Source of the DNA: Candidatus Micropelagos thuwalensis
Lineage (GTDB): Bacteria > Pseudomonadota > Alphaproteobacteria > RS24
Direction: 5' to 3'
Assembly: GCF_000469155.1 (NCBI RefSeq)
Contig: NZ_AWXE01000001.1
Coordinates: 434,001 to 498,000, forward strand
DNA length: 64,000 nt
Shown in pieces: positions 1 to 64,000 of this stretch; the first letter of the stretch is position 1; each line of letters opens with the position of its first letter. The notes under the pieces are model-generated. The model had not been told where the DNA came from. It ran no database searches and saw only the letters and a list, made by a program, of their open reading frames with translations. The translations under genes and the position numbers were made by a program.

Positions 1-676
1 ACGGCGGCGGGTTATCGGAGTGGTAATATATCTCGGCATAAGCAAGGTCTGAAAGAATTAAAATATCATTTTTTTTACAATAGCTTACGACTTCTTTATA
101 AAAATCCAGATCAACCACTTCAGCAGTTGGATTGCCTGGAAAATTCAAAACCAGAGCCTTGGGGAGCGGCACGGAATTACGAACATTCTGATCCAAAACT
201 TCAAAGAAACCGTCAGGTGTGGACATAGTATCTGGGAGAATTGGCAAATGCTGAATGGTCGCACCAGAAATGATAAAGCCAAAAGCGTGGATTGGATAAG
301 TCGGATTTGGAACCAGAATAACATCGCCTGGGTTAACCATAGCTTGAGCCATATTAGCGAAGCCTTCTTTAGATCCAAGTGTGGCAATAATCTCGGTGTC
401 GGGGTTTAGTTTGACCCCAAAACGACGTTCATAATATCTCGCTTGAGACTGGCGCAAACCCGGAATACCCTTTGAGGCAGAATATCTGTGAGTTTTAGGG
501 TTATTAACAGTCTCCACCAATTTATCGACTATGTGCTTAGGGGTCGGCAAATCCGGGTTTCCCATACCAAAGTCAATAATATCTGCCCCATCTGAACGTG
601 CCTGATATTTGAGCTTGTTTACCTGCTCAAACACATAGGGGGGAAGTCTTTGTATTCTTTGAAAATCTTGAACCAT
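1..676 (-). CDS. Class I/II PLP aminotransferase (AlaC/LL-DAP aminotransferase-like), 3' end cut by window
   Basis: The reverse strand reads open for 225 codons from the ATG at 676 to the window edge, so only the N-terminal half is present. Visible fold-type I aminotransferase motifs are GMGNPDLPTP (about residues 37-46), the YSASKGIPGLR substrate-loop region (65-75), NFPGNPTAEV (178-187) and SDLAYAE (209-215), which holds the PLP-ring aspartate and tyrosine. The PLP lysine lies outside the window. Such proteins transfer an amino group between an amino acid (often alanine or aspartate) and a 2-oxo acid in the cytoplasm. In many alphaproteobacteria this family precedes homoserine dehydrogenase, which cannot be checked here. 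Substrate specificity is not determinable from the fragment. Confidence 0.9.
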   Translation of the reverse strand, partial: MVQDFQRIQRLPPYVFEQVNKLKYQARSDGADIIDFGMGNPDLPTPKHIVDKLVETVNNPKTHRYSASKGIPGLRQSQARYYERRFGVKLNPDTEIIATLGSKEGFANMAQAMVNPGDVILVPNPTYPIHAFGFIISGATIQHLPILPDTMSTPDGFFEVLDQNVRNSVPLPKALVLNFPGNPTAEVVDLDFYKEVVSYCKKNDILILSDLAYAEIYYHSDNPPP

Positions 677-744
677 GTGAATTTCTTAATCATCGATAAT
701 AATAAGTTTATTATACCTTTAATTGCGGCAAGCTTATGGCAAGT

Positions 745-1140
745 CTACTGCACCACACCAGATAAACCAGGAAAGGCGGGGGTTTTCTTCTGCTGTTGAG
801 TTTGATTTTCCGCCGATGGCTCCTCTTCGTTATTAAGAGGAGGTTCTGAAAGAGGTTTTGTCTCAACCGGCTGAGACGGCTGAGGGGTAATCCCTTCATC
901 TGTTTGCAATGACGGCAATCTGGATAGTGAACCACCCCGCAGGATGAAATCTGAGTGAGCGCGATTTTCAACATCAGCTTTCAAAACATCTGAACGCGCC
1001 GCCTTGCTTTGGAAAATATCACTATAAATATCTAGAGGATTCAAGGCACTCGAACACCCCGCAAGCCCGAATGAAATCACAAGCGTTAAAATCAAAAGCT
1101 TGGGAAAAAGAAAAAAACCATAGGTTGAAAATATCTTCAT
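745..1140 (-). CDS. Small predicted lipoprotein of unknown function
   Basis: This is a 131-residue protein if started at the ATG at 1140; a longer reading would need a TTG at 1155. The N-terminus has a lysine-poor signal sequence with a long hydrophobic stretch ending in a lipobox, LAGC followed by SS, so it is predicted to be lipidated on Cys about 28 and anchored in a membrane. The rest is polar, low in complexity near the C-terminus (runs of Q, K, P and E), and ends in AFPGLSGVVQ. It lies 22 bp downstream of argC on the same strand and may share its transcript. I do not recognise a domain and assign no function. Confidence 0.7.
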   Translation of the reverse strand: MKIFSTYGFFLFPKLLILTLVISFGLAGCSSALNPLDIYSDIFQSKAARSDVLKADVENRAHSDFILRGGSLSRLPSLQTDEGITPQPSQPVETKPLSEPPLNNEEEPSAENQTQQQKKTPAFPGLSGVVQ

Positions 1141-1162
1141 TGAGTATTTGTCCAATTCTAAA

Positions 1163-2206
1163 TCATGGGTAAAGCGGTAATTGTGTTAAACCGCTGGTTT
1201 CTTCAAATCCGCACATGAGATTCATGTTCTGTATGGCCTGACCGCTAGACCCCTTAACCAAATTATCCAGCGTCGCGACCAATATAACCCTATTCGGTAA
1301 CCGGTCATCATAAACCCCTACATGACAATAATTTGACCCCCGCACATGACGTGTCGCTGGTGTTTCATCTGCACCGACAATCCTCACAAAAGGTTTATCG
1401 TCATAAAATGCGTTCAACAAAGCCCTTACATCATCTGCCTTTGCGCCATTAGTTTTTGCGTAAATAGTAACCAACTCACCCCGATTCATTGGCACCAGAT
1501 GTGGCGTAAAATTAATCGTCACATTATCTGAACCTGCTGCAAATCCTATTTCTTGTTCAATTTCTGGTGCATGGCGATGATGCGCAATACTGTAAGGTGC
1601 AAGCCCTTCAGCAATCTCGCAAAACAGATTGGTTTCCTTCAGGCTCCGTCCAGCTCCTGTTGCCCCTGATTTGGCATCAATTATCAAATCGTCACAGCTC
1701 ACCTGCCCTAACTTTATAACGGGCAGCAGAGCCGTTAAAACTGCTGTTGGATAGCATCCGGGACAAGCGACTAGGCGCGCTGACATAATGGAATCAGCAT
1801 AATGCTCACTCAGTCCATAAACAGCCTCAGATAATAAGTCAGGAAAATCATGAGATAGGCCATACCAGTCCTGATAGGTCGTCGCATTTTTAAGCCTGAA
1901 ATCTGCTGACATATCAATAATCTTTACCGTGTCGGGAATGGACGCAATAAGCTTTTGCGATGTGCCATGCGGCAAACCGCAAATCGCAACATCAACATTG
2001 GACCAATCAATCTCGTCAGTGGTTTGTAAAATCTGGGGCGAAACGCCGGAGAATTGAGGATAAATATCGGATAAGTTTTTTCCGGCATGCTGGTGCGCTG
2101 TGAGAGCTGTAATATTGGCAAATGGATGCTCAGCCAGCAACCGAATAGCATCAGCGCCGGTATATCCGGAGGATCCAATAATCACAACATTTACAGCCCG
2201 TTCCAT
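1163..2206 (-). CDS. argC: N-acetyl-gamma-glutamyl-phosphate reductase ArgC
   Basis: A 347-residue protein of the length of class 1 ArgC. It reduces N-acetylglutamyl-5-phosphate to the semialdehyde with NADPH in arginine synthesis, in the cytoplasm. The NADP-binding motif GSSGYTGADAIRLL is at residues 11-24, the catalytic cysteine is Cys151 in ACPGCYPTAVL, and the conserved histidine region HRHAPEIEQ is at about 210-218. It sits 15 bp after the fabZ-like gene and near rpsI-rplM, a neighbourhood commonly seen for argC in alphaproteobacteria. No other arginine gene is in the window. Confidence 0.97.
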   Translation of the reverse strand: MERAVNVVIIGSSGYTGADAIRLLAEHPFANITALTAHQHAGKNLSDIYPQFSGVSPQILQTTDEIDWSNVDVAICGLPHGTSQKLIASIPDTVKIIDMSADFRLKNATTYQDWYGLSHDFPDLLSEAVYGLSEHYADSIMSARLVACPGCYPTAVLTALLPVIKLGQVSCDDLIIDAKSGATGAGRSLKETNLFCEIAEGLAPYSIAHHRHAPEIEQEIGFAAGSDNVTINFTPHLVPMNRGELVTIYAKTNGAKADDVRALLNAFYDDKPFVRIVGADETPATRHVRGSNYCHVGVYDDRLPNRVILVATLDNLVKGSSGQAIQNMNLMCGFEETSGLTQLPLYP

Positions 2207-2221
2207 CAGCTCATCTAACTT

Positions 2222-2689
2222 TTACTCTTTTGGTTCATAATTCATGGCCGATACCTCGGCTTGAGTGGCGACTTCTCCATCAACTTTCGCAACACCACTA
2301 TATTTCCATACCGCACCTCTACGGTGAATCAGGTTCACGTCAATTCTAACCTCAGAACCCGGAAAAACAGGTTTTCTGAACTTAACTTTATCAATGCCCA
2401 GGAAATAAATGACCGATGCGTTGATTTCATCTTTTCGGTGATGCGCCACAAGTGCACCCGCCGTTTGAGCAATAGCTTCAATTATCAAAACACCTGGCAA
2501 AACTGGATGTGATGGAAAATGATCAGGCACCCAGAACGCATCTTCAGTTACTTTGAATATACCTGTGCAACTATCTTCACCATTTAAATTTTCCAACGCA
2601 TCTATAAGTTGAAAAGTTCCACGATGGGGCAGAAGTTCTAAAATTTCCTCACGTTCAACTCGTAATTTATTTTCTTTTTTATCACTCAT
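2222..2689 (-). CDS. fabZ: FabZ-like (3R)-hydroxyacyl-ACP dehydratase
   Basis: A hot-dog fold dehydratase of 155 residues, starting at the ATG at 2689 (the longer reading uses a TTG). The catalytic pair is recognisable: His57 in DHFPSHPVLPGVLIIEAIAQ and Glu71 in the same motif. The family removes water from 3-hydroxyacyl-ACP in fatty acid elongation. The usual LLPHRYPFLLVD stretch reads LLPHRGTFQLID, a mild divergence. It lies between rpsI and argC rather than in an lpxD-fabZ-lpxA cluster, so it may be a second paralogue with a different acyl substrate. Whether a canonical fabZ exists elsewhere cannot be seen here. Confidence 0.85.
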   Translation of the reverse strand: MSDKKENKLRVEREEILELLPHRGTFQLIDALENLNGEDSCTGIFKVTEDAFWVPDHFPSHPVLPGVLIIEAIAQTAGALVAHHRKDEINASVIYFLGIDKVKFRKPVFPGSEVRIDVNLIHRRGAVWKYSGVAKVDGEVATQAEVSAMNYEPKE

Positions 2690-2707
2690 AATCAAATACC
2701 ACCCTAT

Positions 2708-2735
2708 AAAAAAGGAGCCACAAGGCTCCTTTTTA
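2708..2735 (-). terminator. Intrinsic terminator after rpsI
   Basis: The stem GGAGCC / GGCTCC (2714-2719 and 2724-2729) with a 4-base loop is flanked by A-runs and T-runs, so on the minus strand the hairpin is followed by six or more T. It lies about 20 bp past the rpsI stop and just upstream of the fabZ-like start, so it separates the ribosomal protein transcript from fabZ-argC. Confidence 0.85.
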
Positions 2736-2755
2736 AACGAGTCTTGTATATTTCA

Positions 2756-3265
2756 CTAGCGTTTAGAGAACTGGAAGCTTCTGCGGGCTTTAGCGCGACC
2801 AAACTTCTTACGCTCGACAACCCGGCTATCACGGGTCAGGAAGCCACCTGATTTCAACACACCTCGCAGTTCGGGTTCGTAATAAGTAAGCGCCTTTGAG
2901 ATACCATGGCGAACTGCACCGGCCTGGCCTGAAAGCCCTCCACCGCTAACTGTAGCGACAACATCATAGGATTCTGGACGACCAGCAGCAACCAATGGCT
3001 GACGCAAAATCATACGCAGTACAGGACGTGCGAAATATGTCTCTTCGCCTTTACCGTTTACCGTAATGCGACCCGCACCAGGCTTAATCCAAACACGCGC
3101 AATCGCATTTTTACGTTTACCAGTAGCGTAAGATCGACCCTGAGCGTCAATTTGAGGTTCCGCAGGTGTTGAAGGTGTCGTTTCAACCACATCGTCTGTA
3201 GGCTGTGATGGCGTATCAGCCTTGAGTGCCTGATCAAGATTTTCGAGAGTTGTTTCTTCGCTCAT
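2756..3265 (-). CDS. rpsI: 30S ribosomal protein S9
   Basis: A 169-residue S9. The family core starts near residue 43 ([17 protein letters not shown]), and the C-terminus ends in the typical basic tail [17 protein letters not shown], which reaches the P-site tRNA in the ribosome. The first 40 or so residues are an acidic, Thr/Pro-rich extension, common in alphaproteobacterial S9. The start codon overlaps the rplM stop by one base (TAATG), so the two are translationally coupled. A strong hairpin terminator follows. Confidence 0.98.
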
Positions 3266-3741
3266 TATGACGACCTCAGATTTCTTGGAAGATTTTTATT
3301 GTTCATAGATAATACATCCAGAACTTCGGGCTTTTGAGCCTCATGCGGATGCTCTGAGCCCTGATAAATTCTTAAATTTGTGAGTTGCTGGCGCGTTAGC
3401 GGCCCACCCGGCATCATTCTTTTGACAGCCAATTCCAAAACCCTTTCAGGAAACTTACCTTCAAGAATTTTCTCAGGTGTTGTCGCCTTAATACCACCAG
3501 GATAACCGGTGTGGCGGTAGTAGGTCTTGTCGCCAGTTTTATTACCGGTGAATTTTACCTTATCGGCGTTGATAACGATGATGTTATCGCCGCAATCCAT
3601 GTGAGGCGTAAAAGTAGGCAAATGCTTACCTCTCAAACGCATTGCGATAATGGAAGCCAAACGACCGACAACTAAGTTTTCGGCATCAATCAGCACCCAT
3701 TTTTTTTCAATATCAGCAGGTTTTGCAGAATATGTTTTCAT
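3265..3741 (-). CDS. rplM: 50S ribosomal protein L13
   Basis: A 158-residue L13, slightly longer than the E. coli protein. Characteristic segments are [16 protein letters not shown] near residue 15, [18 protein letters not shown] near 51, YRHTGYPGG, and [21 protein letters not shown] near the C-terminus. L13 is an early-assembly large-subunit protein binding 23S rRNA. It is first in the rplM-rpsI operon, with a promoter recognisable about 45 bp upstream of the start. Confidence 0.98.
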
Positions 3742-3784
3742 AAGTCAAAGTCCAATAAATTTGAATGGTACAAATTTTTTAGAG

Positions 3785-3813
3785 TTTCTAAGCCGTCACA
3801 GCATCGATGTCAA
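3785..3813 (-). promoter_or_regulatory. Sigma70-type promoter for rplM-rpsI
   Basis: On the minus strand a perfect -35 TTGACA (3808-3813) is followed after exactly 17 bases by TAGAAA (3785-3790), four of six matches to the -10 consensus. This places transcription start about 35 bp upstream of the rplM ATG. The surrounding 150 bp between rplM and ctaA is very AT-rich and otherwise holds only a 14-base palindrome at 3862-3875. Confidence 0.6.
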
Positions 3814-3894
3814 TATATGATGTAGTAAATTTATACTTTTTTATCAACTATTTATAAATATGGTAATATATTACCTAAATCTAAGCTGTTGGAA

Positions 3895-4953
3895 TTAAAC
3901 AGTTTGAGCCGAGAATGGGGTGTACTGTAATTTATAGACATGATAAACGCTCAGTGCCAGCACAAATACGGCACCAAGCTGGTGGAGAGCACCCAAATGC
4001 ATTGGAACGGCCTGCATTAAGGTGACAATCCCGAGTACAGCCTGCGCGATCACTCCGAACATCAATAATCCTGCGGTTACGCGGGTGGGCGCGTTTTGTT
4101 TAAACTGCGACCAGAAATGTATGATTACTAAAATTAATAGCAGATAAGCACCGATGCGGTGATCAAATTGGACTGTGAGATGGCTTTCGAAAAAATTATC
4201 CATGACCGGCTGCATATCTAGCAAGCCGGAAGGAATAAGAACACCATCCATGTGCGGCCAATCTGTATAGGTTTTGCCGGCATTCAACCCTGCCACCAAA
4301 GCACCAAGCAAAGATTGCATGAAAACCATGAAAATTAAAAAATATCCGAAATAAATTTGTCTCGATGGTTTTGCTATAGCCTGCGCAGGTTGCAGCAAAC
4401 GTAGAGCCTGCCAGAAAACCAAGCAAAAGATAATAAGGGCAAGCCCCAAATGCATAGCGAGGCGGTATTGGCTAACATCGACGCGGTCTGTCAAACCACT
4501 TTGCACCATATACCACCCCATAAAGCCTTGAAGTCCACCAAGAAAAAATATGCCCGTCAGCGGCAAAAAATTCTTTTTGGCTATAAAACCGCGCATGAGA
4601 AAAAACATAAAAGGAATAAAGAATACAGCGCCGATAACGCGGCCAAGTTGCCGATGCCCCCACTCCCACCAGTAAATATATTTAAATTCTTCAAGACTGA
4701 AATCTTTATTGACCAACTGATATTCTGGAATGGCTTTATATTTATCGAATTCAGACATCCAGTCTGCTTGCGATAAAGGTGGTAATGCGCCCGTCACAGG
4801 CTTCCACTCAGTGATGGACAAACCAGAGTCCGTCAGTCGGGTAAGCCCGCCAACCAAAACCATGAGAATTATCAAACTGGCCACACTGAGAAGCCAGATG
4901 CCTACAGCTCGGTTTTCCTTCGTTACATGATTTTTTGAATACAACATATCCAT
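3895..4953 (-). CDS. ctaA: Heme A synthase (COX15/CtaA type 2)
   Basis: A 352-residue polytopic membrane protein with about eight hydrophobic segments. It converts heme O to heme A for aa3-type cytochrome oxidase. Conserved features are GGLTRLTDSGLSITEW (35-50), the first haem-ligand region WWEWGHRQLGR (His100), MHLGLALIIF, FDHRIGAYLL, and MHLGALHQLGAVFVL near the C-terminus, giving the four expected histidines. The long first periplasmic loop (residues 60-95) is typical of the proteobacterial and mitochondrial COX15 form. It stands alone, facing away from the DUF2842 gene. It implies an aerobic respiratory chain. Confidence 0.96.
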   Translation of the reverse strand: MDMLYSKNHVTKENRAVGIWLLSVASLIILMVLVGGLTRLTDSGLSITEWKPVTGALPPLSQADWMSEFDKYKAIPEYQLVNKDFSLEEFKYIYWWEWGHRQLGRVIGAVFFIPFMFFLMRGFIAKKNFLPLTGIFFLGGLQGFMGWYMVQSGLTDRVDVSQYRLAMHLGLALIIFCLVFWQALRLLQPAQAIAKPSRQIYFGYFLIFMVFMQSLLGALVAGLNAGKTYTDWPHMDGVLIPSGLLDMQPVMDNFFESHLTVQFDHRIGAYLLLILVIIHFWSQFKQNAPTRVTAGLLMFGVIAQAVLGIVTLMQAVPMHLGALHQLGAVFVLALSVYHVYKLQYTPFSAQTV

Positions 4954-5069
4954 GTAACGGATTTAAACCTGTGCTCATATCAGGGCAAGATGAAGACTTG
5001 CGACAAATTAACCAAGCCCATCATGATGTGATGAATTGTCAAAGCTCATCTGTCTGCTATATCAAAAGC

Positions 5070-5074
5070 AGGAG
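5070..5074 (+). promoter_or_regulatory. Ribosome binding site fixing the DUF2842 start
   Basis: AGGAG lies seven bases before the ATG at 5081, which selects this start over the upstream in-frame ATG at 5036. Confidence 0.7.
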
Positions 5075-5080
5075 ATAGAT

Positions 5081-5311
5081 ATGAGATTACCCGTCCGCTT
5101 AAGAAAATTTATTGGCATGTTGTTGTTGCTTATTGTGTTGTTTTTTTACGCCATGATTGTCATGACGATTGCAGTCAGCGGATGGATGCCTGCTAACGGC
5201 TTTATCGAATTTATGTTTTATTTGATAACCGGCCTGGCCTGGACTTTTCCTGCGGGAATTATCATCTGGTGGATGCAAAAACCTGAAAAAACTGACAGGG
5301 ATGTCGCCTAA
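5081..5311 (+). CDS. DUF2842 small membrane protein
   Basis: A 76-residue protein with two predicted transmembrane helices (about residues 9-30 and 38-63), joined by the short loop SGWMPANGF and followed by a polar tail beginning WWMQKPEK. The LRKFIG start, the paired helices and the GLAWTFPAG...WWMQKP end match the DUF2842 family, which is widespread in alphaproteobacteria and has no known function. It lies alone between ctaA and the 26-residue ORF on the other strand. Confidence 0.85.
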   Translation: MRLPVRLRKFIGMLLLLIVLFFYAMIVMTIAVSGWMPANGFIEFMFYLITGLAWTFPAGIIIWWMQKPEKTDRDVA

Positions 5312-5320
5312 TTAATTCTT

Positions 5321-5401
5321 TTAATCAATGCTACCGAACTGAGTAATATTCAGTACGATGATGACAGCAATAAAGATAACAATTGGTAAAATAGAAGACA
5401 T
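5321..5401 (-). CDS. Predicted 26-residue single-span membrane peptide
   Basis: A 27-codon ORF with ATG at 5401 and TAA at 5321. The peptide starts MSSILPIVIF, continues as an uninterrupted hydrophobic helix to about residue 18, and ends NITQFGSID, so it looks like one membrane span with a short polar C-terminus. It lies 73 bp downstream of the ABC-F gene on the same strand. From memory, alphaproteobacteria carry short proteins of this shape ending in an N-x-x-E/Q-F-G-x-x-D motif, but I cannot confirm this without a search. The Shine-Dalgarno is weak (AGGTTGAG). Confidence 0.5.
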   Translation of the reverse strand: MSSILPIVIFIAVIIVLNITQFGSID

Positions 5402-5474
5402 AATACGCGCTCAACCTAAACATTTTTAATCTTGTTTGGGGGTAACATGCGTTGATTTCCTCGGCAAGAACATT

Positions 5475-7298
5475 TTATCCTTCCAACTCTTCGCGCAAGA
5501 TTTCTAGTTCCAACCATTCCGCCTCGGCTTCTGCCAGACGTGTTTCAGCTTTTTCAAGTGCCATCGCGGTTTTGTTGAATAGCTCAGGGTCTTTCGTGAA
5601 AAGCGTGCTGTCGAATAAAAGTTTTTTGCTGTCGGCAATAAGCGTTTCAAGTTCGCGCATTTCACCAGGCAGTTGCTCTAAAGCATATTTTTGCTTGTAG
5701 CTTAATTTGGTAATAGCCTTATGTGTTGGTGGGGGACTTGTCGCGTTTTTGTCTAGATTTTTACCTTCGGGCAATTTATGCGCATCTTTATCACCCCCCA
5801 CATCTCCGGCTTTACGCTGCACCAGCATATCACTATAACCACCGGCATATTCTACCCACTGCCCTTCGCCCTCCGAATTGATTACAGAGGTCACAGTACG
5901 ATCGAGAAAATCTCTATCGTGACTTACAAGAATGACTGTACCCTGATAATCTGCAATCAGTTCTTGAAGCAAATCCAGCGTCTCAAGATCTAAATCATTT
6001 GTTGGCTCATCCATGATTAACACATTAGAAGGATGCCGGAGACCGCGCGCCAGCAAAAGACGCGCCAACTCGCCACCAGATAACACATTGGCAGGTGTCC
6101 GCATTTGAGAAGGATGGAAAAGAAAATCCTTCATATAGCCAATAACGTGCATTTTATCTTCACCAATAGTGACATAGTCCCCTGCCCCATCAGTCAGCGC
6201 ATCCTTAATTGTCCAGTCGCGCTTAATACCTGCCCGTGCCTGATCCAGCACAAGCATTTGAAGGTTTTTTCCAAGACGCACATTGCCGACATCAGGTTCC
6301 AACTCACCAATCAACATATTTAGCATGGTGGTCTTACCCGCCCCATTTGCACCGACGAGACCAACTCTGTCGCCACGCTTAATTTGTGTAGAAAACTGGG
6401 AGACAATTTTTTTATCCCCGAAACTTTTGGCAATCTTATCGGCTTTCACCACAAGCTTACCAGACATATCGGCTTCGCTGACTTGCGCCTTCACATTACC
6501 TGCTGGGCCTTGATGATCCCGGCGCTGTTTTTTTAAAGCCGATAATTCAGCCAGCCGCTTTACATTACGTTTACGCCTGCCTGACACGCCATAGCGCACC
6601 CAATGCTCCTCTCGCTCAATTTTCCTGTCGAGTTTTTGAAGTCGCATAATTTCCAGTTCAATCTCCTGATCCCGCCAATCCTCAAAATGATTGAAACCTT
6701 TTTTAAGCAAGCTTGTCTTTCCTCTATCCAGCCATAATGTTGACTGAGACATATTGCTTAAGAATCTTCGGTCATGGCTAATGAGAACCAGCGCGGAGCG
6801 CAAAGACTTTAGTGCATTTTCTAACCATTCAATCGCCGGCAAATCCAAATGGTTCGTTGGCTCATCTAGCAAAAGAATATCAGGGTCAGGCGCCATGACC
6901 TTTGCCAGCGCCACGCGACGCTTTTCACCGCCCGAGAGATTTTCAAGCCCTTGATCGGAAGACAAACGCAAATCCGCCATAAGTTGAAAGGCACGTTGTT
7001 TGTCTTCATTATCCATGAGTTCTGCCAGCACATATTCGCCAATAGTCGAAGCCCCCTTAAATGTCGGGTCTTGGTCAAGATAGCTGACCATTATTCCTGG
7101 CTGGACAAATCTTTCCCCACTATCAGGCTCAACCATTCCAGCAGCAATTTTAAGAAGTGTCGATTTACCTGAGCCATTTCGCCCGACAACACAAAGTCTC
7201 TCACCCGGTGCGATAGACAAATCTGCCCCTTCAAGAAGCGGCGTCACACCAAAAGTCAGGTTTACATCCTGAAGATATAAAATAGGTGGGCTGGACAT
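5475..7298 (-). CDS. uup: ABC-F family ATPase (Uup-like)
   Basis: A 607-residue soluble protein with two ABC domains in tandem and no membrane segments, hence ABC-F. Domain 1 has Walker A GRNGSGKST (about 40-48), signature LSGGEKRRVALAK and Walker B ILLLDEPTNHLDL. Domain 2 has Walker A GANGAGKTT, signature LSGGELARLLLARGL and Walker B LIMDEPTNDLDL. A charged linker rich in Lys, Arg and Glu joins them, and the last 80 residues form a predicted coiled coil, as in Uup. The family acts on ribosomes or DNA branch structures. ATG at 7298 is preferred over the GTG at 7301. Confidence 0.93.
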   Translation of the reverse strand: MSSPPILYLQDVNLTFGVTPLLEGADLSIAPGERLCVVGRNGSGKSTLLKIAAGMVEPDSGERFVQPGIMVSYLDQDPTFKGASTIGEYVLAELMDNEDKQRAFQLMADLRLSSDQGLENLSGGEKRRVALAKVMAPDPDILLLDEPTNHLDLPAIEWLENALKSLRSALVLISHDRRFLSNMSQSTLWLDRGKTSLLKKGFNHFEDWRDQEIELEIMRLQKLDRKIEREEHWVRYGVSGRRKRNVKRLAELSALKKQRRDHQGPAGNVKAQVSEADMSGKLVVKADKIAKSFGDKKIVSQFSTQIKRGDRVGLVGANGAGKTTMLNMLIGELEPDVGNVRLGKNLQMLVLDQARAGIKRDWTIKDALTDGAGDYVTIGEDKMHVIGYMKDFLFHPSQMRTPANVLSGGELARLLLARGLRHPSNVLIMDEPTNDLDLETLDLLQELIADYQGTVILVSHDRDFLDRTVTSVINSEGEGQWVEYAGGYSDMLVQRKAGDVGGDKDAHKLPEGKNLDKNATSPPPTHKAITKLSYKQKYALEQLPGEMRELETLIADSKKLLFDSTLFTKDPELFNKTAMALEKAETRLAEAEAEWLELEILREELEG

Positions 7299-7497
7299 CA
7301 CGATTTCTCAATTATGCTCGAACATTATGAATGGGCTTCATATCACGTCCTGCCACTCCATCCAATGCAACACAGATACCACAATAATAAATCTGAGTTT
7401 ACTGGGGTGTCTTATGATTGTGCTAGCTCTCAAAATTTGAAATTATGGTCTGTAAATGTTATGTGCCTAACACTTTAATCAAACTGAGTCTTCATCT

Positions 7498-9312
7498 ATG
7501 ACGCAAGAAACAAACCTATCGCTTGGAAATGATTTCCCGGATGCTGATAAAAAAGACTGGTTAGAAGCTGTTGAGAAAGCTCTAAGAGGGGCCGCCTATG
7601 AGACATTGCAGACTCGCCATAATGGATTGAGCAGGGAACCGCTTTATACAAATGAGACAGTTAACTTATCTCAAGCCGCTCATGGAATGCCGGGTCAAGC
7701 GCCCTTTCTTCGGGGCAGTAAATCGCTTTCAAACTCTTTCCTGCCTTGGCATATCGCATCGCGTTTTACCCTAGGGCGTAAAGGTAATGATAATAAAGAT
7801 GTACTCACTGACCTAGAAGGCGGCGTGAGTGCGTTGCTATTGGATTGTCGTTTTGACACAGTAACACCCACCCAACTTGATAAGCTGCTTGAGGGTGTTG
7901 ATATCAATATTGCACCGTTATTTTTGCGCGCAGATGATAATGCGATTAATCTTGCTACTCATCTCGCTAGCAAAATAGGCAATTATAAAGCTATCTTTCT
8001 TGATCTTGATCCGTTGGGCTATGCCGCCGCATCGGGTTTAAAAATTGATGATGATGTCGATACCATCTTCCCCGGAATGTTAGGGCTTGTTGAGCAAACT
8101 CAATCATCCCCGAATATCCGGCTTATGACTGCAAGCGGACTGACATATCATAATGCAGGCGCAGATGCGATAACTGAGCTTGCCGCTATTATCGCAACGG
8201 CAACCTTCTACATGCGTTATCTAGAACAATCAGGTCTTGATATTGCTGATATAATCAACCGCCTGACACTTACGGTCAGCGCTGATACAGATTTTTTTGG
8301 TTCTATCGCCAAGCTACGCGCTCTACGTCTCCTCTGGGGGAATATTTGCGCGGCACTAAAGCAAGATAAAATTGTCACGCCATATATTCACGCCGAAGGC
8401 TCTGAGAGATATTTCTCTCTTGCCGACCCGTGGGTGAATATGTTGCGCGCAACCATGTCCACACTTGCCGCCGGTATTGGGGGAGCAGACGTTGTAACCG
8501 CACTGCCCTGCACATCTATCGCCGAAAGCGATAATCTGCTCACGCGGCGTGTAGCCAGAAACACTCAAGTAATTTTGCAAGAGGAAAGTCATATCGGGCA
8601 AGTTATGGATCCTGCTGGTGGCTCATGGTATGTGGAAACACTATCTGAAGCCCTCGCCTCAAAAAGCTGGTCACTTTTTCAGAGCATCGAAAAAGCAGGC
8701 GGCATTGCCTCCCCTGAAGGTATGAAAATAGTCACCACTAATATTGAAGAAAACCGCATTACTGAAAATAAAGATATAGCAAAACGTAAAATGCCCGTTC
8801 TGGGTGCAGGTGATTTCGCCAATTTGGAGGAAGCTTTGCTTAAGCCGCGCCCAGTATATGGTAGCGGTGCTTTACAAGAAACGCGACCTGCTGAAGCCTT
8901 TGAAAAATTGCGCTTTGCGGCAGAAAACCAAAAACCTAAAATATATCTGGCCGTTCTTGGGGAAACGGCTGAGTTCACCGCCAGATCAAATTTTGCCACA
9001 AATTTATTTGCCGCTGGTGGGATTGAGAGCCATCTTGGCTGTGGTGGCAATGACCTCAATGCGATTATTGATGACTTTACAGCAAGTGGGTTTTCTGTCG
9101 CCGTTATTTGCGGCACGGATGCAGCTTATGAGAACCATGCGGAAACATTGGCACAAGGCCTTGCTGAGGCCGGTTGCGCACATGTATGGTTGGCTGGAAA
9201 ATATGAGTCGGACGCAATTAATGGAAATATTTTTATGGGCTGTGACACCATTTCGGTTTTACAATTGACACTAAGCCTATCAGGGGTTGCCTATGATGAG
9301 GTTCAGTCATGA
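7498..9312 (+). CDS. mutA: Methylmalonyl-CoA mutase small (beta) subunit
   Basis: A 604-residue protein related along its length to the large subunit: an N-terminal TIM-barrel region (from about residue 50; GGSWYVETL near 380) and a C-terminal Rossmann-like domain. The C-terminal domain lacks the DxHxxG cobalamin motif (the equivalent stretch reads [14 protein letters not shown]), as expected for the non-catalytic subunit. With MutB it forms the heterodimer that interconverts methylmalonyl-CoA and succinyl-CoA, feeding propionate, odd-chain fatty acid and branched amino acid carbon into the TCA cycle. Its stop overlaps the mutB start by 4 bp. The 196 bp upstream separates it from the divergent ABC-F gene. 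Confidence 0.95.
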
Positions 9313-11501
9313 GTCAATTACCCGATTTCAGTAACATCGCCTTTAACGCGAGTTCATCTATTTCGCCAGATAGCCAGAAACAAAATTGGCAAGACGTCAT
9401 CAATCAAAATAATGACCGAAAATCTCGTGAAACACCTGAAGGCTTATCTCTTAAAAGATTATACACCGAAGATGACACCAAGGATTTGCCTCATCTGGAT
9501 GGCTATCCGGGTATCCCGCCATATATTCGCGGCCCTTATGCAACCATGTATGTAAACAAACCTTGGACGGTCAGGCAATATGCGGGCTTCTCTACAGCAG
9601 AGGCATCAAACGCCTTTTACCGCCGCAATCTAAAAGCAGGACAAAAAGGCCTCTCAGTGGCTTTCGACCTCGCAACACATAGAGGCTATGACAGCGACCA
9701 CCCGCGTGTCGCCGGTGATGTTGGTATGGCAGGTGTCGCGATTGACTCGATTTATGACATGCGCATGTTGTTTGACGGTATTCCCTTAGATGAGATGAGC
9801 GTTTCCATGACCATGAATGGCGCAGTGTTGCCAATAATGGCGCTTTATATCATAGCAGCCGAAGAACAAGGCGTTGGGCCAGAGAAACTTGCCGGGACAA
9901 TTCAGAACGACATCCTTAAAGAGTTCATGGTTCGCAATACATATATTTATCCGCCACGACCTTCGATGCGGATAATCTCGGATATTTTTGCCTACACCTC
10001 CGCCCATATGCCGAAATTCAATTCAATTTCAATATCTGGGTATCACATGCAAGAAGCTGGAGCGACAGCGGATCTTGAACTTGCCTATACGCTTGCAGAC
10101 GGGGTTGAGTATGTTCGTGCAGGAATGGATGCCGGGCTGGATATTGATGTATTTGCCCCCCGTATGTCTTTCTTCTGGGCCATTGGCATGGATTTCTTTA
10201 TGGAAATTGCCAAAATGCGCGCAGGTCGTCTTTTATGGGCACAACTCATGCAGGGTCTTGGCGCGAAAAACCCAAAATCTCTGGCTCTTAGAACCCATTG
10301 CCAAACCTCCGGTTGGAGCCTCACGGCGCAAGATATTTACAATAATATCACGCGCACTTGTGTGGAGGCCATGGCGGCCACTCAAGGCCATACCCAATCG
10401 CTTCACACCAACAGTTTTGATGAAGCTCTCGCTTTACCGACTGATTTTTCTGCTCGGATTGCCAGAAACACCCAACTACTTTTACAAATGGAAAGCCTAA
10501 CAACCAATGTAATTGACCCTTGGGGCGGCAGTTATTTTGTTGAACGACTGACCCATGACCTTGCGGCGAAAGCGCTGGAACACATTAAAGAAGTTGAAGG
10601 CTCCGGCGGGATGACTAAAGCGATTGAGCAAGGTCTCCCCAAAATGCGGATTGAAGAAGCGGCAGCCCATACACAAGCGCGCATTGACAGTGGTAAACAG
10701 ACCGTCGTCGGGGTGAATAAATTCCGTCTTGATCAGGAAGATGATATTGATGTTCTAAAAGTTGATAACAGCGCTGTCCGCAAATCTCAGATTGAGCGTC
10801 TTCAAAAACTCAAAAATGAGCGCAATAATGAAGCTGTTACACAATCTTTGGAAGCCCTTACACACGCCGCAAGTTCTGGCGAAGGCAACTTGTTGGGGCT
10901 TGCTGTTGATGCAGCGCGTGCCAAGGCGACAGTTGGTGAGATTTCCGATGCCATGGAAAAAGCTTTTACCCGCCATGAGGCAAAACCAAATGTCATCTCA
11001 GGCGTCTATGCCAACGACTTTGGCAATGATAGCAAGGCTATTGTGGAAGTACGCGATATGGTTTCACGTTTTGCTGATAGACAAGGCTGTAAGCCTAAGA
11101 TATATATAGCAAAAATAGGCCAGGACGGTCATGACCGAGGGCAGAAAGTTGTAGCTACGGCCTTTGCAGACTTGGGATTTGATGTGATTGTCGGCCCGCT
11201 TTTCCAAACACCGGCTGAAGCAGCCGAAGATGCTATTGAAGGCGGTGCACATGCCATAGGCGTGAGTTCCCTTGCTGCCGGTCATCTAACTTTAGTACCT
11301 GAATTGCGAGAAGAACTGAATTCACGAGACAGGCAAGATATTATGGTGATTGTCGGCGGTGTTATCCCGCCGCAAGATTTCAATGCGTTGTACAAGGCTG
11401 GCGCGAAAGCGATATTCCCGCCCGGTTCGGTTATTCCCGATGCGGCAAAAACATTGCTGACGGAACTATCTGCTCACCTTGGGCATAATGAACGTCCTTA
11501 A
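9309..11501 (+). CDS. mutB: Methylmalonyl-CoA mutase large (alpha) subunit
   Basis: A 730-residue adenosylcobalamin-dependent mutase. The N-terminal barrel carries [17 protein letters not shown] near residue 65, the substrate region [15 protein letters not shown] and [14 protein letters not shown]. The C-terminal domain has the cobalamin-binding motif D606-G-H608-D-R-G611 within [11 protein letters not shown], so His608 should ligate cobalt, followed by GGVIPPQDF. All key elements of an active subunit are present. It is translationally coupled to mutA. No epimerase, MeaB chaperone or propionyl-CoA carboxylase lies nearby. Confidence 0.98.
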
Positions 11502-11520
11502 GTTAGGTCAATCACCTAAC
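11502..11520. terminator. Possible bidirectional hairpin between mutB and tesB
   Basis: GTTAGGT and ACCTAAC form a perfect 7-bp stem with a 5-base loop exactly at the convergent gene ends, overlapping the tesB stop codon. The T-tract is weak on both strands (CTCTTTC on plus), so termination would be modest. Confidence 0.4.
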
Positions 11521-12370
11521 CTCTTTCGCGCATCAGACCTTCTTGACTGGCCGAGGCAACGAGCTTCCCGTCGCGTGTATAAATCGAAGCAAAATTCAAT
11601 CCCCTACCCGCACCTGTCACCGGCGAATGCTGAGAGAACAGCAACCAATCATCAATTTTGTAAGGATGATAAAACCATAAAGCATGATCAAGGCTAGCCG
11701 TTTGAAGATCAGTGTTCATGTAATCTTTGCCATGAACGCGCAGGCCACTATCAAGCAATGTCAAGTCAGACATATAGGTCAGCACGAGCCGTTGGTGGTC
11801 CAGATCATCCGGTATAGTGTCATCAGTTAACCGAATCCAAACATTATTCAGCGTATCAATCGGCTTTGGATTAAGATAATCCATTGGCGTGACCGGACGA
11901 ACCTCATAGGCACGCTTGCGCAAAATATTCTCACGAAACTCTTCTGGAATCTTATCAATAATATCTGATTGTAATTCCTGAAGTGATTTTAAGGTTTCAG
12001 GCGCAGGAACATCCGGCATTTCTTCGGCATGCTCCAATCCCGTTTCTTCAACTTGAAATGACAGCGCCATATTAAGAATTTGCTTACCGTTTTGAATAGC
12101 TGTCACTCTCCGACTTGAGAAGCTTCTCCCGTCACGAGCAATATCAACATCATAAATAATTGGCTTTGACCGATCACCCGGACGAAGGAAATAAGCATGC
12201 AAAGAATGACATGGTCTGTTTTCAACCGTATGGGAAGCAGCAGAAAGGCCTTGCGCAATGACCTGGCCGCCATAAACACGACCAGTGCCGCCTTGCGGGG
12301 TAAATCCGCGGAAAATCAAATCATCAATTTGTTCAATTTCGAGAATGCTTTTTAAACTGACAGTCCCCAT
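11516..12370 (-). CDS. tesB: Acyl-CoA thioesterase II
   Basis: A 284-residue TesB with a double hot-dog fold, which hydrolyses medium- to long-chain acyl-CoA to free acid and CoA. Recognisable parts are GGQVIAQGLSAA near residue 33, HSLHAYFLRPGD, the SLDHALWFYHP segment carrying the conserved Asp, the LLFSQHSPVTGAGRGL segment with Ser/Thr and Gln nearby, and the family ending VASASQEGLMR. It is the last gene of the minus-strand block that begins at iscR, 12 bp after sufA, so it may be co-transcribed with the suf genes or simply follow them. Confidence 0.95.
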   Translation of the reverse strand: MGTVSLKSILEIEQIDDLIFRGFTPQGGTGRVYGGQVIAQGLSAASHTVENRPCHSLHAYFLRPGDRSKPIIYDVDIARDGRSFSSRRVTAIQNGKQILNMALSFQVEETGLEHAEEMPDVPAPETLKSLQELQSDIIDKIPEEFRENILRKRAYEVRPVTPMDYLNPKPIDTLNNVWIRLTDDTIPDDLDHQRLVLTYMSDLTLLDSGLRVHGKDYMNTDLQTASLDHALWFYHPYKIDDWLLFSQHSPVTGAGRGLNFASIYTRDGKLVASASQEGLMRERG

Positions 12371-12382
12371 TTTATTCTTTCT

Positions 12383-12754
12383 TTAATTTGGTGATTTAGC
12401 AGGTGTTAAAGTGACGCTTTCTCCACAACCGCATGCATCGGTCTGATTTGGATTATTAAAGACAAAACCTGAAGAAAGTTTTTCCGTCTCGAAATCCATT
12501 TCTGTGCCTATCAAGAACAGAACCGCTTTAAGGTCTACCAGCACAGTAACACCCTTATCCTCGACCACTTCATCTTGAGGCAGGATTTCAGTGGCATATT
12601 CCATAGTGTATTCCATACCCGCACAGCCAGCATTTTTTAGACCAAGGCGCACACCCAGATAATTTTCGTCGGATTGCGCCATAATATGCTTTACGCGGTC
12701 AGCCGCAGCGTCTGTCAGGGTAATTGTTTTTGGTAATTGAAAAGTCTGGTTCAT
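12383..12754 (-). CDS. sufA: A-type Fe-S carrier SufA/IscA
   Basis: A 123-residue HesB-like protein (usual length 105-125). The three cluster-binding cysteines are visible: one in KNAGCAGMEYTMEY near residue 44 and two in the C-terminal DACGCGES motif. A-type carriers pass [2Fe-2S] or [4Fe-4S] clusters from the SufBCD scaffold to target proteins. Gene order after sufT, near the end of the suf operon, fits this role. Confidence 0.94.
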   Translation of the reverse strand: MNQTFQLPKTITLTDAAADRVKHIMAQSDENYLGVRLGLKNAGCAGMEYTMEYATEILPQDEVVEDKGVTVLVDLKAVLFLIGTEMDFETEKLSSGFVFNNPNQTDACGCGESVTLTPAKSPN

Positions 12755-12769
12755 TCTCTACCCCTAAAC

Positions 12770-13213
12770 CTAAAACATATTTAGTGCAACTCTGGCCTCG
12801 TCAGTCATACGACTGGGATCCCATGGTGGCTCAAAAACCATATTTACCTTCACATCACCAATACCATCAAGGGCGCTTACAGCGTCCTGCACCCAAACCG
12901 GCATATGTTCGGCAACCGGACATCCAGGCGCTGTAAGGGTCATATCAATATTCACATCTCTGTCGTCCGTAACTTCAACGCGATAAATCAGGCCAAGCTC
13001 ATAAATATCGACAGGAATTTCAGGATCATAGACACTTTTCAAAGCACCGACGATTTCATCTGTCAGGGCTTGCATTTCCGGAGACATTTCAGGTGCAGCA
13101 ATTTCATCATTGTTTTCAACTGGTATATCAGCATCAGAGGATGCCTTTGAAGCATGTGCCTCAGTTGACGTGTCAATAACCGGCATGTCCTTATTTGGTG
13201 TGCTTTCAGACAT
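12770..13213 (-). CDS. sufT: SufT-like DUF59/MIP18 Fe-S maturation protein
   Basis: A 147-residue protein. The first 40 residues are acidic and probably disordered, followed by a DUF59 domain with DPEIPVDIYELGLIY, the cysteine motif TAPGCP and the C-terminal VFEPPWDPSRMTDEAR. SufT proteins assist Fe-S cluster transfer or maturation and are regularly encoded inside suf operons of alphaproteobacteria. It lies 4 bp after sufS and 15 bp before sufA. Confidence 0.92.
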   Translation of the reverse strand: MSESTPNKDMPVIDTSTEAHASKASSDADIPVENNDEIAAPEMSPEMQALTDEIVGALKSVYDPEIPVDIYELGLIYRVEVTDDRDVNIDMTLTAPGCPVAEHMPVWVQDAVSALDGIGDVKVNMVFEPPWDPSRMTDEARVALNMF

Positions 13214-13217
13214 TATT

Positions 13218-14468
13218 TCACCCGAAAAAACTTACAGCTTTGTGAATTGACTCGACAAGTGAGTCAATTTCATCGCGTGTATTATACATTGCAAAAGAGG
13301 CGCGCGCAGTAGCAGTTACGCCAAATCGTTTCATGAGCGGCTGCGCACAGTGGTGTCCGGCGCGCACAGCTACCCCAGATCGGTCAATCACTGTTGCCAG
13401 ATCATGCGGATGAATATCTTTAATAGTGAAAGAAATAACACTGCCCTTTTCAGGCGCTGTGCCCATAATCGACAGATTATTTATGTCTGTCATTTTACGA
13501 GTTGCGTATTCCAAAAGGTCATTTTCGTGAGCAGCAATTTCTTTGCGACCATAACTTTCAATATAACGAATGGCTGCGCCCAGACCGATGACCTCTAAAA
13601 TAGGTGGCGTACCGGCTTCAAATTTATGAGGCAAGTCACCATAAGTCACATTATCAAGTGTGACCTCACGTATCATTTCCCCGCCCCCACGATAGGGACG
13701 CATTCTATTTAGATAGTCAGCCTTGCCGTATAAAGCCCCAATACCAGACGGGCCATAAAGCTTATGACCGGATAAAACATAAAAATCACAATCAAGGTCT
13801 TGAACATCTGTTTCAAGATGCACGGCCCCCTGACAACCATCCACCAAAACCGGAGCGCCGTGTTCATGTGCCAAGCGGATAATCTCCTTCATTGGCGTGA
13901 TTGTTCCTAAAGCATTAGACATTTGTGTCAGAGCAACAAATTTAGTTTTTGGCCCAAGGAGGTTTTTGTAATCCTCCATATCAAAAGCCCCATCATCATG
14001 AACACGCACCCACTTGATAACCGCACCTTTGTGTTCGCGTAAATAGTGCCAAGGGACAATATTCGAATGATGCTCCATTTCGGAGAGAATAATCTCGTCC
14101 CCTTCACCAATATGATCAGCACCGTAACATTGAGCAACGAGGTTTAAAGCATCAGTAGCCCCGCCGGTAAAAATTACTTCTTCAAGAGATGATGCATTCA
14201 AAAAGCGGCGCACATCTTCGCGTGCCACTTCAAAATCATCTGTGGCTTTATTCGAAAGATAGTGGAGTCCCCTATGCACATTCGCATAGCCAGAGGTCAT
14301 GGCCTCATTCATAGCATTCATTACCTGAAGAGGTTTTTGTGCCGAGGCCGCATTATCAAGATAAATAAGCGGCTTGCCATAAACCTCCATAGATAGGATA
14401 GGAAAATCAGCCCGGATTTTTTGAACATCAAAAGCCGTATTCATTGTCATTACTTCAGCTTTCTGCAT
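13218..14468 (-). CDS. sufS: Group II cysteine desulfurase SufS
   Basis: About 416 residues from the ATG at 14468; a GTG at 14477 and ATGs at 14450 and 14444 are alternatives. It mobilises sulfur from cysteine as a persulfide for SufBCD. PLP lysine is in SGHKLYGPSGIGALYGK, and the catalytic cysteine is in RAGHHCAQPLMKRFG near the C-terminus, typical of group II enzymes. NAASAQKP near the N-terminus is also characteristic. It follows sufD with almost no gap. No SufE or SufU activator is encoded next to it. Confidence 0.96.
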   Translation of the reverse strand: MQKAEVMTMNTAFDVQKIRADFPILSMEVYGKPLIYLDNAASAQKPLQVMNAMNEAMTSGYANVHRGLHYLSNKATDDFEVAREDVRRFLNASSLEEVIFTGGATDALNLVAQCYGADHIGEGDEIILSEMEHHSNIVPWHYLREHKGAVIKWVRVHDDGAFDMEDYKNLLGPKTKFVALTQMSNALGTITPMKEIIRLAHEHGAPVLVDGCQGAVHLETDVQDLDCDFYVLSGHKLYGPSGIGALYGKADYLNRMRPYRGGGEMIREVTLDNVTYGDLPHKFEAGTPPILEVIGLGAAIRYIESYGRKEIAAHENDLLEYATRKMTDINNLSIMGTAPEKGSVISFTIKDIHPHDLATVIDRSGVAVRAGHHCAQPLMKRFGVTATARASFAMYNTRDEIDSLVESIHKAVSFFG

Positions 14469-14469
14469 C

Positions 14470-15663
14470 TTACGCACTCTTCTTTAAAAATGTTGCAACA
14501 CGCTTTGAAAGTTGCTCCTGCAAGATTGACCCTGCTGCAAAATCATCTAGACGTCCCAAAATTTCAGAAACAAACCCTTCAACCAACATAATTCGTGCGG
14601 CTTCCTCGCTGATGCCGCGACTGCGGAGAAAAAAGAGTGCTTCATGGTCAATCTCACCAATTGCCGAGCCATGTGCACAAGCAACATCATCGGCGTAAAT
14701 CTCAAGCTCAGGTTTCACATTCATCATCGCATCTGCAGATAGCATCAACGCATCCGATTTTTGCGTGGCCTCAACGCGCTGTGCATCTTCATGAACAATC
14801 ACCTTGCCTTGAAAAATGCCGCATGCTTCATCATCCAAAATGGTTCTGGCAACCGTTTCGCTCGTCGTATCGGGGCTAAGATGGTTTAAGCGTGTCGTTA
14901 CATCAATATGTTGATTGCCACTCGAAAGCAGTGCCGTCGCGAGACCAGCATGACTTCCAGCCGCATTAAATGTTAACCGTGTCTCAAGACGCCCCAGGCC
15001 GCCCGACAAACTAACAGCTACGTTATGATATTGCGCCCGCGCATCCAGAGACACTCTATTCAACAATAAGGAAACTTGTGTGTCCTCAGCTTCATGCACT
15101 TTTAAATGCCGTAAAACACTGTCTTCCTCTTGATAGACATCGCTTACAAGCTGTGTATGCCCCCAGCCGCTATGAATTTCCAGAAGCGTGAGGCTCGCCC
15201 CACCCGCAAGGCGAAGGACGATACGAACAAAAGCGGCTTCTTCTGCGGCAGTATTGTGAAAATGGATTTCCAATGGCTCTTCAATTGTGCTGGTTACATC
15301 AATCACAATGCCTGTTTCAAGGTGCGCGAGATTAGCATAAAGCAGTGGGTCAGTGATATCCTCATCTGATTGCTGGACAAGCTCAGGGTGATCCATGAGC
15401 GCACTAATTTCTAAACCATCCGGAAGACCCTCGACCTCTGCCAACAGTCCATTGATAAAATTCAACTGATAAGCTTCATCAATATCGCGGGTGAGGTTTT
15501 CGATAAGGACATCTTCGGAGAGTTCCAGCAACTGATTTTGAAAAGTCTCCGGCAAACGGGCAGAGAGATCGGTATAGTGCCAATCCTCATTTCTTTTGTT
15601 CGGCCAGCCATGTGTCGCGAATACCTGTTTCGCTTCTTGCTGCATGTGATTGAAACTGGTCAT
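14470..15663 (-). CDS. sufD: SufD, Fe-S scaffold subunit
   Basis: A 397-residue SufB/SufD-family protein that pairs with SufB and SufC in the SUF scaffold. The C-terminal beta-helix region holds DDVACAHGSAIGEIDHEALFFLRSRGI, including the histidine region implicated in iron acquisition in E. coli SufD. The N-terminus (HGWPNKRNEDWHYTDL) is the usual SufD start. It lies 17 bp after sufC and overlaps the sufS start region. Confidence 0.95.
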   Translation of the reverse strand: MTSFNHMQQEAKQVFATHGWPNKRNEDWHYTDLSARLPETFQNQLLELSEDVLIENLTRDIDEAYQLNFINGLLAEVEGLPDGLEISALMDHPELVQQSDEDITDPLLYANLAHLETGIVIDVTSTIEEPLEIHFHNTAAEEAAFVRIVLRLAGGASLTLLEIHSGWGHTQLVSDVYQEEDSVLRHLKVHEAEDTQVSLLLNRVSLDARAQYHNVAVSLSGGLGRLETRLTFNAAGSHAGLATALLSSGNQHIDVTTRLNHLSPDTTSETVARTILDDEACGIFQGKVIVHEDAQRVEATQKSDALMLSADAMMNVKPELEIYADDVACAHGSAIGEIDHEALFFLRSRGISEEAARIMLVEGFVSEILGRLDDFAAGSILQEQLSKRVATFLKKSA

Positions 15664-15680
15664 GACGTACGTGCTTCCAT

Positions 15681-16442
15681 CTAGGCCACCACTTCGCCAA
15701 CATAATCTGCGTAACCAGATTTTTCGAGTTCCAGAGCCAATTCAGGCGATCCAGTTTTAACAATCTGACCACCAGCCAGAATATGTACAATGTCTGGTTT
15801 GATGTAATCCAGTAGACGCTGATAATGCGTAATGACAAGCATACCACGCTGGGCATCTCGTAGCGCATTGACACCCTCAGCTACAGTTTTCAGAGCATCA
15901 ATATCTAGACCGCTATCAGTCTCATCCAATATCGCCATGGTCGGTTCTAGCACTGACATTTGCAGAATTTCATTCCGCTTTTTCTCTCCGCCGGAAAAAC
16001 CAACATTGAGGGGCCGTTTCAGCATGTCATCATCAAGGCGCAACGCTTTCGCTTTATCGCGGACAAAGCGCAGGAAGCTCGCCGCATCCATTTCCTCTTC
16101 GCCACGTCCGCGCCGCACAGCATTCACAGAGGTTTTGAGGAAAGTCATATTTGTAACGCCAGGAATTTCAAGTGGATATTGAAAAGCGAGAAATAGCCCC
16201 GCAATAGCTCTGTCTTCAGGGTTCATATCTTTAAGACTGACGCCGTTCAGCAGAATATCACCCTCGGTAATTTCATAACCATCTCGCCCTGCGAGCACAT
16301 ATGAAAGTGTGGACTTTCCAGATCCGTTGGGCCCCATAATGGCGTGCACTTCACCAGCAGAAACACTCAAACTCAAACCTTTGAGAATTTCCGTATCGGC
16401 AACAGAAACATGAAGATTTTTAATTTCAAGCAAAGCACTCAT
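15681..16442 (-). CDS. sufC: SufC ATPase
   Basis: A 253-residue ABC-type ATPase without membrane domains. It has Walker [13 protein letters not shown] near residue 37, signature [14 protein letters not shown], the SufC-typical Walker [16 protein letters not shown], and the H-loop [11 protein letters not shown]. It powers conformational change of the SufBCD complex. Its start overlaps the sufB stop by 4 bp (ATGA), so the two are translationally coupled. Confidence 0.98.
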
Positions 16443-17923
16443 CCTACGCTTCCTTCTAGTGATATGCCGACTAGCTTTTGCGCTTCCACAGCAAACTCCA
16501 TAGGCAGGTGTTGCAAAACGTCTTTACAAAAACCGTTCACGATGAGAGAAACCGCTTCCTCAGCATCCAGACCTCTTTGCTGACAATAGAATAATTGGTC
16601 ATCACTGATTTTAGATGTCGTAGCCTCATGCTCCAAAATAGCTGTAGGGTTTTTTGTTTCAATGTAAGGCACAGTATGCGCCGAACATGTATCACCAATA
16701 AGCAGACTGTCGCATTGGGTAAAATTACGCGCCTTATCAGCTTTGCGGTGCACACTCACCTGCCCTCGATAAGCATTGGAAGATTTACCTGCTGAAATAC
16801 CTTTAGATATAATGCGGCTCGAGGTGTTTTTACCGAGATGTATCATCTTCGTCCCACTGTCTATTTGCTGGTAATTATTCCCAATGGCAATGGAGTAGAA
16901 CTCGCCGACTGTATTATCGCCGCGCAAAATACATGATGGGTATTTCCATGTGACCGCCGATCCTGTCTCAACCTGTGTCCAGGAAATCTTGGCGTTATTC
17001 TCTCTGCAGTCGCCTCGTTTGGTGACAAAATTATAAATACCGCCACGCCCTTCTTCATCACCGGGATACCAATTTTGAACCGTGGAATATTTTATCTCAG
17101 CATCTTCTAGCGCGACAAGCTCAACAACTGCCGCATGGAGTTGGTTCTCATCCCGCATCGGTGCAGTACAGCCCTCAAGATAGCTGACATAGGACCCCTT
17201 ATCAGCAATCAGGAGCGTACGCTCAAACTGCCCCGTATTTGGTTCATTAATTCGGAAATAAGTTGAAAGCTCCATAGGACAGCGGGTGTTTGGCGGAATG
17301 TAAACAAATGACCCGTCAGAAAAAACAGCCGAGTTAAGAGCCGTAAAGTAATTATCGGATTTTGGCACCACTGTACCGAGATATTTTTTGACCAATTCAG
17401 GGTGCTCTTTAACAGCTTCAGAGAATGAACAAAAAATCACCCCAGCACTGGCAAGTTCTTCTCTGAATGTCGTCGCAACAGATACGCTGTCAAATACAGC
17501 ATCAACAGCAACCCTGTTTTTCACACCGGCAAGAACTTCTTGTTCAGATAACGGAATACCCAACTTCTCATATGTTCGAAGCAATTCGGGGTCTACATCA
17601 TCTAAAGTTTCGGGGCGGTCATCCATGCTTTTGGGCGCGGAATAGTAATATAAGTCCTGATAGTCAATCTGAGGGTAATCCACCATTGCCCATTCGGGTT
17701 CACTCATGGTCAACCAACGTTCGAAAGCGTCAAGACGCCACTCCAGCAACCATTCTGGCTCTTCCTTTTTAGCCGATATAAATCTGATAATATCTTCATT
17801 CAGACCCTTAGGTGCCTTCTCACTGTCAATGTCAGAAGAGAAGCCATATTTATACTTCTCACCTGCAAGGCTTTGAACCTGCTCGACGGTTTCTTTTTCA
17901 ATATTTTCTTTTGCCTGACTCAT
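16439..17923 (-). CDS. sufB: SufB, Fe-S scaffold subunit
   Basis: A 494-residue protein from the ATG at 17923, chosen because the longer reading overlaps the upstream iscS gene and the family starts about here. SufB is the scaffold on which the cluster is built. Key stretches are [38 protein letters not shown], and [21 protein letters not shown], which contains the conserved cluster-ligand cysteine region. It lies 4 bp after iscS and overlaps sufC. Confidence 0.97.
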
Positions 17924-17927
17924 TAAG

Positions 17928-19091
17928 CTATATCCGATTTGCTGACTGAAGTTTGGGCTGAGAAATGTCAACATGACTTTTCAAAGCTGAAATTAACTGG
18001 TGGATATCCGATACGGTATTGGTATGCCCTAAACTGATACGAATTGTACCCTCTAATAGATTGTGACTCACACCCATAGCTTCAAGAACATGACTCCGCG
18101 TCACCTTGCCGCTGGAACAGGCCGCTCCTGAACTCACCGCAATGCCAGCAAGATCCAGAGACATGACCATTGTTTCGGCGCGCATATCAGGTAGAGCAAA
18201 ACAACTAGTGTTAGAAAGGCGATGCGTGTTTTCGGCAAAAATAGATATCTCAGGGAAACTATCGGCAAGCTGACTTTCTAAATCATCACGCAGTGTCGAC
18301 AAGTTCGAATAAGACGAAAGTCCCTGCATAGCCAGACGCGCAGCTAGACCAAAGCCGACACAACCGGCAAGATTTTCTGTTCCAGCTCGACGGCGTAATT
18401 CCTGACCACCACCCCTAAGAAGTGGTTTCAGCACGATACCGTCACGCACCACTAATGCACCGACACCCGCAGCACCGCCTATTTTATGCGCTGAGAGGCT
18501 TAGAATATCAATATTCATGTCTTCCATAGAAAGCGGTATTTTACCTGCCGCTTGTATCGCGTCACAAAAAAACAAACTGCCGTGAGACCGAACCATTGCG
18601 CCTATTTCTGCTATCGGCTGTATCACGCCTGTTTCATTATTTGCCGCCATAACAACAACTAATGCTGGTGATGGGTCTTCAAGAGCTGTCGAAAGTGCTT
18701 TTAAATCCACAACCCCCTGCTCTGACACAGGTAGATGCGTTACAGAGATATCTTCATTTTCAGTTAAATCATCAAGCGGGGCTAAAACAGCCGCGTGTTC
18801 AATAGAAGACACAAGGATACGACGAATAACACCCTTCGGCGCCTTTCTTGTCTGTAGCGCCAGATTACATGCCTCCGTTCCGCCGCCTGTGAATATTACA
18901 CCGCCGGTTTCGCCATCAACGAAGGTTGCAATATTTTCCCGCGCAATCTCAAGAAACTGCCTGGCTTTTCTCCCTTCGGCATGGACAGAGGAAGCGTTAC
19001 CGCCAATTTGTAAAACTTCGGACATAGTATCCAGTACTTCCGGCCTAATCGGGACTGTCGCATTATGGTCAAGATAAACGCGCTGGGTCAT
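17928..19091 (-). CDS. iscS: Group I cysteine desulfurase (IscS/NifS-like)
   Basis: A 387-residue PLP enzyme. [15 protein letters not shown] at the N-terminus, [11 protein letters not shown], the PLP-lysine motif [14 protein letters not shown], and the catalytic cysteine loop [17 protein letters not shown] place it in group I, distinct from SufS. It overlaps iscR by 4 bp and precedes sufB. Having both a group I and a group II desulfurase in one suf operon is common in alphaproteobacteria. It may supply sulfur for tRNA thiolation as well as for clusters, but that is inference. Confidence 0.93.
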
Positions 19092-19570
19092 GACAAATGC
19101 GCCGATACTTGTGCAGAACTATTAGATCGCTTGCCTGTATTTCCAGAAATAACATCATTCAAAGAGACGCTGTTAAGAAACCCATCAATCTGGCTGGTCA
19201 AATCCGCCCATAAATCATGCGTTAGACACTTTGCATGACCCTTCAAGCACCCATCGGATGCCTGACACCGTGTGATATCAACGACTTCTTCAACACTTGA
19301 GATAATATCACCTATCCAGATATCTTCCGGTGGGCGAGACAGGCGAAATCCACCATGCGCACCTCTGACACTTTCAACAAGACCGAACTTCCGCAAATCC
19401 TGAAATATTTGTTCAAGAAAAGGCAAAGATATTTGCTGGCGTTCTGAAACCGACGTCAATGCAACGGGCTTTGAAAGTGCAGACTCACCACGCGCTTTAT
19501 TGGCGTAATAATGCTGGGCAAGGTCAGTCATGGCCATAACAGCATATCTTCCGCGCGTGGATAATTTCAT
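19088..19570 (-). CDS. iscR: Rrf2-family Fe-S regulator (IscR-like)
   Basis: A 160-residue Rrf2 protein with an N-terminal winged helix (MKLSTRGRYAVMAMTDLA; recognition helix around ISLPFLEQIFQDLRKFGLV). The candidate [2Fe-2S] ligands Cys102, Cys108, Cys115 and His118 (C-x5-C-x6-C-x2-H) match the IscR pattern, with one extra residue in the second spacing compared with E. coli. First gene of the suf operon, it probably represses its own promoter when the cluster is loaded; a palindrome lies in that promoter. Confidence 0.93.
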   Translation of the reverse strand: MKLSTRGRYAVMAMTDLAQHYYANKARGESALSKPVALTSVSERQQISLPFLEQIFQDLRKFGLVESVRGAHGGFRLSRPPEDIWIGDIISSVEEVVDITRCQASDGCLKGHAKCLTHDLWADLTSQIDGFLNSVSLNDVISGNTGKRSNSSAQVSAHLS

Positions 19571-19649
19571 AACCCTATGTTCCTACAAATAAAATATTAA
19601 AAAGCTTGATTTTAAGGTGCTGGTTTGTGTTAAACACATTTTTGAGATT

Positions 19650-19678
19650 TATATAGTAATCCTTACTGGATTAGTCAA
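19650..19678 (-). promoter_or_regulatory. Promoter of the iscR-suf operon with internal palindrome (probable IscR operator)
   Basis: On the minus strand, -35 TTGACT (19673-19678) is separated by exactly 17 bases from -10 TATATA (19650-19655). Between them lies a perfect inverted repeat TAATCC-N5-GGATTA (19657-19673), so a dimeric regulator bound here would block RNA polymerase. The start codon of iscR is about 80 bp downstream. The promoter elements are seen directly; that IscR is the binding protein is inferred from position. Confidence 0.65.
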
Positions 19679-19721
19679 GTTTAGGCCATTCAATTTTTCA
19701 CTCTTAAAACGGATCCTGTAA

Positions 19722-20423
19722 ATGCCAGAAATTATCTTTAACGGCCCTGAAGGACGCCTCGAAGGTCGGTATGTTCAAAAACCGACCGAGGGGAAACCGA
19801 TGGCAATGATACTCCATCCCCTTCCCCAACTCGGCGGTAATATGAATAACCCTGTTACGTATCAGCTTTATCAGACTTTTTTAAACCGAGGATTCACGGT
19901 TTTAAGGTTCAACTTTCGAGGTGTTGGGAAAAGTCAGGGAACTTTCGACCACGGCGTTGGTGAATTATCCGATGCTGCTTCCGCGCTGGATTGGCTTCAA
20001 AGCTTTAACCCAGATGCTAAACAATGTTGGCTCGCCGGATATTCTTTTGGCGCATGGATTGGCATGCAACTATTGATGCGCCGCCCTGAAATTAACGGCT
20101 TTATATCCATCTCTCCTCCAGCCAATCTTCATGATTTTAGTTTTCTTGCTCCTTGCCCGTCTTCTGGACTGGTTGTCCATGGTGACGAGGACAAAATCGT
20201 CGACACAGATAGTGTTGGGAAAATGGTAGAACGCCTACAATCCCAAAAGGGAATTGAAATCACCTATAAAAATATTGCTGGCGCTAATCATTTTTATAAC
20301 GACCATATGGACGTGCTCGACAAGACAGTAAATGACTATCTTGATGAGCGACTTGCCGTTCCTGAGAGTCCGTCGATAGAGGTAATTTCTCCCCCTGAAG
20401 AAGATGCGTCTCGAGACGAATAG
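19722..20423 (+). CDS. Alpha/beta hydrolase (COG2945-like)
   Basis: A 233-residue serine hydrolase of the small alpha/beta type. It has the early HPLPQLGGNMNN motif, RFNFRGVGKSQG, the nucleophile elbow GYSFGAWIG (Ser about 107), and aspartate and histidine candidates in VVHGDEDKIVD and GANHFY. The substrate is unknown. The last 88 bp are antisense to the 3' end of anmK. It is transcribed divergently from the iscR promoter region. Confidence 0.85.
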   Translation: MPEIIFNGPEGRLEGRYVQKPTEGKPMAMILHPLPQLGGNMNNPVTYQLYQTFLNRGFTVLRFNFRGVGKSQGTFDHGVGELSDAASALDWLQSFNPDAKQCWLAGYSFGAWIGMQLLMRRPEINGFISISPPANLHDFSFLAPCPSSGLVVHGDEDKIVDTDSVGKMVERLQSQKGIEITYKNIAGANHFYNDHMDVLDKTVNDYLDERLAVPESPSIEVISPPEEDASRDE

Positions 20424-21511
20424 TAAACGCCACCGCCTGTGGGCTGATTGCATCCTGTTGTTTCCGGTAAAGTTAAGGGCAAACCGTAACGTGACCTGAT
20501 AGCAAGCCACGCAAAGGCCTGCGCCTCTAACTCGTCCCCCGGCCAACCTGCAGCTTCAGCCGTCATCACTTTTCCTTTCAATACGCGCGAGAGATAATTC
20601 ATCATAAAATCATTATGACGCGCCCCGCCGCATATAATCCATGTCATGGGAGGTGTTTCCAGCAAGCCCTCGGCCTTTAAAATTGAATTCACTGTAAAAG
20701 CTGTCAGAGTAGCCGCACCGTCTTCCACCGATAAATCCTCAAGACCCGCTGTTGTGAAGCCCTGCCGGTCTAAAGATTTGGGCGCGGCTTTGTCAAAATA
20801 GGGATGGCTCATCCAAACCGATAATAGCGCATCATTAATCACACCCTTACGTGCCATCGCACCCTGTTCATCTAGCGGTCGTCCGGTTTTCAACATCATC
20901 CAGTCATCAAGCAACGCATTACCAGGCCCCGTATCAAAAGCAAGAATAGTTTTGTTATTGATAAAAGTAACATTGCCGACCCCTCCAAGATTTAAAATAG
21001 CAACATTGTCTTTTCCCAAAAGTTTGGTGCATAACGCCTCATGATATAACGGCGCTAACGGTGCGCCCTGTCCGCCAGCTCGCATATCTGCCAAGCGAAA
21101 ATCACCAATGACATCAATACCCGTCAATCGGGCCAATGCTCGCCCGTCACCAATTTGGCAAGTATATTTCTCCTCAGGTCGGTGAAGAATGGTCTGACCG
21201 TGAAAGCCAAGCAAATCAATATCCCGCGCTTTAAGTTCGTGTTCTTTTAAAAATGTTTTAACGGCATAGGCATGTTTTTGTGTCACCAGCCCAGCGGCCT
21301 CAGCAAAAACACCAGTTAGAGGAACGGGTCCGTCACATGTTCGCGCTTTTTGCATGGCGTTATCGAGAAGACCGCGCTCCGCCATTGTATAAGCCACACT
21401 CCCGGAGGGTCCGAAACTAATATTTTCCCCGCCATTGCTTTCAATAACTGCCAAATCAATCGCATCCATTGATGTACCACTCATAAGCCCAATAGCCGTT
21501 AGTGGTTTCAT
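20336..21511 (-). CDS. anmK: Anhydro-N-acetylmuramic acid kinase
   Basis: It phosphorylates and opens anhydroMurNAc recovered from murein turnover. With the ATG at 21511 it is 391 residues and starts MKPLTAIGLMSGTSMDAIDL, the family's phosphate-binding start; ATG 21550 and TTG 21571 give longer forms. Further motifs are GFHGQTILHRP, GDFRLADMRAGGQGAPLAP, LNLGGVGNVTF, FDTGPGNALLDDW and ICGGARHND. The family normally ends near TGGGV; here about 29 Ser/Gly-rich residues follow, encoded opposite the hydrolase gene. Confidence 0.94.
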   Translation of the reverse strand: MKPLTAIGLMSGTSMDAIDLAVIESNGGENISFGPSGSVAYTMAERGLLDNAMQKARTCDGPVPLTGVFAEAAGLVTQKHAYAVKTFLKEHELKARDIDLLGFHGQTILHRPEEKYTCQIGDGRALARLTGIDVIGDFRLADMRAGGQGAPLAPLYHEALCTKLLGKDNVAILNLGGVGNVTFINNKTILAFDTGPGNALLDDWMMLKTGRPLDEQGAMARKGVINDALLSVWMSHPYFDKAAPKSLDRQGFTTAGLEDLSVEDGAATLTAFTVNSILKAEGLLETPPMTWIICGGARHNDFMMNYLSRVLKGKVMTAEAAGWPGDELEAQAFAWLAIRSRYGLPLTLPETTGCNQPTGGGVYYSSRDASSSGGEITSIDGLSGTASRSSR

Positions 21512-21600
21512 CTCGTTATCTGGTTTTTTTGCGGTTATATTGTTAACCATGTAGTTTCCGTTCTTGACCAATAAGCTTGCTTGTCTTACCCATTCACATC

Positions 21601-22854
21601 ATGACAGAATTTAAATCAAATTTCCTTAACCTAATGTCGTCTCGCGGATATATTCACCAATGTTCCGACGAAGCGGGGCTAGACGCTGCCGCAAGCGATG
21701 GCATTGTCACGGCATATATCGGTTACGATTGCACCGCGAAAAGTTTGCATGTCGGGAATTTGATTTCAATCATGATGCTCCGCAAACTCCAGCAAGCTGG
21801 AGGCAAACCGATTGTTCTTATGGGCGGCGGAACAACGAAAGTTGGTGATCCTTCCGGCAAGGATGAAAGCCGACAATTACTGACAGAAGAGGATATTGCA
21901 GCCAATAAAAAATCCATTCAGAAAGTTTTTGAGAAATTTTTGACATTTGGAGATGGCCCGACAGACGCCATCATGCTTGATAATGATGTTTGGCTTTCCG
22001 AATTTAATTATATTTCCTTTCTGCGTGATTACGGGCGGCATTTTTCAGTTAACAGAATGCTGAGTTTTGACTCTGTTAAACTCCGGCTTGATCGCGAACA
22101 GCCACTTTCTTTTCTCGAATTTAATTACATGATTTTACAGGCCTATGATTTCCTGGAACTCTACCGCCGTCACGGCTGCACATTGCAAATGGGAGGTTCA
22201 GATCAATGGGGCAATATAATTAATGGTATTGAACTTGGACGCCGGACGGATCAGGCACAACTTTATGCCCTGACAACTGAACTCCTCACAACATCATCCG
22301 GCGCAAAAATGGGTAAAACAGCGCAAGGTGCTGTCTGGCTTGATGCCGAGATGCTCAGCGCATGGGAATACTGGCAATTCTGGCGAAATACTGAGGACTC
22401 AGATGTTGGACGGTTTTTAAGATTATTTACTGAATGCCCTCTTGAAGAAATTTCTCGGCTTGAACAACTCGAAGGTGCCGAATTAAACGAGGCCAAAAAA
22501 ATTCTCGCAACGCAAGCCACAGCTTTGGTGCATGGGGAAGAGGCAGCCGCCGACTGTCTTAAAACAGCTACCGAAACTTTTGAGTCCGGCGGCACAAGCC
22601 AGAACCTGCCAAGGATTGACGTGCCTGCTGAAAGTTTAAAAACCGGCATAGGTATTCTTGAAGCTTTTGTGATAGCGGGTCTTGCAAACTCTAACAGTGA
22701 AGCCCGTCGACTGGTACAAGGCGGCGGAGCAAAGCTAAACGATGCCACTGTAAGTGATATAAAGCTTCAAATCTCATCTGAGGATGCTGTTCATGACGGC
22801 ACTATTAAACTGTCTTCAGGTAAGAAAAAACATGTGCTGTTAAAGCCAGTTTAG
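21601..22854 (+). CDS. tyrS: Tyrosyl-tRNA synthetase
   Basis: A 417-residue class I synthetase (from the ATG at 21601). It has [17 protein letters not shown], with HVGN as the HIGH-equivalent, [47 protein letters not shown] as the KMSKS-equivalent, and a C-terminal S4-like RNA-binding domain starting near [21 protein letters not shown]. It attaches tyrosine to tRNA-Tyr. The gene is divergent from anmK and ends 3 bp before the convergent AsmA-like gene. Confidence 0.97.
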
Positions 22855-22857
22855 GTT

Positions 22858-25800
22858 TTAGCGTGTCGACCTGACGGAAACGATTTCCTTCAACACTTCC
22901 GGCACAAGAATGGATAATGGATTAACTTCTACTTTCAGATTAGACAGAGGACCTTTCAGGTCATAGTTGATACCTACAACCCCCTCGCGTCCACCGGTTA
23001 ATACTTGTCCAACTACTGGCAAATTACCAACAATAGAATTCAAGGAATAAGCTGGATAAATATTCCCTCCCAGATTGGCTCGTGCATTACGAAGATTTAT
23101 ACTTCCATCTAATTTCAGCCCCATAGATGGTCCATTGGCTTTCAGGCGTACGAATTTAAATTCTTCTGGTGTAATACGGTATCGCATTTCTGCTCCGTCA
23201 AAACGAAGCCCTTCGCCGGTAAGAATATCAGCAATTCCTTGGAATGAAGAAAGTGACAAGATACGCCCCAGCACTGGCAAATCTCTCATGCTAAAGTCCA
23301 CCAGATAGGCATAGCCTTCGGCGAGTGTTTTATTTTTATCCAGTTCTCCAATGTCATCTGAAGGGGTGTCAGGAATTGTGCCATTTAGGCTCATATATCC
23401 GCCTTCCATGCCTTCAATAAAACCGAAACCCTTAAAGAAATATTCTGCCCTAGGGACTTCAAGAGACACATGGCGATTGCGGTTTTCGTCTCTGAAGAGG
23501 ACGTAACTTAGGCGATGTTTTTCAGTGAAGGAGCCATTCAGGACAATTTTTTCAAAAAGATTATCTTGTCGCTCAACAACCCCAGAAACCCCCTTGAGCA
23601 CAACACCATTATTCATGTGCAGATTGTCAACATCCAACTTGATTGACAGGTTTTCGCCCAGCCTATTAACCCAGTCAAAAGGCGATTGACCTTTTTTTTC
23701 ACTAGACAAAACTCCATCCGGCAGGCCGAAATCAATCGGTTTCGTCAACGCAGAAATATCAAAATCTTTACCTTGAAGCGAAATTTCATAACGATCTTCA
23801 TTTTCACCAAATGATAGTGAAAAATTATATTTATCCTTTATCACGAAGGGAGATATTTTTAGGTCGGTAATGTAGTCGTCATAGGTGAATTCAATCTGCG
23901 TTGAAAAATCAGCTAAATCAATGTCCAACAACGCCCCTTTGACACGGCCTTTATCACCATAGTCAGTTCGCACCTTAATCATTCCTGGCGTATTCACAGG
24001 TTTAATATGGTTAAGTGGAGAGAAACTTGCCTTCGCCTTAGACAAATCAGCAATAACTTCTAGCAAAGTAAAATTGTTTAAACTGCCCGAAAGGGTTACA
24101 TCAGCCTGCACATATCCACGAATTCGTGATGATAAAAATTCCAAATTTAATGCAGCCAAATGTGTTTCAGTTACTTCAGCTGAAATATTAATTATAGTTT
24201 TTAACTTATTGTTATTAATACCTTTATTTTTCATTTTTTCAGACCATTCTACGCTGACAGGAACAGTGTTTATGCGCGCCTCACCGGTTACATAAATCTG
24301 CTCATTCGTGGCCTTAAGCTTTAAGCGATTAGCATCAAGACGATAACCAGCAACCGGCTTGGTCAATACAAAATCACTAATTTGTGCATCAACTTGCGTG
24401 CTGATGAGGTTAAATGGAAGCTCGCCTAATCGTGGAAATTGTAACCGCACCGTGCCATCAAAGTTTCCGAGAATCGTATCTGGGCTATAGGCAAATCCAC
24501 GCATGAGGCGCAGAGGCTCTTGATCAATATATTTTAAAATATTTGGCGCTGAACCTTCCATCATCGCCGTCACAATCATATCGCTTTGGCGAATATGGTT
24601 TTCGGGAATAACAGCACTGCCGCCCGTGATACGAATAGGTGCATCGCCTGGTGACGGCAGAAGTGCATTTTGCACCTGCACTTCAAGACGGCTACCTTTA
24701 ACAATCAGCTTACCTTCAATATCATACATTTCAGGTAGCTTTTTGTAATATCTCAATTTGGATTTTTCGATATCTATATCGACAAATAAGTCACTTTCGG
24801 ACAATCGCTTACCCTTGGTGGACTTTCTAAGGCGCATAAAAGTCGTATCCATAGTCATGGTGCCACGTTTCATCACGCCGCCATGAACATTCCGGAAAAA
24901 CCACCCCCGTGTCCGTTTTAATAAGTTGTTTGGCCAAAGCTTTTTAAAACTCTCTATGGGTAAGTTATCAAGGTGTCCGGTAAAAATAATCGGTAAATCC
25001 AATTGATCGTAAAATATTTCAGCACTGGCACCTAATACACCACCACCACTTGAAAATTTGACTTCAGTAATATCAAGACGCGCTTCAGGTAAATTTACTT
25101 CAAAACTCAACGTCAAATCATCCGGCGAAAACATGTCTCCCCCGGCATTGTCAAAAGACAAGGCAATGATGTCTGCGGATAAATTACCTGAAATAAAATC
25201 CAGCTTGTTGCGAAGAGTACGCTCAAAATTAACCTGGCCTGAAAAAGCGCCCTGATGCGGCCCAACGTCAAAATCCATTTGCGATATTTCACCGATACCC
25301 GCTTTTAAGTCGAGACCAGCTCTAAGACCAAGCTTTCTAACGGGGTGGTTTTTATCACCAATTTGCATATTCCCTTTGGCAAAATCAAACCTGACTTTTG
25401 CCAGAGATATCTCCCCCTGATTATTCGATGTAAAATCAATCTGTCCATCAATCGGCACATTCAGGCGATCCAATACAGAAGCAAAGGGAAATAATGAGCT
25501 TAATAAAACCGGACGAATATTATGAAGCTTCAGACTCCCCTGCCCTGCGGCTGAAAAGGGCTGATAAAGTTCAAAAGTTAACTGGCTTTCACCGCCAGCC
25601 TCGTTTATTGCGAGATTAATATTGGCCTGACGGATATCTGAAAGACTCTCATAAAAAACAGAGGATCCACTTGTTTCAAACTTTTCACCCGTGGCTTCAT
25701 TCATTACCACCAGCCGAATATCAGGAAACTGGACACTTTTTACATAAGGCAAATCATTGCTGCTTTGAAAGTCACGTACAGATTTAATGATACTTCCAAG

Positions 25801-26283
25801 CTCGGGCAGAGATGTTGAGGTGTCACCCACATTTGCATTGGAAGCCACGTCTATCGACTTCATTTGAGACGGATTTTTATTTAAAATATTAAGATAAACT
25901 TTTTCCGCCTCAATTGTCTTAGGAACAAAAGTCAGGCTGCTTAAGAAGGCCTTCGTACTTAAGCTCAGATTGACTTTATACAGCTCATAACGATTGCCAC
26001 TAATCATACGAATATCAGCACTGCCAGCTGTTATCATCAGACTGCTTTGATCCATGTCATAGAAAAGCGTCAGCTGTTTGAGACTCGCGGAACTTATCAA
26101 ATGCGATTTTTCGATAAAATAGTTGATAACAGGTACAGAACGGTCAAGGCTCATTGGGTTGATGGACAGGCGTATCAGGAAGCCGATAACGGCAAGTAAA
26201 AGCAGCAAAACAATTAGAAAGAATGCCCTTAAAAGCTGGGAAGTCGACAGCGACAAAAAGTTATTTTTTAAATTATTAATCAA
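22858..26283 (-). CDS. Large AsmA/YhdP-like protein (DUF3971, AsmA C-terminal region)
   Basis: A 1141-residue protein with one N-terminal membrane anchor (about residues 17-39, very Leu/Ile-rich) and a long periplasmic part of repeated beta-strand segments. The AsmA-like C-terminal region around FSMRDLPVLGRILSLSSFQGI and LGGNIYPAYSLNSIVGNLPVVG is typical of the YhdP/AsmA family. These proteins are thought to form bridge-like channels carrying phospholipids from inner to outer membrane. Its position between tyrS and bcp is recurrent in alphaproteobacteria. No truncation is seen. Confidence 0.85.
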   Translation of the reverse strand: MINNLKNNFLSLSTSQLLRAFFLIVLLLLLAVIGFLIRLSINPMSLDRSVPVINYFIEKSHLISSASLKQLTLFYDMDQSSLMITAGSADIRMISGNRYELYKVNLSLSTKAFLSSLTFVPKTIEAEKVYLNILNKNPSQMKSIDVASNANVGDTSTSLPELGSIIKSVRDFQSSNDLPYVKSVQFPDIRLVVMNEATGEKFETSGSSVFYESLSDIRQANINLAINEAGGESQLTFELYQPFSAAGQGSLKLHNIRPVLLSSLFPFASVLDRLNVPIDGQIDFTSNNQGEISLAKVRFDFAKGNMQIGDKNHPVRKLGLRAGLDLKAGIGEISQMDFDVGPHQGAFSGQVNFERTLRNKLDFISGNLSADIIALSFDNAGGDMFSPDDLTLSFEVNLPEARLDITEVKFSSGGGVLGASAEIFYDQLDLPIIFTGHLDNLPIESFKKLWPNNLLKRTRGWFFRNVHGGVMKRGTMTMDTTFMRLRKSTKGKRLSESDLFVDIDIEKSKLRYYKKLPEMYDIEGKLIVKGSRLEVQVQNALLPSPGDAPIRITGGSAVIPENHIRQSDMIVTAMMEGSAPNILKYIDQEPLRLMRGFAYSPDTILGNFDGTVRLQFPRLGELPFNLISTQVDAQISDFVLTKPVAGYRLDANRLKLKATNEQIYVTGEARINTVPVSVEWSEKMKNKGINNNKLKTIINISAEVTETHLAALNLEFLSSRIRGYVQADVTLSGSLNNFTLLEVIADLSKAKASFSPLNHIKPVNTPGMIKVRTDYGDKGRVKGALLDIDLADFSTQIEFTYDDYITDLKISPFVIKDKYNFSLSFGENEDRYEISLQGKDFDISALTKPIDFGLPDGVLSSEKKGQSPFDWVNRLGENLSIKLDVDNLHMNNGVVLKGVSGVVERQDNLFEKIVLNGSFTEKHRLSYVLFRDENRNRHVSLEVPRAEYFFKGFGFIEGMEGGYMSLNGTIPDTPSDDIGELDKNKTLAEGYAYLVDFSMRDLPVLGRILSLSSFQGIADILTGEGLRFDGAEMRYRITPEEFKFVRLKANGPSMGLKLDGSINLRNARANLGGNIYPAYSLNSIVGNLPVVGQVLTGGREGVVGINYDLKGPLSNLKVEVNPLSILVPEVLKEIVSVRSTR

Positions 26284-26382
26284 TTTCAGTTCACCCAGCC
26301 CATAATGATGTCAAAGATTGATTCACACGCATATTTGACCTAATTACTATAACACTCATTACCAAAGGAGAAATAAATCATC

Positions 26383-26847
26383 ATGCCCCTTACCGAAGGT
26401 TCAAAAGCGCCAAAATTCAACCTCGCATGTGATGGCGACACAAAAGCCAAACTCTCTGATTATGCCGGCAAAAAGCTAGTTTTATATTTTTACCCAAAAG
26501 ACGATACACCGGGTTGCACAACAGAAGCTTTGGATTTTACGGCACAAATCAAAAACTTTGATAAAGCTAATACGTCGATTCTCGGTGTATCTGCCGATAC
26601 AGTTGCGAAACATGAAAAATTTAAAAACAAACATAATCTGAAAATTCTACTTGGAAGCGATGAAGATCATGAAGTGCTCAATGCTTATGAAGTTTGGGTT
26701 GAAAAAAATATGTATGGCAAAAAATATATGGGTATCGAACGCGCCACTTTTTTGATTGATGAAAATGGTAAAATCCAAAAAATCTGGCGAAAGGTTAAAG
26801 TTAAAAACCACGTTGCAGAGGTTTTGGAAGCCGCAAAAACTGGATAA
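26383..26847 (+). CDS. bcp: Peroxiredoxin of the Bcp/PrxQ type
   Basis: A 154-residue thiol peroxidase. The peroxidatic cysteine is Cys45 in DDTPGCTTEALDF. The resolving cysteine found at position 50 in E. coli Bcp is a leucine here, so the enzyme is likely 1-Cys or resolves with another partner thiol. YFYPKDDTPG and the C-terminal RATFLIDENGKIQKIWRKV are family features. A good Shine-Dalgarno (AAAGGAG) precedes the start. It is followed after 12 bp by the DUF455 gene. Confidence 0.95.
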   Translation: MPLTEGSKAPKFNLACDGDTKAKLSDYAGKKLVLYFYPKDDTPGCTTEALDFTAQIKNFDKANTSILGVSADTVAKHEKFKNKHNLKILLGSDEDHEVLNAYEVWVEKNMYGKKYMGIERATFLIDENGKIQKIWRKVKVKNHVAEVLEAAKTG

Positions 26848-26859
26848 GTCAGAGTTTAA

Positions 26860-27669
26860 ATGATTTTAGGCACTCAAGTTAGCTTAAGAGAACAAGCACG
26901 CAATGTGTTGCTTTGCGATAATGCCGAAAAAAAGGCAGAGTATGCTCTTGATGTTTTTGCCCATTACCAAAAAGGGAAACAAAATAAATCTTTGGTAGAA
27001 AGTGAAGGCTGGCCTGAACGCCCCGGGAGACCAAAAACGCCCGAACTTTTGCATCCCAGGGACATGCCCAAGAGACGATCGGGTGGTCATGCAGGGCGTA
27101 TCGGGTTGCTCCATGCTCTCGCCCATATTGAATTAAATGCTATTGATTTGGCTTTTGACCTGATTGGACGCTTTATAAACACCCCTATGCCTGAAGATTT
27201 TTATGCAGATTGGTTGCGTGTTGGGGCAGAAGAAGCCAAACATTTTATGCTCTTGCAAGGGCGGTTAAAATCATTGGGAAGCACTTACGGCGCCCTTCCC
27301 GCACATGACGGGCTTTGGGAAGCGGCACAGAATACTGCGCATAATCTCGCAGCCAGATTAGCTATCGTCCCCATGGTTTTGGAGGCTCGCGGTCTGGATG
27401 TCACTCCGCAAATGATTGAAAAACTTACTAAAAATGGTGACAAAGAAAGTGCCGATATCCTTGGTATTATTTACGAGGATGAAAAAACTCATGTTGCTAT
27501 TGGGAGTAAATGGTTTTCTTATCTTTGTCGGAAACAAAATAAAGATCCGCAAACCCGATATCAAAATTTTGTGCAAACCTATTTCAAAGGGGACATTAAA
27601 CCCCCTTTTAATAAACCAGCACGAGATGAAGCCGGCCTGCCAGAGAGGTTTTACATTTTCGCCAGATAA
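26860..27669 (+). CDS. DUF455 ferritin-like protein
   Basis: A 269-residue protein. Its helical core carries glutamate/histidine motifs spaced like a di-iron carboxylate site: HALAHIELNAIDLAFDL (about 86-102), EEAKHFMLL and YEDEKTHVAIG. This matches the DUF455 (COG2833) family, predicted to have a ferritin-like fold; its biochemical role is not established. Pairing with a peroxiredoxin suggests oxidative-stress chemistry, which is inference only. It probably shares a transcript with bcp. Confidence 0.85.
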   Translation: MILGTQVSLREQARNVLLCDNAEKKAEYALDVFAHYQKGKQNKSLVESEGWPERPGRPKTPELLHPRDMPKRRSGGHAGRIGLLHALAHIELNAIDLAFDLIGRFINTPMPEDFYADWLRVGAEEAKHFMLLQGRLKSLGSTYGALPAHDGLWEAAQNTAHNLAARLAIVPMVLEARGLDVTPQMIEKLTKNGDKESADILGIIYEDEKTHVAIGSKWFSYLCRKQNKDPQTRYQNFVQTYFKGDIKPPFNKPARDEAGLPERFYIFAR

Positions 27670-27737
27670 CTTTTTTGTTTTCAAGATGTTGAAAAATAAT
27701 GTAAATACTTTCTTTGTAACATTCTGGGGCGAGTATA

Positions 27738-29060
27738 GTGCGCAAATTTTTAATTAAAATTTTCTCAAGCAAAGAGCTTTATATTAGAAACCAAGGCTCG
27801 GTAAAATATTTTACCCTGACGCCAGGAATGCAAATTTCGGGTCTCATTATTTCTATTTTGCTTGTTCTGACCCTTGTCGCCTCAGTCACTTTCATCAGCA
27901 TGCAAGATGAAATTATCGCATTTAGAAACGAAAAACTTCAGGAAACAGTCCAGAGTTATGAAATTCAGCTGGCTCAAATGCAGTCAAATATTGACTCACT
28001 CGACAAAAAGCACCAGCTCACGCAGGAATGGTTCAAAGAGATCACATCAACACTTGAACTCCGACATAAAGAGTTAACAAAAATCTTTGAAAAAAATGCG
28101 AGCGTTACAGCTCAGCTTGAAGAGATGAAAGCCAAATTTGCGATCGCCTCTAACCGCGTCGTCAGGAGTAAATCTCGCACAAATATTATCGCTTCGCCTA
28201 TCGGTAATAAAAGTGATCAATTTCAAAGCCGCGTTGATACCGGCGTAAATAACACCGACAAAATTATTCTCTCTGATAGCTATGAGATTAATTACAATGA
28301 TTTTGTTAGCAAACAAGATCTGATGGATGTACCAGCCAATATCCGTGACAGGGTTCAAAGGCTCACAATCCGCCAACAAGAGCTTCTTGACGCGCTGGAA
28401 GAAAATACCGACCAGAAGATTGCTGAAGCTACCGCAATCATTAATGCGACAGAAACTGTCAATGCAGAAGAATTTATCGCAAGCATTCTCCCTGATACTT
28501 CTGTTGCTTCTGGCGGACCGTTCATTCCCATGGTCGCAGATATTGATCGCGCTGATCCAAAGTTCAAACAGATGTTACGCATATCTAACAATCTGGAAAA
28601 ACTTTCAAATTTAAATTTGTCTCTTTCACAATTACCTCTATCCGTACCGGTGCATTATTACAAAACAACCAGTGATTTCGGCCCTCGTATTGATCCTATC
28701 AACAAACGCCGTGCCTTTCATGCAGGCCTTGACTTTGGCGCACCTTCAGGCACCGACGTTCATGCCACCCTTCCCGGGAGAGTTGTTAAAGCAGGCCACA
28801 AAGGGCCTTACGGGCTAGCTGTTGAGATTGATCATGGCAATGGTTTCCGCACCCGATACGCCCACCTCAAATCAATAAAAGTTAAACGTGGACAAAAAAT
28901 TGACTTCCATCAGGTTATTGGTACGGTAGGTTCAAGTGGTAGAAGCACAGGGCCGCATCTCCATTATGAGATTTGGTATAAAGATAAAGTTCAAAATCCA
29001 ATGAATTTTACACAGGCTGGTAAGCACTTATTTTCAAGTGGTTTACCCAGTGGACAATAG
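27738..29060 (+). CDS. M23 (LytM) peptidoglycan endopeptidase with coiled coil
   Basis: A 440-residue protein starting at a GTG. A short cytoplasmic N-terminus is followed by one transmembrane helix (about 33-56), a coiled-coil stalk (about 57-130), a variable linker, and a C-terminal M23 domain. Zn-binding and catalytic residues are in HAGLDFGAPSG (His and Asp) and GPHLHYEIWY (HxH). It should cleave peptide cross-links in the periplasm. The bactofilin gene follows after 9 bp, so the pair probably act together in local cell-wall shaping. Confidence 0.92.
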   Translation: MRKFLIKIFSSKELYIRNQGSVKYFTLTPGMQISGLIISILLVLTLVASVTFISMQDEIIAFRNEKLQETVQSYEIQLAQMQSNIDSLDKKHQLTQEWFKEITSTLELRHKELTKIFEKNASVTAQLEEMKAKFAIASNRVVRSKSRTNIIASPIGNKSDQFQSRVDTGVNNTDKIILSDSYEINYNDFVSKQDLMDVPANIRDRVQRLTIRQQELLDALEENTDQKIAEATAIINATETVNAEEFIASILPDTSVASGGPFIPMVADIDRADPKFKQMLRISNNLEKLSNLNLSLSQLPLSVPVHYYKTTSDFGPRIDPINKRRAFHAGLDFGAPSGTDVHATLPGRVVKAGHKGPYGLAVEIDHGNGFRTRYAHLKSIKVKRGQKIDFHQVIGTVGSSGRSTGPHLHYEIWYKDKVQNPMNFTQAGKHLFSSGLPSGQ

Positions 29061-29069
29061 GAGTTTCGG

Positions 29070-29546
29070 ATGAGTTCTACGAAAATGAACGCGCCAAAAA
29101 TCAGTAAATCCGGTAAAGCAGCGCCGTCAATTTTGAGCTCAGACATCAATGTTCTGGGTCAACTTTTTGCCGATGGCGAAATACATATTGACGGGCATGT
29201 TGACGGTGATGTGCGCTCAAGTAAGCTTGTTATCGGCGAGTCCGCAAATGTAAAAGGTGAAATCGCTGCTGATGATGTAACCATTCGTGGACGCGTCAAA
29301 GGCACAATCCTAGGAAAACGTGTACATTTGTGTGCAACCAGTCATGTTGAAGGTGAGATTTTTCATGAAGCATTGGCAATTGAGTCCGGTTCCTTTTTTA
29401 ACGGCTCTGTCCATCGTGAGAAAGACCCACTTGCCAAAGCCTCCATCCCTCTGAATGTCCCTGCCCCAAGCTCTGATACTAAACCTGCAACAAACGGACA
29501 TCCAGATAAGTTGGCCCAACAGCCATCTGGTCAAACAATTAATTAA
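29070..29546 (+). CDS. Bactofilin (polymer-forming cytoskeletal protein)
   Basis: A 158-residue protein with a central DUF583 beta-helix domain (about residues 20-120). GQLFADGEIHIDGHVDGDV and GRVKGTILGKRVHL show the repeating short strands and glycine turns of the right-handed helix. The Pro/Ser/Thr-rich tails are probably disordered. Bactofilins polymerise without nucleotide and localise wall enzymes. A clear Shine-Dalgarno (AGGAG) precedes the ATG. Its stop overlaps the convergent prfB stop. Confidence 0.93.
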   Translation: MSSTKMNAPKISKSGKAAPSILSSDINVLGQLFADGEIHIDGHVDGDVRSSKLVIGESANVKGEIAADDVTIRGRVKGTILGKRVHLCATSHVEGEIFHEALAIESGSFFNGSVHREKDPLAKASIPLNVPAPSSDTKPATNGHPDKLAQQPSGQTIN

Positions 29547-30671
29547 TCTATATCAGAAACTTCGACAGTCTCACCGCTTACTCTTTGCGCGAGTGCTGCT
29601 TCCATAAACGGGTCTAGTGAACCGTCCAGAACGGCTTGCGGGTTGCCGTTTTCTACCCCCGTTCTTAAATCCTTAACCATCTGATAAGGTTGAAGCACAT
29701 AAGAACGAATTTGATGCCCCCAGCCGATTTCAGTTTTGCTTTCAGCGGCGGCATTGGCTTCTTCTTCCCGCTTCTTGAGTTCCATCTCATACAGTCGCGC
29801 GCGCAGCATATTCCAAGCCGTTGCTCGGTTTTTATGTTGTGAGCGTTCATTCTGACACTGCACAACAATTCCCGTTGGATTATGCGTAATCCGCACAGCA
29901 CTATCTGTAGTGTTGACATGCTGCCCGCCTGCTCCACTGGCACGGAATGTATCAATACGTACATCCGCATCCGACACTTCAATATTGATATTCTCATCAA
30001 CATGCGGATAGCACCAAACACTTGCAAAACTGGTATGACGACGTGACTGACTGTCAAAAGGTGAGATACGCACCAGACGATGCACACCGGACTCCGTCTT
30101 GGCCCATCCATAACTGTTATGCCCGGAAATTTTTATTGTCGCAGATTTAATGCCTGCTTCTTCGCCAGAGGTTTCTTCAATAAGCTCAGTCTTAAATCCT
30201 TTTTTCTCAGCCCAGCGGAGATACATACGCAATAACATTGAGGCCCAATCCTGACTCTCAGTCCCGCCAGCACCGGCATGAACTTCCAGATAACTGTCAT
30301 TTGAATCCGCTTCACCGGATAGGAGCGTCTCAACTTCCATGCGCTCAGCCTCAGAGAAAAGCCGAGAAATAACAGCTTCACTTTCAGCAACAATATCGTC
30401 ATCGCCTTCAGCTTCAGCCATTTCTATCATGTCAAGATTATCGGCAAGTTCGCGCTCAACCGCCATGACGGATTTTATAGACTCATCCAGCCGTGTGCGC
30501 TCACGCATAAGAGCCTGCGCCTTTTCCTGATCTTGCCACAAGTCAGGGTCTTCAGCTTTACTATTTAATTCTTCCAGCCTTTTGAGTGCTGCATCCCAGT
30601 CAAAGATGCCTCCTCAGCAGTTCGAGTGACTGCTTAATCTTATCTACTTGCACTTGTATTTCGGCTTTCAC
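29543..30671 (-). CDS. prfB: Peptide chain release factor 2, with programmed +1 frameshift
   Basis: RF2 recognises UGA and UAA stops. Domain motifs are the anticodon-like SPF in ISPFDSQSRRH and the catalytic GGQ in SGAGGQHVNTTD. The zero-frame start is a GTG at 30671 (MKAEIQVQVDKIKQSLELLRRHL), which runs into TGA at 30600-30602. The +1 frame resumes DWDAALKRLEEL and continues to the stop at 29543. The slip site CTT-TGA-C and the upstream AGGAGG have the same spacing as in E. coli. The full product is about 375 residues. Confidence 0.93.
30599..30614 (-). promoter_or_regulatory. prfB programmed frameshift signal
   Basis: On the minus strand the internal Shine-Dalgarno AGGAGG (30609-30614) is followed after CA by T-CTT-TGA-C, matching the bacterial RF2 autoregulation cassette. 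Low RF2 leaves the ribosome paused at UGA, and the internal anti-Shine-Dalgarno pairing promotes a +1 slip on CUU. Confidence 0.88.
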
Positions 30672-30737
30672 AGCTTCTTCCCAAAAAGTTTTTTATAAAA
30701 TCCAGAACTGTCAGGAGTAAAGCCCTGATGATAAATT

Positions 30738-33185
30738 TCAGTACAACCCACCCGTGCCGGAGCCAATCGCAGAATTCTCCGTGCTTTCAGATTTTGGAGC
30801 AATTTCGCCACGACCAATCACAGCCTGCGCACGCCCGGGAGCTGGTTCCGTGCCGACCTTGAAGGCTTCAAGAATAACAGACCCGTCACCAGCCTTGGCT
30901 AGTTTACCTGTTTGGGCGTTGACCCTTACAAGATTAACGGAGGGAGGAATCCGAAATGGTGTGGCAGGTGCATCGCGTAACGCCCTGGACATAAAATCTC
31001 TGAATACCGGGGCCGCTATCCGTCCGCCTGTCTCCCCCTCACCAAGCGTTCTCGGCGAGTCAAAACCAATATATACACCAACAGCCAAATCAGGTGCAAA
31101 CCCGACAAACCATGCATCACGACTATCATTAGTGGTGCCGGTTTTACCAGCTAACGGCTTGCCAACGGAACGAATAGAACGCCCCGTGCCGCGCTTCACG
31201 ACACCTTCAAGCATGGAAACAATTTGATAGGAGGTTTGAGGGGATAATACTCGTTCCCTGACATCTGGCAGAATAGGGGTATCTTGCCCTGTCCAAATAG
31301 CATTACAACCGACGCATGGGCGTTCATCATATCTATAGATTGTTTCACCATAACGGTTTTGTATTCGGTCAATGAGTGTTGGAGATACCTGTTTACCGCC
31401 ATTCACAAGCATAGCGTAGGCCGTTGTAAGGCGCATCAAGGTTGTTTCACCTGCCCCCAGCGCCATCGAGAGCACAGGTGGCATGTGATCAACGATATTA
31501 AATTTGCGCGCATAACTCACCACCGGACGCATACCTATTTGTTGGGCGAGCCTGACTGTCATCAAGTTCCGACTTTTCTCAATGCCTAGACGCAAAGTCG
31601 ACAATCCATAAAATTGTCGCCCATAATTTTCTGGTTTCCATAACCCCATATCCTTGCCCTGCTGCATAACAAAAGGCGCATCAAGCACAAGACTTGTTGG
31701 GGTGTATCCGGCATCAAGAGCCGCCGCATAAACGAAAGGCTTAAAGGCTGAACCAGGTTGTCGGATGGCCTGAGTGCTTCGGTTAAACTCACTTGCCTGA
31801 AAACTAAATCCGCCAACCATTGCAAGCACTCTGCCGGTATGCGGGTCAATCGCTACGAGACCACCATTCACTTCAGGTATCTGACGTAAAATATGTCCAG
31901 CACCCGATTTCTCGACCCAGACAATATCTCCGGAAGATAAGACATCTTTTACAGATGAGATATTCGGCCCTAACCCACCCTTGACCGATTTGCGGGCCCA
32001 TTTAACACCGTCCAAAAATATCTTTCCGGTTTCGCGTTTTTTTTCAAACTTACCTGCCGCCGTTCGACGCGGGCGCAAACCTATTTCGGCTTTATCCTCC
32101 TCCACCTTTAAAATAATAGCTAATCGCCAAGGTGCGAGATCGGATGGAATAGGAACATCCTGAACAGGAAGCGCCCAATCTTCAAAGTCCTCAAGCGCAA
32201 CCTGCCTGACTGGCCCACGCCATCCATAGCGCTTATCATAATTCAACAGACCGTCCCGCAATGCTTTTTGTGCATATTTTTGATAATCTGTGTTCAGTGT
32301 AGAACGAATAGAGAGACCGCCGCCATAAAGCTGTTTTTCGCCATACATATCGAATGCCTGCCGTCGGATTTCTTCAACATAGTATGCTGCATCAATAGAC
32401 TTAATTTTTCTTCCTGTTGATTTGACCCCAAGGTCTTTTTGCTTGGCCACCATCGCATCAAGCTGGGTGATATAACCATTCTCATACATACGATCGATAA
32501 CCCAATTTCGGCGCGCTAAGGCGCGTTGGGTTTTGCGGAATGGGTGATAATTATTTGGCGCTTTAGGCAACGCCGCAAGATAGGCCACTTCTGAAATTGA
32601 AAGGCTGTCCAGAGGTTTGTCAAAATAAGCCAATGCCGCGGCAGCCACGCCATATGTTCCCATACCGAGATAAATTTCATTAAGATAAAGCTCTAGTAAT
32701 TCAGCTTTTGTGAAAGTGCGTTCCAAGCGAATAGCAAGCACGGCTTCCTTTAGTTTTCGTTCAATGGTGACATCACTTGTCAGCAAAAAGTTCTTTGCGA
32801 TTTGCTGCGTGATTGTAGACGCGCCCTCAAGCCTTTTACCTTGAGTTATGTTGGACACATTTTTTATCATCGCGCGCACAACGCCAAGCCCATCCACGCC
32901 CTTATGTTCGTAAAAGTTTTTGTCCTCTGAGGATAAAAACGCCTGAATCAAATTTTTGGGAATAACCCCAATCGGCACAAAAAACCTGTGTTCTTGAGCA
33001 AATTCAGCAATCAAATCACCATCAGCCGCATGTACACGTGTCATGATTGGAGGCGCATAATCAGCAAGATGATCGTGGTCAGGAAGCTGCTTATTTAAAC
33101 GCCATAGATAGACACCGGCGAAAAAACTAAGCAATGCCGCCATTGTAAGACCCAGCCCAAATAAATAACCGATTATGCGTATCAA
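30738..33185 (-). CDS. mrcA: Penicillin-binding protein 1A (bifunctional)
   Basis: An 815-residue class A PBP that polymerises lipid II and cross-links peptides. After an N-terminal membrane anchor (about 8-28) come the transglycosylase motifs SSEDKNFYEHKG (catalytic Glu87) and GASTITQQIAKNFLL, an OB-like insert, and the transpeptidase SxxK in PGSAFKPFVY, SRN in KSRNLMTVRL, and KTGTTND. The start must be a TTG at 33185, because an in-frame TAG lies two codons upstream and no ATG precedes the anchor; GGAG is placed correctly before it. Confidence 0.96.
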   Translation of the reverse strand: MIRIIGYLFGLGLTMAALLSFFAGVYLWRLNKQLPDHDHLADYAPPIMTRVHAADGDLIAEFAQEHRFFVPIGVIPKNLIQAFLSSEDKNFYEHKGVDGLGVVRAMIKNVSNITQGKRLEGASTITQQIAKNFLLTSDVTIERKLKEAVLAIRLERTFTKAELLELYLNEIYLGMGTYGVAAAALAYFDKPLDSLSISEVAYLAALPKAPNNYHPFRKTQRALARRNWVIDRMYENGYITQLDAMVAKQKDLGVKSTGRKIKSIDAAYYVEEIRRQAFDMYGEKQLYGGGLSIRSTLNTDYQKYAQKALRDGLLNYDKRYGWRGPVRQVALEDFEDWALPVQDVPIPSDLAPWRLAIILKVEEDKAEIGLRPRRTAAGKFEKKRETGKIFLDGVKWARKSVKGGLGPNISSVKDVLSSGDIVWVEKSGAGHILRQIPEVNGGLVAIDPHTGRVLAMVGGFSFQASEFNRSTQAIRQPGSAFKPFVYAAALDAGYTPTSLVLDAPFVMQQGKDMGLWKPENYGRQFYGLSTLRLGIEKSRNLMTVRLAQQIGMRPVVSYARKFNIVDHMPPVLSMALGAGETTLMRLTTAYAMLVNGGKQVSPTLIDRIQNRYGETIYRYDERPCVGCNAIWTGQDTPILPDVRERVLSPQTSYQIVSMLEGVVKRGTGRSIRSVGKPLAGKTGTTNDSRDAWFVGFAPDLAVGVYIGFDSPRTLGEGETGGRIAAPVFRDFMSRALRDAPATPFRIPPSVNLVRVNAQTGKLAKAGDGSVILEAFKVGTEPAPGRAQAVIGRGEIAPKSESTENSAIGSGTGGLY

Positions 33186-33230
33186 GCTCTACTCCAACAT
33201 GAACGTACAATACTGTACGCGGTTCAAGTG

Positions 33231-33245
33231 TGTGGTTAGACCACA
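33231..33245. repeat. Short perfect inverted repeat upstream of PBP1A
   Basis: TGTGGT-TAG-ACCACA, a 6-bp perfect inverted repeat with a 3-base centre, sits about 45 bp upstream of the PBP1A start in the 101-bp gap before the amidase gene. It could be an operator or a transcript hairpin. Confidence 0.3.
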
Positions 33246-33286
33246 AATAAGGCAACCCTGTGACATAAAATTATTAAATTTTCGAC

Positions 33287-34555
33287 TTATTTAAGGCGGA
33301 AATAATTATCTATAGCCTCTACCATGCCGGTTGCGACACGGCGGCGCCATTTACTCGATGAAAGCTGTTTTTCATCCGTACGGTTGGTAATAAAGCCCAA
33401 TTCAACCAGAACAGAGGGCACATCTGGGGCTTTAAGAACCCTAAAACCTGCAAATCTGTGTGTTCTGTCCAGTAACAAGGTTTTGCCACGCGCCGAACTG
33501 ATAAGACTTTCAGCAAATTTCACGGAAGCATTTTTGGTGTCACGTTGTGCAAGATCAATCAGAATATTTGTGACCTCCGGCAACTGGTCGCCAAAATCAA
33601 CACCGGCAATAATATCAGATTGATTTTCTTTCTTTGCGAGTGCCGCTGCTTCTCGGTCAGAAGCTTTTTCAGACAAGGTATACACAGAAAGGCCACGAAT
33701 ATTTTTCTTCTTAATGGCATCCGCATGAATGGAAATAAACAAATCTGCGTTACGGTTTCTTGCAATCTGAACTCTCTGTCGCAGGGGAATGTAAATATCT
33801 GACGAACGGGTCAAATATACATCATAGCGACGTGTCGCCTTGAGTTGCCTCACCAGTTCCTTTGAAAACGCAAGCACGATGTCTTTCTCACGTGAACGAG
33901 TGCCTAACGCCCCAGGATCTACGCCACCATGCCCCGGGTCAATGACAATAATTTTCCGCGTTTTACGAGGACGAGGCTTAGGTGTAAATTCCCCAGTCGG
34001 TAAAGAAAATTGAGGTTGTGGAGTTGGCGTCGGCTGAAAATCAGGGGCTGAAATTGAGGCTGTTTGTGTTTGAGAGATAGCTGGTTTCATCTGCCGGAAA
34101 GTTGCAATGGTCGCCGGTTCAAAATCAATCACAAGTCGGTGATTTTTAATCGCCACCGTGGGCGGCAAAAGAAAATGCTTGTGCACATTAACGGGCCCAC
34201 GCAAATCCACAACAATACGCCCCTGCCCCGGCTTGAAAGATCCAAAGCGGACGCCTGATACCAATCCCTTATCCTGAATTGTGTCGGGAATATCCCACTT
34301 GGTTTCCGGGAGGTCGATAACTGCACGATAGGGGCTCGACAAGGTAAAAAGTTTGTAATCCACCGCCTCCGTAAACTCGACAACCACACGCGTATGTTCT
34401 TCAATTGCGCCGAGTCTTAAACTTTTAGCTGTCAACGGAGATGACGTCTGGGCATATACAGAAGACAAAAAAGAGGACAACGGTAAGGCAGGACTTAAAA
34501 CCGAATTTAAGACCAGCAAGACGATAAATATTATTATGTTTCTTTGTTTATTCAT
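33287..34555 (-). CDS. amiC: N-acetylmuramoyl-L-alanine amidase with AMIN domain (AmiC-like)
   Basis: About 422 residues from the ATG at 34555. A signal peptide (hydrophobic to about residue 25, likely cleaved after VYAQ) is followed by an AMIN domain (about 40-140) for septal or envelope targeting, a Pro/Gln-rich linker, and an Amidase_3 domain. Zn ligands are in IVIDPGHGGVDPGALG, the KDIVLAFSKEL glutamate and the SIHADA histidine; the catalytic glutamate is in SVLVELGFITN. It cleaves stem peptides from glycan strands in daughter-cell separation. It lies upstream of PBP1A on the same strand, a common alphaproteobacterial pair. Confidence 0.94.
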   Translation of the reverse strand: MNKQRNIIIFIVLLVLNSVLSPALPLSSFLSSVYAQTSSPLTAKSLRLGAIEEHTRVVVEFTEAVDYKLFTLSSPYRAVIDLPETKWDIPDTIQDKGLVSGVRFGSFKPGQGRIVVDLRGPVNVHKHFLLPPTVAIKNHRLVIDFEPATIATFRQMKPAISQTQTASISAPDFQPTPTPQPQFSLPTGEFTPKPRPRKTRKIIVIDPGHGGVDPGALGTRSREKDIVLAFSKELVRQLKATRRYDVYLTRSSDIYIPLRQRVQIARNRNADLFISIHADAIKKKNIRGLSVYTLSEKASDREAAALAKKENQSDIIAGVDFGDQLPEVTNILIDLAQRDTKNASVKFAESLISSARGKTLLLDRTHRFAGFRVLKAPDVPSVLVELGFITNRTDEKQLSSSKWRRRVATGMVEAIDNYFRLK

Positions 34556-34588
34556 CAACGACTCATGAAACTTATTTCCATCATACAA

Positions 34589-35004
34589 AAATTTTGTAAA
34601 AATCGATGTTAAATAATCATGTCATCTGCTTGCAATGCTATTGGCGTATGGTTAAACAGTCTATGTCGGTAATTATTCAGTTTTATTTAGAACGGAATCC
34701 GATTACCAAATTAATTATCCGTTTTTGATTAAAGGAATTTGAAAATTTCAAAAAAACTTTTTGCATTAATGGTTAAAAAATGAATTTTGACGTGTATGAC
34801 TACCCATCAGGTTGTCTACATTCAGCTAAATAGCAGTGAAGTGTTAAGGTTTAGAATAGAAAATGGAATATATTCTCAAAATCCAAAATTGCAGTGAATT
34901 CAAGTCACTCCAGCCTGCATTTCAACTGCATACCCTAACCCATTGCGCTGAGACGCTGGCTGAGACCTTACTCGCCCGCCGCTTGGATCGCGGAGAAAAA
35001 ATTT
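34589..35004 (+). other. Long leader region of rne
   Basis: About 416 bp without a convincing gene. The first 250 bp are very AT-rich and should hold the amidase and rne promoters; I cannot choose a single -35/-10 pair. The last 70 bp are GC-rich and contain the direct repeat GCTGAGAC at about 34945 and 34956, and a short CCGC/GCGG hairpin just before the start. RNase E genes often have long, structured leaders that mediate autoregulation, which this arrangement would fit. A 75-codon ORF at 34863 overlaps the rne start and looks spurious. Confidence 0.45.
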
Positions 35005-37515
35005 ATGACAGAAAAAATGCTAATCGATGCAGCCCATTCGGAAGAGACCCGGGTCGTGGTAATGCATGGGAACCAGATCGAAGAATTTGATTTTGAGTCC
35101 GAAAACAAGCGCCCAATAAGGGGCAATATCTACCTCGCACAAATTACCCGAGTTGAGCCTTCACTTCAGGCTGCTTTTGTTGAGTATGGCGGCAATCGAC
35201 ATGGATTTCTTGCGTTCAATGAAATCCATCCAGATTTTTACCAAATCCCACTTTCCGACAGGGAAGAACTGATACAAGCCCAAGTAGAGGCTCACAGCGA
35301 AGATGACGATAATGATGACCTCACTGACTCTTCCAGCGCAAGCGATGGTAATAATAATGAAGATAGCGAAGAAGATAGTGGCGATACACCCTCTATGGAT
35401 GTGGAAGATATTGGTGGGGACGCCCATGAGGAAGCTTCCCGTTCCAGAAGCCTGAGAGAGCTTTCGCGAAAATACAAAATTCAGGAAGTTATCAAACGTC
35501 GCCAGGTAATTCTCGTGCAAGCGGTTAAGGAGGAACGCGGCAATAAAGGTGCAGCTTTAACAACATACCTCTCTTTGGCGGGACGGTATTGTGTCCTGAT
35601 GCCAAACACAGCCAAAGGCGGCGGTGTTTCGAGAAAAATCAACAACATTAACGACAGAAAAAAATTGAAGAAAATCACGGAAAAACTCGACGTGCCTCAA
35701 GGTATGGGTTTGATAATCCGAACAGCAGGCGCGCAGAGAACGGCTGTCGAAATTAAACGTGATTTTGAATATCTCATGCGGATGTGGAAAAATATTCGTG
35801 AACTTACGCTTGAAAGTTCAGCCCCCTCTCTCGTTTATGAAGAAGGCAGTCTGATTAAACGATCCATTCGGGATTTATATCATAAGGATTTTGAAGAAAT
35901 TCTTATTGAAGGTGAAGACAGTTATAAAAACGCCAAAGAATATATGAAACTGCTCATGCCGAGCCATGCGCGTAAAATTAAGCTATTCAAAAAAGATGAA
36001 GCCCTGTTTCAAGAGACCGGTATTGAAGACCAACTTTCCGCCATGTTCAATCCTGTCGTGCCTTTGCCCTCTGGGGGCTATCTCGTTATTAATCCGACCG
36101 AAGCTTTGGTTTCGGTGGACGTTAACTCAGGGCGTTCGACCAAAGAACACTCCGTTGAAAAAACCGCATTAAAAACAAATTTAGAGGCCGCGACAGAAAT
36201 AGCCCGTCAAATGAGGCTCAGAGACCTTGCAGGTCTGTTGGTGATTGATTTCATTGATATGGATGAAAACAGAAATAACAGAGCCGTTGAGCGCCGCATT
36301 AAAGACGCGCTTAAAAAAGACCGTGCACGCATACAAGTCGGCAAAATCAGTCCCTTCGGATTACTGGAAATGTCACGCCAGCGAATGCGCTCTGGCGTTC
36401 TGGAGGGAAGCTCAGAACATTGTAGTCATTGTAATGGTACCGGCATGGTTCGTTCAATTGAAAGTCGCGCTTTGCATGTTCTGCGCAGAATTGAGCAAGA
36501 GGCCGTGAGCTTAAAAGACCAAAATGACAAAACAATCGAGGTGAAAGTGCCGCGTGAGGTTGCGGAATATATTCTGAATTACAAACGCACACATCTTGTC
36601 ACCATTGAGAGCAATTCAGTTTGCCTTATAGTAGTTTCCAGCGACGAAGCGCTGAATGCGATGGAGATGTCTATTTCCAGTGCCGTAACGCGCAATGCCA
36701 CACAAATAAGAATGGACGGTAATCCAGAAATCACACCTGGCGGCGAAGAAGAGCCGTCCGGACGTAAACGTCGCAGACGTGGAAAACGTGGCAGTGGTGA
36801 TGGTTCGAATGACAATGCGCGTGATAATTCTGAAGATAATCAAAAAGCGTCTGGTTCGGAGGATGAAGTTAGCTCCGAAGCCGATGAAAGACCCTCAGAA
36901 CGCGCCGATGGAATTGAGGATGATGAAGACAAGCCACGTCGCCGGAGAAGAGGACGTCGTGGCGGGAGAAGAAGGCGTAAAGCTTCATCCGAATATGATG
37001 AAAATAATCAAGCCAATGGTGACACTGTCAATAATGGCGATGGAAGCGCAACTGACAGTACTTCTGATAATGTTTCAGCCTCAGAACTTCCACCTGCACC
37101 GCCATTTGAATTCTCTCAAAATGACGACATAAATGACGGGTTGATTATTACCTCCCCCGCACCAATGAACTCAGAAGAAAGTCCTGCTGAGGCAGCCATT
37201 GACGCGGCGGCGGAGGACAAACCGGCAAAAAAGCCAAGACGCGCCCCACGAAAAAAGAAACAAGAAGATAATGTTGATGCAGCTTCATCGGAAACATCTG
37301 CTCCCGAAGAAACACCAAAGCCCAAAACAGCAGCTAAAAAACCGAGACGCTCGCCGCGTAAAAAGGCCAGCACAAAAGAAGAAACATCTGCACCTGAAAC
37401 ATCTTCTGCTCAAGAACCTCCTGTTGAAGTTATAGCATCTGAAAATATTGAAACTAAATCCGAGGAGATAGATGCAAATGAGGGGGAAAAACGGTCAGGA
37501 TGGTGGCGTCGATAA
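35005..37515 (+). CDS. rne: Ribonuclease E
   Basis: An 836-residue endoribonuclease, core of the RNA degradosome. The S1 domain (about 35-190) holds a long acidic Asp/Ser/Glu insert (about 97-140). The catalytic DNase I-like part has Asp372 in VDVNSGR and Asp415 in VIDFIDMD, 43 residues apart as in E. coli. The Zn-link is Cys473-x2-Cys476 (CSHCNGTG). The C-terminal 260 residues are low-complexity, alternating Arg-rich blocks (RRRRRGRRGGRRRR) with acidic ones, the expected scaffold and RNA-binding tail. It ends in SGWWRR. Confidence 0.97.
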   Translation: MTEKMLIDAAHSEETRVVVMHGNQIEEFDFESENKRPIRGNIYLAQITRVEPSLQAAFVEYGGNRHGFLAFNEIHPDFYQIPLSDREELIQAQVEAHSEDDDNDDLTDSSSASDGNNNEDSEEDSGDTPSMDVEDIGGDAHEEASRSRSLRELSRKYKIQEVIKRRQVILVQAVKEERGNKGAALTTYLSLAGRYCVLMPNTAKGGGVSRKINNINDRKKLKKITEKLDVPQGMGLIIRTAGAQRTAVEIKRDFEYLMRMWKNIRELTLESSAPSLVYEEGSLIKRSIRDLYHKDFEEILIEGEDSYKNAKEYMKLLMPSHARKIKLFKKDEALFQETGIEDQLSAMFNPVVPLPSGGYLVINPTEALVSVDVNSGRSTKEHSVEKTALKTNLEAATEIARQMRLRDLAGLLVIDFIDMDENRNNRAVERRIKDALKKDRARIQVGKISPFGLLEMSRQRMRSGVLEGSSEHCSHCNGTGMVRSIESRALHVLRRIEQEAVSLKDQNDKTIEVKVPREVAEYILNYKRTHLVTIESNSVCLIVVSSDEALNAMEMSISSAVTRNATQIRMDGNPEITPGGEEEPSGRKRRRRGKRGSGDGSNDNARDNSEDNQKASGSEDEVSSEADERPSERADGIEDDEDKPRRRRRGRRGGRRRRKASSEYDENNQANGDTVNNGDGSATDSTSDNVSASELPPAPPFEFSQNDDINDGLIITSPAPMNSEESPAEAAIDAAAEDKPAKKPRRAPRKKKQEDNVDAASSETSAPEETPKPKTAAKKPRRSPRKKASTKEETSAPETSSAQEPPVEVIASENIETKSEEIDANEGEKRSGWWRR

Positions 37516-37525
37516 GACTTCTGAC

Positions 37526-38713
37526 TTACCGTAAAAGGCCTAGAAATGCGTTAAGGCGGTCAACGGCAAGATCAATCTCATTTGCAGCACGGGCAAAGGA
37601 AAAGCGAACAAATCGTGCGCCCCTATTTTTATCAAAATCCACACCTGGTGTTATGGCAATCTGTGCTTCCTTGAGTAATTGAGCGCAGAATGTTTCGCTT
37701 TCCAAAGACGGCGATAGAGAATGCAAATCTGCATAAAGATAAAATGCACCATCCGCAGGTGCAATGTCAGTCAAACCCTTATCCTGTAGGCAGGCAATCA
37801 ACTTATCCCGGTTGTGACGATAGAGCTCCACGTGCTTTTGAAGCTCATCTTGTGCGCTTTGCGTAAGTGCAGCACATGCCGCATATTGCGAAAGGGTTGG
37901 CGCGGATATGAACAAGTTTTGTTGAAGCCTTTCAACTACGCGCACCATTTGGGGGGGTACAATCATCCATCCAATCCGCCAGCCTGTCATAGAAAAATAT
38001 TTTGAAAAGCTATTCATCACGATTAGCCGATTATGGTCACCGACTTGCAAAGCTGATGTCGCCTCCTGCGCATAGGTCAAACCGTGATAAATCTCATCAG
38101 AAAAAAACCAACGCCCGGCATGCGCGCAATCCAATGAAAGCTCGGTCAATGCCTGTTTACTTAACATTGTGCCTGTTGGATTAGCAGGGCTTGCTATTAA
38201 TAGGGCATCTATAGCACCATGCGTTTTCTCCGCATCGCGCAAATCATCAGGCGTTAGCGTCCAATTATTTTCCTGGCCTAAAGCTATGGTCACTGGTGTA
38301 AGATCTAACGATTGGATGATATTCGTATAGGCTGGGTAACCCGGCGCGGTTACAGCGACCCTCTGTCCGGCATCCAAACAGGCTAGGAACGCCAGAATAA
38401 AGCCTGCAGAGGATCCTGTTGTGATAACAAAGCGCTCAGGCGCAACATCAACCTTATAAGTCGTATGGTAATAAGCGCTGAGTGCCTGTCTCAAGTCATC
38501 AAGCCCTAAAGCATCTGTATAACCAATAAGCTCACTATCAATCGCATATCTTGCGGCATCCAGCACCACGCGCGGCGCTTTCGTTGAGGGTTGCCCGACT
38601 TCCAAATGACTAATATTCTGCCCGGTTTGTTGCAGTTGATTTGCCTCACGCATGACATCCATAGCCAAAAAGGATGCAATATCGCCACGGCGCGAAAAAG
38701 ATGAGGACGTCAT
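37526..38713 (-). CDS. Class I PLP aminotransferase (aspartate aminotransferase-like)
   Basis: A 395-residue protein from the ATG at 38713, since the upstream extension is not family-like. It has HLEVGQPSTKAPRVV, GYTDALGLDDLRQALS, the ASPANPTGTMLS motif, SDEIYHGLTY, the PLP lysine in NSFSKYFSMTGWRIGW, and the C-terminal RFVRFSFARA arginine. It transfers amino groups in the cytoplasm; the exact amino acid cannot be told. It is convergent with rne, leaving 10 bp, so no separate terminator fits. Confident at family level only. Confidence 0.92.
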   Translation of the reverse strand: MTSSSFSRRGDIASFLAMDVMREANQLQQTGQNISHLEVGQPSTKAPRVVLDAARYAIDSELIGYTDALGLDDLRQALSAYYHTTYKVDVAPERFVITTGSSAGFILAFLACLDAGQRVAVTAPGYPAYTNIIQSLDLTPVTIALGQENNWTLTPDDLRDAEKTHGAIDALLIASPANPTGTMLSKQALTELSLDCAHAGRWFFSDEIYHGLTYAQEATSALQVGDHNRLIVMNSFSKYFSMTGWRIGWMIVPPQMVRVVERLQQNLFISAPTLSQYAACAALTQSAQDELQKHVELYRHNRDKLIACLQDKGLTDIAPADGAFYLYADLHSLSPSLESETFCAQLLKEAQIAITPGVDFDKNRGARFVRFSFARAANEIDLAVDRLNAFLGLLR

Positions 38714-38911
38714 AGTACCAAACCTCTCAGATTTTTTAATGTTTGGACTGCATGTTCTATGGTATGAAAAAGTATGTTTATGTATCTGATAAGACAATCG
38801 AGTCAAGCTTACCGGTTTGGCCAAAAAGCTTAGTCAGCTAATTGAACAGGCACATAAACGACAATGCAAAATCTCTACCATAATAAAAGCAAAATTCAAA
38901 GCGACAGAAAT

Positions 38912-40231
38912 ATGAAACTGCCTTCGATTATGAAGAAGCATATAACTATATTTATTTTTCTTACTTTCTTTATAACCCAGCAAGCTAAGGCTCAGTTTAT
39001 CCGTGATGCTGAGATAGAAAATCTTCTTGAGGATTATAGCAATCCGATTTTTCTAGCCGCTGGGTTGAAACCCGACGAAGTACATATCGGAATTATTAAT
39101 AACAAAAGTTTAAATGCCTTTGTAGCCGGAGGCAAAAATATGTATTTCCACACCGGGCTTATTCTTGAGGCAGAAACACCAAATGTTGTTATTGGGGTAA
39201 TTGCTCACGAAACCGGACATATTGTCGGGGGGCACCTCGCCCGTACGTCCGATGCAATTGCCTCAGCAAGCAAACCTATGCTGCTGGCGACTATTTTAGG
39301 GGTCGGTGCGTTAGCCGCTGGCCAGGCCGATGCGGGCATGGCGCTCATCACCGGCGGACAACAAATCGCAAAAGGGAGTTATTTGAGTTTCAGCCGCGCT
39401 CAGGAAGCATCCGCAGACCAGATTGCGCTCCGACTGTTGGAAAAGACCGAACAATCCGCACGCGGTATCCGAGATATGATGGATGAACTTGCCGATCAAG
39501 AAGCACTTTCTGGTGTTCATCAAGACCCTTATGTCAGATCTCACCCCCTATCTCGTAATCGTGTGAACTTTATTGAAGAAGGCATGAAATTATCTAATTT
39601 TAGTGACCGGACTGACAGCCCTGAACTCCAATTCAGACATGATATGGCGAAAGCGAAAATATATGGTTTTCTTGACCATCCAGGCACAACTTTACGGCGA
39701 TACGCAAGGCAGGAAACTCTGCCCGCTAAATATGCCCGCACCATTGCATTTTATAAAAACGGGGAAACTCAAAAAGCTGTTCAACTGGTCGATAAACTCA
39801 TAAAGCTCCAGCCTGACAATCCTTACTTTTTTGAGCTGAAAGGACAGATACTCTATGAAGCGGGTCATCTGGACAAAAGCATCGCCCCTTACCGGAAGAG
39901 TGTGGCAATAGCTCCTAAAGAGCCTCTCCTTCAAATCGGGCTGGCAACATCTTTAATATCATTGGAAACCAAAGCATCCGCCAAAGAAGCGCTGGAAATA
40001 CTCAAAAAGGCGCTCCGTATGGAAAAGGACAATATGACCGCTTACTATCAAATGGCAACAGCCTATGCACTTTTAGGCGATACCGGACGGGCAGAGCTTG
40101 CAACGGCAGAAAGATACTATATTCTCGGAAGACTTGAGATAGCCTCTATGCATGCACATCGTGCCATGAAACATCTTCCTAAAAACTCACCGGAATGGCT
40201 CAAAGCTCAAGACATTATGGCTAACCTCTGA
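38912..40231 (+). CDS. M48 metalloprotease with TPR repeats (BepA-like)
   Basis: About 440 residues. A signal peptide (hydrophobic core IFIFLTFFI, ending QQAKAQ) is followed by an M48 domain with the zinc motif HETGH at about 99-103 and the third ligand region QEASADQIAL, then a helical C-terminal half with several TPR-like repeats. Periplasmic BepA-type proteases check assembly of outer-membrane proteins such as LptD. Start choice is uncertain: ATGs at 38864, 38912 and 38930 all precede the signal sequence. The DsbA-like gene follows after 12 bp, so the two probably form an operon. Confidence 0.88.
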   Translation: MKLPSIMKKHITIFIFLTFFITQQAKAQFIRDAEIENLLEDYSNPIFLAAGLKPDEVHIGIINNKSLNAFVAGGKNMYFHTGLILEAETPNVVIGVIAHETGHIVGGHLARTSDAIASASKPMLLATILGVGALAAGQADAGMALITGGQQIAKGSYLSFSRAQEASADQIALRLLEKTEQSARGIRDMMDELADQEALSGVHQDPYVRSHPLSRNRVNFIEEGMKLSNFSDRTDSPELQFRHDMAKAKIYGFLDHPGTTLRRYARQETLPAKYARTIAFYKNGETQKAVQLVDKLIKLQPDNPYFFELKGQILYEAGHLDKSIAPYRKSVAIAPKEPLLQIGLATSLISLETKASAKEALEILKKALRMEKDNMTAYYQMATAYALLGDTGRAELATAERYYILGRLEIASMHAHRAMKHLPKNSPEWLKAQDIMANL

Positions 40232-40243
40232 CCGGAGATTGTA

Positions 40244-40987
40244 ATGAAAAAAGTTTTTCTCGTGCTTTTCCTCACTGTCTTAACGACGGCCTCATTGAAT
40301 GTGAATGCAACCGATAAATCCGTAACTATGTCGGAGGATGCATTAGGAGAAGCTATACGTAGCTACTTGCTTGAAAACCCGGCGGTAATGGCTGAAGTTT
40401 TTGAGAACACGCAAAAATACCTGATTGCAGAGGATGAAAAACGTCAAAGCGAGATATTAAAGAAAAACAGTGATGCGCTTTATAATGATAAACGAGATTT
40501 CAGCATTGGACGTCCAGATGCACCAATAACCGTCGTTGAATTTTTTGATTACAATTGTGGGTACTGCAAGCGTGCCTTTCCAGATATCATGAAACTCACA
40601 CAAAAAAATCCTGATGTCCGTGTGGTGTTCAAAGAATTCCCAATCCTCGGCCCGGCCTCAGAGCAAGCTGCGCGTGCGGCTCTTGCAAGCAAGAGTGACG
40701 GCAAATATTTTGCAATTCATCAAAGCCTTCTCAATGCACGTGGCAATGTTAGTGGTGCGGCACTCTCTAGCTTAATTGAAAAACATGGTCTTAATGCTGA
40801 CGAGATTGTTACCCGTGGTAAAAATAAGGACATTGATGCGCATATTATGGATGTAAGAAATCTCGCACAAAGCCTTGGGGTAAATGGCACTCCTGCATTT
40901 ATAATTGATAATAAGCTGTTTAGCGGCGCATTAAGCTATGACGACATGCAAAGTCTGATTGATGAAATCAGAAGTTCAGCAAACTAA
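40244..40987 (+). CDS. DsbA-family thiol-disulfide oxidoreductase
   Basis: A 247-residue periplasmic thioredoxin-fold protein. A signal peptide (1-22) is followed by a helical N-terminal section with EDALGEAIRSYLLENPAVM, then the active site CGYC at 105-108 and the cis-proline loop VNGTPAFII. The N-terminal helix and motif resemble the Com1/ScsC group (BdbD-like) rather than classical DsbA. It is likely to oxidise or isomerise disulfides of envelope proteins. Its pairing with the M48 protease suggests a joint role in outer-membrane protein folding, which is inference. Confidence 0.92.
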   Translation: MKKVFLVLFLTVLTTASLNVNATDKSVTMSEDALGEAIRSYLLENPAVMAEVFENTQKYLIAEDEKRQSEILKKNSDALYNDKRDFSIGRPDAPITVVEFFDYNCGYCKRAFPDIMKLTQKNPDVRVVFKEFPILGPASEQAARAALASKSDGKYFAIHQSLLNARGNVSGAALSSLIEKHGLNADEIVTRGKNKDIDAHIMDVRNLAQSLGVNGTPAFIIDNKLFSGALSYDDMQSLIDEIRSSAN

Positions 40988-40999
40988 ATCAACCCAACT

Positions 41000-41773
41000 C
41001 TAAATAAGTCCGGCAAGCGGCGAGCTTGGATCGGCATACATTTTTTTTGGCATCCGACCAGCCAGATAAGCCTGACGCCCAGCGATAACAGCATTTTTCA
41101 TGGCTTCCGCCATCAATATGGGCGATTTTGCTTCAGCAATCGCTGTATTCATCAACACCGCATCGCAGCCGAGCTCCATTGCAATGGCTGCGTCTGAGGC
41201 CGTACCAACACCGGCATCGACGAGAACCGGCACATTTGATTGCTCAATAATTAACCTGATATTGACGGGGTTTTGTAACCCAAGCCCCGAACCAATCGGT
41301 GCTCCTAATGGCATAATGGCGCAACACCCCATATCCTCAAGTTGTTTGCACATAATCGGGTCATCGCTGCAATACACCATCACATCAAACCCGTCCGCCA
41401 ACAAAAGCTCTGCGGCCCTGAGGGTTTCAGGCATATTCGGATAAAGTGTTTTTTCATCGCCTAGAACTTCTAGTTTAACCAAAGACCACCCGCCGGCCTC
41501 ACGGGCGAGCCTCAATGTGCGAATGGCATCTTCTCCAGTAAAACAGCCTGCAGTATTGGGCAAATAGGTATATTTTTTCTGATCCAGAAAATCGACCAAC
41601 ATGGGTTTATTCGGATCAGTCAGATTCACGCGGCGCACCGCAACAGTAATTATTTCTGCCCCTGCCGCTTCGGCGGCGGCAGCGTTTTCGGCATAATCTT
41701 TGTATTTTCCTGTACCTATAATGAGACGGGAATGAAATTTTCGACCTGCAATCTCCAGAAGTGTATCATCCAT
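41000..41773 (-). CDS. thiG: Thiazole synthase
   Basis: A 257-residue TIM-barrel enzyme from the ATG at 41773. It condenses deoxyxylulose 5-phosphate, dehydroglycine and ThiS-thiocarboxylate sulfur into the thiazole moiety of thiamine. Motifs are [95 protein letters not shown], and the ending [20 protein letters not shown]. The start lies 4 bp after the thiS stop; a longer TTG-start reading would overlap it. Confidence 0.97.
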
Positions 41774-41777
41774 AAGT

Positions 41778-41978
41778 TTATCCGCCCCCAATAAAATGAA
41801 CGATCTCGACTTTGTCGTTTTCTTTTAGCATGGTGGTTACATAAGCTGATTTGGGAACAATTTCCAGATTACGCTCAACGGCTACTTTACTGGCAGGCAA
41901 TTCATAAAGTTCGATTAATCCCATAACATTTAAACTGTCAGCTATATTTATTTCTTCGCCATTTAAAACAATATTCAT
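41778..41978 (-). CDS. thiS: Sulfur carrier protein ThiS
   Basis: A 66-residue ubiquitin-like protein ending in GGG. The terminal Gly-Gly is adenylated and thiocarboxylated to deliver sulfur to ThiG. Start at the ATG at 41978 gives [11 protein letters not shown], the family's normal N-terminus; the in-frame upstream extension adds 13 residues that look non-native. Adjacent thiG confirms the role. The adenylating enzyme ThiF and glycine oxidase ThiO are not in the window. Confidence 0.95.
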
Positions 41979-42172
41979 CTTGTGCCTGCTCATGCTCATA
42001 GGACATTTAGGTGCCAATTTGCCGGAGTTTGCTTATAATTGATTAAATTTGCAAGATATCGAAAGCAAAATAATCAAAACAACTCATTAATCTAGATTTA
42101 CTCGTATTTTGCTGTCTGATGTAGTATGAAACATGAATCAGTTATTACTAATAAAACCTTTCTCGGGAACAA

Positions 42173-42604
42173 ATGGCTAAAACCATATACATATTTAATG
42201 GCCCCAACCTGAATTTGCTGGGAACGCGGGAACCCGAAATATACGGGACAACCACATTGGCTGACATTGAAGCCATGTGTCTAAAACATGCCGAAAAGCA
42301 TGGCCTGTCTGTTTCTTTTCACCAGTCAAATGATGAGGGGGCACTTGTGGAGCTCATACAAAAAGCCAGAAGTTCGGGCATGGGTGTCATTATCAATGCC
42401 GGAGCTTACACACATACCTCAGTTGCGATACTCGATGCGATATTGGCTCTTGAAATTCCCGTTGTCGAGGTACATCTCTCCAATCTTTTCAAACGAGAAG
42501 AATTCCGTCATCACTCCTTCATCACACCTGCTGCACAAGGCTTGATTTGTGGTCTAGGCGCTCAAGGTTATGTGATGGCTATTGATTATCTGTCACAATC
42601 ATAG
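42173..42604 (+). CDS. aroQ: 3-dehydroquinate dehydratase type II
   Basis: A 143-residue enzyme of the shikimate pathway. It has [17 protein letters not shown] near the start, with the catalytic Tyr in this lid region, [28 protein letters not shown] and [18 protein letters not shown], which holds the catalytic histidine. Type II enzymes form dodecamers in the cytosol. It leads the aroQ-accB-accC-aat run; this order is conserved in alphaproteobacteria. A gap of 21 bp separates it from accB. Confidence 0.97.
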
Positions 42605-42625
42605 GTTTAAAAAAAGGACGCCCGA

Positions 42626-43069
42626 ATGGTTAAAAAATCTGACAGCGAAAAAATTCGTGAACTCGCAGACCTTCTTAATGAAACAGGTTTGAGCGAAATC
42701 GAAATAGAAAGCGGCGATACGCGCATTCGTGTCGCACGAGGTGGCGTGTCCGTTTCAGCCACACCCGTTGTACAAGCTGCTGCACCGGCTTCACCAGTAA
42801 CTAAAGATGATACCTCTGCAGATTTATCCGCAAATCCCGGCGCATTAAAATCACCTATGGTAGGTACCGCTTACATCGCTCCTGAACCAGGTGCACAGCC
42901 ATTCTGCAAAGTCGGGGATCAAGTCAGTGAAGGGCAAACGCTATTCATCGTCGAAGCTATGAAAACGATGAACCCGATCACGGCGCATAAAAGCGGAAAA
43001 ATCGACCAAATACTTGTCGCCAATGCACAAGCCGTTGAATTCGGTGAGGTGCTGGCGATTATTAGCTGA
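42626..43069 (+). CDS. accB: Biotin carboxyl carrier protein of acetyl-CoA carboxylase
   Basis: A 147-residue BCCP. An N-terminal helix and Ala/Pro-rich linker (about 45-70) lead to the biotinyl domain, with biotin on Lys113 in the EAMKTMN motif and the thumb region around YIAPEPGAQPF. It carries CO2 from AccC to the carboxyltransferase for malonyl-CoA synthesis. It is in an operon with aroQ and accC, 11 bp before accC. Confidence 0.97.
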   Translation: MVKKSDSEKIRELADLLNETGLSEIEIESGDTRIRVARGGVSVSATPVVQAAAPASPVTKDDTSADLSANPGALKSPMVGTAYIAPEPGAQPFCKVGDQVSEGQTLFIVEAMKTMNPITAHKSGKIDQILVANAQAVEFGEVLAIIS

Positions 43070-43080
43070 GACATATCCTG

Positions 43081-44430
43081 ATGGTTTCAAAAGTTCTCAT
43101 TGCCAATCGCGGTGAAATTGCCCTTCGGGTTATAAGAGCCTGTCAGGAAATGGGCATTGCCACCGTCGCCGTTCATTCAACGGCTGATGAAAAAGCAATG
43201 CACGTCCGGCTTGCTGATGAGAGTGTCTGTCTCGGCCCACCTGCTGCGAAAGATAGCTATCTCAATATAGCTGCCATTGTCTCCGCCTGTGAAATTACCG
43301 GGGCGGATGCCGTTCATCCAGGCTACGGGTTTTTATCCGAGAATGCCAAATTTGTGGATGTTTTGGATGCACACCACATCACTTTTATTGGCCCAACCGG
43401 TGATCATATACGTCTGATGGGTGACAAAATCACCGCTAAAGATAAAGTCAAAGAACTGGGCATACCTGTGGTTCCCGGCTCTGATGGAGAGGTTCTCACA
43501 GTAGAGGATGCCATTAAAGTCGGGCAAGACATCGGGTATCCGGTTCTCGTCAAAGCCTCCTCGGGTGGCGGCGGACGTGGCATGAAGATCGCTCGAAACG
43601 ATACCGAAATGAAAGAAGCATTTTCAACAGCGCGGAGTGAAGCAAAAGCCGCCTTTGGTGATGATGCAGTTTATATTGAGAAATTTCTCGAAAAACCCCG
43701 CCATATTGAAATCCAAGTGATTGCAGACACTCATGGGAATGTCGCTCATCTCGGTGAAAGAGATTGCTCTCTTCAACGTCGTCACCAAAAGGTTTTTGAA
43801 GAAGCCCCATCCACAGTTCTCGATGATGCCGCCCGTGAGGATATTGGTAAGATAGTTTCAACAGCCATTAAAAACCTTGGTTATCGCGGCGTCGGCACAG
43901 TCGAGTTTCTCTATGAAGACGGAAAGTTTTACTTCATTGAAATGAATACGCGACTGCAGGTTGAGCATCCGGTTACTGAAATGATTACCGGCCTTGATCT
44001 TGTGCGTGAACAAATTCGTATCGCCTCAGGTGAAAAGCTGAACTTCACACAAGCGGATATTGAATTTCAAGGACATGCGGTTGAATGTCGAATTAATGCG
44101 GAGAACGCCAAAACATTCACCCCCTCTCCCGGACTGATTTCACATTACCATGCGCCGGGTGGATTAGGTGTCCGAATGGATTCGGCAGCCTATGGCGGAT
44201 ATTCTATCCCGCCGCATTATGACAGTCTTATCGGTAAGCTTATTATTTATGGGCGTGATCGCGACGAATGTCTCATGCGGATGAAACGCGCTTTGAATGA
44301 ACTCGTGATAGACGGCATTGAAAGTACTATTCCGCTTTTTGAGGAACTACTCGAGGCTGAAGCGTTTAATACTGCTGATTATGATATTCACTGGCTTGAG
44401 AATTGGCTGGAAAACTCGAGCGAAAGCTAA
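43081..44430 (+). CDS. accC: Biotin carboxylase of acetyl-CoA carboxylase
   Basis: A 449-residue ATP-grasp enzyme that carboxylates the AccB biotin with bicarbonate and ATP. Motifs are KVLIANRGEIALRVIRACQEMGI, HPGYGFLSENA, KASSGGGGRGMK (glycine-rich loop), the ERDCSLQRRHQK segment, EMNTRLQVEHPVTE (metal and catalytic Glu/Arg) and ECRINAENA. Length is that of the free-standing AccC subunit, not propionyl-CoA carboxylase alpha. It directly abuts aat. Confidence 0.98.
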   Translation: MVSKVLIANRGEIALRVIRACQEMGIATVAVHSTADEKAMHVRLADESVCLGPPAAKDSYLNIAAIVSACEITGADAVHPGYGFLSENAKFVDVLDAHHITFIGPTGDHIRLMGDKITAKDKVKELGIPVVPGSDGEVLTVEDAIKVGQDIGYPVLVKASSGGGGRGMKIARNDTEMKEAFSTARSEAKAAFGDDAVYIEKFLEKPRHIEIQVIADTHGNVAHLGERDCSLQRRHQKVFEEAPSTVLDDAAREDIGKIVSTAIKNLGYRGVGTVEFLYEDGKFYFIEMNTRLQVEHPVTEMITGLDLVREQIRIASGEKLNFTQADIEFQGHAVECRINAENAKTFTPSPGLISHYHAPGGLGVRMDSAAYGGYSIPPHYDSLIGKLIIYGRDRDECLMRMKRALNELVIDGIESTIPLFEELLEAEAFNTADYDIHWLENWLENSSES

Positions 44431-45108
44431 ATGAGTAACCGCACCAAACTTAACATTGCCCCCGACGTCATATTACGTGCCTATATGCTGGGTGTTTTCC
44501 CAATGGCGGAAACCAAAGAGTCCAAAGAGATATTTTGGGTCGACCCAGAAAGCCGTGGCATGTTGCCTTTCGAAAATTTCCATATTCCTAAAAGTCTCGT
44601 TAAGACGGTAAAAAAAGAAAAATTTACAATTCATATCGATAAAGATTTTCGGGGTGTCATGGAGAATTGCCGCGCCACCCGACCAGACCGTTTAAATAGC
44701 TGGATTAATGATGAAATTCTCGACCTTTATTGCAATCTTGCTGAGCGCGGACACGCCCATTCGGTAGAAGCGTGGCTGAATGATGGTAAAGAAGATAAGC
44801 TCGTCGGTGGGCTTTACGGTGTTTCTATTGGCGCAGCTTTCTTTGGTGAAAGCATGTTCAGCTTTGAAACTGATGCCAGTAAAGTTGCACTTGTTTACCT
44901 TATAGCACGTTTGAAGCATGGGGGTTACACCATGCTGGACACGCAATTCACGACAGAACATCTTTCACGCTTTGGAGCTATTGAAGTGCCGCGTGGGCGG
45001 TATCATACCTATTTACAGGATGCTCTTGAGCAACCAGCTGATTTTTATTCTTTGCCGATAAGCACGTCATCGGCAAGCATTTTACAGCTTTCAGGCCATA
45101 AATCATAA
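44431..45108 (+). CDS. aat: Leucyl/phenylalanyl-tRNA-protein transferase
   Basis: A 225-residue enzyme that adds Leu or Phe from aminoacyl-tRNA to proteins with N-terminal Arg or Lys, marking them for ClpAP. Family segments are ILRAYMLGVFPMAE, IFWVDPESRGMLPFE, GHAHSVEAWLND, GGLYGVSIGAAFFGESMFS, ALVYLIARLKHGGYTMLDTQF and the HLSRFGAIEVPR motif. The start codon immediately follows the accC stop. Its last 64 bp are antisense to the end of the DUF2155 gene. Confidence 0.97.
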   Translation: MSNRTKLNIAPDVILRAYMLGVFPMAETKESKEIFWVDPESRGMLPFENFHIPKSLVKTVKKEKFTIHIDKDFRGVMENCRATRPDRLNSWINDEILDLYCNLAERGHAHSVEAWLNDGKEDKLVGGLYGVSIGAAFFGESMFSFETDASKVALVYLIARLKHGGYTMLDTQFTTEHLSRFGAIEVPRGRYHTYLQDALEQPADFYSLPISTSSASILQLSGHKS

Positions 45109-45437
45109 ACCGGATGCTCCAACCCATTTAGCCCAGGGCTGGACGCAAACATCCAGCCAGAGAACAGACGCTCGGTTTTACTCTCGCGGCTTTCGTCAAT
45201 TTCAAGATAGACACTTGTTTCAGGCGGCTCTTCCGGCGGCGTCGTTTTACAAGTACGCACAGTAATGGTAAGCGGTCCAAGAACGGTGGGGCGCCCGACC
45301 TCTGTCTCCAGACGACTTATTTTTGCTGTCACTTTATCAAGAGTTTTGAATGTCACCATCTGAGCCGATGCTGGCGACAAAAGCATCACCCAGACCAAAC
45401 AAAGCCCGAGGAATTGAAATTTATTCGCTGTCTTCAT
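45045..45437 (-). CDS. DUF2155 protein, secreted
   Basis: A 130-residue protein from the ATG at 45437, with a signal peptide (hydrophobic core FLGLCLVWVMLLSPASA). The mature part contains KLDKVTAKISRLE-like features, two cysteines (CKTTPPEEPPET and PESCKML), and the family motif FSGWMFASSPGLNGLEHPVYDLWP, which identifies DUF2155 (COG4765). Function is unknown. It sits between mlaD and aat, a conserved alphaproteobacterial neighbourhood. It overlaps mlaD by 17 bp and aat by 64 bp. Confidence 0.88.
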   Translation of the reverse strand: MKTANKFQFLGLCLVWVMLLSPASAQMVTFKTLDKVTAKISRLETEVGRPTVLGPLTITVRTCKTTPPEEPPETSVYLEIDESRESKTERLFSGWMFASSPGLNGLEHPVYDLWPESCKMLADDVLIGKE

Positions 45438-45876
45438 TTTGTGTGCTGAACATCGCCTGACTGACAAGCCCAATTAGATCTACTGAGCCTTGGGTATAAG
45501 AAATTTCATCACCGTCAGTAAGCAAATCAAAACTCCCACCCGGAGTGAGCGAAACATAATTCCCACCGAGCAGCCCTTCCATAGTGATTTTAGCACTGGT
45601 GTCATCCGGAAGTTCAATATCATCATTGATGGAGAGTGTGACTGTCGCGTAAAAATTTTGCTTATTCAATTCCTGATCAATCACGGTGCCGACTTTAATA
45701 CCGGACATGCGGACATCGCTTCCGACAGTCAAACCATCAATACGATCAAATTCAGCAATAAGCTTATATCCGGATTTAGGCGACATATCGCTGACAGAAT
45801 AGCCATAGGACAAAAAGATAGCTGAAACAGCGATGACAAATGCCCCGACCAAGGTTTCTACAAGATTATGTTGCAT
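45421..45876 (-). CDS. mlaD: MlaD-like MCE-domain lipid transport protein
   Basis: A 151-residue protein from the ATG at 45876. An N-terminal helix (LVETLVGAFVIAVSAIFL) anchors it in the inner membrane, followed by one MCE domain with FDRIDGLTVGSDVRMSGIKVGTV and LLGGNYVSLTPGG. MlaD hexamers carry phospholipid between membranes as part of MlaFEDB. No other mla genes flank it here, so the ABC partners must be encoded elsewhere. It overlaps the DUF2155 start by 17 bp. Confidence 0.93.
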   Translation of the reverse strand: MQHNLVETLVGAFVIAVSAIFLSYGYSVSDMSPKSGYKLIAEFDRIDGLTVGSDVRMSGIKVGTVIDQELNKQNFYATVTLSINDDIELPDDTSAKITMEGLLGGNYVSLTPGGSFDLLTDGDEISYTQGSVDLIGLVSQAMFSTQNEDSE

Positions 45877-45911
45877 GATTTTTATCCTGTTCAATTATTA
45901 TTCTTGTTTAG

Positions 45912-46310
45912 CTATTCAGGCTTCCAAGCCTGATATCCAACACCTTCGGCAGCTTCAGGGACATCATCCAACAAACTACCTTTAGGTTTATGTGCATGTG
46001 ACGTGCCGGTCATATTCACCTGATGCGGCTTTTCCCAGCTGTTGCGTTCCGGCATCACTTCACTCGGCGGTGTATCAACAGTGTAGTGCAGCCATGCATG
46101 CCATTCCGGTGGCACACGGCTCGCTTCCACATCGCCCTCATAAATCACCCAGCGGCGAACTTTGCCATTTAGTGATTGGTTTTTCTTATCGACATAATAT
46201 TTATTGCCTTGGTCATCTGTTCCGATGAGGCGACCACGACGACTCGTAAACAGAGCCGTACCCAATGTTGCGCCGTGCCACCAAGTGAAAAGCATTTTCA
46301 AGAACTGCAT
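45912..46310 (-). CDS. NDUFA12-family NADH:ubiquinone oxidoreductase accessory subunit
   Basis: A 132-residue protein. FTWWHGATLGTALFTSRRGRLIGTDDQGNKYY and VIYEGDVEASRVPPEWHAWLHY are typical of the NDUFA12/B17.2 family, an accessory subunit on the peripheral arm of complex I in mitochondria and alphaproteobacteria. It is a good class marker. It starts the mini-cluster NDUFA12-mlaD-DUF2155. Confidence 0.95.
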   Translation of the reverse strand: MQFLKMLFTWWHGATLGTALFTSRRGRLIGTDDQGNKYYVDKKNQSLNGKVRRWVIYEGDVEASRVPPEWHAWLHYTVDTPPSEVMPERNSWEKPHQVNMTGTSHAHKPKGSLLDDVPEAAEGVGYQAWKPE

Positions 46311-46373
46311 AGACCGACTCTCTTTCTACTTACAGTTTGCCATTTAACATATCTTGCGTCCAGTCAGAGAAAT

Positions 46374-48149
46374 TTAATCTTTCTTGGTTTCAATAACTCG
46401 CAGACCCAACTCAAGCAGTTGAGCATTTGTTGCCGGGCTTGGTGCTTGCATAAGCAAATCCTCTGCCTGTTGATTCATTGGGAACGCCACAACCTCACGA
46501 AGATTCTCCTGCTCCGCTAGAAGCATCACAATTCGGTCAACACCAGGCGCAATACCACCGTGAGGCGGTGCACCAAATCTAAAGGCATTCAGCATGCCAC
46601 CAAATTCTTTTTCGACAACTTCCGCATCATATCCGGCAATCTCAAAGGCTTTGAGCATAATCTCCGGCTTGTGATTCCGAATAGCACCTGATGACAATTC
46701 AATGCCATTACACACAATATCATATTGGTAGCCAAGAATATCCAACGGGTCTTTGGTTTCTAGAGCGTCCATCTCGCCCTGAGGCATAGAAAACGGGTTA
46801 TGCGAGAAATCAATTTTCTGTGCCTGCTCGTCAAATTCATAAAGTGGGAAATCAACAATCCAGCAAAATGAGAACTGATCCGCATCAATAAGCTCGAGAT
46901 CATGCCCGACCTTGTTGCGCGCCGCACCTGCGAAACTCATAAAGTCTTTCGGCACACCGGCACAGAAAAATATGGCATCGCCATCTTCTAATCCGAACTG
47001 AGTACGGATTTGTTCGGTTCGCTCCGGCCCAATATTTTTCGCAATAGGGCCTGCGCCTTCACCTTCCCTAAAGAAAATATAGCCCAGTCCGGCCTGCCCT
47101 TCACCTTGAGCCCAACTATTCATGCGATCACAAAATGTGCGGCTTCCACCCGTTTTGGCTGGAATACCCCAAACCTCAACCTTGTCATCTTTCTCAATCA
47201 TTTTGGCAAAGATTTTAAAGTCTGAGCCGCGGAAAGCATCCGTAACATTTTCCATTTCGATAGGAATACGCAAATCCGGCTTATCTGAGCCATATTTCCG
47301 CATCGCTTCGGCATAAGGAATTCGCGGAAATGTTTCTGTGACACGCTTGCCATTACCAAATTCGACAAAAATGTCATGAAGCACCGGCTCAACGGCATTA
47401 AACACATCTTCTTGGGTGACAAAGCTCATTTCTATATCAAGCTGGTAAAACTCACCGGGAGACCTGTCTGCACGCGCATCCTCATCTCTAAAGCAAGGCG
47501 CAATCTGGAAATAACGGTCAAAACCAGCCACCATCAAAAGCTGCTTAAACTGTTGTGGTGCTTGTGGTAGGGCATAAAAACTGCCCGGATGCATGCGGGA
47601 AGGTACCAGAAAATCCCGAGCACCTTCCGGACTGGAGGCTGTTAAAATAGGGGTTTGATATTCTGTAAACCCCTGCGCAATCATGCGTTGCCTGAGAGAA
47701 GATATAATCTGCGAGCGAAGAACAATATTTTTGTGAATCGTCTCTCGGCGTAAATCCAAAAATCTATAACGAAGCCTGATATCTTCTGGATAATCCGGCT
47801 CACCGAAAACCGGCAATGGCAAATCACCTGCGGCTGAAAGAAGCTCAAATTCATCCAGTCGAATCTCAATCTCGCCAGTTGGTAAATTGGGGTTTATCGC
47901 CTCACCGTCACGCGCAATTACCGTGCCCGCTATTCGGATAACACTCTCCGCCCGAACATTCTCAACATCGGCAAAAAAAGGGCTTTCCGGCTCTACCACC
48001 AACTGCGTCAAACCAAAATGATCGCGCAGGTCGATGAAAAGCAAACCGCCATGGTCTCTTTTACGGTGCACCCAGCCTGAGAGGCGCACTGTTTCGTTAA
48101 TATTTTCTTTGCGAAGTTCTCCGCAATTATGAGTCCTGTAGATGTTCAT
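46374..48149 (-). CDS. aspS: Aspartyl-tRNA synthetase
   Basis: A 591-residue class II synthetase of the bacterial type. The N-terminal OB-fold anticodon domain has [19 protein letters not shown]. Motif 2 is in [15 protein letters not shown]. The GAD insertion domain is in the middle, and motif 3 is [21 protein letters not shown]. In bacteria of this type the enzyme often also charges tRNA-Asn, to be amidated by GatCAB; this cannot be decided here. The gene is divergent from rnd across a 135-bp gap. Confidence 0.97.
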
Positions 48150-48284
48150 GAAACCTCCGGTCGGGTGGTAGTTAGAAGACTCTCTGTGTGCCGGAAATCA
48201 CATGCCTGAGCCTGTTTTGTCAAGCACCTTTCGAGACTTAAATTAGCTTTTAGAATACCCCCGACTGGTCTATAAACCAAACCG

Positions 48285-49205
48285 ATGCGATTACTTACGA
48301 CAACTTCAGAGCTTAATCAGGCCTGCGCCCAGTTTCAAACCAGTAGATATGTCACAATTGACACTGAATTTCTTCGCGAAAAAACATTCTGGCCCAAGCT
48401 TTGTCTTATTCAAATAGCTATGCCCGGCTTTGAGGCTCTTATTGACCCTCTGGCTGAAGGCATTGATATGTCGGGATTTTTCGAAATTTTAAAGAATCCG
48501 AACATCCTCAAAGTCATGCATGGCTGCCGGCAGGATATTGAAATTTTTCACAAAGAAGCCGGTATTATCCCTAGCCCGATGATGGACACCCAAGTCATGG
48601 CCATGGTGTGTGGATATGGTGACTCAATCAGCTATGAAGCGCTTGTAAAGCGTATCGCACAGGGAACAATTGATAAAGGTTCACGATTCACGGATTGGAG
48701 TCGACGCCCCTTAAATAACGACCAGCTAACCTATGCACTCGCGGATGTGACCTACTTGCGGGATATTTTTGAAAACCTTGAGAATGACCTTAAAAAAACA
48801 GGACGTTTAGCATGGCTTTCAGAAGAAATGGATATGCTCACTAATCCTGAAACCTATAATCAATCGCCAGAAAACGCTTGGAAACGCTTAAAATATCAAG
48901 ATAAACGACCTCATATTATGGGGGTCGTCATTGAACTGGCTAAATGGCGGGAAATTCAGGCACAAACCCGCGATCTCCCAAGAAACCGGATACTCAAAGA
49001 TGACGCCATTCGAGAAATAGCGCTTCAAAACCCTAAAAAGCCGGAAGACTTTGACAAAATGCGCTCTGTCCCCACAGGTTTTATCTCTTCTCGAAATGCA
49101 GCAGGACTGATGGAAGCGATTGAAGCTGGGCGCAAGCTGACAAAAAACGACTTACCGCCCCCCCACCCGTGGTTGAGAATCGCCCCGGTATTGGCCCTCT
49201 GGTAG
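48285..49205 (+). CDS. rnd: Ribonuclease D, N-terminal part of a frame-broken gene
   Basis: The DEDD-family 3' exonuclease domain is complete: IDTEFLREKTFWP (Asp26, Glu28), HGCRQDIEIF and ALADVTYLRDIF. The first HRDC-like helices follow. Reading then breaks at a run of seven C (49158-49164), and this frame ends TVL-like with ALW-stop at 49205. With one more C the frame would run directly into the downstream ORF and give a protein of about 383 residues, the normal length of alphaproteobacterial RNase D. This is either a sequence error or a real frameshift. Confidence 0.9.
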   Translation: MRLLTTTSELNQACAQFQTSRYVTIDTEFLREKTFWPKLCLIQIAMPGFEALIDPLAEGIDMSGFFEILKNPNILKVMHGCRQDIEIFHKEAGIIPSPMMDTQVMAMVCGYGDSISYEALVKRIAQGTIDKGSRFTDWSRRPLNNDQLTYALADVTYLRDIFENLENDLKKTGRLAWLSEEMDMLTNPETYNQSPENAWKRLKYQDKRPHIMGVVIELAKWREIQAQTRDLPRNRILKDDAIREIALQNPKKPEDFDKMRSVPTGFISSRNAAGLMEAIEAGRKLTKNDLPPPHPWLRIAPVLALW

Positions 49206-49435
49206 ATTTATTGAAAGTTCTTTTGAAGTATTGCTGTGAAGAAAATCAAGTCGCACCCAAGCTTATAGCCAACGTTGCTGACCTCGAACGTATCGCTAGC
49301 GATGATAATCCCGATGTCAAATGCATGGAGGGCTGGCGCAAGGATGTTTTTGGTTCAGCCGCTATGGATTTGAAAAACGGCAGGCTGGCTCTTGCCTCCG
49401 AAAATGACAGAATCTTAATTATCAAACGCGACTAA
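49169..49435 (+). pseudogene. rnd: Ribonuclease D, C-terminal remainder in the shifted frame
   Basis: An 88-codon stretch in the adjacent frame, opening RPGIGPLVDLLKVLLKYCCEE and continuing through ADLERIASDD and GWRKDVFGSAAMDLKNGRLAL to the stop at 49435. This is the expected end of alphaproteobacterial RNase D, so it is not an independent gene. It continues the upstream exonuclease ORF after a missing base in the poly-C tract at 49158-49164. Confidence 0.85.
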
Positions 49436-49444
49436 AGGCTGAAT

Positions 49445-51010
49445 TTAACCAAGCTCTATCTTATCCGCACCAACATAAATTTCGGGTTGTAAATTTAACG
49501 CATCTGCAAGAGCACATACTCTTTTCTCAACGATGGGACCGTAAAGACGGCTTCGCCCGGCATCCATTTCAAAAACGAGTTTTTTCCCGTGCCGTGAAAG
49601 CCGTGTATCATTAATCAATCCATGCAGCGAACCTGAAAGACAATGCGCTAACCTAAACGCCAACCCTAAAGCACGGCTCAGCGCCAGCGTCGTATCTTCA
49701 ACAGGCTCCATACCTAGCGGCAACTCACTCAAGTTCCCATTATGGCGCGAATATAAAGTATGAGCGAGAAAGCGACGCCCCTCGTGATTGATGCAATTCA
49801 ACGGTGCACGTAAAATCGTATTAGCTGCAAACCAGCACCTATAATCATTGTGCTGATTCCATGCCATATCCCCGATGAGACAAGCTGCTCTGCGAAGTCT
49901 GTTATATTTTTTTAATTTCTTAGGTGACAAGCCCTGACCATTAAACAAGCCGGAAGTCCATTCCAGAAGTTCCATGCCATAAAGCGGGTCTTTGGTCATT
50001 CTTTTTGAAATATCTTCACATGCAACCATAAGCGGGTCTTTGTCTTTCAAAGCTGTCGATAGCGAATTGTAAATAATGCCTTCACGTAACCCGTTAGCAG
50101 AGACAATTAAATTGTTGCAGCCTGTTAATTTGGTAATGCGATAAAGTACCATGGCGCTGACAGGGAGATAGGGCCGCCGCACAGCATTCGCCTCATGTAT
50201 ATGTTCAACCGACTCAGGCGACAAATTGCCGATAAGCCTGGAGAAATCTAAAATATCAGCAGAACGCATCTTGTAGTGATGGAGCATTTTGAGTTCATAT
50301 TTTTTTTGCGCCATATGGATGCGTGCCAAAGCCCGCCACGTTCCCCCAACCATATAGACAGGCTTATCGGAAGATTTCTTAAGCCATTGAAGTGATGAGA
50401 TTTGTTTTTTGATATGGGCTGCCATTTTGTCTTTATCATCACCAAATTCGGCTGTAAGACGCAAAACACCCAGCGGAAGCGTTTCCGCATCAATAATCTC
50501 GCCTTTGACAACCCTTACAAGTTCGAGGCTGCCACCACCAAGATCTGCTACAACGCCATCCACTTTTTCAAAACCCATCATGACGCCTTTCGCGGCATAT
50601 TTGGCTTCCATCTGACCAGAAATAACCTGAATATCCGTTCCCAAAGCAAGGCTGGCTTTTTTGACAAACTCATCTCTATTTTCGGCTTCACGTACGGCGG
50701 CAGTTGCAACCACGCGGTAATCCGATATACCAAGTCGCTTACCGATTGCACGAAATCTCTTCAGTGTTGCAAGTGTCAATTCAAGTGACGCGCCTTCAAT
50801 ATGACCTGTAGCTGCAACACTTTCACCGAGCTTACAAAAGATTTTTTCATTATAAATTGGCACAGGAGATCTGGCAGATCCGCCAAAAGCAACAAGACGC
50901 ACAGAGTTTGACCCAATATCGACAATTCCAAGGGGAGCTTCCGGTGAACGGAATTGACGTCCGAAGCTGATTTTTGGGAATTTAAGACCGTTTTTTGCCA
51001 TCGTATTCAA
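49445..51010 (-). CDS. ppx: Exopolyphosphatase / pppGpp phosphohydrolase
   Basis: A 521-residue Ppx/GppA enzyme. The ASKHA-fold N-terminus has IVDIGSNSVRLVAFGG, VVATAAVREAENRDEF and VADLGGGSLELVRV, the phosphate-binding loops. The C-terminal half holds the HD-like helical domain seen in longer Ppx proteins (CLIGDMAWNQHNDYR). It degrades polyphosphate and possibly pppGpp. The gene directly follows ppk on the same strand (21-bp gap), so synthesis and breakdown of polyphosphate are encoded together. Confidence 0.94.
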   Translation of the reverse strand: MNTMAKNGLKFPKISFGRQFRSPEAPLGIVDIGSNSVRLVAFGGSARSPVPIYNEKIFCKLGESVAATGHIEGASLELTLATLKRFRAIGKRLGISDYRVVATAAVREAENRDEFVKKASLALGTDIQVISGQMEAKYAAKGVMMGFEKVDGVVADLGGGSLELVRVVKGEIIDAETLPLGVLRLTAEFGDDKDKMAAHIKKQISSLQWLKKSSDKPVYMVGGTWRALARIHMAQKKYELKMLHHYKMRSADILDFSRLIGNLSPESVEHIHEANAVRRPYLPVSAMVLYRITKLTGCNNLIVSANGLREGIIYNSLSTALKDKDPLMVACEDISKRMTKDPLYGMELLEWTSGLFNGQGLSPKKLKKYNRLRRAACLIGDMAWNQHNDYRCWFAANTILRAPLNCINHEGRRFLAHTLYSRHNGNLSELPLGMEPVEDTTLALSRALGLAFRLAHCLSGSLHGLINDTRLSRHGKKLVFEMDAGRSRLYGPIVEKRVCALADALNLQPEIYVGADKIELG

Positions 51011-51031
51011 GTTTCCGGTCAGTAGGCTTCG

Positions 51032-53236
51032 TTACAAGTCGCTTTGATTAGCCGATTTACCGCGCCCCGAGAGGCTTGGATTGATCATAAAATAATCATG
51101 AGCATTTACAGATGATTCTCCATTAGCGACCACCCCTCGTTTATAAGTTCCATCAGGCTGCATGTACCAACTTTGTTGATTATCCAGCAAATTGACATGC
51201 ATAATCTGATGAACAACTTGTTCGTGCACCGTCGGGTTAAGAATTGGTGTAAGCACCTCAACGCGTCTGTTAAGGTTTCGAGGCATCCAGTCAGCTGAAG
51301 TAATAAACGCTAATGAGTGTTCAGAGGGCATCTCATGACCATTGCCAAAACATAAGATTCGCGCATGCTCCAGAAAACGCCCAACGATGCTTTTCACTCT
51401 GATATTTTCCGAAAGTCCCTCAACACCAGGGCGCAAACAACATATTCCCCGCACAATCAAATCGATTTTTACACCAGCTTGAGCAGCTTCATAAAGTTTG
51501 TCGATAATGAAAGGGTCAACAAGAGAATTCATTTTTGCCCAGATGGAACCAGGGCGCCCATTTTTTACATGCTCAATTTCAGCATCAATTTTTTCAACAA
51601 CCGTCTCACGCAAATTAACCGGTGATACAGCAATCTGATGTAAATCACTCGGCTCAGCGTAACCTGTAAAGAAATTAAAAACCTGACCGGCATCACTGGC
51701 AATCTCGGGATTACAAGTAAAAAGGGATAAATCAGTATAAATTTTAGCCGTAATCGGGTGATAGTTACCCGTGCCAAGGTGCACATAAGTTCTTAATCCA
51801 GAACCCTCACGCCTTACAACCAGCGAGACTTTGGCATGCGTTTTCAATTCAATAAAACCATAAACAACCTGAACACCTGCGCGTTCCAAGTCGCGCGCCA
51901 AGCGAATATTAGTCGCCTCATTAAAACGCGCCTTCAACTCGACAAGTGCTGTGACAGTTTTACCAGCCTCCGCAGCTTCAATTAAAGCTTGCACAATCGG
52001 ACTGTCTTCAGTGGTTCTGTAAAGCGTTTGCTTAATTGCCACCACGTTAGGGTCTGCTGCAGCCTGACGAATAAATTGTACAACAACATCAAAGCTTTCA
52101 TAGGGGTGATGAACCAGAATATCCTTCACTTGAATAGCCGCGAAACAATCGCCACCATGTTCCCGAACACGTTCCGGGAAACGCGCAATAAAAGGTTTAA
52201 ACTTAAATTCTGAGCCAATCGCATCAACAATCTGATCCGTCTGCGAGACACCGACCAGGCCGTCAACAAAAACCACATCTTCGGCCTGCACCTCAAGTTC
52301 ATCCACAACCAGACGCACCAGATTATCCGGCATGGATTTATCAATCTCGAGACGTATAACCATACCTCGTCGCCTGCGTTTTAATGCTGTCTCAAATAAT
52401 TGCACAAGGTCTTCGGCTTCTTCTGCAACTTCAATATCGCTGTCCCTGAGAACTCTAAAAACGCCCTGCCCTAAAATTTCATAGCCCGGAAAAATACGCT
52501 CCAAATAAAGTGACACCAGATTTTCCAACGGCAGGAATACGGTTTTATCAGCATTTGTTGGTAGTTTTATAAAGCGCTTAAGCTGTTGAGGTAACGGCAA
52601 GAGCGCATTCATTTTCTTGCTATCTGTGAGACGCGACATCTGCAGGACAAGCGCAAAACCAAGATTTGGAATAAATGGAAATGGATGCGCCGGGTCAATG
52701 GCTAATGGTGTTAAGACGGGCATCACCTCGGATAAAAAATAGGACTCCAACCACTCCTCATTTTCTTGCGGGATATCATGGGATCCTACAACTTCAATAT
52801 TATGCGCCTTCATTTCCTCGAGAATAGTCAACCAACTATTCTGCTGCCGCGTCATGAGTTCATTCGTGCGCGCCAGAATTTTTTCAAGCTGTTGAGCGGG
52901 CGTCATGTCTTCCTGACTGCGTTTATCAACACCAGCGAGTTTTTGCCCGTGCAAGCCGGCAACCCGAACCATAAAAAATTCATCTAAGTTACTGCCGGAT
53001 ATAGATAAGAATTTAAGCCGTTCCATTAACGGGTGATCTTTATTATCGGCTTCTTCCTGAACACGTGTGTTGAAAGCCAGCCAAGAAAGTTCGCGGTTGA
53101 TGAAACGCGCGGAACGCGAAAACCCAAACAAGCTATCGGGCGGATCACCACTTTTGCGAATTATGCCCAGCCGACCGGTGACGTTTTTCTTATCTTCTTT
53201 TTTAGATTGATTATCTTTAATTATTTTTTCACTCAT
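51032..53236 (-). CDS. ppk: Polyphosphate kinase 1
   Basis: A 734-residue PPK1, which polymerises the gamma-phosphate of ATP into polyphosphate. It has [20 protein letters not shown] at the start of the N domain, [18 protein letters not shown], the catalytic autophosphorylated histidine region [36 protein letters not shown], and [19 protein letters not shown]. All four PPK1 domains are recognisable. It is operonic with ppx and 27 bp after hda. Confidence 0.97.
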
Positions 53237-53263
53237 GAGGTCTCTACCCGGTTCATCGTTCAG

Positions 53264-53977
53264 TTAATCATCGTTATGCGCCATAATCTCGCGGACCATT
53301 GGCACAGTAATCGGTGCTTTCCGACTCAGCGTCGTACGGTCAATTGTTGAGACAATTTCATTCAAACTCAAAAATGACCTTTCCAATCTTGAGACAAGAT
53401 AAGACACAACCTTTTCATCTGTTTTAAGCTGCCGGTCGGTAAAAAGTTTAACAAGAATTGCCCGCATCAACATATCACATGGTGGCAACATCGTAGCAAC
53501 GACCAAAGCGGATAATCGTGATTTTAAATCAGCAAGGTCAATTTGCAAATGCCCCGGAGCCAAGCTCGCGGTCAACAAAAGCGGATGCCGCCTTTGACGC
53601 GCATTGTTAAACAAATGAAACAATATTTCTTCATTCGCAGCTTGGGTGAGAGGATCACTACCGATATTTTCAACACCATCTACGACTAACGCTTTTTCAT
53701 CCATCAATTGATCGAGTTCATGGAGGTGTAAATCTTTAGCGGCAAGAATGTAAGCATCCATCTTAAGCCCCCAAACTGCAGCCAAATGAGATTTCCCACA
53801 GGCCGCAGGGCCGCAGATTATTTTCACATAATCTGTTTCTATCTCTGAACCAGACGGCCAACTGTCAATCGTATCAACTGCCCGAAGATTGGAGTCTGAG
53901 ACAAGAAAATTCTCCCTGTCCAATGCAGGCCGAACTGGCAAATCAAAAACAAGCTGCTCACCTTCTAATTCGGGCAT
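53264..53977 (-). CDS. hda: Hda-like DnaA-related regulator
   Basis: A 237-residue AAA+ protein similar to DnaA domain III but lacking the C-terminal DNA-binding domain. Walker A is GPAACGKSHLAAVW, with Walker B-like ALVVDGVENIG, and the sensor region holds LSALVVATMLPP. Hda works with the DNA clamp to promote DnaA-ATP hydrolysis, limiting replication initiation. The start overlaps the stop of the permease gene upstream by one base. The order perM-hda-ppk is conserved in alphaproteobacteria. Confidence 0.9.
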   Translation of the reverse strand: MPELEGEQLVFDLPVRPALDRENFLVSDSNLRAVDTIDSWPSGSEIETDYVKIICGPAACGKSHLAAVWGLKMDAYILAAKDLHLHELDQLMDEKALVVDGVENIGSDPLTQAANEEILFHLFNNARQRRHPLLLTASLAPGHLQIDLADLKSRLSALVVATMLPPCDMLMRAILVKLFTDRQLKTDEKVVSYLVSRLERSFLSLNEIVSTIDRTTLSRKAPITVPMVREIMAHNDD

Positions 53978-55041
53978 TAATCCTGCCCGGCAGGTGAGGC
54001 ACTATCCGTTTGATTTTCTGATTGATAGTTCCTGATTGTATAACGCACCAACACACCAATCACTGCAGCGGCGGGTACCGCAAGCAACAAGCCGATAAAA
54101 CCAAGTAAAGAACCAAATGCAAGCAAGGCAAACATAATCCATACAGGATGCAGTCGCACCCTGCCGCCAATTAATCTCGGCGTCAAAAAATTCCCCTCTA
54201 TAAACTGCCCGACTGCAAAGACCATTGCGATAAGCAACAAGCTCGTAATATCGGGCCAGAATTGCATCAACCCAAGAAGCCCGGCTAAAACGCCGCCAAA
54301 TAATGCACCAACATAAGGAATAAAACTGACAAGCCCCGCCAGAACACCCACGGCTATGGCGCCATTTAAGCCAACCCAATATAATCCAGCGGCATAAAAA
54401 ATAGCGAGGAAAACGCAAATCGTGGCTTGCCCATGAATAAAGCCATCGAGAACCTCCTCAACCTCACCCACGACTTCGCGAATTGCCGTGGCATGTTTTG
54501 GTGGCAGAATGTTGTTTATTTGTTCAATCATTCTGTCCCAATCATTTAACAAATAGAAGGAAACAATCGGCGTGATAAAAATCAGGGTCAAAATATTTAG
54601 GAAAGATAGCCCCCGCAACAATACGCCCTGCCCCACAGCCGAGATATTATCCACCGCCGTAGATGAGAATTCTTTTATGGTATTTTGAATGTCTTCATTA
54701 TCTTTCAAATATGTGTCCTCAACCCCTGCAAACCAGAGTTTAAATTTCGCATATTGTTCCTGCAAAGCAGCTATGGCTTCTTGAATACCCTCGCCAATGA
54801 CGGGCAACCCTAAAGTAAACAAGATTATGATGAGTAACATAAACGTCCCCATCACCAGCGAACTTGACAGAAGTCTTGGCAGGCCAATGTTCTCCAGCTT
54901 ATCCACAAGAGGGTCCAGCAAATAAGCGACCACAAAACCGGCAATGAATGGCAACATTATATCTGCCAGAGAAACGAATAACCACACGCTGAGCGCGGCG
55001 GCAATGAGAAGGAGGAGTTGTTTCATTGTGATGCTTTGCAC
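53977..55041 (-). CDS. AI-2E/PerM-family permease
   Basis: A 354-residue membrane protein with about seven or eight predicted helices. An N-terminal pair (LLLLIAAALSVWLFVSLADIMLPFIAGFVVAYLLDPLVDKL) is followed by a large soluble loop (about 90-150) and a C-terminal cluster that includes VSFIPYVGALFGGVLAGLLGL and FIEGNFLTPRLIGGRVRLHP, both typical of the family. Members are proposed exporters of small molecules or Na+/H+ antiporters; the substrate here is unknown. It is upstream of hda. Confidence 0.9.
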   Translation of the reverse strand: MQSITMKQLLLLIAAALSVWLFVSLADIMLPFIAGFVVAYLLDPLVDKLENIGLPRLLSSSLVMGTFMLLIIILFTLGLPVIGEGIQEAIAALQEQYAKFKLWFAGVEDTYLKDNEDIQNTIKEFSSTAVDNISAVGQGVLLRGLSFLNILTLIFITPIVSFYLLNDWDRMIEQINNILPPKHATAIREVVGEVEEVLDGFIHGQATICVFLAIFYAAGLYWVGLNGAIAVGVLAGLVSFIPYVGALFGGVLAGLLGLMQFWPDITSLLLIAMVFAVGQFIEGNFLTPRLIGGRVRLHPVWIMFALLAFGSLLGFIGLLLAVPAAAVIGVLVRYTIRNYQSENQTDSASPAGQD

Positions 55042-55055
55042 TTTTTTTCCTTTTA

Positions 55056-56129
55056 TCAGCGTCTCAATTTAAGTCGCCAGCCATTTTTTTCTTCTCGTAA
55101 CAGCATATCACTTTGCGCCAGATTTGACGCCAACTGGTCAACTGAACCTGTATAGGCCAACGACAAAATTGCACCTTGTGAGGTTAGCACATGAATGTCC
55201 AATGATTTTATAAAGCTCGCCGCCTCAAGACGTTCAAGCATTGTAAGCCACTCGCCCATGCGCTCATAATCGGCGGCAACGGTAAAAGTGACCTGATCGC
55301 CGACCTCAACAACGGATGTCTGTTTCCATTCTTTCGCAAAAGCTGAAAGAATATCCTCTACAGCCTCGCCAGCAATATCTGCCGGATTACGTTGCCCCTT
55401 ATAATTTCTGACAAATAGCCGACTGCCGGCTGCGGAATATTGATAGACCGAAACATCCAACCTTCCTTTTTCTGTTGCCAATGCGTGCGCAATCACAACC
55501 GTGTCGACATTATATCTTTTAGCCAGCGCTGCCATGCTCTGTGTATCACTGAGCAAGACATCCTCGACATCCAGCATGGCGCGGTCTTCCGGATCACCCA
55601 GCGGCAAAACCATAGGCGCGGGAATATTTCTTAAGTCCACCTGCGCCCAGCTTTCTGCCCACCAGTGATTATCCCAGAGACGGTAACCATCAACATCTTC
55701 CAGCACGGGCAAAAGCAACATGGGGCGCGCTTGGGTCTCTGAAAACGGAATATTGAGCGTGCGTAACAAATCTAGCACGGTTTCAGGTTCAAAAACGACT
55801 GACATGGAGGCCAAATAGCGACGGCTGGAAGTTTTTTCATCCTGCACACGGAATCTGCGAACGAAAGTTTCTATCTCCTGCTCACTGACAATAGGCAGAA
55901 CAGGCCAATCCTCAACGCGGGTTAAGCGTTTTAACAAAATCTGGAAGGCCCGAGATTGACCATCTTTTAAGGCAATGCCCCGTGCTTCAAGTGCAGATGA
56001 AGCTTCGGCATCAACGTTGACATTTTTAACCTCGAACAGGTTAGAGGCCTGCGCGCCCAAAGTAGAGCCGATAAAAGCAGCATAAGTGAGCGCCAGAAAT
56101 ACGCTTGTTTTTGTTAAGAATTTCAACAT
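55056..56129 (-). CDS. DUF2066 exported protein
   Basis: About 357 residues from the ATG at 56129, beginning with a signal peptide ([22 protein letters not shown]). The N-terminal part has [31 protein letters not shown], and further on are the [17 protein letters not shown] and [11 protein letters not shown] segments of the DUF2066 family, whose function is unknown. It lies between the permease gene and the divergent purM, in conserved synteny with hda and ppk. The longer reading, starting at 56162, crosses the presumed purM promoter. Confidence 0.82.
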
Positions 56130-56229
56130 TTTTTCCTCAAAAGCCGATATACTGTTATACAACTTGAAAAAAACGGCTTTTTCATGTCGATTACGGTCAA
56201 TAACGCGGAAAGTAAGTTATAAACCAAAC

Positions 56230-57309
56230 ATGACAGACAAAAAAGACAGAACTCAGCCCTCCGAAGAAACCTATAAAGCCGCTGGCGTGGATATTGAAGC
56301 CGGCAATGAACTCGTCCGCCGCATTGTCCCTTTAGCGAAGGCGACCTCCCGCCCCGGCGCAGATGCCGATCTTGGCGGTTTTGGCGGCCTTTTTGATTTA
56401 GCTGCCTGTCATTACAAAGATCCGGTGTTGGTCGCGGCGAATGACGGCGTGGGCACAAAACTCAAAGTTGCAATTGAAAGCAATATCCATAATACAGTCG
56501 GTATTGACCTAGTCGCCATGAGCGTGAATGACCTTGTGGTTCAAGGCGCCGAGCCATTGTTTTTCCTCGATTATTTTGCCTCTGGTCATTTGGAGGTAGA
56601 GGTTGCAACGCGGGTGGTTGCAGGAATTGCAGAGGGGTGCAAGCAAGCGGGATGCGCCTTGATTGGCGGGGAAACAGCCGAGATGCCGGGCATGTATGCA
56701 GATGGGGATTATGATTTGGCAGGTTTTGCTGTCGGCGCAGTGGAACGCGACGCCATCTTGCCACGCAAAGATATTCAATCCGGTGATGTGATTATAGGTC
56801 TCGCTTCTAGCGGGCCACATTCGAATGGTTACTCACTCATTCGACGGTTGGTGGCGCAACAAAATCTTGACTGGTCATCCCTTGACCCAACGGGTAGCAA
56901 TAAGACACTTGCAGAAGCGCTGCTGACACCAACAAAAATTTACGTCAAGCCTCTGCTCGCAACAATCAAAACGGTTAAAAATATTAAAGGTCTCGTACAC
57001 ATTACAGGCGGCGGGTTTCAAGAAAATCTACCGCGTATTTTAACACCAGAACTTAGTGCGCATATTGACCTGCAGACTTGGGGGATGCCACCGATTTTTG
57101 ATTGGTTACAACGGGCTGGCAATATGGTGATGACGGAAATGCTGCGTACCTTTAATTGCGGTATTGGTATGGCGGTTGTAGTCGCGCCTGAGGACGTCGA
57201 TAAGCTGATATCGAGCCTGACGAAACAAGGCGAGACATGTTTTGCCATCGGGCATATCACTGAACGAAACATTGACGCTGTCACATACTCCGGCCTCAAA
57301 ACTAACTAG
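56230..57309 (+). CDS. purM: Phosphoribosylformylglycinamidine cyclo-ligase
   Basis: About 359 residues from the ATG at 56230, chosen over an in-frame ATG 144 bp upstream that would overlap DUF2066. PurM closes the imidazole ring in purine synthesis (AIR synthetase). Motifs are [97 protein letters not shown] and [13 protein letters not shown]. It forms an operon with purN, 2 bp downstream. Confidence 0.97.
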
Positions 57310-57311
57310 AC

Positions 57312-57899
57312 ATGACAACCGCCTCAACCCGTATTGCTATTTTATTTTCCGGAACGGGGACTAATCTACGCAATCTTGCGGCGCATATAAATGCCGCGCA
57401 TGTCCCCGCCACGCTGGAACTGGCGATTTGTAACCGGCCGGAAGCAAAAGGGCTGGATTTTTGCCGCGATAATAATATCCCGCATGAACTGATAAACCAC
57501 ACGGATTATAGTGACCGCGCTGATTTTGATGCTGCAATGCAAACAGCTTTGCAGGCGGCAGATATCGAACTTATTTGTGCTGCCGGCTTTATGCGCTTGC
57601 TAACACCGGAGTTCGTAAATTACTGGCAAGACCGCATCATAAACATTCACCCATCTCTGCTCCCAGCCTATAAAGGTTTGCACACGCATCGCCGCGTATT
57701 GGAAGCAGGCGAGAACACTCACGGCTGCACGGTGCATCTGATAAGGCCTGAGATGGATGAAGGCCCGATATTGGTACAAAAACAAGTGTACGTTTTTCCC
57801 ACCGATACGGAGGACACGCTCGCAGCCCGGGTAATGGAGCAAGAATTAATCGCCTATCCCGAAGCGTTGGATATTATGTTGTCACGCCTGCGCGGGTGA
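57312..57899 (+). CDS. purN: Phosphoribosylglycinamide formyltransferase
   Basis: A 195-residue enzyme that formylates GAR with 10-formyl-tetrahydrofolate. It has ILFSGTGTNLRNLAAHI, the folate/GAR region AAGFMRLLTPEFVNYWQDRIINIHPSLLPAYKGLHTH with the catalytic Asn-His pair, and ENTHGCTVHLIRPEMDEGPI. Short gap to purM confirms the operon. The 3' flank, 57900-58588, holds structured RNA elements, not genes. Confidence 0.96.
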   Translation: MTTASTRIAILFSGTGTNLRNLAAHINAAHVPATLELAICNRPEAKGLDFCRDNNIPHELINHTDYSDRADFDAAMQTALQAADIELICAAGFMRLLTPEFVNYWQDRIINIHPSLLPAYKGLHTHRRVLEAGENTHGCTVHLIRPEMDEGPILVQKQVYVFPTDTEDTLAARVMEQELIAYPEALDIMLSRLRG

Positions 57900-57978
57900 T
57901 AAGCCATCACCCCACAAATTCGAAGTGTAGCAAGTTATTATCTCCTTTTTTAATGACAATTTCTGATATATTAATCTT

Positions 57979-58087
57979 GCTTGTACGCGGACGGCGTATG
58001 AGTGGGGATTAACACCCTCTGTAACAAGCTGCAATTCATGAAGCGTATGCGGCTTAATGCTCCTTTTGGGACGTTAGGCCTTTTTTT
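57979..58087 (+). ncRNA. Structured RNA element A with strong terminator
   Basis: An outer stem GCTTGT/ACAAGC (57979-57984, 58024-58029) encloses two small hairpins, TACGC-GGACG-GCGTA and GAG-T-GGG...CCC-TC, giving a three-way junction. It is followed by a terminator at 58051-58087: GGCTTAATGCTCC pairs with GGGACGTTAGGCC (13 bp, one mismatch, some G-T), loop TTTT, then seven T. It could be an independent small RNA, the purN 3' UTR, or an RNA cleaved from it. I do not match it to a known family. Confidence 0.5.
58051..58087 (+). terminator. Strong intrinsic terminator ending element A (purMN side)
   Basis: A 13-bp stem with TTTT loop and seven T directly after (58081-58087). It is the first plausible end for transcripts from purMN. 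Confidence 0.8.
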
Positions 58088-58090
58088 ATG

Positions 58091-58223
58091 TTTTGCGCGG
58101 AAAATCCGTTCACTCCGATAAGTCGGGGTGGCGGCGAAATAAGGTTTATGCCGAATACGTCGTAGCCGAATGTTACCGGTTTGTTAATACCCCGGCGCCA
58201 TCTTCTTGATGGTGCCGGTTTTT
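58091..58223 (+). ncRNA. Structured RNA element B ending in a terminator
   Basis: Hairpin CACTCCGA-TAAG-TCGGGGTG (58111-58130, 8 bp with one G-T pair) is followed by weaker pairings and the terminator CCGGCGCCATC-TTCTT-GATGGTGCCGG (58192-58218; 11-bp stem, one G-T pair), then five T. Base composition is more GC-rich than the flanking genes. No ORF of note lies inside. A promoter is not evident in the short space after element A, so it may be a read-through or processed RNA. Confidence 0.5.
58192..58223 (+). terminator. Intrinsic terminator of element B
   Basis: Stem CCGGCGCCATC/GATGGTGCCGG (11 bp), loop TTCTT, then TTTTT. The 3' arm plus tail, GGTGCCGGTTTTT, recurs 147 bases further at 58358. 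Confidence 0.8.
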
Positions 58224-58235
58224 ATTTATGCGTTG

Positions 58236-58372
58236 CCAGCACCGTGTTTACGGGAATAGCCGCTTCACCGTTTCACGACCCATGAAGGGCGCGAAACGGC
58301 TTCGGCGGGGGAAGGCACACTGGGCTTTCCCTGCGGAAAAGCAAGTGTTTATAACCTGGTGCCGGTTTTTTT
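58236..58372 (+). ncRNA. Structured RNA element C with closing stem and T7 tail
   Basis: CCAGCACC at 58236-58243 can pair with GGTGCCGG at 58358-58365 (7 of 8 bp), enclosing two long hairpins: CCGTTTC/GAAACGG at 58268-58299, extended by GCCG/CGGC, and ACACT-GG-GCTTTCC/GGAAAAGC-A-AGTGT at 58317-58348. Seven T follow at 58366-58372. The closed, multi-branch shape with a terminal T-run looks like a stable small RNA of about 140 nt. I cannot match it to 6S, tmRNA, SRP or RNase P RNA by hallmark sequence. Confidence 0.5.
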
Positions 58373-58588
58373 GTGGCAGCAAAAACGAGTTTTGTATCGG
58401 GGGCATGGTCAAATAAAAGAGATTGACGTCAATCAAATACACCATACCGTCCGTGTGTCAGCGTATTGAGAACGGGCGCAAGGCACATGTAAAGGCAGTT
58501 CTACAAGCCAAAAGCGGCGGTGCGCACCCCCGATATACAAAACATCACTTAAAGATTTAAGCAGAGCGATTTAAGTAGCGTTAGTTAA
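58373..58588. other. Non-coding stretch between structured RNAs and ndk
   Basis: It contains the 14-base perfect palindrome GATTGACGTCAATC (58421-58434) and the palindrome GGTGCGCACC (58519-58528). A 45-codon ORF from a TTG at 58423 to a stop at 58560 has no ribosome binding site or recognisable domain. I see no ndk terminator with a clear T-tract on the minus strand. Confidence 0.4.
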
Positions 58589-59011
58589 TTAGCCAACAAT
58601 TTCGTCATCGGAGAAAAAGAACTTAATCTCTTCTGCGGCGGTTTCCGGTGCGTCTGAACCATGCACTGAGTTGGCTTCAATGCTCTCGGCAAAATCCTTA
58701 CGGATTGTCCCCTCATCGGCATCAGCCGGGTTTGTCGCGCCCATAATTTCGCGATTTTTGGCAATGGCATTTTCGCCTTCCAGCACCTGCACAACCACTG
58801 GGCCGGAAATCATGAAAGAAACCAACTCACCAAAAAAAGGACGCTCTTTATGCACAGCGTAAAAACCTTCCGCTTGCTCACGGCTCATGTGAAGTCGTTT
58901 AGAAGCAACCACACGAAGACCATTACTTTCAAAACGGTCAATGATTTTCCCGGTCAGATTACGCTTAGTTGCATCGGGCTTGATGATTGAAAAAGTACGT
59001 TCTAAAGCCAT
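58589..59011 (-). CDS. ndk: Nucleoside diphosphate kinase
   Basis: A 140-residue enzyme of standard length, which equalises NTP pools by phosphohistidine transfer from ATP. It has [58 protein letters not shown], and the active-site histidine in [13 protein letters not shown]. It faces the structured RNA block at its 3' side and holC at its 5' side (136-bp gap). Confidence 0.98.
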
Positions 59012-59147
59012 GAGTTTATCCTCTTAAATTGTCCTGTAGATTGTCTTATCGGCCTTATAAGAGGTGTTTACAGACTTTGCAAGGCCTCACAAGAACAGGC
59101 ATATTCGGTCAGAAATACATTTTGATTTAGCGTTTAAAGAAAAGCCT

Positions 59148-59606
59148 TCAGCCCTTCTTTTCCCATTTTCCTGCATGGTTTTGCTGGTAATAAGTCAGGC
59201 TATAATCTTCATCGGACAGAGACTTCCATTTATCCCGCGCTTGGCGAACAGCTTCATCATCACCGCCATCGAACATATAGATACACCGTTCAAACTGTCT
59301 AATCTCATCACGGTCAGCACCGTCCACCAAAAACAACACTTGTGCATCATTAGGGGTTTCTGCGCTGTCTGTCAGCCAAATCGGTTGTGTAGCGGCATCT
59401 TCAGCCGCCATATCACCGGATGCGCCATGCGGCATGAAACTATCATCTTGGTATGTCCACAAATGCTCGTCGAGGATTTTCACGCGTTCGGGTGACCCGG
59501 CCTGAACGACAACACGCCAATTACGTTGCATGCTTAAGTCCAGCAAAATCGGCAAAGCCTGCTCTAAAGACTGCCTTTCAAGATGATAGAACAGAACATC
59601 CGTCAT
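59148..59606 (-). CDS. holC: DNA polymerase III chi subunit
   Basis: A 152-residue HolC-like protein. VLFYHLERQSLEQALPILLDLSMQRNWRVVVQAG at the N-terminus, LWTYQDDSFMPHG and the RCIYMFDGGDDEAVRQARDKWKSL region are typical. Chi links the clamp loader to SSB at the replication fork. It directly follows pepA (2-bp gap), an arrangement conserved across proteobacteria. Confidence 0.94.
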   Translation of the reverse strand: MTDVLFYHLERQSLEQALPILLDLSMQRNWRVVVQAGSPERVKILDEHLWTYQDDSFMPHGASGDMAAEDAATQPIWLTDSAETPNDAQVLFLVDGADRDEIRQFERCIYMFDGGDDEAVRQARDKWKSLSDEDYSLTYYQQNHAGKWEKKG

Positions 59607-59608
59607 GT

Positions 59609-61084
59609 TCAGCCTTCATAAAAATCCTGCACAAAGCGGTTAAGCAATTTTACACCATAACCACTCGCCCATGATTGGCTTGTCGGGGTTTTAGGTGACC
59701 CCATCGCCGTACCAGCGATATCGAGATGCGCCCATGGGACTTTATTCGTGAACCTCTGAAGGAATTGCGCCGCCGTGGTTGATCCGGCATAACGCCCACC
59801 AATATTTTTCATATCAGCATTGGGAGTATCAATCATCTTATCGAATTTCTCATGCAAGGGCATGCGCCATACTTTTTCATCCTCGGCCTCGCCCGCCTGT
59901 GTCAGACGTTCAGCGATTTTATCATTATTGGTAAACAGTCCTGCATATTCCTGACCAAGTGCAACCAAAATAGCGCCCGTCAGGGTTGCCAAATCAATCA
60001 TAAATTGAGGCTTGAAGCGTTGCTGGGTGTACCAAAGCGCATCCGCCAAGACCAGACGTCCTTCAGCGTCTGTATTTAAAACCTCAATCGTTTGCCCCGA
60101 CATGGACGTCACAATATCGCCCGGGCGTTGTGCATCACCAGATGGCATATTCTCAACCAGGCCAATCACCCCGACCACATTGGCTTTGGCTTTACGGCGT
60201 GCAAGAGCTTCCATAAGACCTGTGACCGCCGCAGCACCGCCCATATCGCCGCGCATATCTTCCATGCCTGCTGAAGGCTTAATTGAAATACCGCCCGTAT
60301 CAAAACACACGCCCTTGCCGACAAAAGCCACCGGCTTTTTGGTTTTAGCAGCGCCTTTCCATTGCATCACAACCATTTTACTCGGCTGAACACTGCCTTG
60401 GCCGACTCCCAAAAGCGCTCCCATACCCAAACGCTTCATTTGAGCTTCAGTCAACACCTCAACTGTTACACCCAGTTTCGTCAGATTATTAGCGCGCTTG
60501 GCAAATTCTGTTGGATGCAAAACATTCGCTGGCTCATTAACCAAGTCACGCGCTGTCATCATACCTGCAGCAAGTCCTTTAAGCGGCGTATAAGCCTTCT
60601 TCACCGATGTCGGGTTACTCACACCAACTGTCACTTTGTTTAAGACAGGCGCATTCTTTTTGACGGTTTTGTATTTATTAAATCTATAGCTGCGCAATAA
60701 AACCCCAAGTGCAAAACGTGCGGCCGCCTCATCCGACTTAAGGGCATATCCCTCTGGTGTTTCAAACAAGACCGTCGCCGTTTTATCTTTTTCACATGCC
60801 GCTGCAAATTTACCGCCCAGCAGCTCAAGGTCATGAGATTTGACAGCAGAAGAACGTCCCATTCCTATTAGAATAATTTTGCCGAGCTTTGTTCCAGACG
60901 GCTCAAGAACTGTCAGAGATGACTTCGATACAGCTTTGAAGCCGCTATTTTTCATTGCGCGCTCAAGAGCGCCACCTGTCATCTTGTTTAGTTTTTTGCC
61001 CAACGTCCCAAGCCCCTTATCGCCAACCGTGATACCTAAAGTGCCGGATGTGGGGATTTTTAAAGCTGAGAAGGTGAGGTTCAT
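59609..61084 (-). CDS. pepA: Leucyl aminopeptidase (M17)
   Basis: A 491-residue enzyme from the ATG at 61084; a reading reaching 61297 would run into the divergent lptF gene. A variable N-terminal domain precedes the M17 catalytic domain: [34 protein letters not shown] with the metal-binding Lys and Asp, then [18 protein letters not shown], the family signature, and [16 protein letters not shown]. It cleaves N-terminal residues with two divalent metals. Divergent lptF and pepA with holC is typical in Gram-negative bacteria. Confidence 0.96.
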
Positions 61085-61204
61085 GTAAAGCTCCTGATTG
61101 GTTATGTTTCTGAAATATCGGTTAAATATATATATTAATTTTCTGAAAGGTAGGGAAATCATTTCGAATATGCTAAACAAGGTCAAGTCATCTAAGAGAG
61201 AGCG

Positions 61205-62362
61205 ATGCCCCGTTACGCCCGATATCTGTTTAAGCAATATCTGATCGCGCTCCTGATTTTTACCCTCATGTTTGGGGGAATGGTTTATATCGTCCAATCT
61301 GTCCAGTTACTCGACAAAATTGATGGGCGGATTGACAGCCTTTTGTATTTTTTCGGATTGACGCTTTTACTCCTGCCAAAACTATTTGTTCATGTCATGC
61401 CTTTATCAATGCTTGCAGCACTTGTCTCCGTCAAGCAACGCATGATTAACGATAATGAACTGGTTATACTTTCTGCTTCTGGGCAAAACCGTTGGCAACT
61501 TGCCGCGCCGGGCCTCCTGCTTTGTTTAGGGGTTACAGTTTTTCTGGCCTTGATGGAATTTCAGGTGCAACCAATGACTATGCAAGAGCTTCGAGAAAAA
61601 AGAAAAGAAATCGCCGATAATCTTTTTGTAAATCTCATAAAGCCTGGCACCTTCAGTGAAATCGGCAAAGGCCTCACAATTTATGTAAACAGCATCTCTG
61701 ACAAAGGTTTTTATGAAAACATCATCATCTATGATGCAACCAAAGAGGACAGGTCTGTTGTCTATATTGCTGAGAGTGCTGAAATTGTTCAGAATAATAA
61801 TCAGCCGGGCATGAGGTTAGTGAATGGTAAGGTTTTGCAGGACCTTCAAAATGATATAAAGGGCAGTCTATCGTTCGAAGAATATGTCTATCAAAACACA
61901 TTAGAAACAAAAAAACCCAAAGACGTCAGGTTTAAAACCGATGAAATGTATCTCAGAGATTTGTTGAGTCCCCCTAACGCGTCTCAACTGGCTCCGCAAA
62001 CCCTTAGAAAATATGAAATTTCAGGTCACAAACGTATCGCAAACATCCTGACCCCACTCATTATCGGGCTGATTGTTTCAGCCTGTATCCTGACCGGTAT
62101 CTTTGGACGCACTGGCAATAAACGGCGAATGAGCACATGCATAATAGTTACGCTGGGATATTATATAATCGCTATGATTTTCGCAGGACTCGCAGAAAGT
62201 AAGTCAGGTATTATTGCGAATATCTATACCCCTCCGGTTTTTGCATTAATAATTGCTTGTCTGTATCTTCAATTTGGAGGTTCTAAAAATAATTGGCCAT
62301 CAATTTTTAAATCAATGACGTCACACACCTCTACAGCAGACCTAAACAAACCAAATCATTAA
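61205..62362 (+). CDS. lptF: LPS export permease LptF
   Basis: A 385-residue YjgP/YjgQ-family inner membrane protein. N-terminal helices ([38 protein letters not shown]) are followed by a periplasmic beta-jellyroll domain (about 115-260) and C-terminal helices including [22 protein letters not shown]. With LptG and the LptB ATPase it extracts LPS from the inner membrane. It heads the lptF-lptG-lptD set. Confidence 0.95.
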
Positions 62363-62388
62363 AACGAGCCACGAAACAAGAAATCAAA

Positions 62389-63486
62389 ATGACACTCAAC
62401 ACGCGATTAAAAAAATATCTTGGTCATCAATTCCTTTTATGGGTTGGAGGTGCGTTTATTTTTACCGCCTTCATTAGTTTGGTTTTTGATATGTCAGAAA
62501 TCGCTCAAACCAATTCAAATAAGGAAGCATTCAATTTTTTTAATATTGCGCTTATTTCGTTAATGCGTTTACCAAATTTGTTAAATGAAACTTTACCATT
62601 TGTTTTCCTGTTTGGCACAATCGGGTTTTTTACAAAAATGCGGAACTCAAACGAACTGATTATCGCCCGAGCTTCAGGCATATCTGTATGGCAATTTTTG
62701 GCCCCGGGGTTAGCGGCAACACTCCTCGTCGGGAGCTGTTTTATGATGCTATGGCAACCAATCTCATCGTATCTCTACATGCAAAGTGAACAATATAAAG
62801 AAAGTAAATTTTACGAAAAAAACAATCAGCTTAAAATTTCTCAAAACGGCTTATGGCTAAGAGAGAATACGAAAGACGGGTTCTACATTTTACATGCCGA
62901 AAGCGTGTCAGAAACAAATCCAATTCAGATTGGAAATCCGGTGGTAATGCAATTTAACAATCAAAATCAATTGATCAGTCGGGCAACTGCAAAAAGCGGT
63001 ATTTTAGGTTTTCAAAACTGGCATCTGAAAAACGTGTTGGTACAAGAAGAAACTTTAGAAACATTTCAAAAAGATAGCATTTACATACCTACAAAATTTA
63101 AAACGGACCAAATCGTTGATAATTTTCAAGCACCGAGTTCTATTTCTTTTTGGGATTTACATGACTTCATTAATATTTCCGAAGCTTCCGGATTACCGGT
63201 AAAGAAATATGAAATGTATTTTCATCTTCTGCTTGCCCGACCTCTATTAATGGTGGCTATGGTGCTGATAGCAGCGACCTTTGGACTTAAGCATGCAAGG
63301 TCAGGCGGGCATATATCCGGGGTGGTTTTGTCTGTTATTTCCGGCTTTTTGCTTTTTATATTTGCAGAATTTATGAAAACGCTCGGAGAATTGGCGATGT
63401 TATCCCCCCCCTTGGCGGCATGGACGCCGGGTGTTATTGCTAGCCTGCTTGGAATTACCCTGCTCTTACACCGCGAGGATGGATGA
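62389..63486 (+). CDS. lptG: LPS export permease LptG
   Basis: A 365-residue paralogue of LptF, again with N-terminal helices (GGAFIFTAFISLVFDMSEI; RLPNLLNETLPFVFLFGTIGFF), a periplasmic jellyroll (about 130-250), and C-terminal helices (LLLARPLLMVAMVLIAATFGL; SGFLLFIFAEFMKTLGELAML). MRNSNELIIARASGISVWQFLAPG is a family motif. The stop overlaps the lptD start (ATGA-type), so lptD translation is coupled. Confidence 0.95.
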   Translation: MTLNTRLKKYLGHQFLLWVGGAFIFTAFISLVFDMSEIAQTNSNKEAFNFFNIALISLMRLPNLLNETLPFVFLFGTIGFFTKMRNSNELIIARASGISVWQFLAPGLAATLLVGSCFMMLWQPISSYLYMQSEQYKESKFYEKNNQLKISQNGLWLRENTKDGFYILHAESVSETNPIQIGNPVVMQFNNQNQLISRATAKSGILGFQNWHLKNVLVQEETLETFQKDSIYIPTKFKTDQIVDNFQAPSSISFWDLHDFINISEASGLPVKKYEMYFHLLLARPLLMVAMVLIAATFGLKHARSGGHISGVVLSVISGFLLFIFAEFMKTLGELAMLSPPLAAWTPGVIASLLGITLLLHREDG

Positions 63487-64000
63487 TGCGCCATTTTCTT
63501 ATAACCGGTTTCATCATTTGTATGTGCATGATCCCGCTTCATATAAATGCCCAAACCCTTAATGATGAGCAGGCGCTTATTGAAGCTGAGAGCATGTCAT
63601 ATGCTCAAGATACCGAAATTGTGACGGCCTCAGGGGATGTAAAAATCCAATATCGTGGGAGAGAGCTTCGTGCCGGTAAAATCACATGGGACCAAAAATC
63701 AGATCGCATCATAGCTCGTGATAATGTCATCCTCATTGATACCGACGGCACAAGCGTTACCTCGCAAAGTGCCGAGCTTCAAGATGAAATGAAGCAAGCC
63801 ACACTGAAAAAATTCAGTCTGATGATGAAAAATAATTTACGTTTTAAGGGGGAAACGGCATCACGCGAATCCGGCAAGTTAACCAGCGTCAGAAAATCAA
63901 TTTTTACGGCTTGCAAACCCTGCAAAAATAATCCTGACGCGTCTCCGACATGGCAATTAAGAAGTGGCCAAACTGTCTATGATGAAAAAGATAAAACAAT
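63483..64000 (+). CDS. lptD: LPS-assembly protein LptD, N-terminal part (cut by window)
   Basis: It is open from 63483 to the window edge, 172 codons. A signal peptide ends near HINAQT. The OstA-like N-terminal domain follows (AESMSYAQDTEIVTASGDVKIQY, GKITWDQKSDRI), and then the LptD-specific TACKPC cysteine pair and the PTWQLRSGQTVYDE segment. LptD inserts LPS into the outer leaflet as a 26-strand barrel, which lies beyond the window. The start overlaps the lptG stop. Confidence 0.93.
   Translation, partial: MMRHFLITGFIICMCMIPLHINAQTLNDEQALIEAESMSYAQDTEIVTASGDVKIQYRGRELRAGKITWDQKSDRIIARDNVILIDTDGTSVTSQSAELQDEMKQATLKKFSLMMKNNLRFKGETASRESGKLTSVRKSIFTACKPCKNNPDASPTWQLRSGQTVYDEKDKT

Follow-up and report, generated by a model that had tools for sequence, protein, structure and literature searches.

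Element C, at positions 58236–58372 of the 64-kb window (the whole stretch of DNA analysed here), belongs to a family of short mobile palindromic repeats that had no name before and that lie at gene ends in one group of marine bacteria; the copy had been read from the wrong strand. The original prediction was a closed, housekeeping-type RNA; this 'possible housekeeping RNA' is replaced by a well-supported mobile repeat, since C belongs to a dispersed family that is absent from most sister genomes. It is very probable that C, on its minus strand, is a member of a dispersed, mosaic repeat of the RS24-type alphaproteobacterial family in which a conserved palindrome, P, is followed by a second one, Q, and which would serve as a 3'-UTR hairpin at gene ends. 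The term 'repeat' holds for P across the family and not for this chromosome, in which C is the one copy of P found (150 of 530 candidates scored).

The family was recognized from weak BLAST matches of C in other genera, which have in common a 51-nt palindrome on the minus strand of C (58307–58357), its conserved core. Searches for further copies of the whole element gave only those in G001 (IMCC14465, the nearest relative carrying it) and G011, besides the partial matches that led to P. The G011 copy (contig C80, L166), in which C is found with the neighbouring element D at the rpoH/symporter locus, was discounted as evidence from another genus: the contig is probably misbinned because it is 80–90% identical to G001 over its genes, yet the PurN of G011 is only 59% identical to that of the window. 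A covariance model built from five copies (R1) found, among the matches listed, at least 56 copies in 16 of the 28 genomes of the host family, and its refined version (R2) gave at least 182 matches in 17 of the 28 (per-genome counts summed), with up to 23 in a single genome, all these counts being lower bounds because 150 candidates per genome were scored. The R2 matches are concentrated in genus g4; G001 has six of them and the window's genome (G000) a single one. A sequence profile made from 61 copies, with every version of C left out, matches positions 58353–58307 of the minus strand with an E-value of 1.9e-10, which is the sole significant match in the 64 kb. A search of 385 genomes of the class, for which the filters were stricter and 15 candidates were scored in each genome, yielded nothing convincing outside the host family, with three weak matches there. 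Among these, what was matched in G188 resembles coding sequence, and in G032 it is another palindrome that lacks GCC in its 3' loop. The G032 palindrome (L226, about 1501–1549, and L228) represents a different repeat (TAGAAGCGCTTGATTTGCAAAGCAAAT...AGCGCTTCTTG) of another small-genome family, which matches the P model weakly.

P consists of about 51 nt, to which Q is added, and folds into a three-tier 16-bp helix. From the outside inwards, the copy in C comprises an outer stem, a TATAA/GCCTT internal loop, a 5-bp stem (ACACT/AGTGT), a 1x2 bulge and an 8-bp stem (GCTTTTCC/GGGAAAGC) closed by a GCA loop. Analysis of 64 distinct copies showed that 96.5% of the pair cells are standard and that all 16 pairs have changes on both sides, although the middle and inner helices belonged to the model that aligned the copies, so that their pair counts lean towards pairing. 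The covariation score is 0.496, compared with 0.170 +/- 0.010 for shuffled alignments (0 of 500 as high) and at most 0.079 for slid ones. The outer 3-bp stem, which lies outside the search model, still pairs in 93.5% of cells and exchanges GC, CG and AU pairs. The internal loop that separates the outer stem from the middle one is nearly invariant, TAWAA facing GCCTT; the G000 copy retains TATAA and GCCTT as well as the paired ACACT/AGTGT, and has a T/C mismatch at one of the three pairs of its outer stem. The 5' flank of P typically reads G(G/C/T)TA(A/T)AAG, and GTAG occurs there sporadically. The view of C as an undescribed structured element thus stands in part: it is absent from Rfam and its inner helices covary strongly, but the reading as a closed housekeeping-type RNA is wrong.

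The plus strand had been favoured for C, whereas both measures of strand preference point to the minus strand. On the P strand there are 27 G-U cells against 5 A-C cells, cells that are not phylogenetically independent, and the minus strand of C folds at -61.7 kcal/mol (z -4.75, with none of 200 shuffles as good), better than the plus strand of 58236–58379 (-57.7 kcal/mol vs -48.0 +/- 3.9 for shuffles; z -2.52, with 3 of 200 shuffles as good). The G-U excess favours folding of the P strand, which is the minus strand of the window, as RNA or as single-stranded DNA.

Comparison of the sequences downstream of P, together with folding, revealed the second palindrome, Q (GCCGAAGCCGTTTCG...CGTGAAACGGTGAAGCGGC; 58260–58308, minus strand). 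It is often found downstream of P in the family, in the form AGCGNAG...GAAGTCGG or AAGCGAGG...CCGAGACG. The G001 copy, GCGTAG-hairpin-CGAAGTGG, fits the AGCGNAG-hairpin-GAAGTCGG motif; the G000 copy has diverged.

The copies of P are strikingly placed with respect to genes. Among the 64 copies, 23 start within -21 to +11 of a stop codon on the same strand, whereas copies placed at random in the same loci would give 1.4; 3 show the opposite-strand arrangement. In many of these gene-end copies the stop codon lies inside the 5' arm of P, and several further copies start at the 3' end of a tRNA-Ser gene. One orthologous gene compared in 27 genomes illustrates this: in five genomes of genus g4, P follows ...AGA-V and its TAA is the stop codon, and in the others the gene ends without P. 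A flag for P at this gene in G024 was a false regular-expression match on a terminator. Such filled and empty sites show that P has been gained or lost at a fixed position. Inverted pairs of P are present as well (L210, L209 and L208), as are tandem or inverted copies in L199. At one locus of G008 (L185, 1546–2214; contig C3, about 940.4–941.1 kb), five to six tandem units of 123 bp, each with an inverted P, lie beside a tRNA-Ser gene, an array that reads as local amplification of the repeat.

These features agree with a spread of P as a small unit, which would move by way of some enzyme or by recombination; a RAYT-type transposase (Y1_Tnp, PF01797) was found in none of the 28 family genomes by a search that did detect its controls. 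They also bring in the reading that comes closest to the one presented here, namely that P is a neutral DNA repeat of the REP/BIME type whose palindrome is no more than a single-strand or cruciform substrate of the mobilising enzyme and whose transcription is incidental. The inverted pairs and tandem arrays (including L199, L210 and the 123-bp array in L185) and the filled and empty sites all suit this possibility, as does the fact that the usual place of REPs is downstream of genes and that CGTC REPs have no transposase of their own (PMC3733652). The excess of sense over opposite orientation at gene ends (23 vs 3) speaks against it, and the excess of G-U pairs on the sense strand suggests that the fold matters, although G-T pairs in single-stranded DNA could also explain the latter. 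We consider a neutral repeat a serious candidate, with a probability somewhat short of one-half. Selection may thus act on the RNA or solely on single-stranded DNA.

P that has landed at a gene end would be transcribed in the sense direction as a 3'-UTR hairpin, which could supply the stop codon and cap or protect the 3' end. It is possible, though on balance unlikely, that P goes further and is a mobile module for 3' ends that works at the RNA level: inserted at the end of a gene, it would bring with it both a stop codon and a conserved internal loop for a putative protein. If so, one RNA-binding protein would control, in the RS24 family, the 3' ends of a wide range of unrelated genes along with the neighbours of tRNA-Ser genes. 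A same-strand gene end is the tendency of the family rather than a requirement, and the copy in C has no such position. Its site is the gap that separates purN (plus strand, ending at 57899) from ndk (minus strand, ending at 58589), and on the minus strand it is found 231 nt past the ndk stop codon, so that it would be transcribed only by read-through. Probably, C itself does little of its own, and no function is indicated for it.

The features described for C on the plus strand are indeed present: CCAGCACC at 58236–58243 can pair over 8 nt with GGTGCCGG at 58358–58365, two long hairpins lie between them, and seven T follow at 58366–58372. The hairpins are real, strongly conserved and fold above chance. 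The absence of hallmarks of 6S, SRP, RNase P and tmRNA was likewise borne out, as no Rfam 15 family, these four included, reaches its gathering score in the 64-kb window. When matches up to E=10 were considered for the window, C and G001, none fell on C itself and the sole one, to RF02221, was on the neighbouring element B; a search of the window for tRNA and tmRNA genes found none. The closing stem, by contrast, is intact in G000 only. G001 retains the inner hairpins as well as the end GGTGCCGG-T7 but lacks the 5' arm, having TTTCTCGG in place of CCAGCACC, which breaks the stem; thus the pairing that had been proposed to close the RNA exists in the window and is not conserved, and this break counts as the lack of covariation in it that had been named beforehand as grounds for giving up the prediction.

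The origin of the stem and T-run can be traced to a direct repeat. The sequence TGGTGCCGGTTTTT occurs at 58210–58223, as the 3' half of the terminator of B, and again at 58357–58370, as the 3' closing arm and T-run of C, with a match of 14/14, and in G001 a T-rich repeat with 21 of 22 bases in common is found at the same two places, so that direct repeats flank C in both genomes. Because of these matches, a duplication of the end of B's terminator best accounts for the stem and T-run of C, and makes the closed multi-branch fold a side effect of the duplicated arm. There is no support for a closed RNA that ends in a T-run of its own. An independently transcribed, closed multi-branch RNA of the plus strand appears highly improbable: the z-score of the plus-strand fold and the retention of the T-run in G001 are in its favour, but the broken stem, the borrowed 3' arm and T-run, the better fold and G-U asymmetry of the minus strand and the lack of both closing stem and T-run in the other members of the P family all run counter to it, and no promoter-like site was found in front of C on the plus strand.

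C is part of a 684-bp block of four elements, A-B-C-D (57901–58584), which is found between purN and ndk in this genome only. Wherever both genes were found together in relatives, the gap between them measures 6–58 bp and the block is absent; these empty gaps led us to reject a conserved purN-ndk RNA gene. In G001 the block is carried at another locus, by an insert of 3.95 kb that separates rpoH from a sodium/solute symporter gene; the window's genome has about 100 bp at this locus. This insert (L164, about 3950–7900; contig C3 of G001) has the look of a small variable island; it also encodes a DUF4411 and an IrrE/M78-type protein, which are perhaps a toxin-antitoxin pair.

C had been ranked as the strongest candidate in the window for an undescribed RNA, but its neighbours have a better claim to being independent RNAs: A and B, which have terminators, and D. 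Element A (57970–58088, plus strand) is a putative sRNA with a terminator (GGCTTAATGCTCC-TTTT-GGGACGTTAGGCC-T7) and is kept in G001. It lies in front of B and has a -10-like box (TATATT/TATACT) that is also kept in G001, its 12-bp terminator being followed by seven T. Element B (58090–58223, plus strand) is a multicopy RNA that resembles sRNA-Xcc1: RF02221 matches it at 58122–58204 with 35.3 bits, and its terminator spans 58192–58218. The match amounts to 35 bits in both G000 and G001, below the gathering score of 53, and B is well conserved. It has the same closing stem and AATA...GAATA loops as sRNA-Xcc1, whereas C has no match to that family. Further copies of B in G000 are found at C1:227157–227367, C4:65590–65787 and C1:605429–605531; the motif GTCGGGGTGGCGGCGAAATA...GAATACGTCG..GCCG...ACCCCGGC is highly conserved, and the terminator is strong. 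In genomes of g1, several copies of B lie between a gene for a ychF-type GTPase and a small downstream gene (NLWIFRLRRK...). Instead of a trans-acting sRNA, B could be a leader or a riboswitch.

The mobile setting of the block is not surprising, since integron cassettes of Xanthomonas are known to carry sRNA-Xcc1 (PMC12444791). That P is itself an integron-like recombination site, a folded single strand of the attC type linked to the sRNA-Xcc1-like cassette, would fit this travel in cassettes, the folded palindrome at gene 3' ends and the movement of the A-B-C-D block, but is hardly credible, as the R'/R'' core (GTTRRRY/RYYYAAC) is not at fixed positions in the P alignment (judged by eye) and the neighbours of P are chromosomal genes with family-wide orthologues rather than cassettes.

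Element D (58395–58535, plus strand; TATCGGGGG...CCCCCGATA) is a second closed RNA-like element that has an AAATA...AATAC motif in common with B. It is of the GTCGGGG...CCCCGAC type, carries AAATARAACAG...GAATA and has no Rfam match. In other genera, a D-type element follows B after a short spacer with no C between them (L010, L013, L021 and L028), and D is directly downstream of B also at L019 and L029. The B-D tandem looks like a conserved RNA pair. In G000 and G001, C sits between B and D; given that the two adjoin without it in other genera, C looks like an insertion into the B-D pair that took place before these two species split.

Several known repeat systems resemble P and Q. RIME and the rickettsial palindromic elements (RPE) are alphaproteobacterial repeats of about 100–150 bp that contain two palindromes and are located between or within genes. 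P/Q is similar to them in general description, and in the 385 genomes of the class P was not found beyond the host family, apart from the three weak matches. The GTAG-REPs and BIMEs are short dispersed palindromes that form mosaics and inverted pairs, lie mostly downstream of genes and fold into an imperfect, bulged hairpin (PMC2817692, PMC3733652). P is like the GTAG-REP/RAYT systems and BIMEs in all these respects but differs from the former in being longer (about 51 nt plus Q), in its conserved TAWAA/GCCTT internal loop and in having neither the unpaired terminal GTAG tag nor a Y1_Tnp gene in its 28 genomes, which led us to reject an identity with RAYT-associated REPs. The alphaproteobacterial CGTC-REPs, which have an unpaired CGTC tag (or TGTC/CCTC), an 8–9 bp stem, a 4–5 nt loop and a CCA tail, are likewise found downstream of genes, form mosaics, lack a dedicated transposase and are plausibly transcribed (PMC3733652). 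P shares with them the alphaproteobacterial host, the gene-downstream sites, the lack of a dedicated transposase and the plausible transcription, whereas its three-tier 16-bp helix without a terminal tag departs from their tag, stem and loop, and this identity was rejected as well. What makes the P family of interest is the combination of RNA-like covariation with a sense orientation at the stop codons of unrelated genes, the ability to supply the stop codon and a spread without RAYT. It offers a small, testable case of how palindromic repeats spread and serve as 3' ends in streamlined marine bacteria. Thus, P/Q is a REP/BIME-like mosaic repeat, not a housekeeping RNA, and its tags and stem sizes place it outside the GTAG- and CGTC-REP families.
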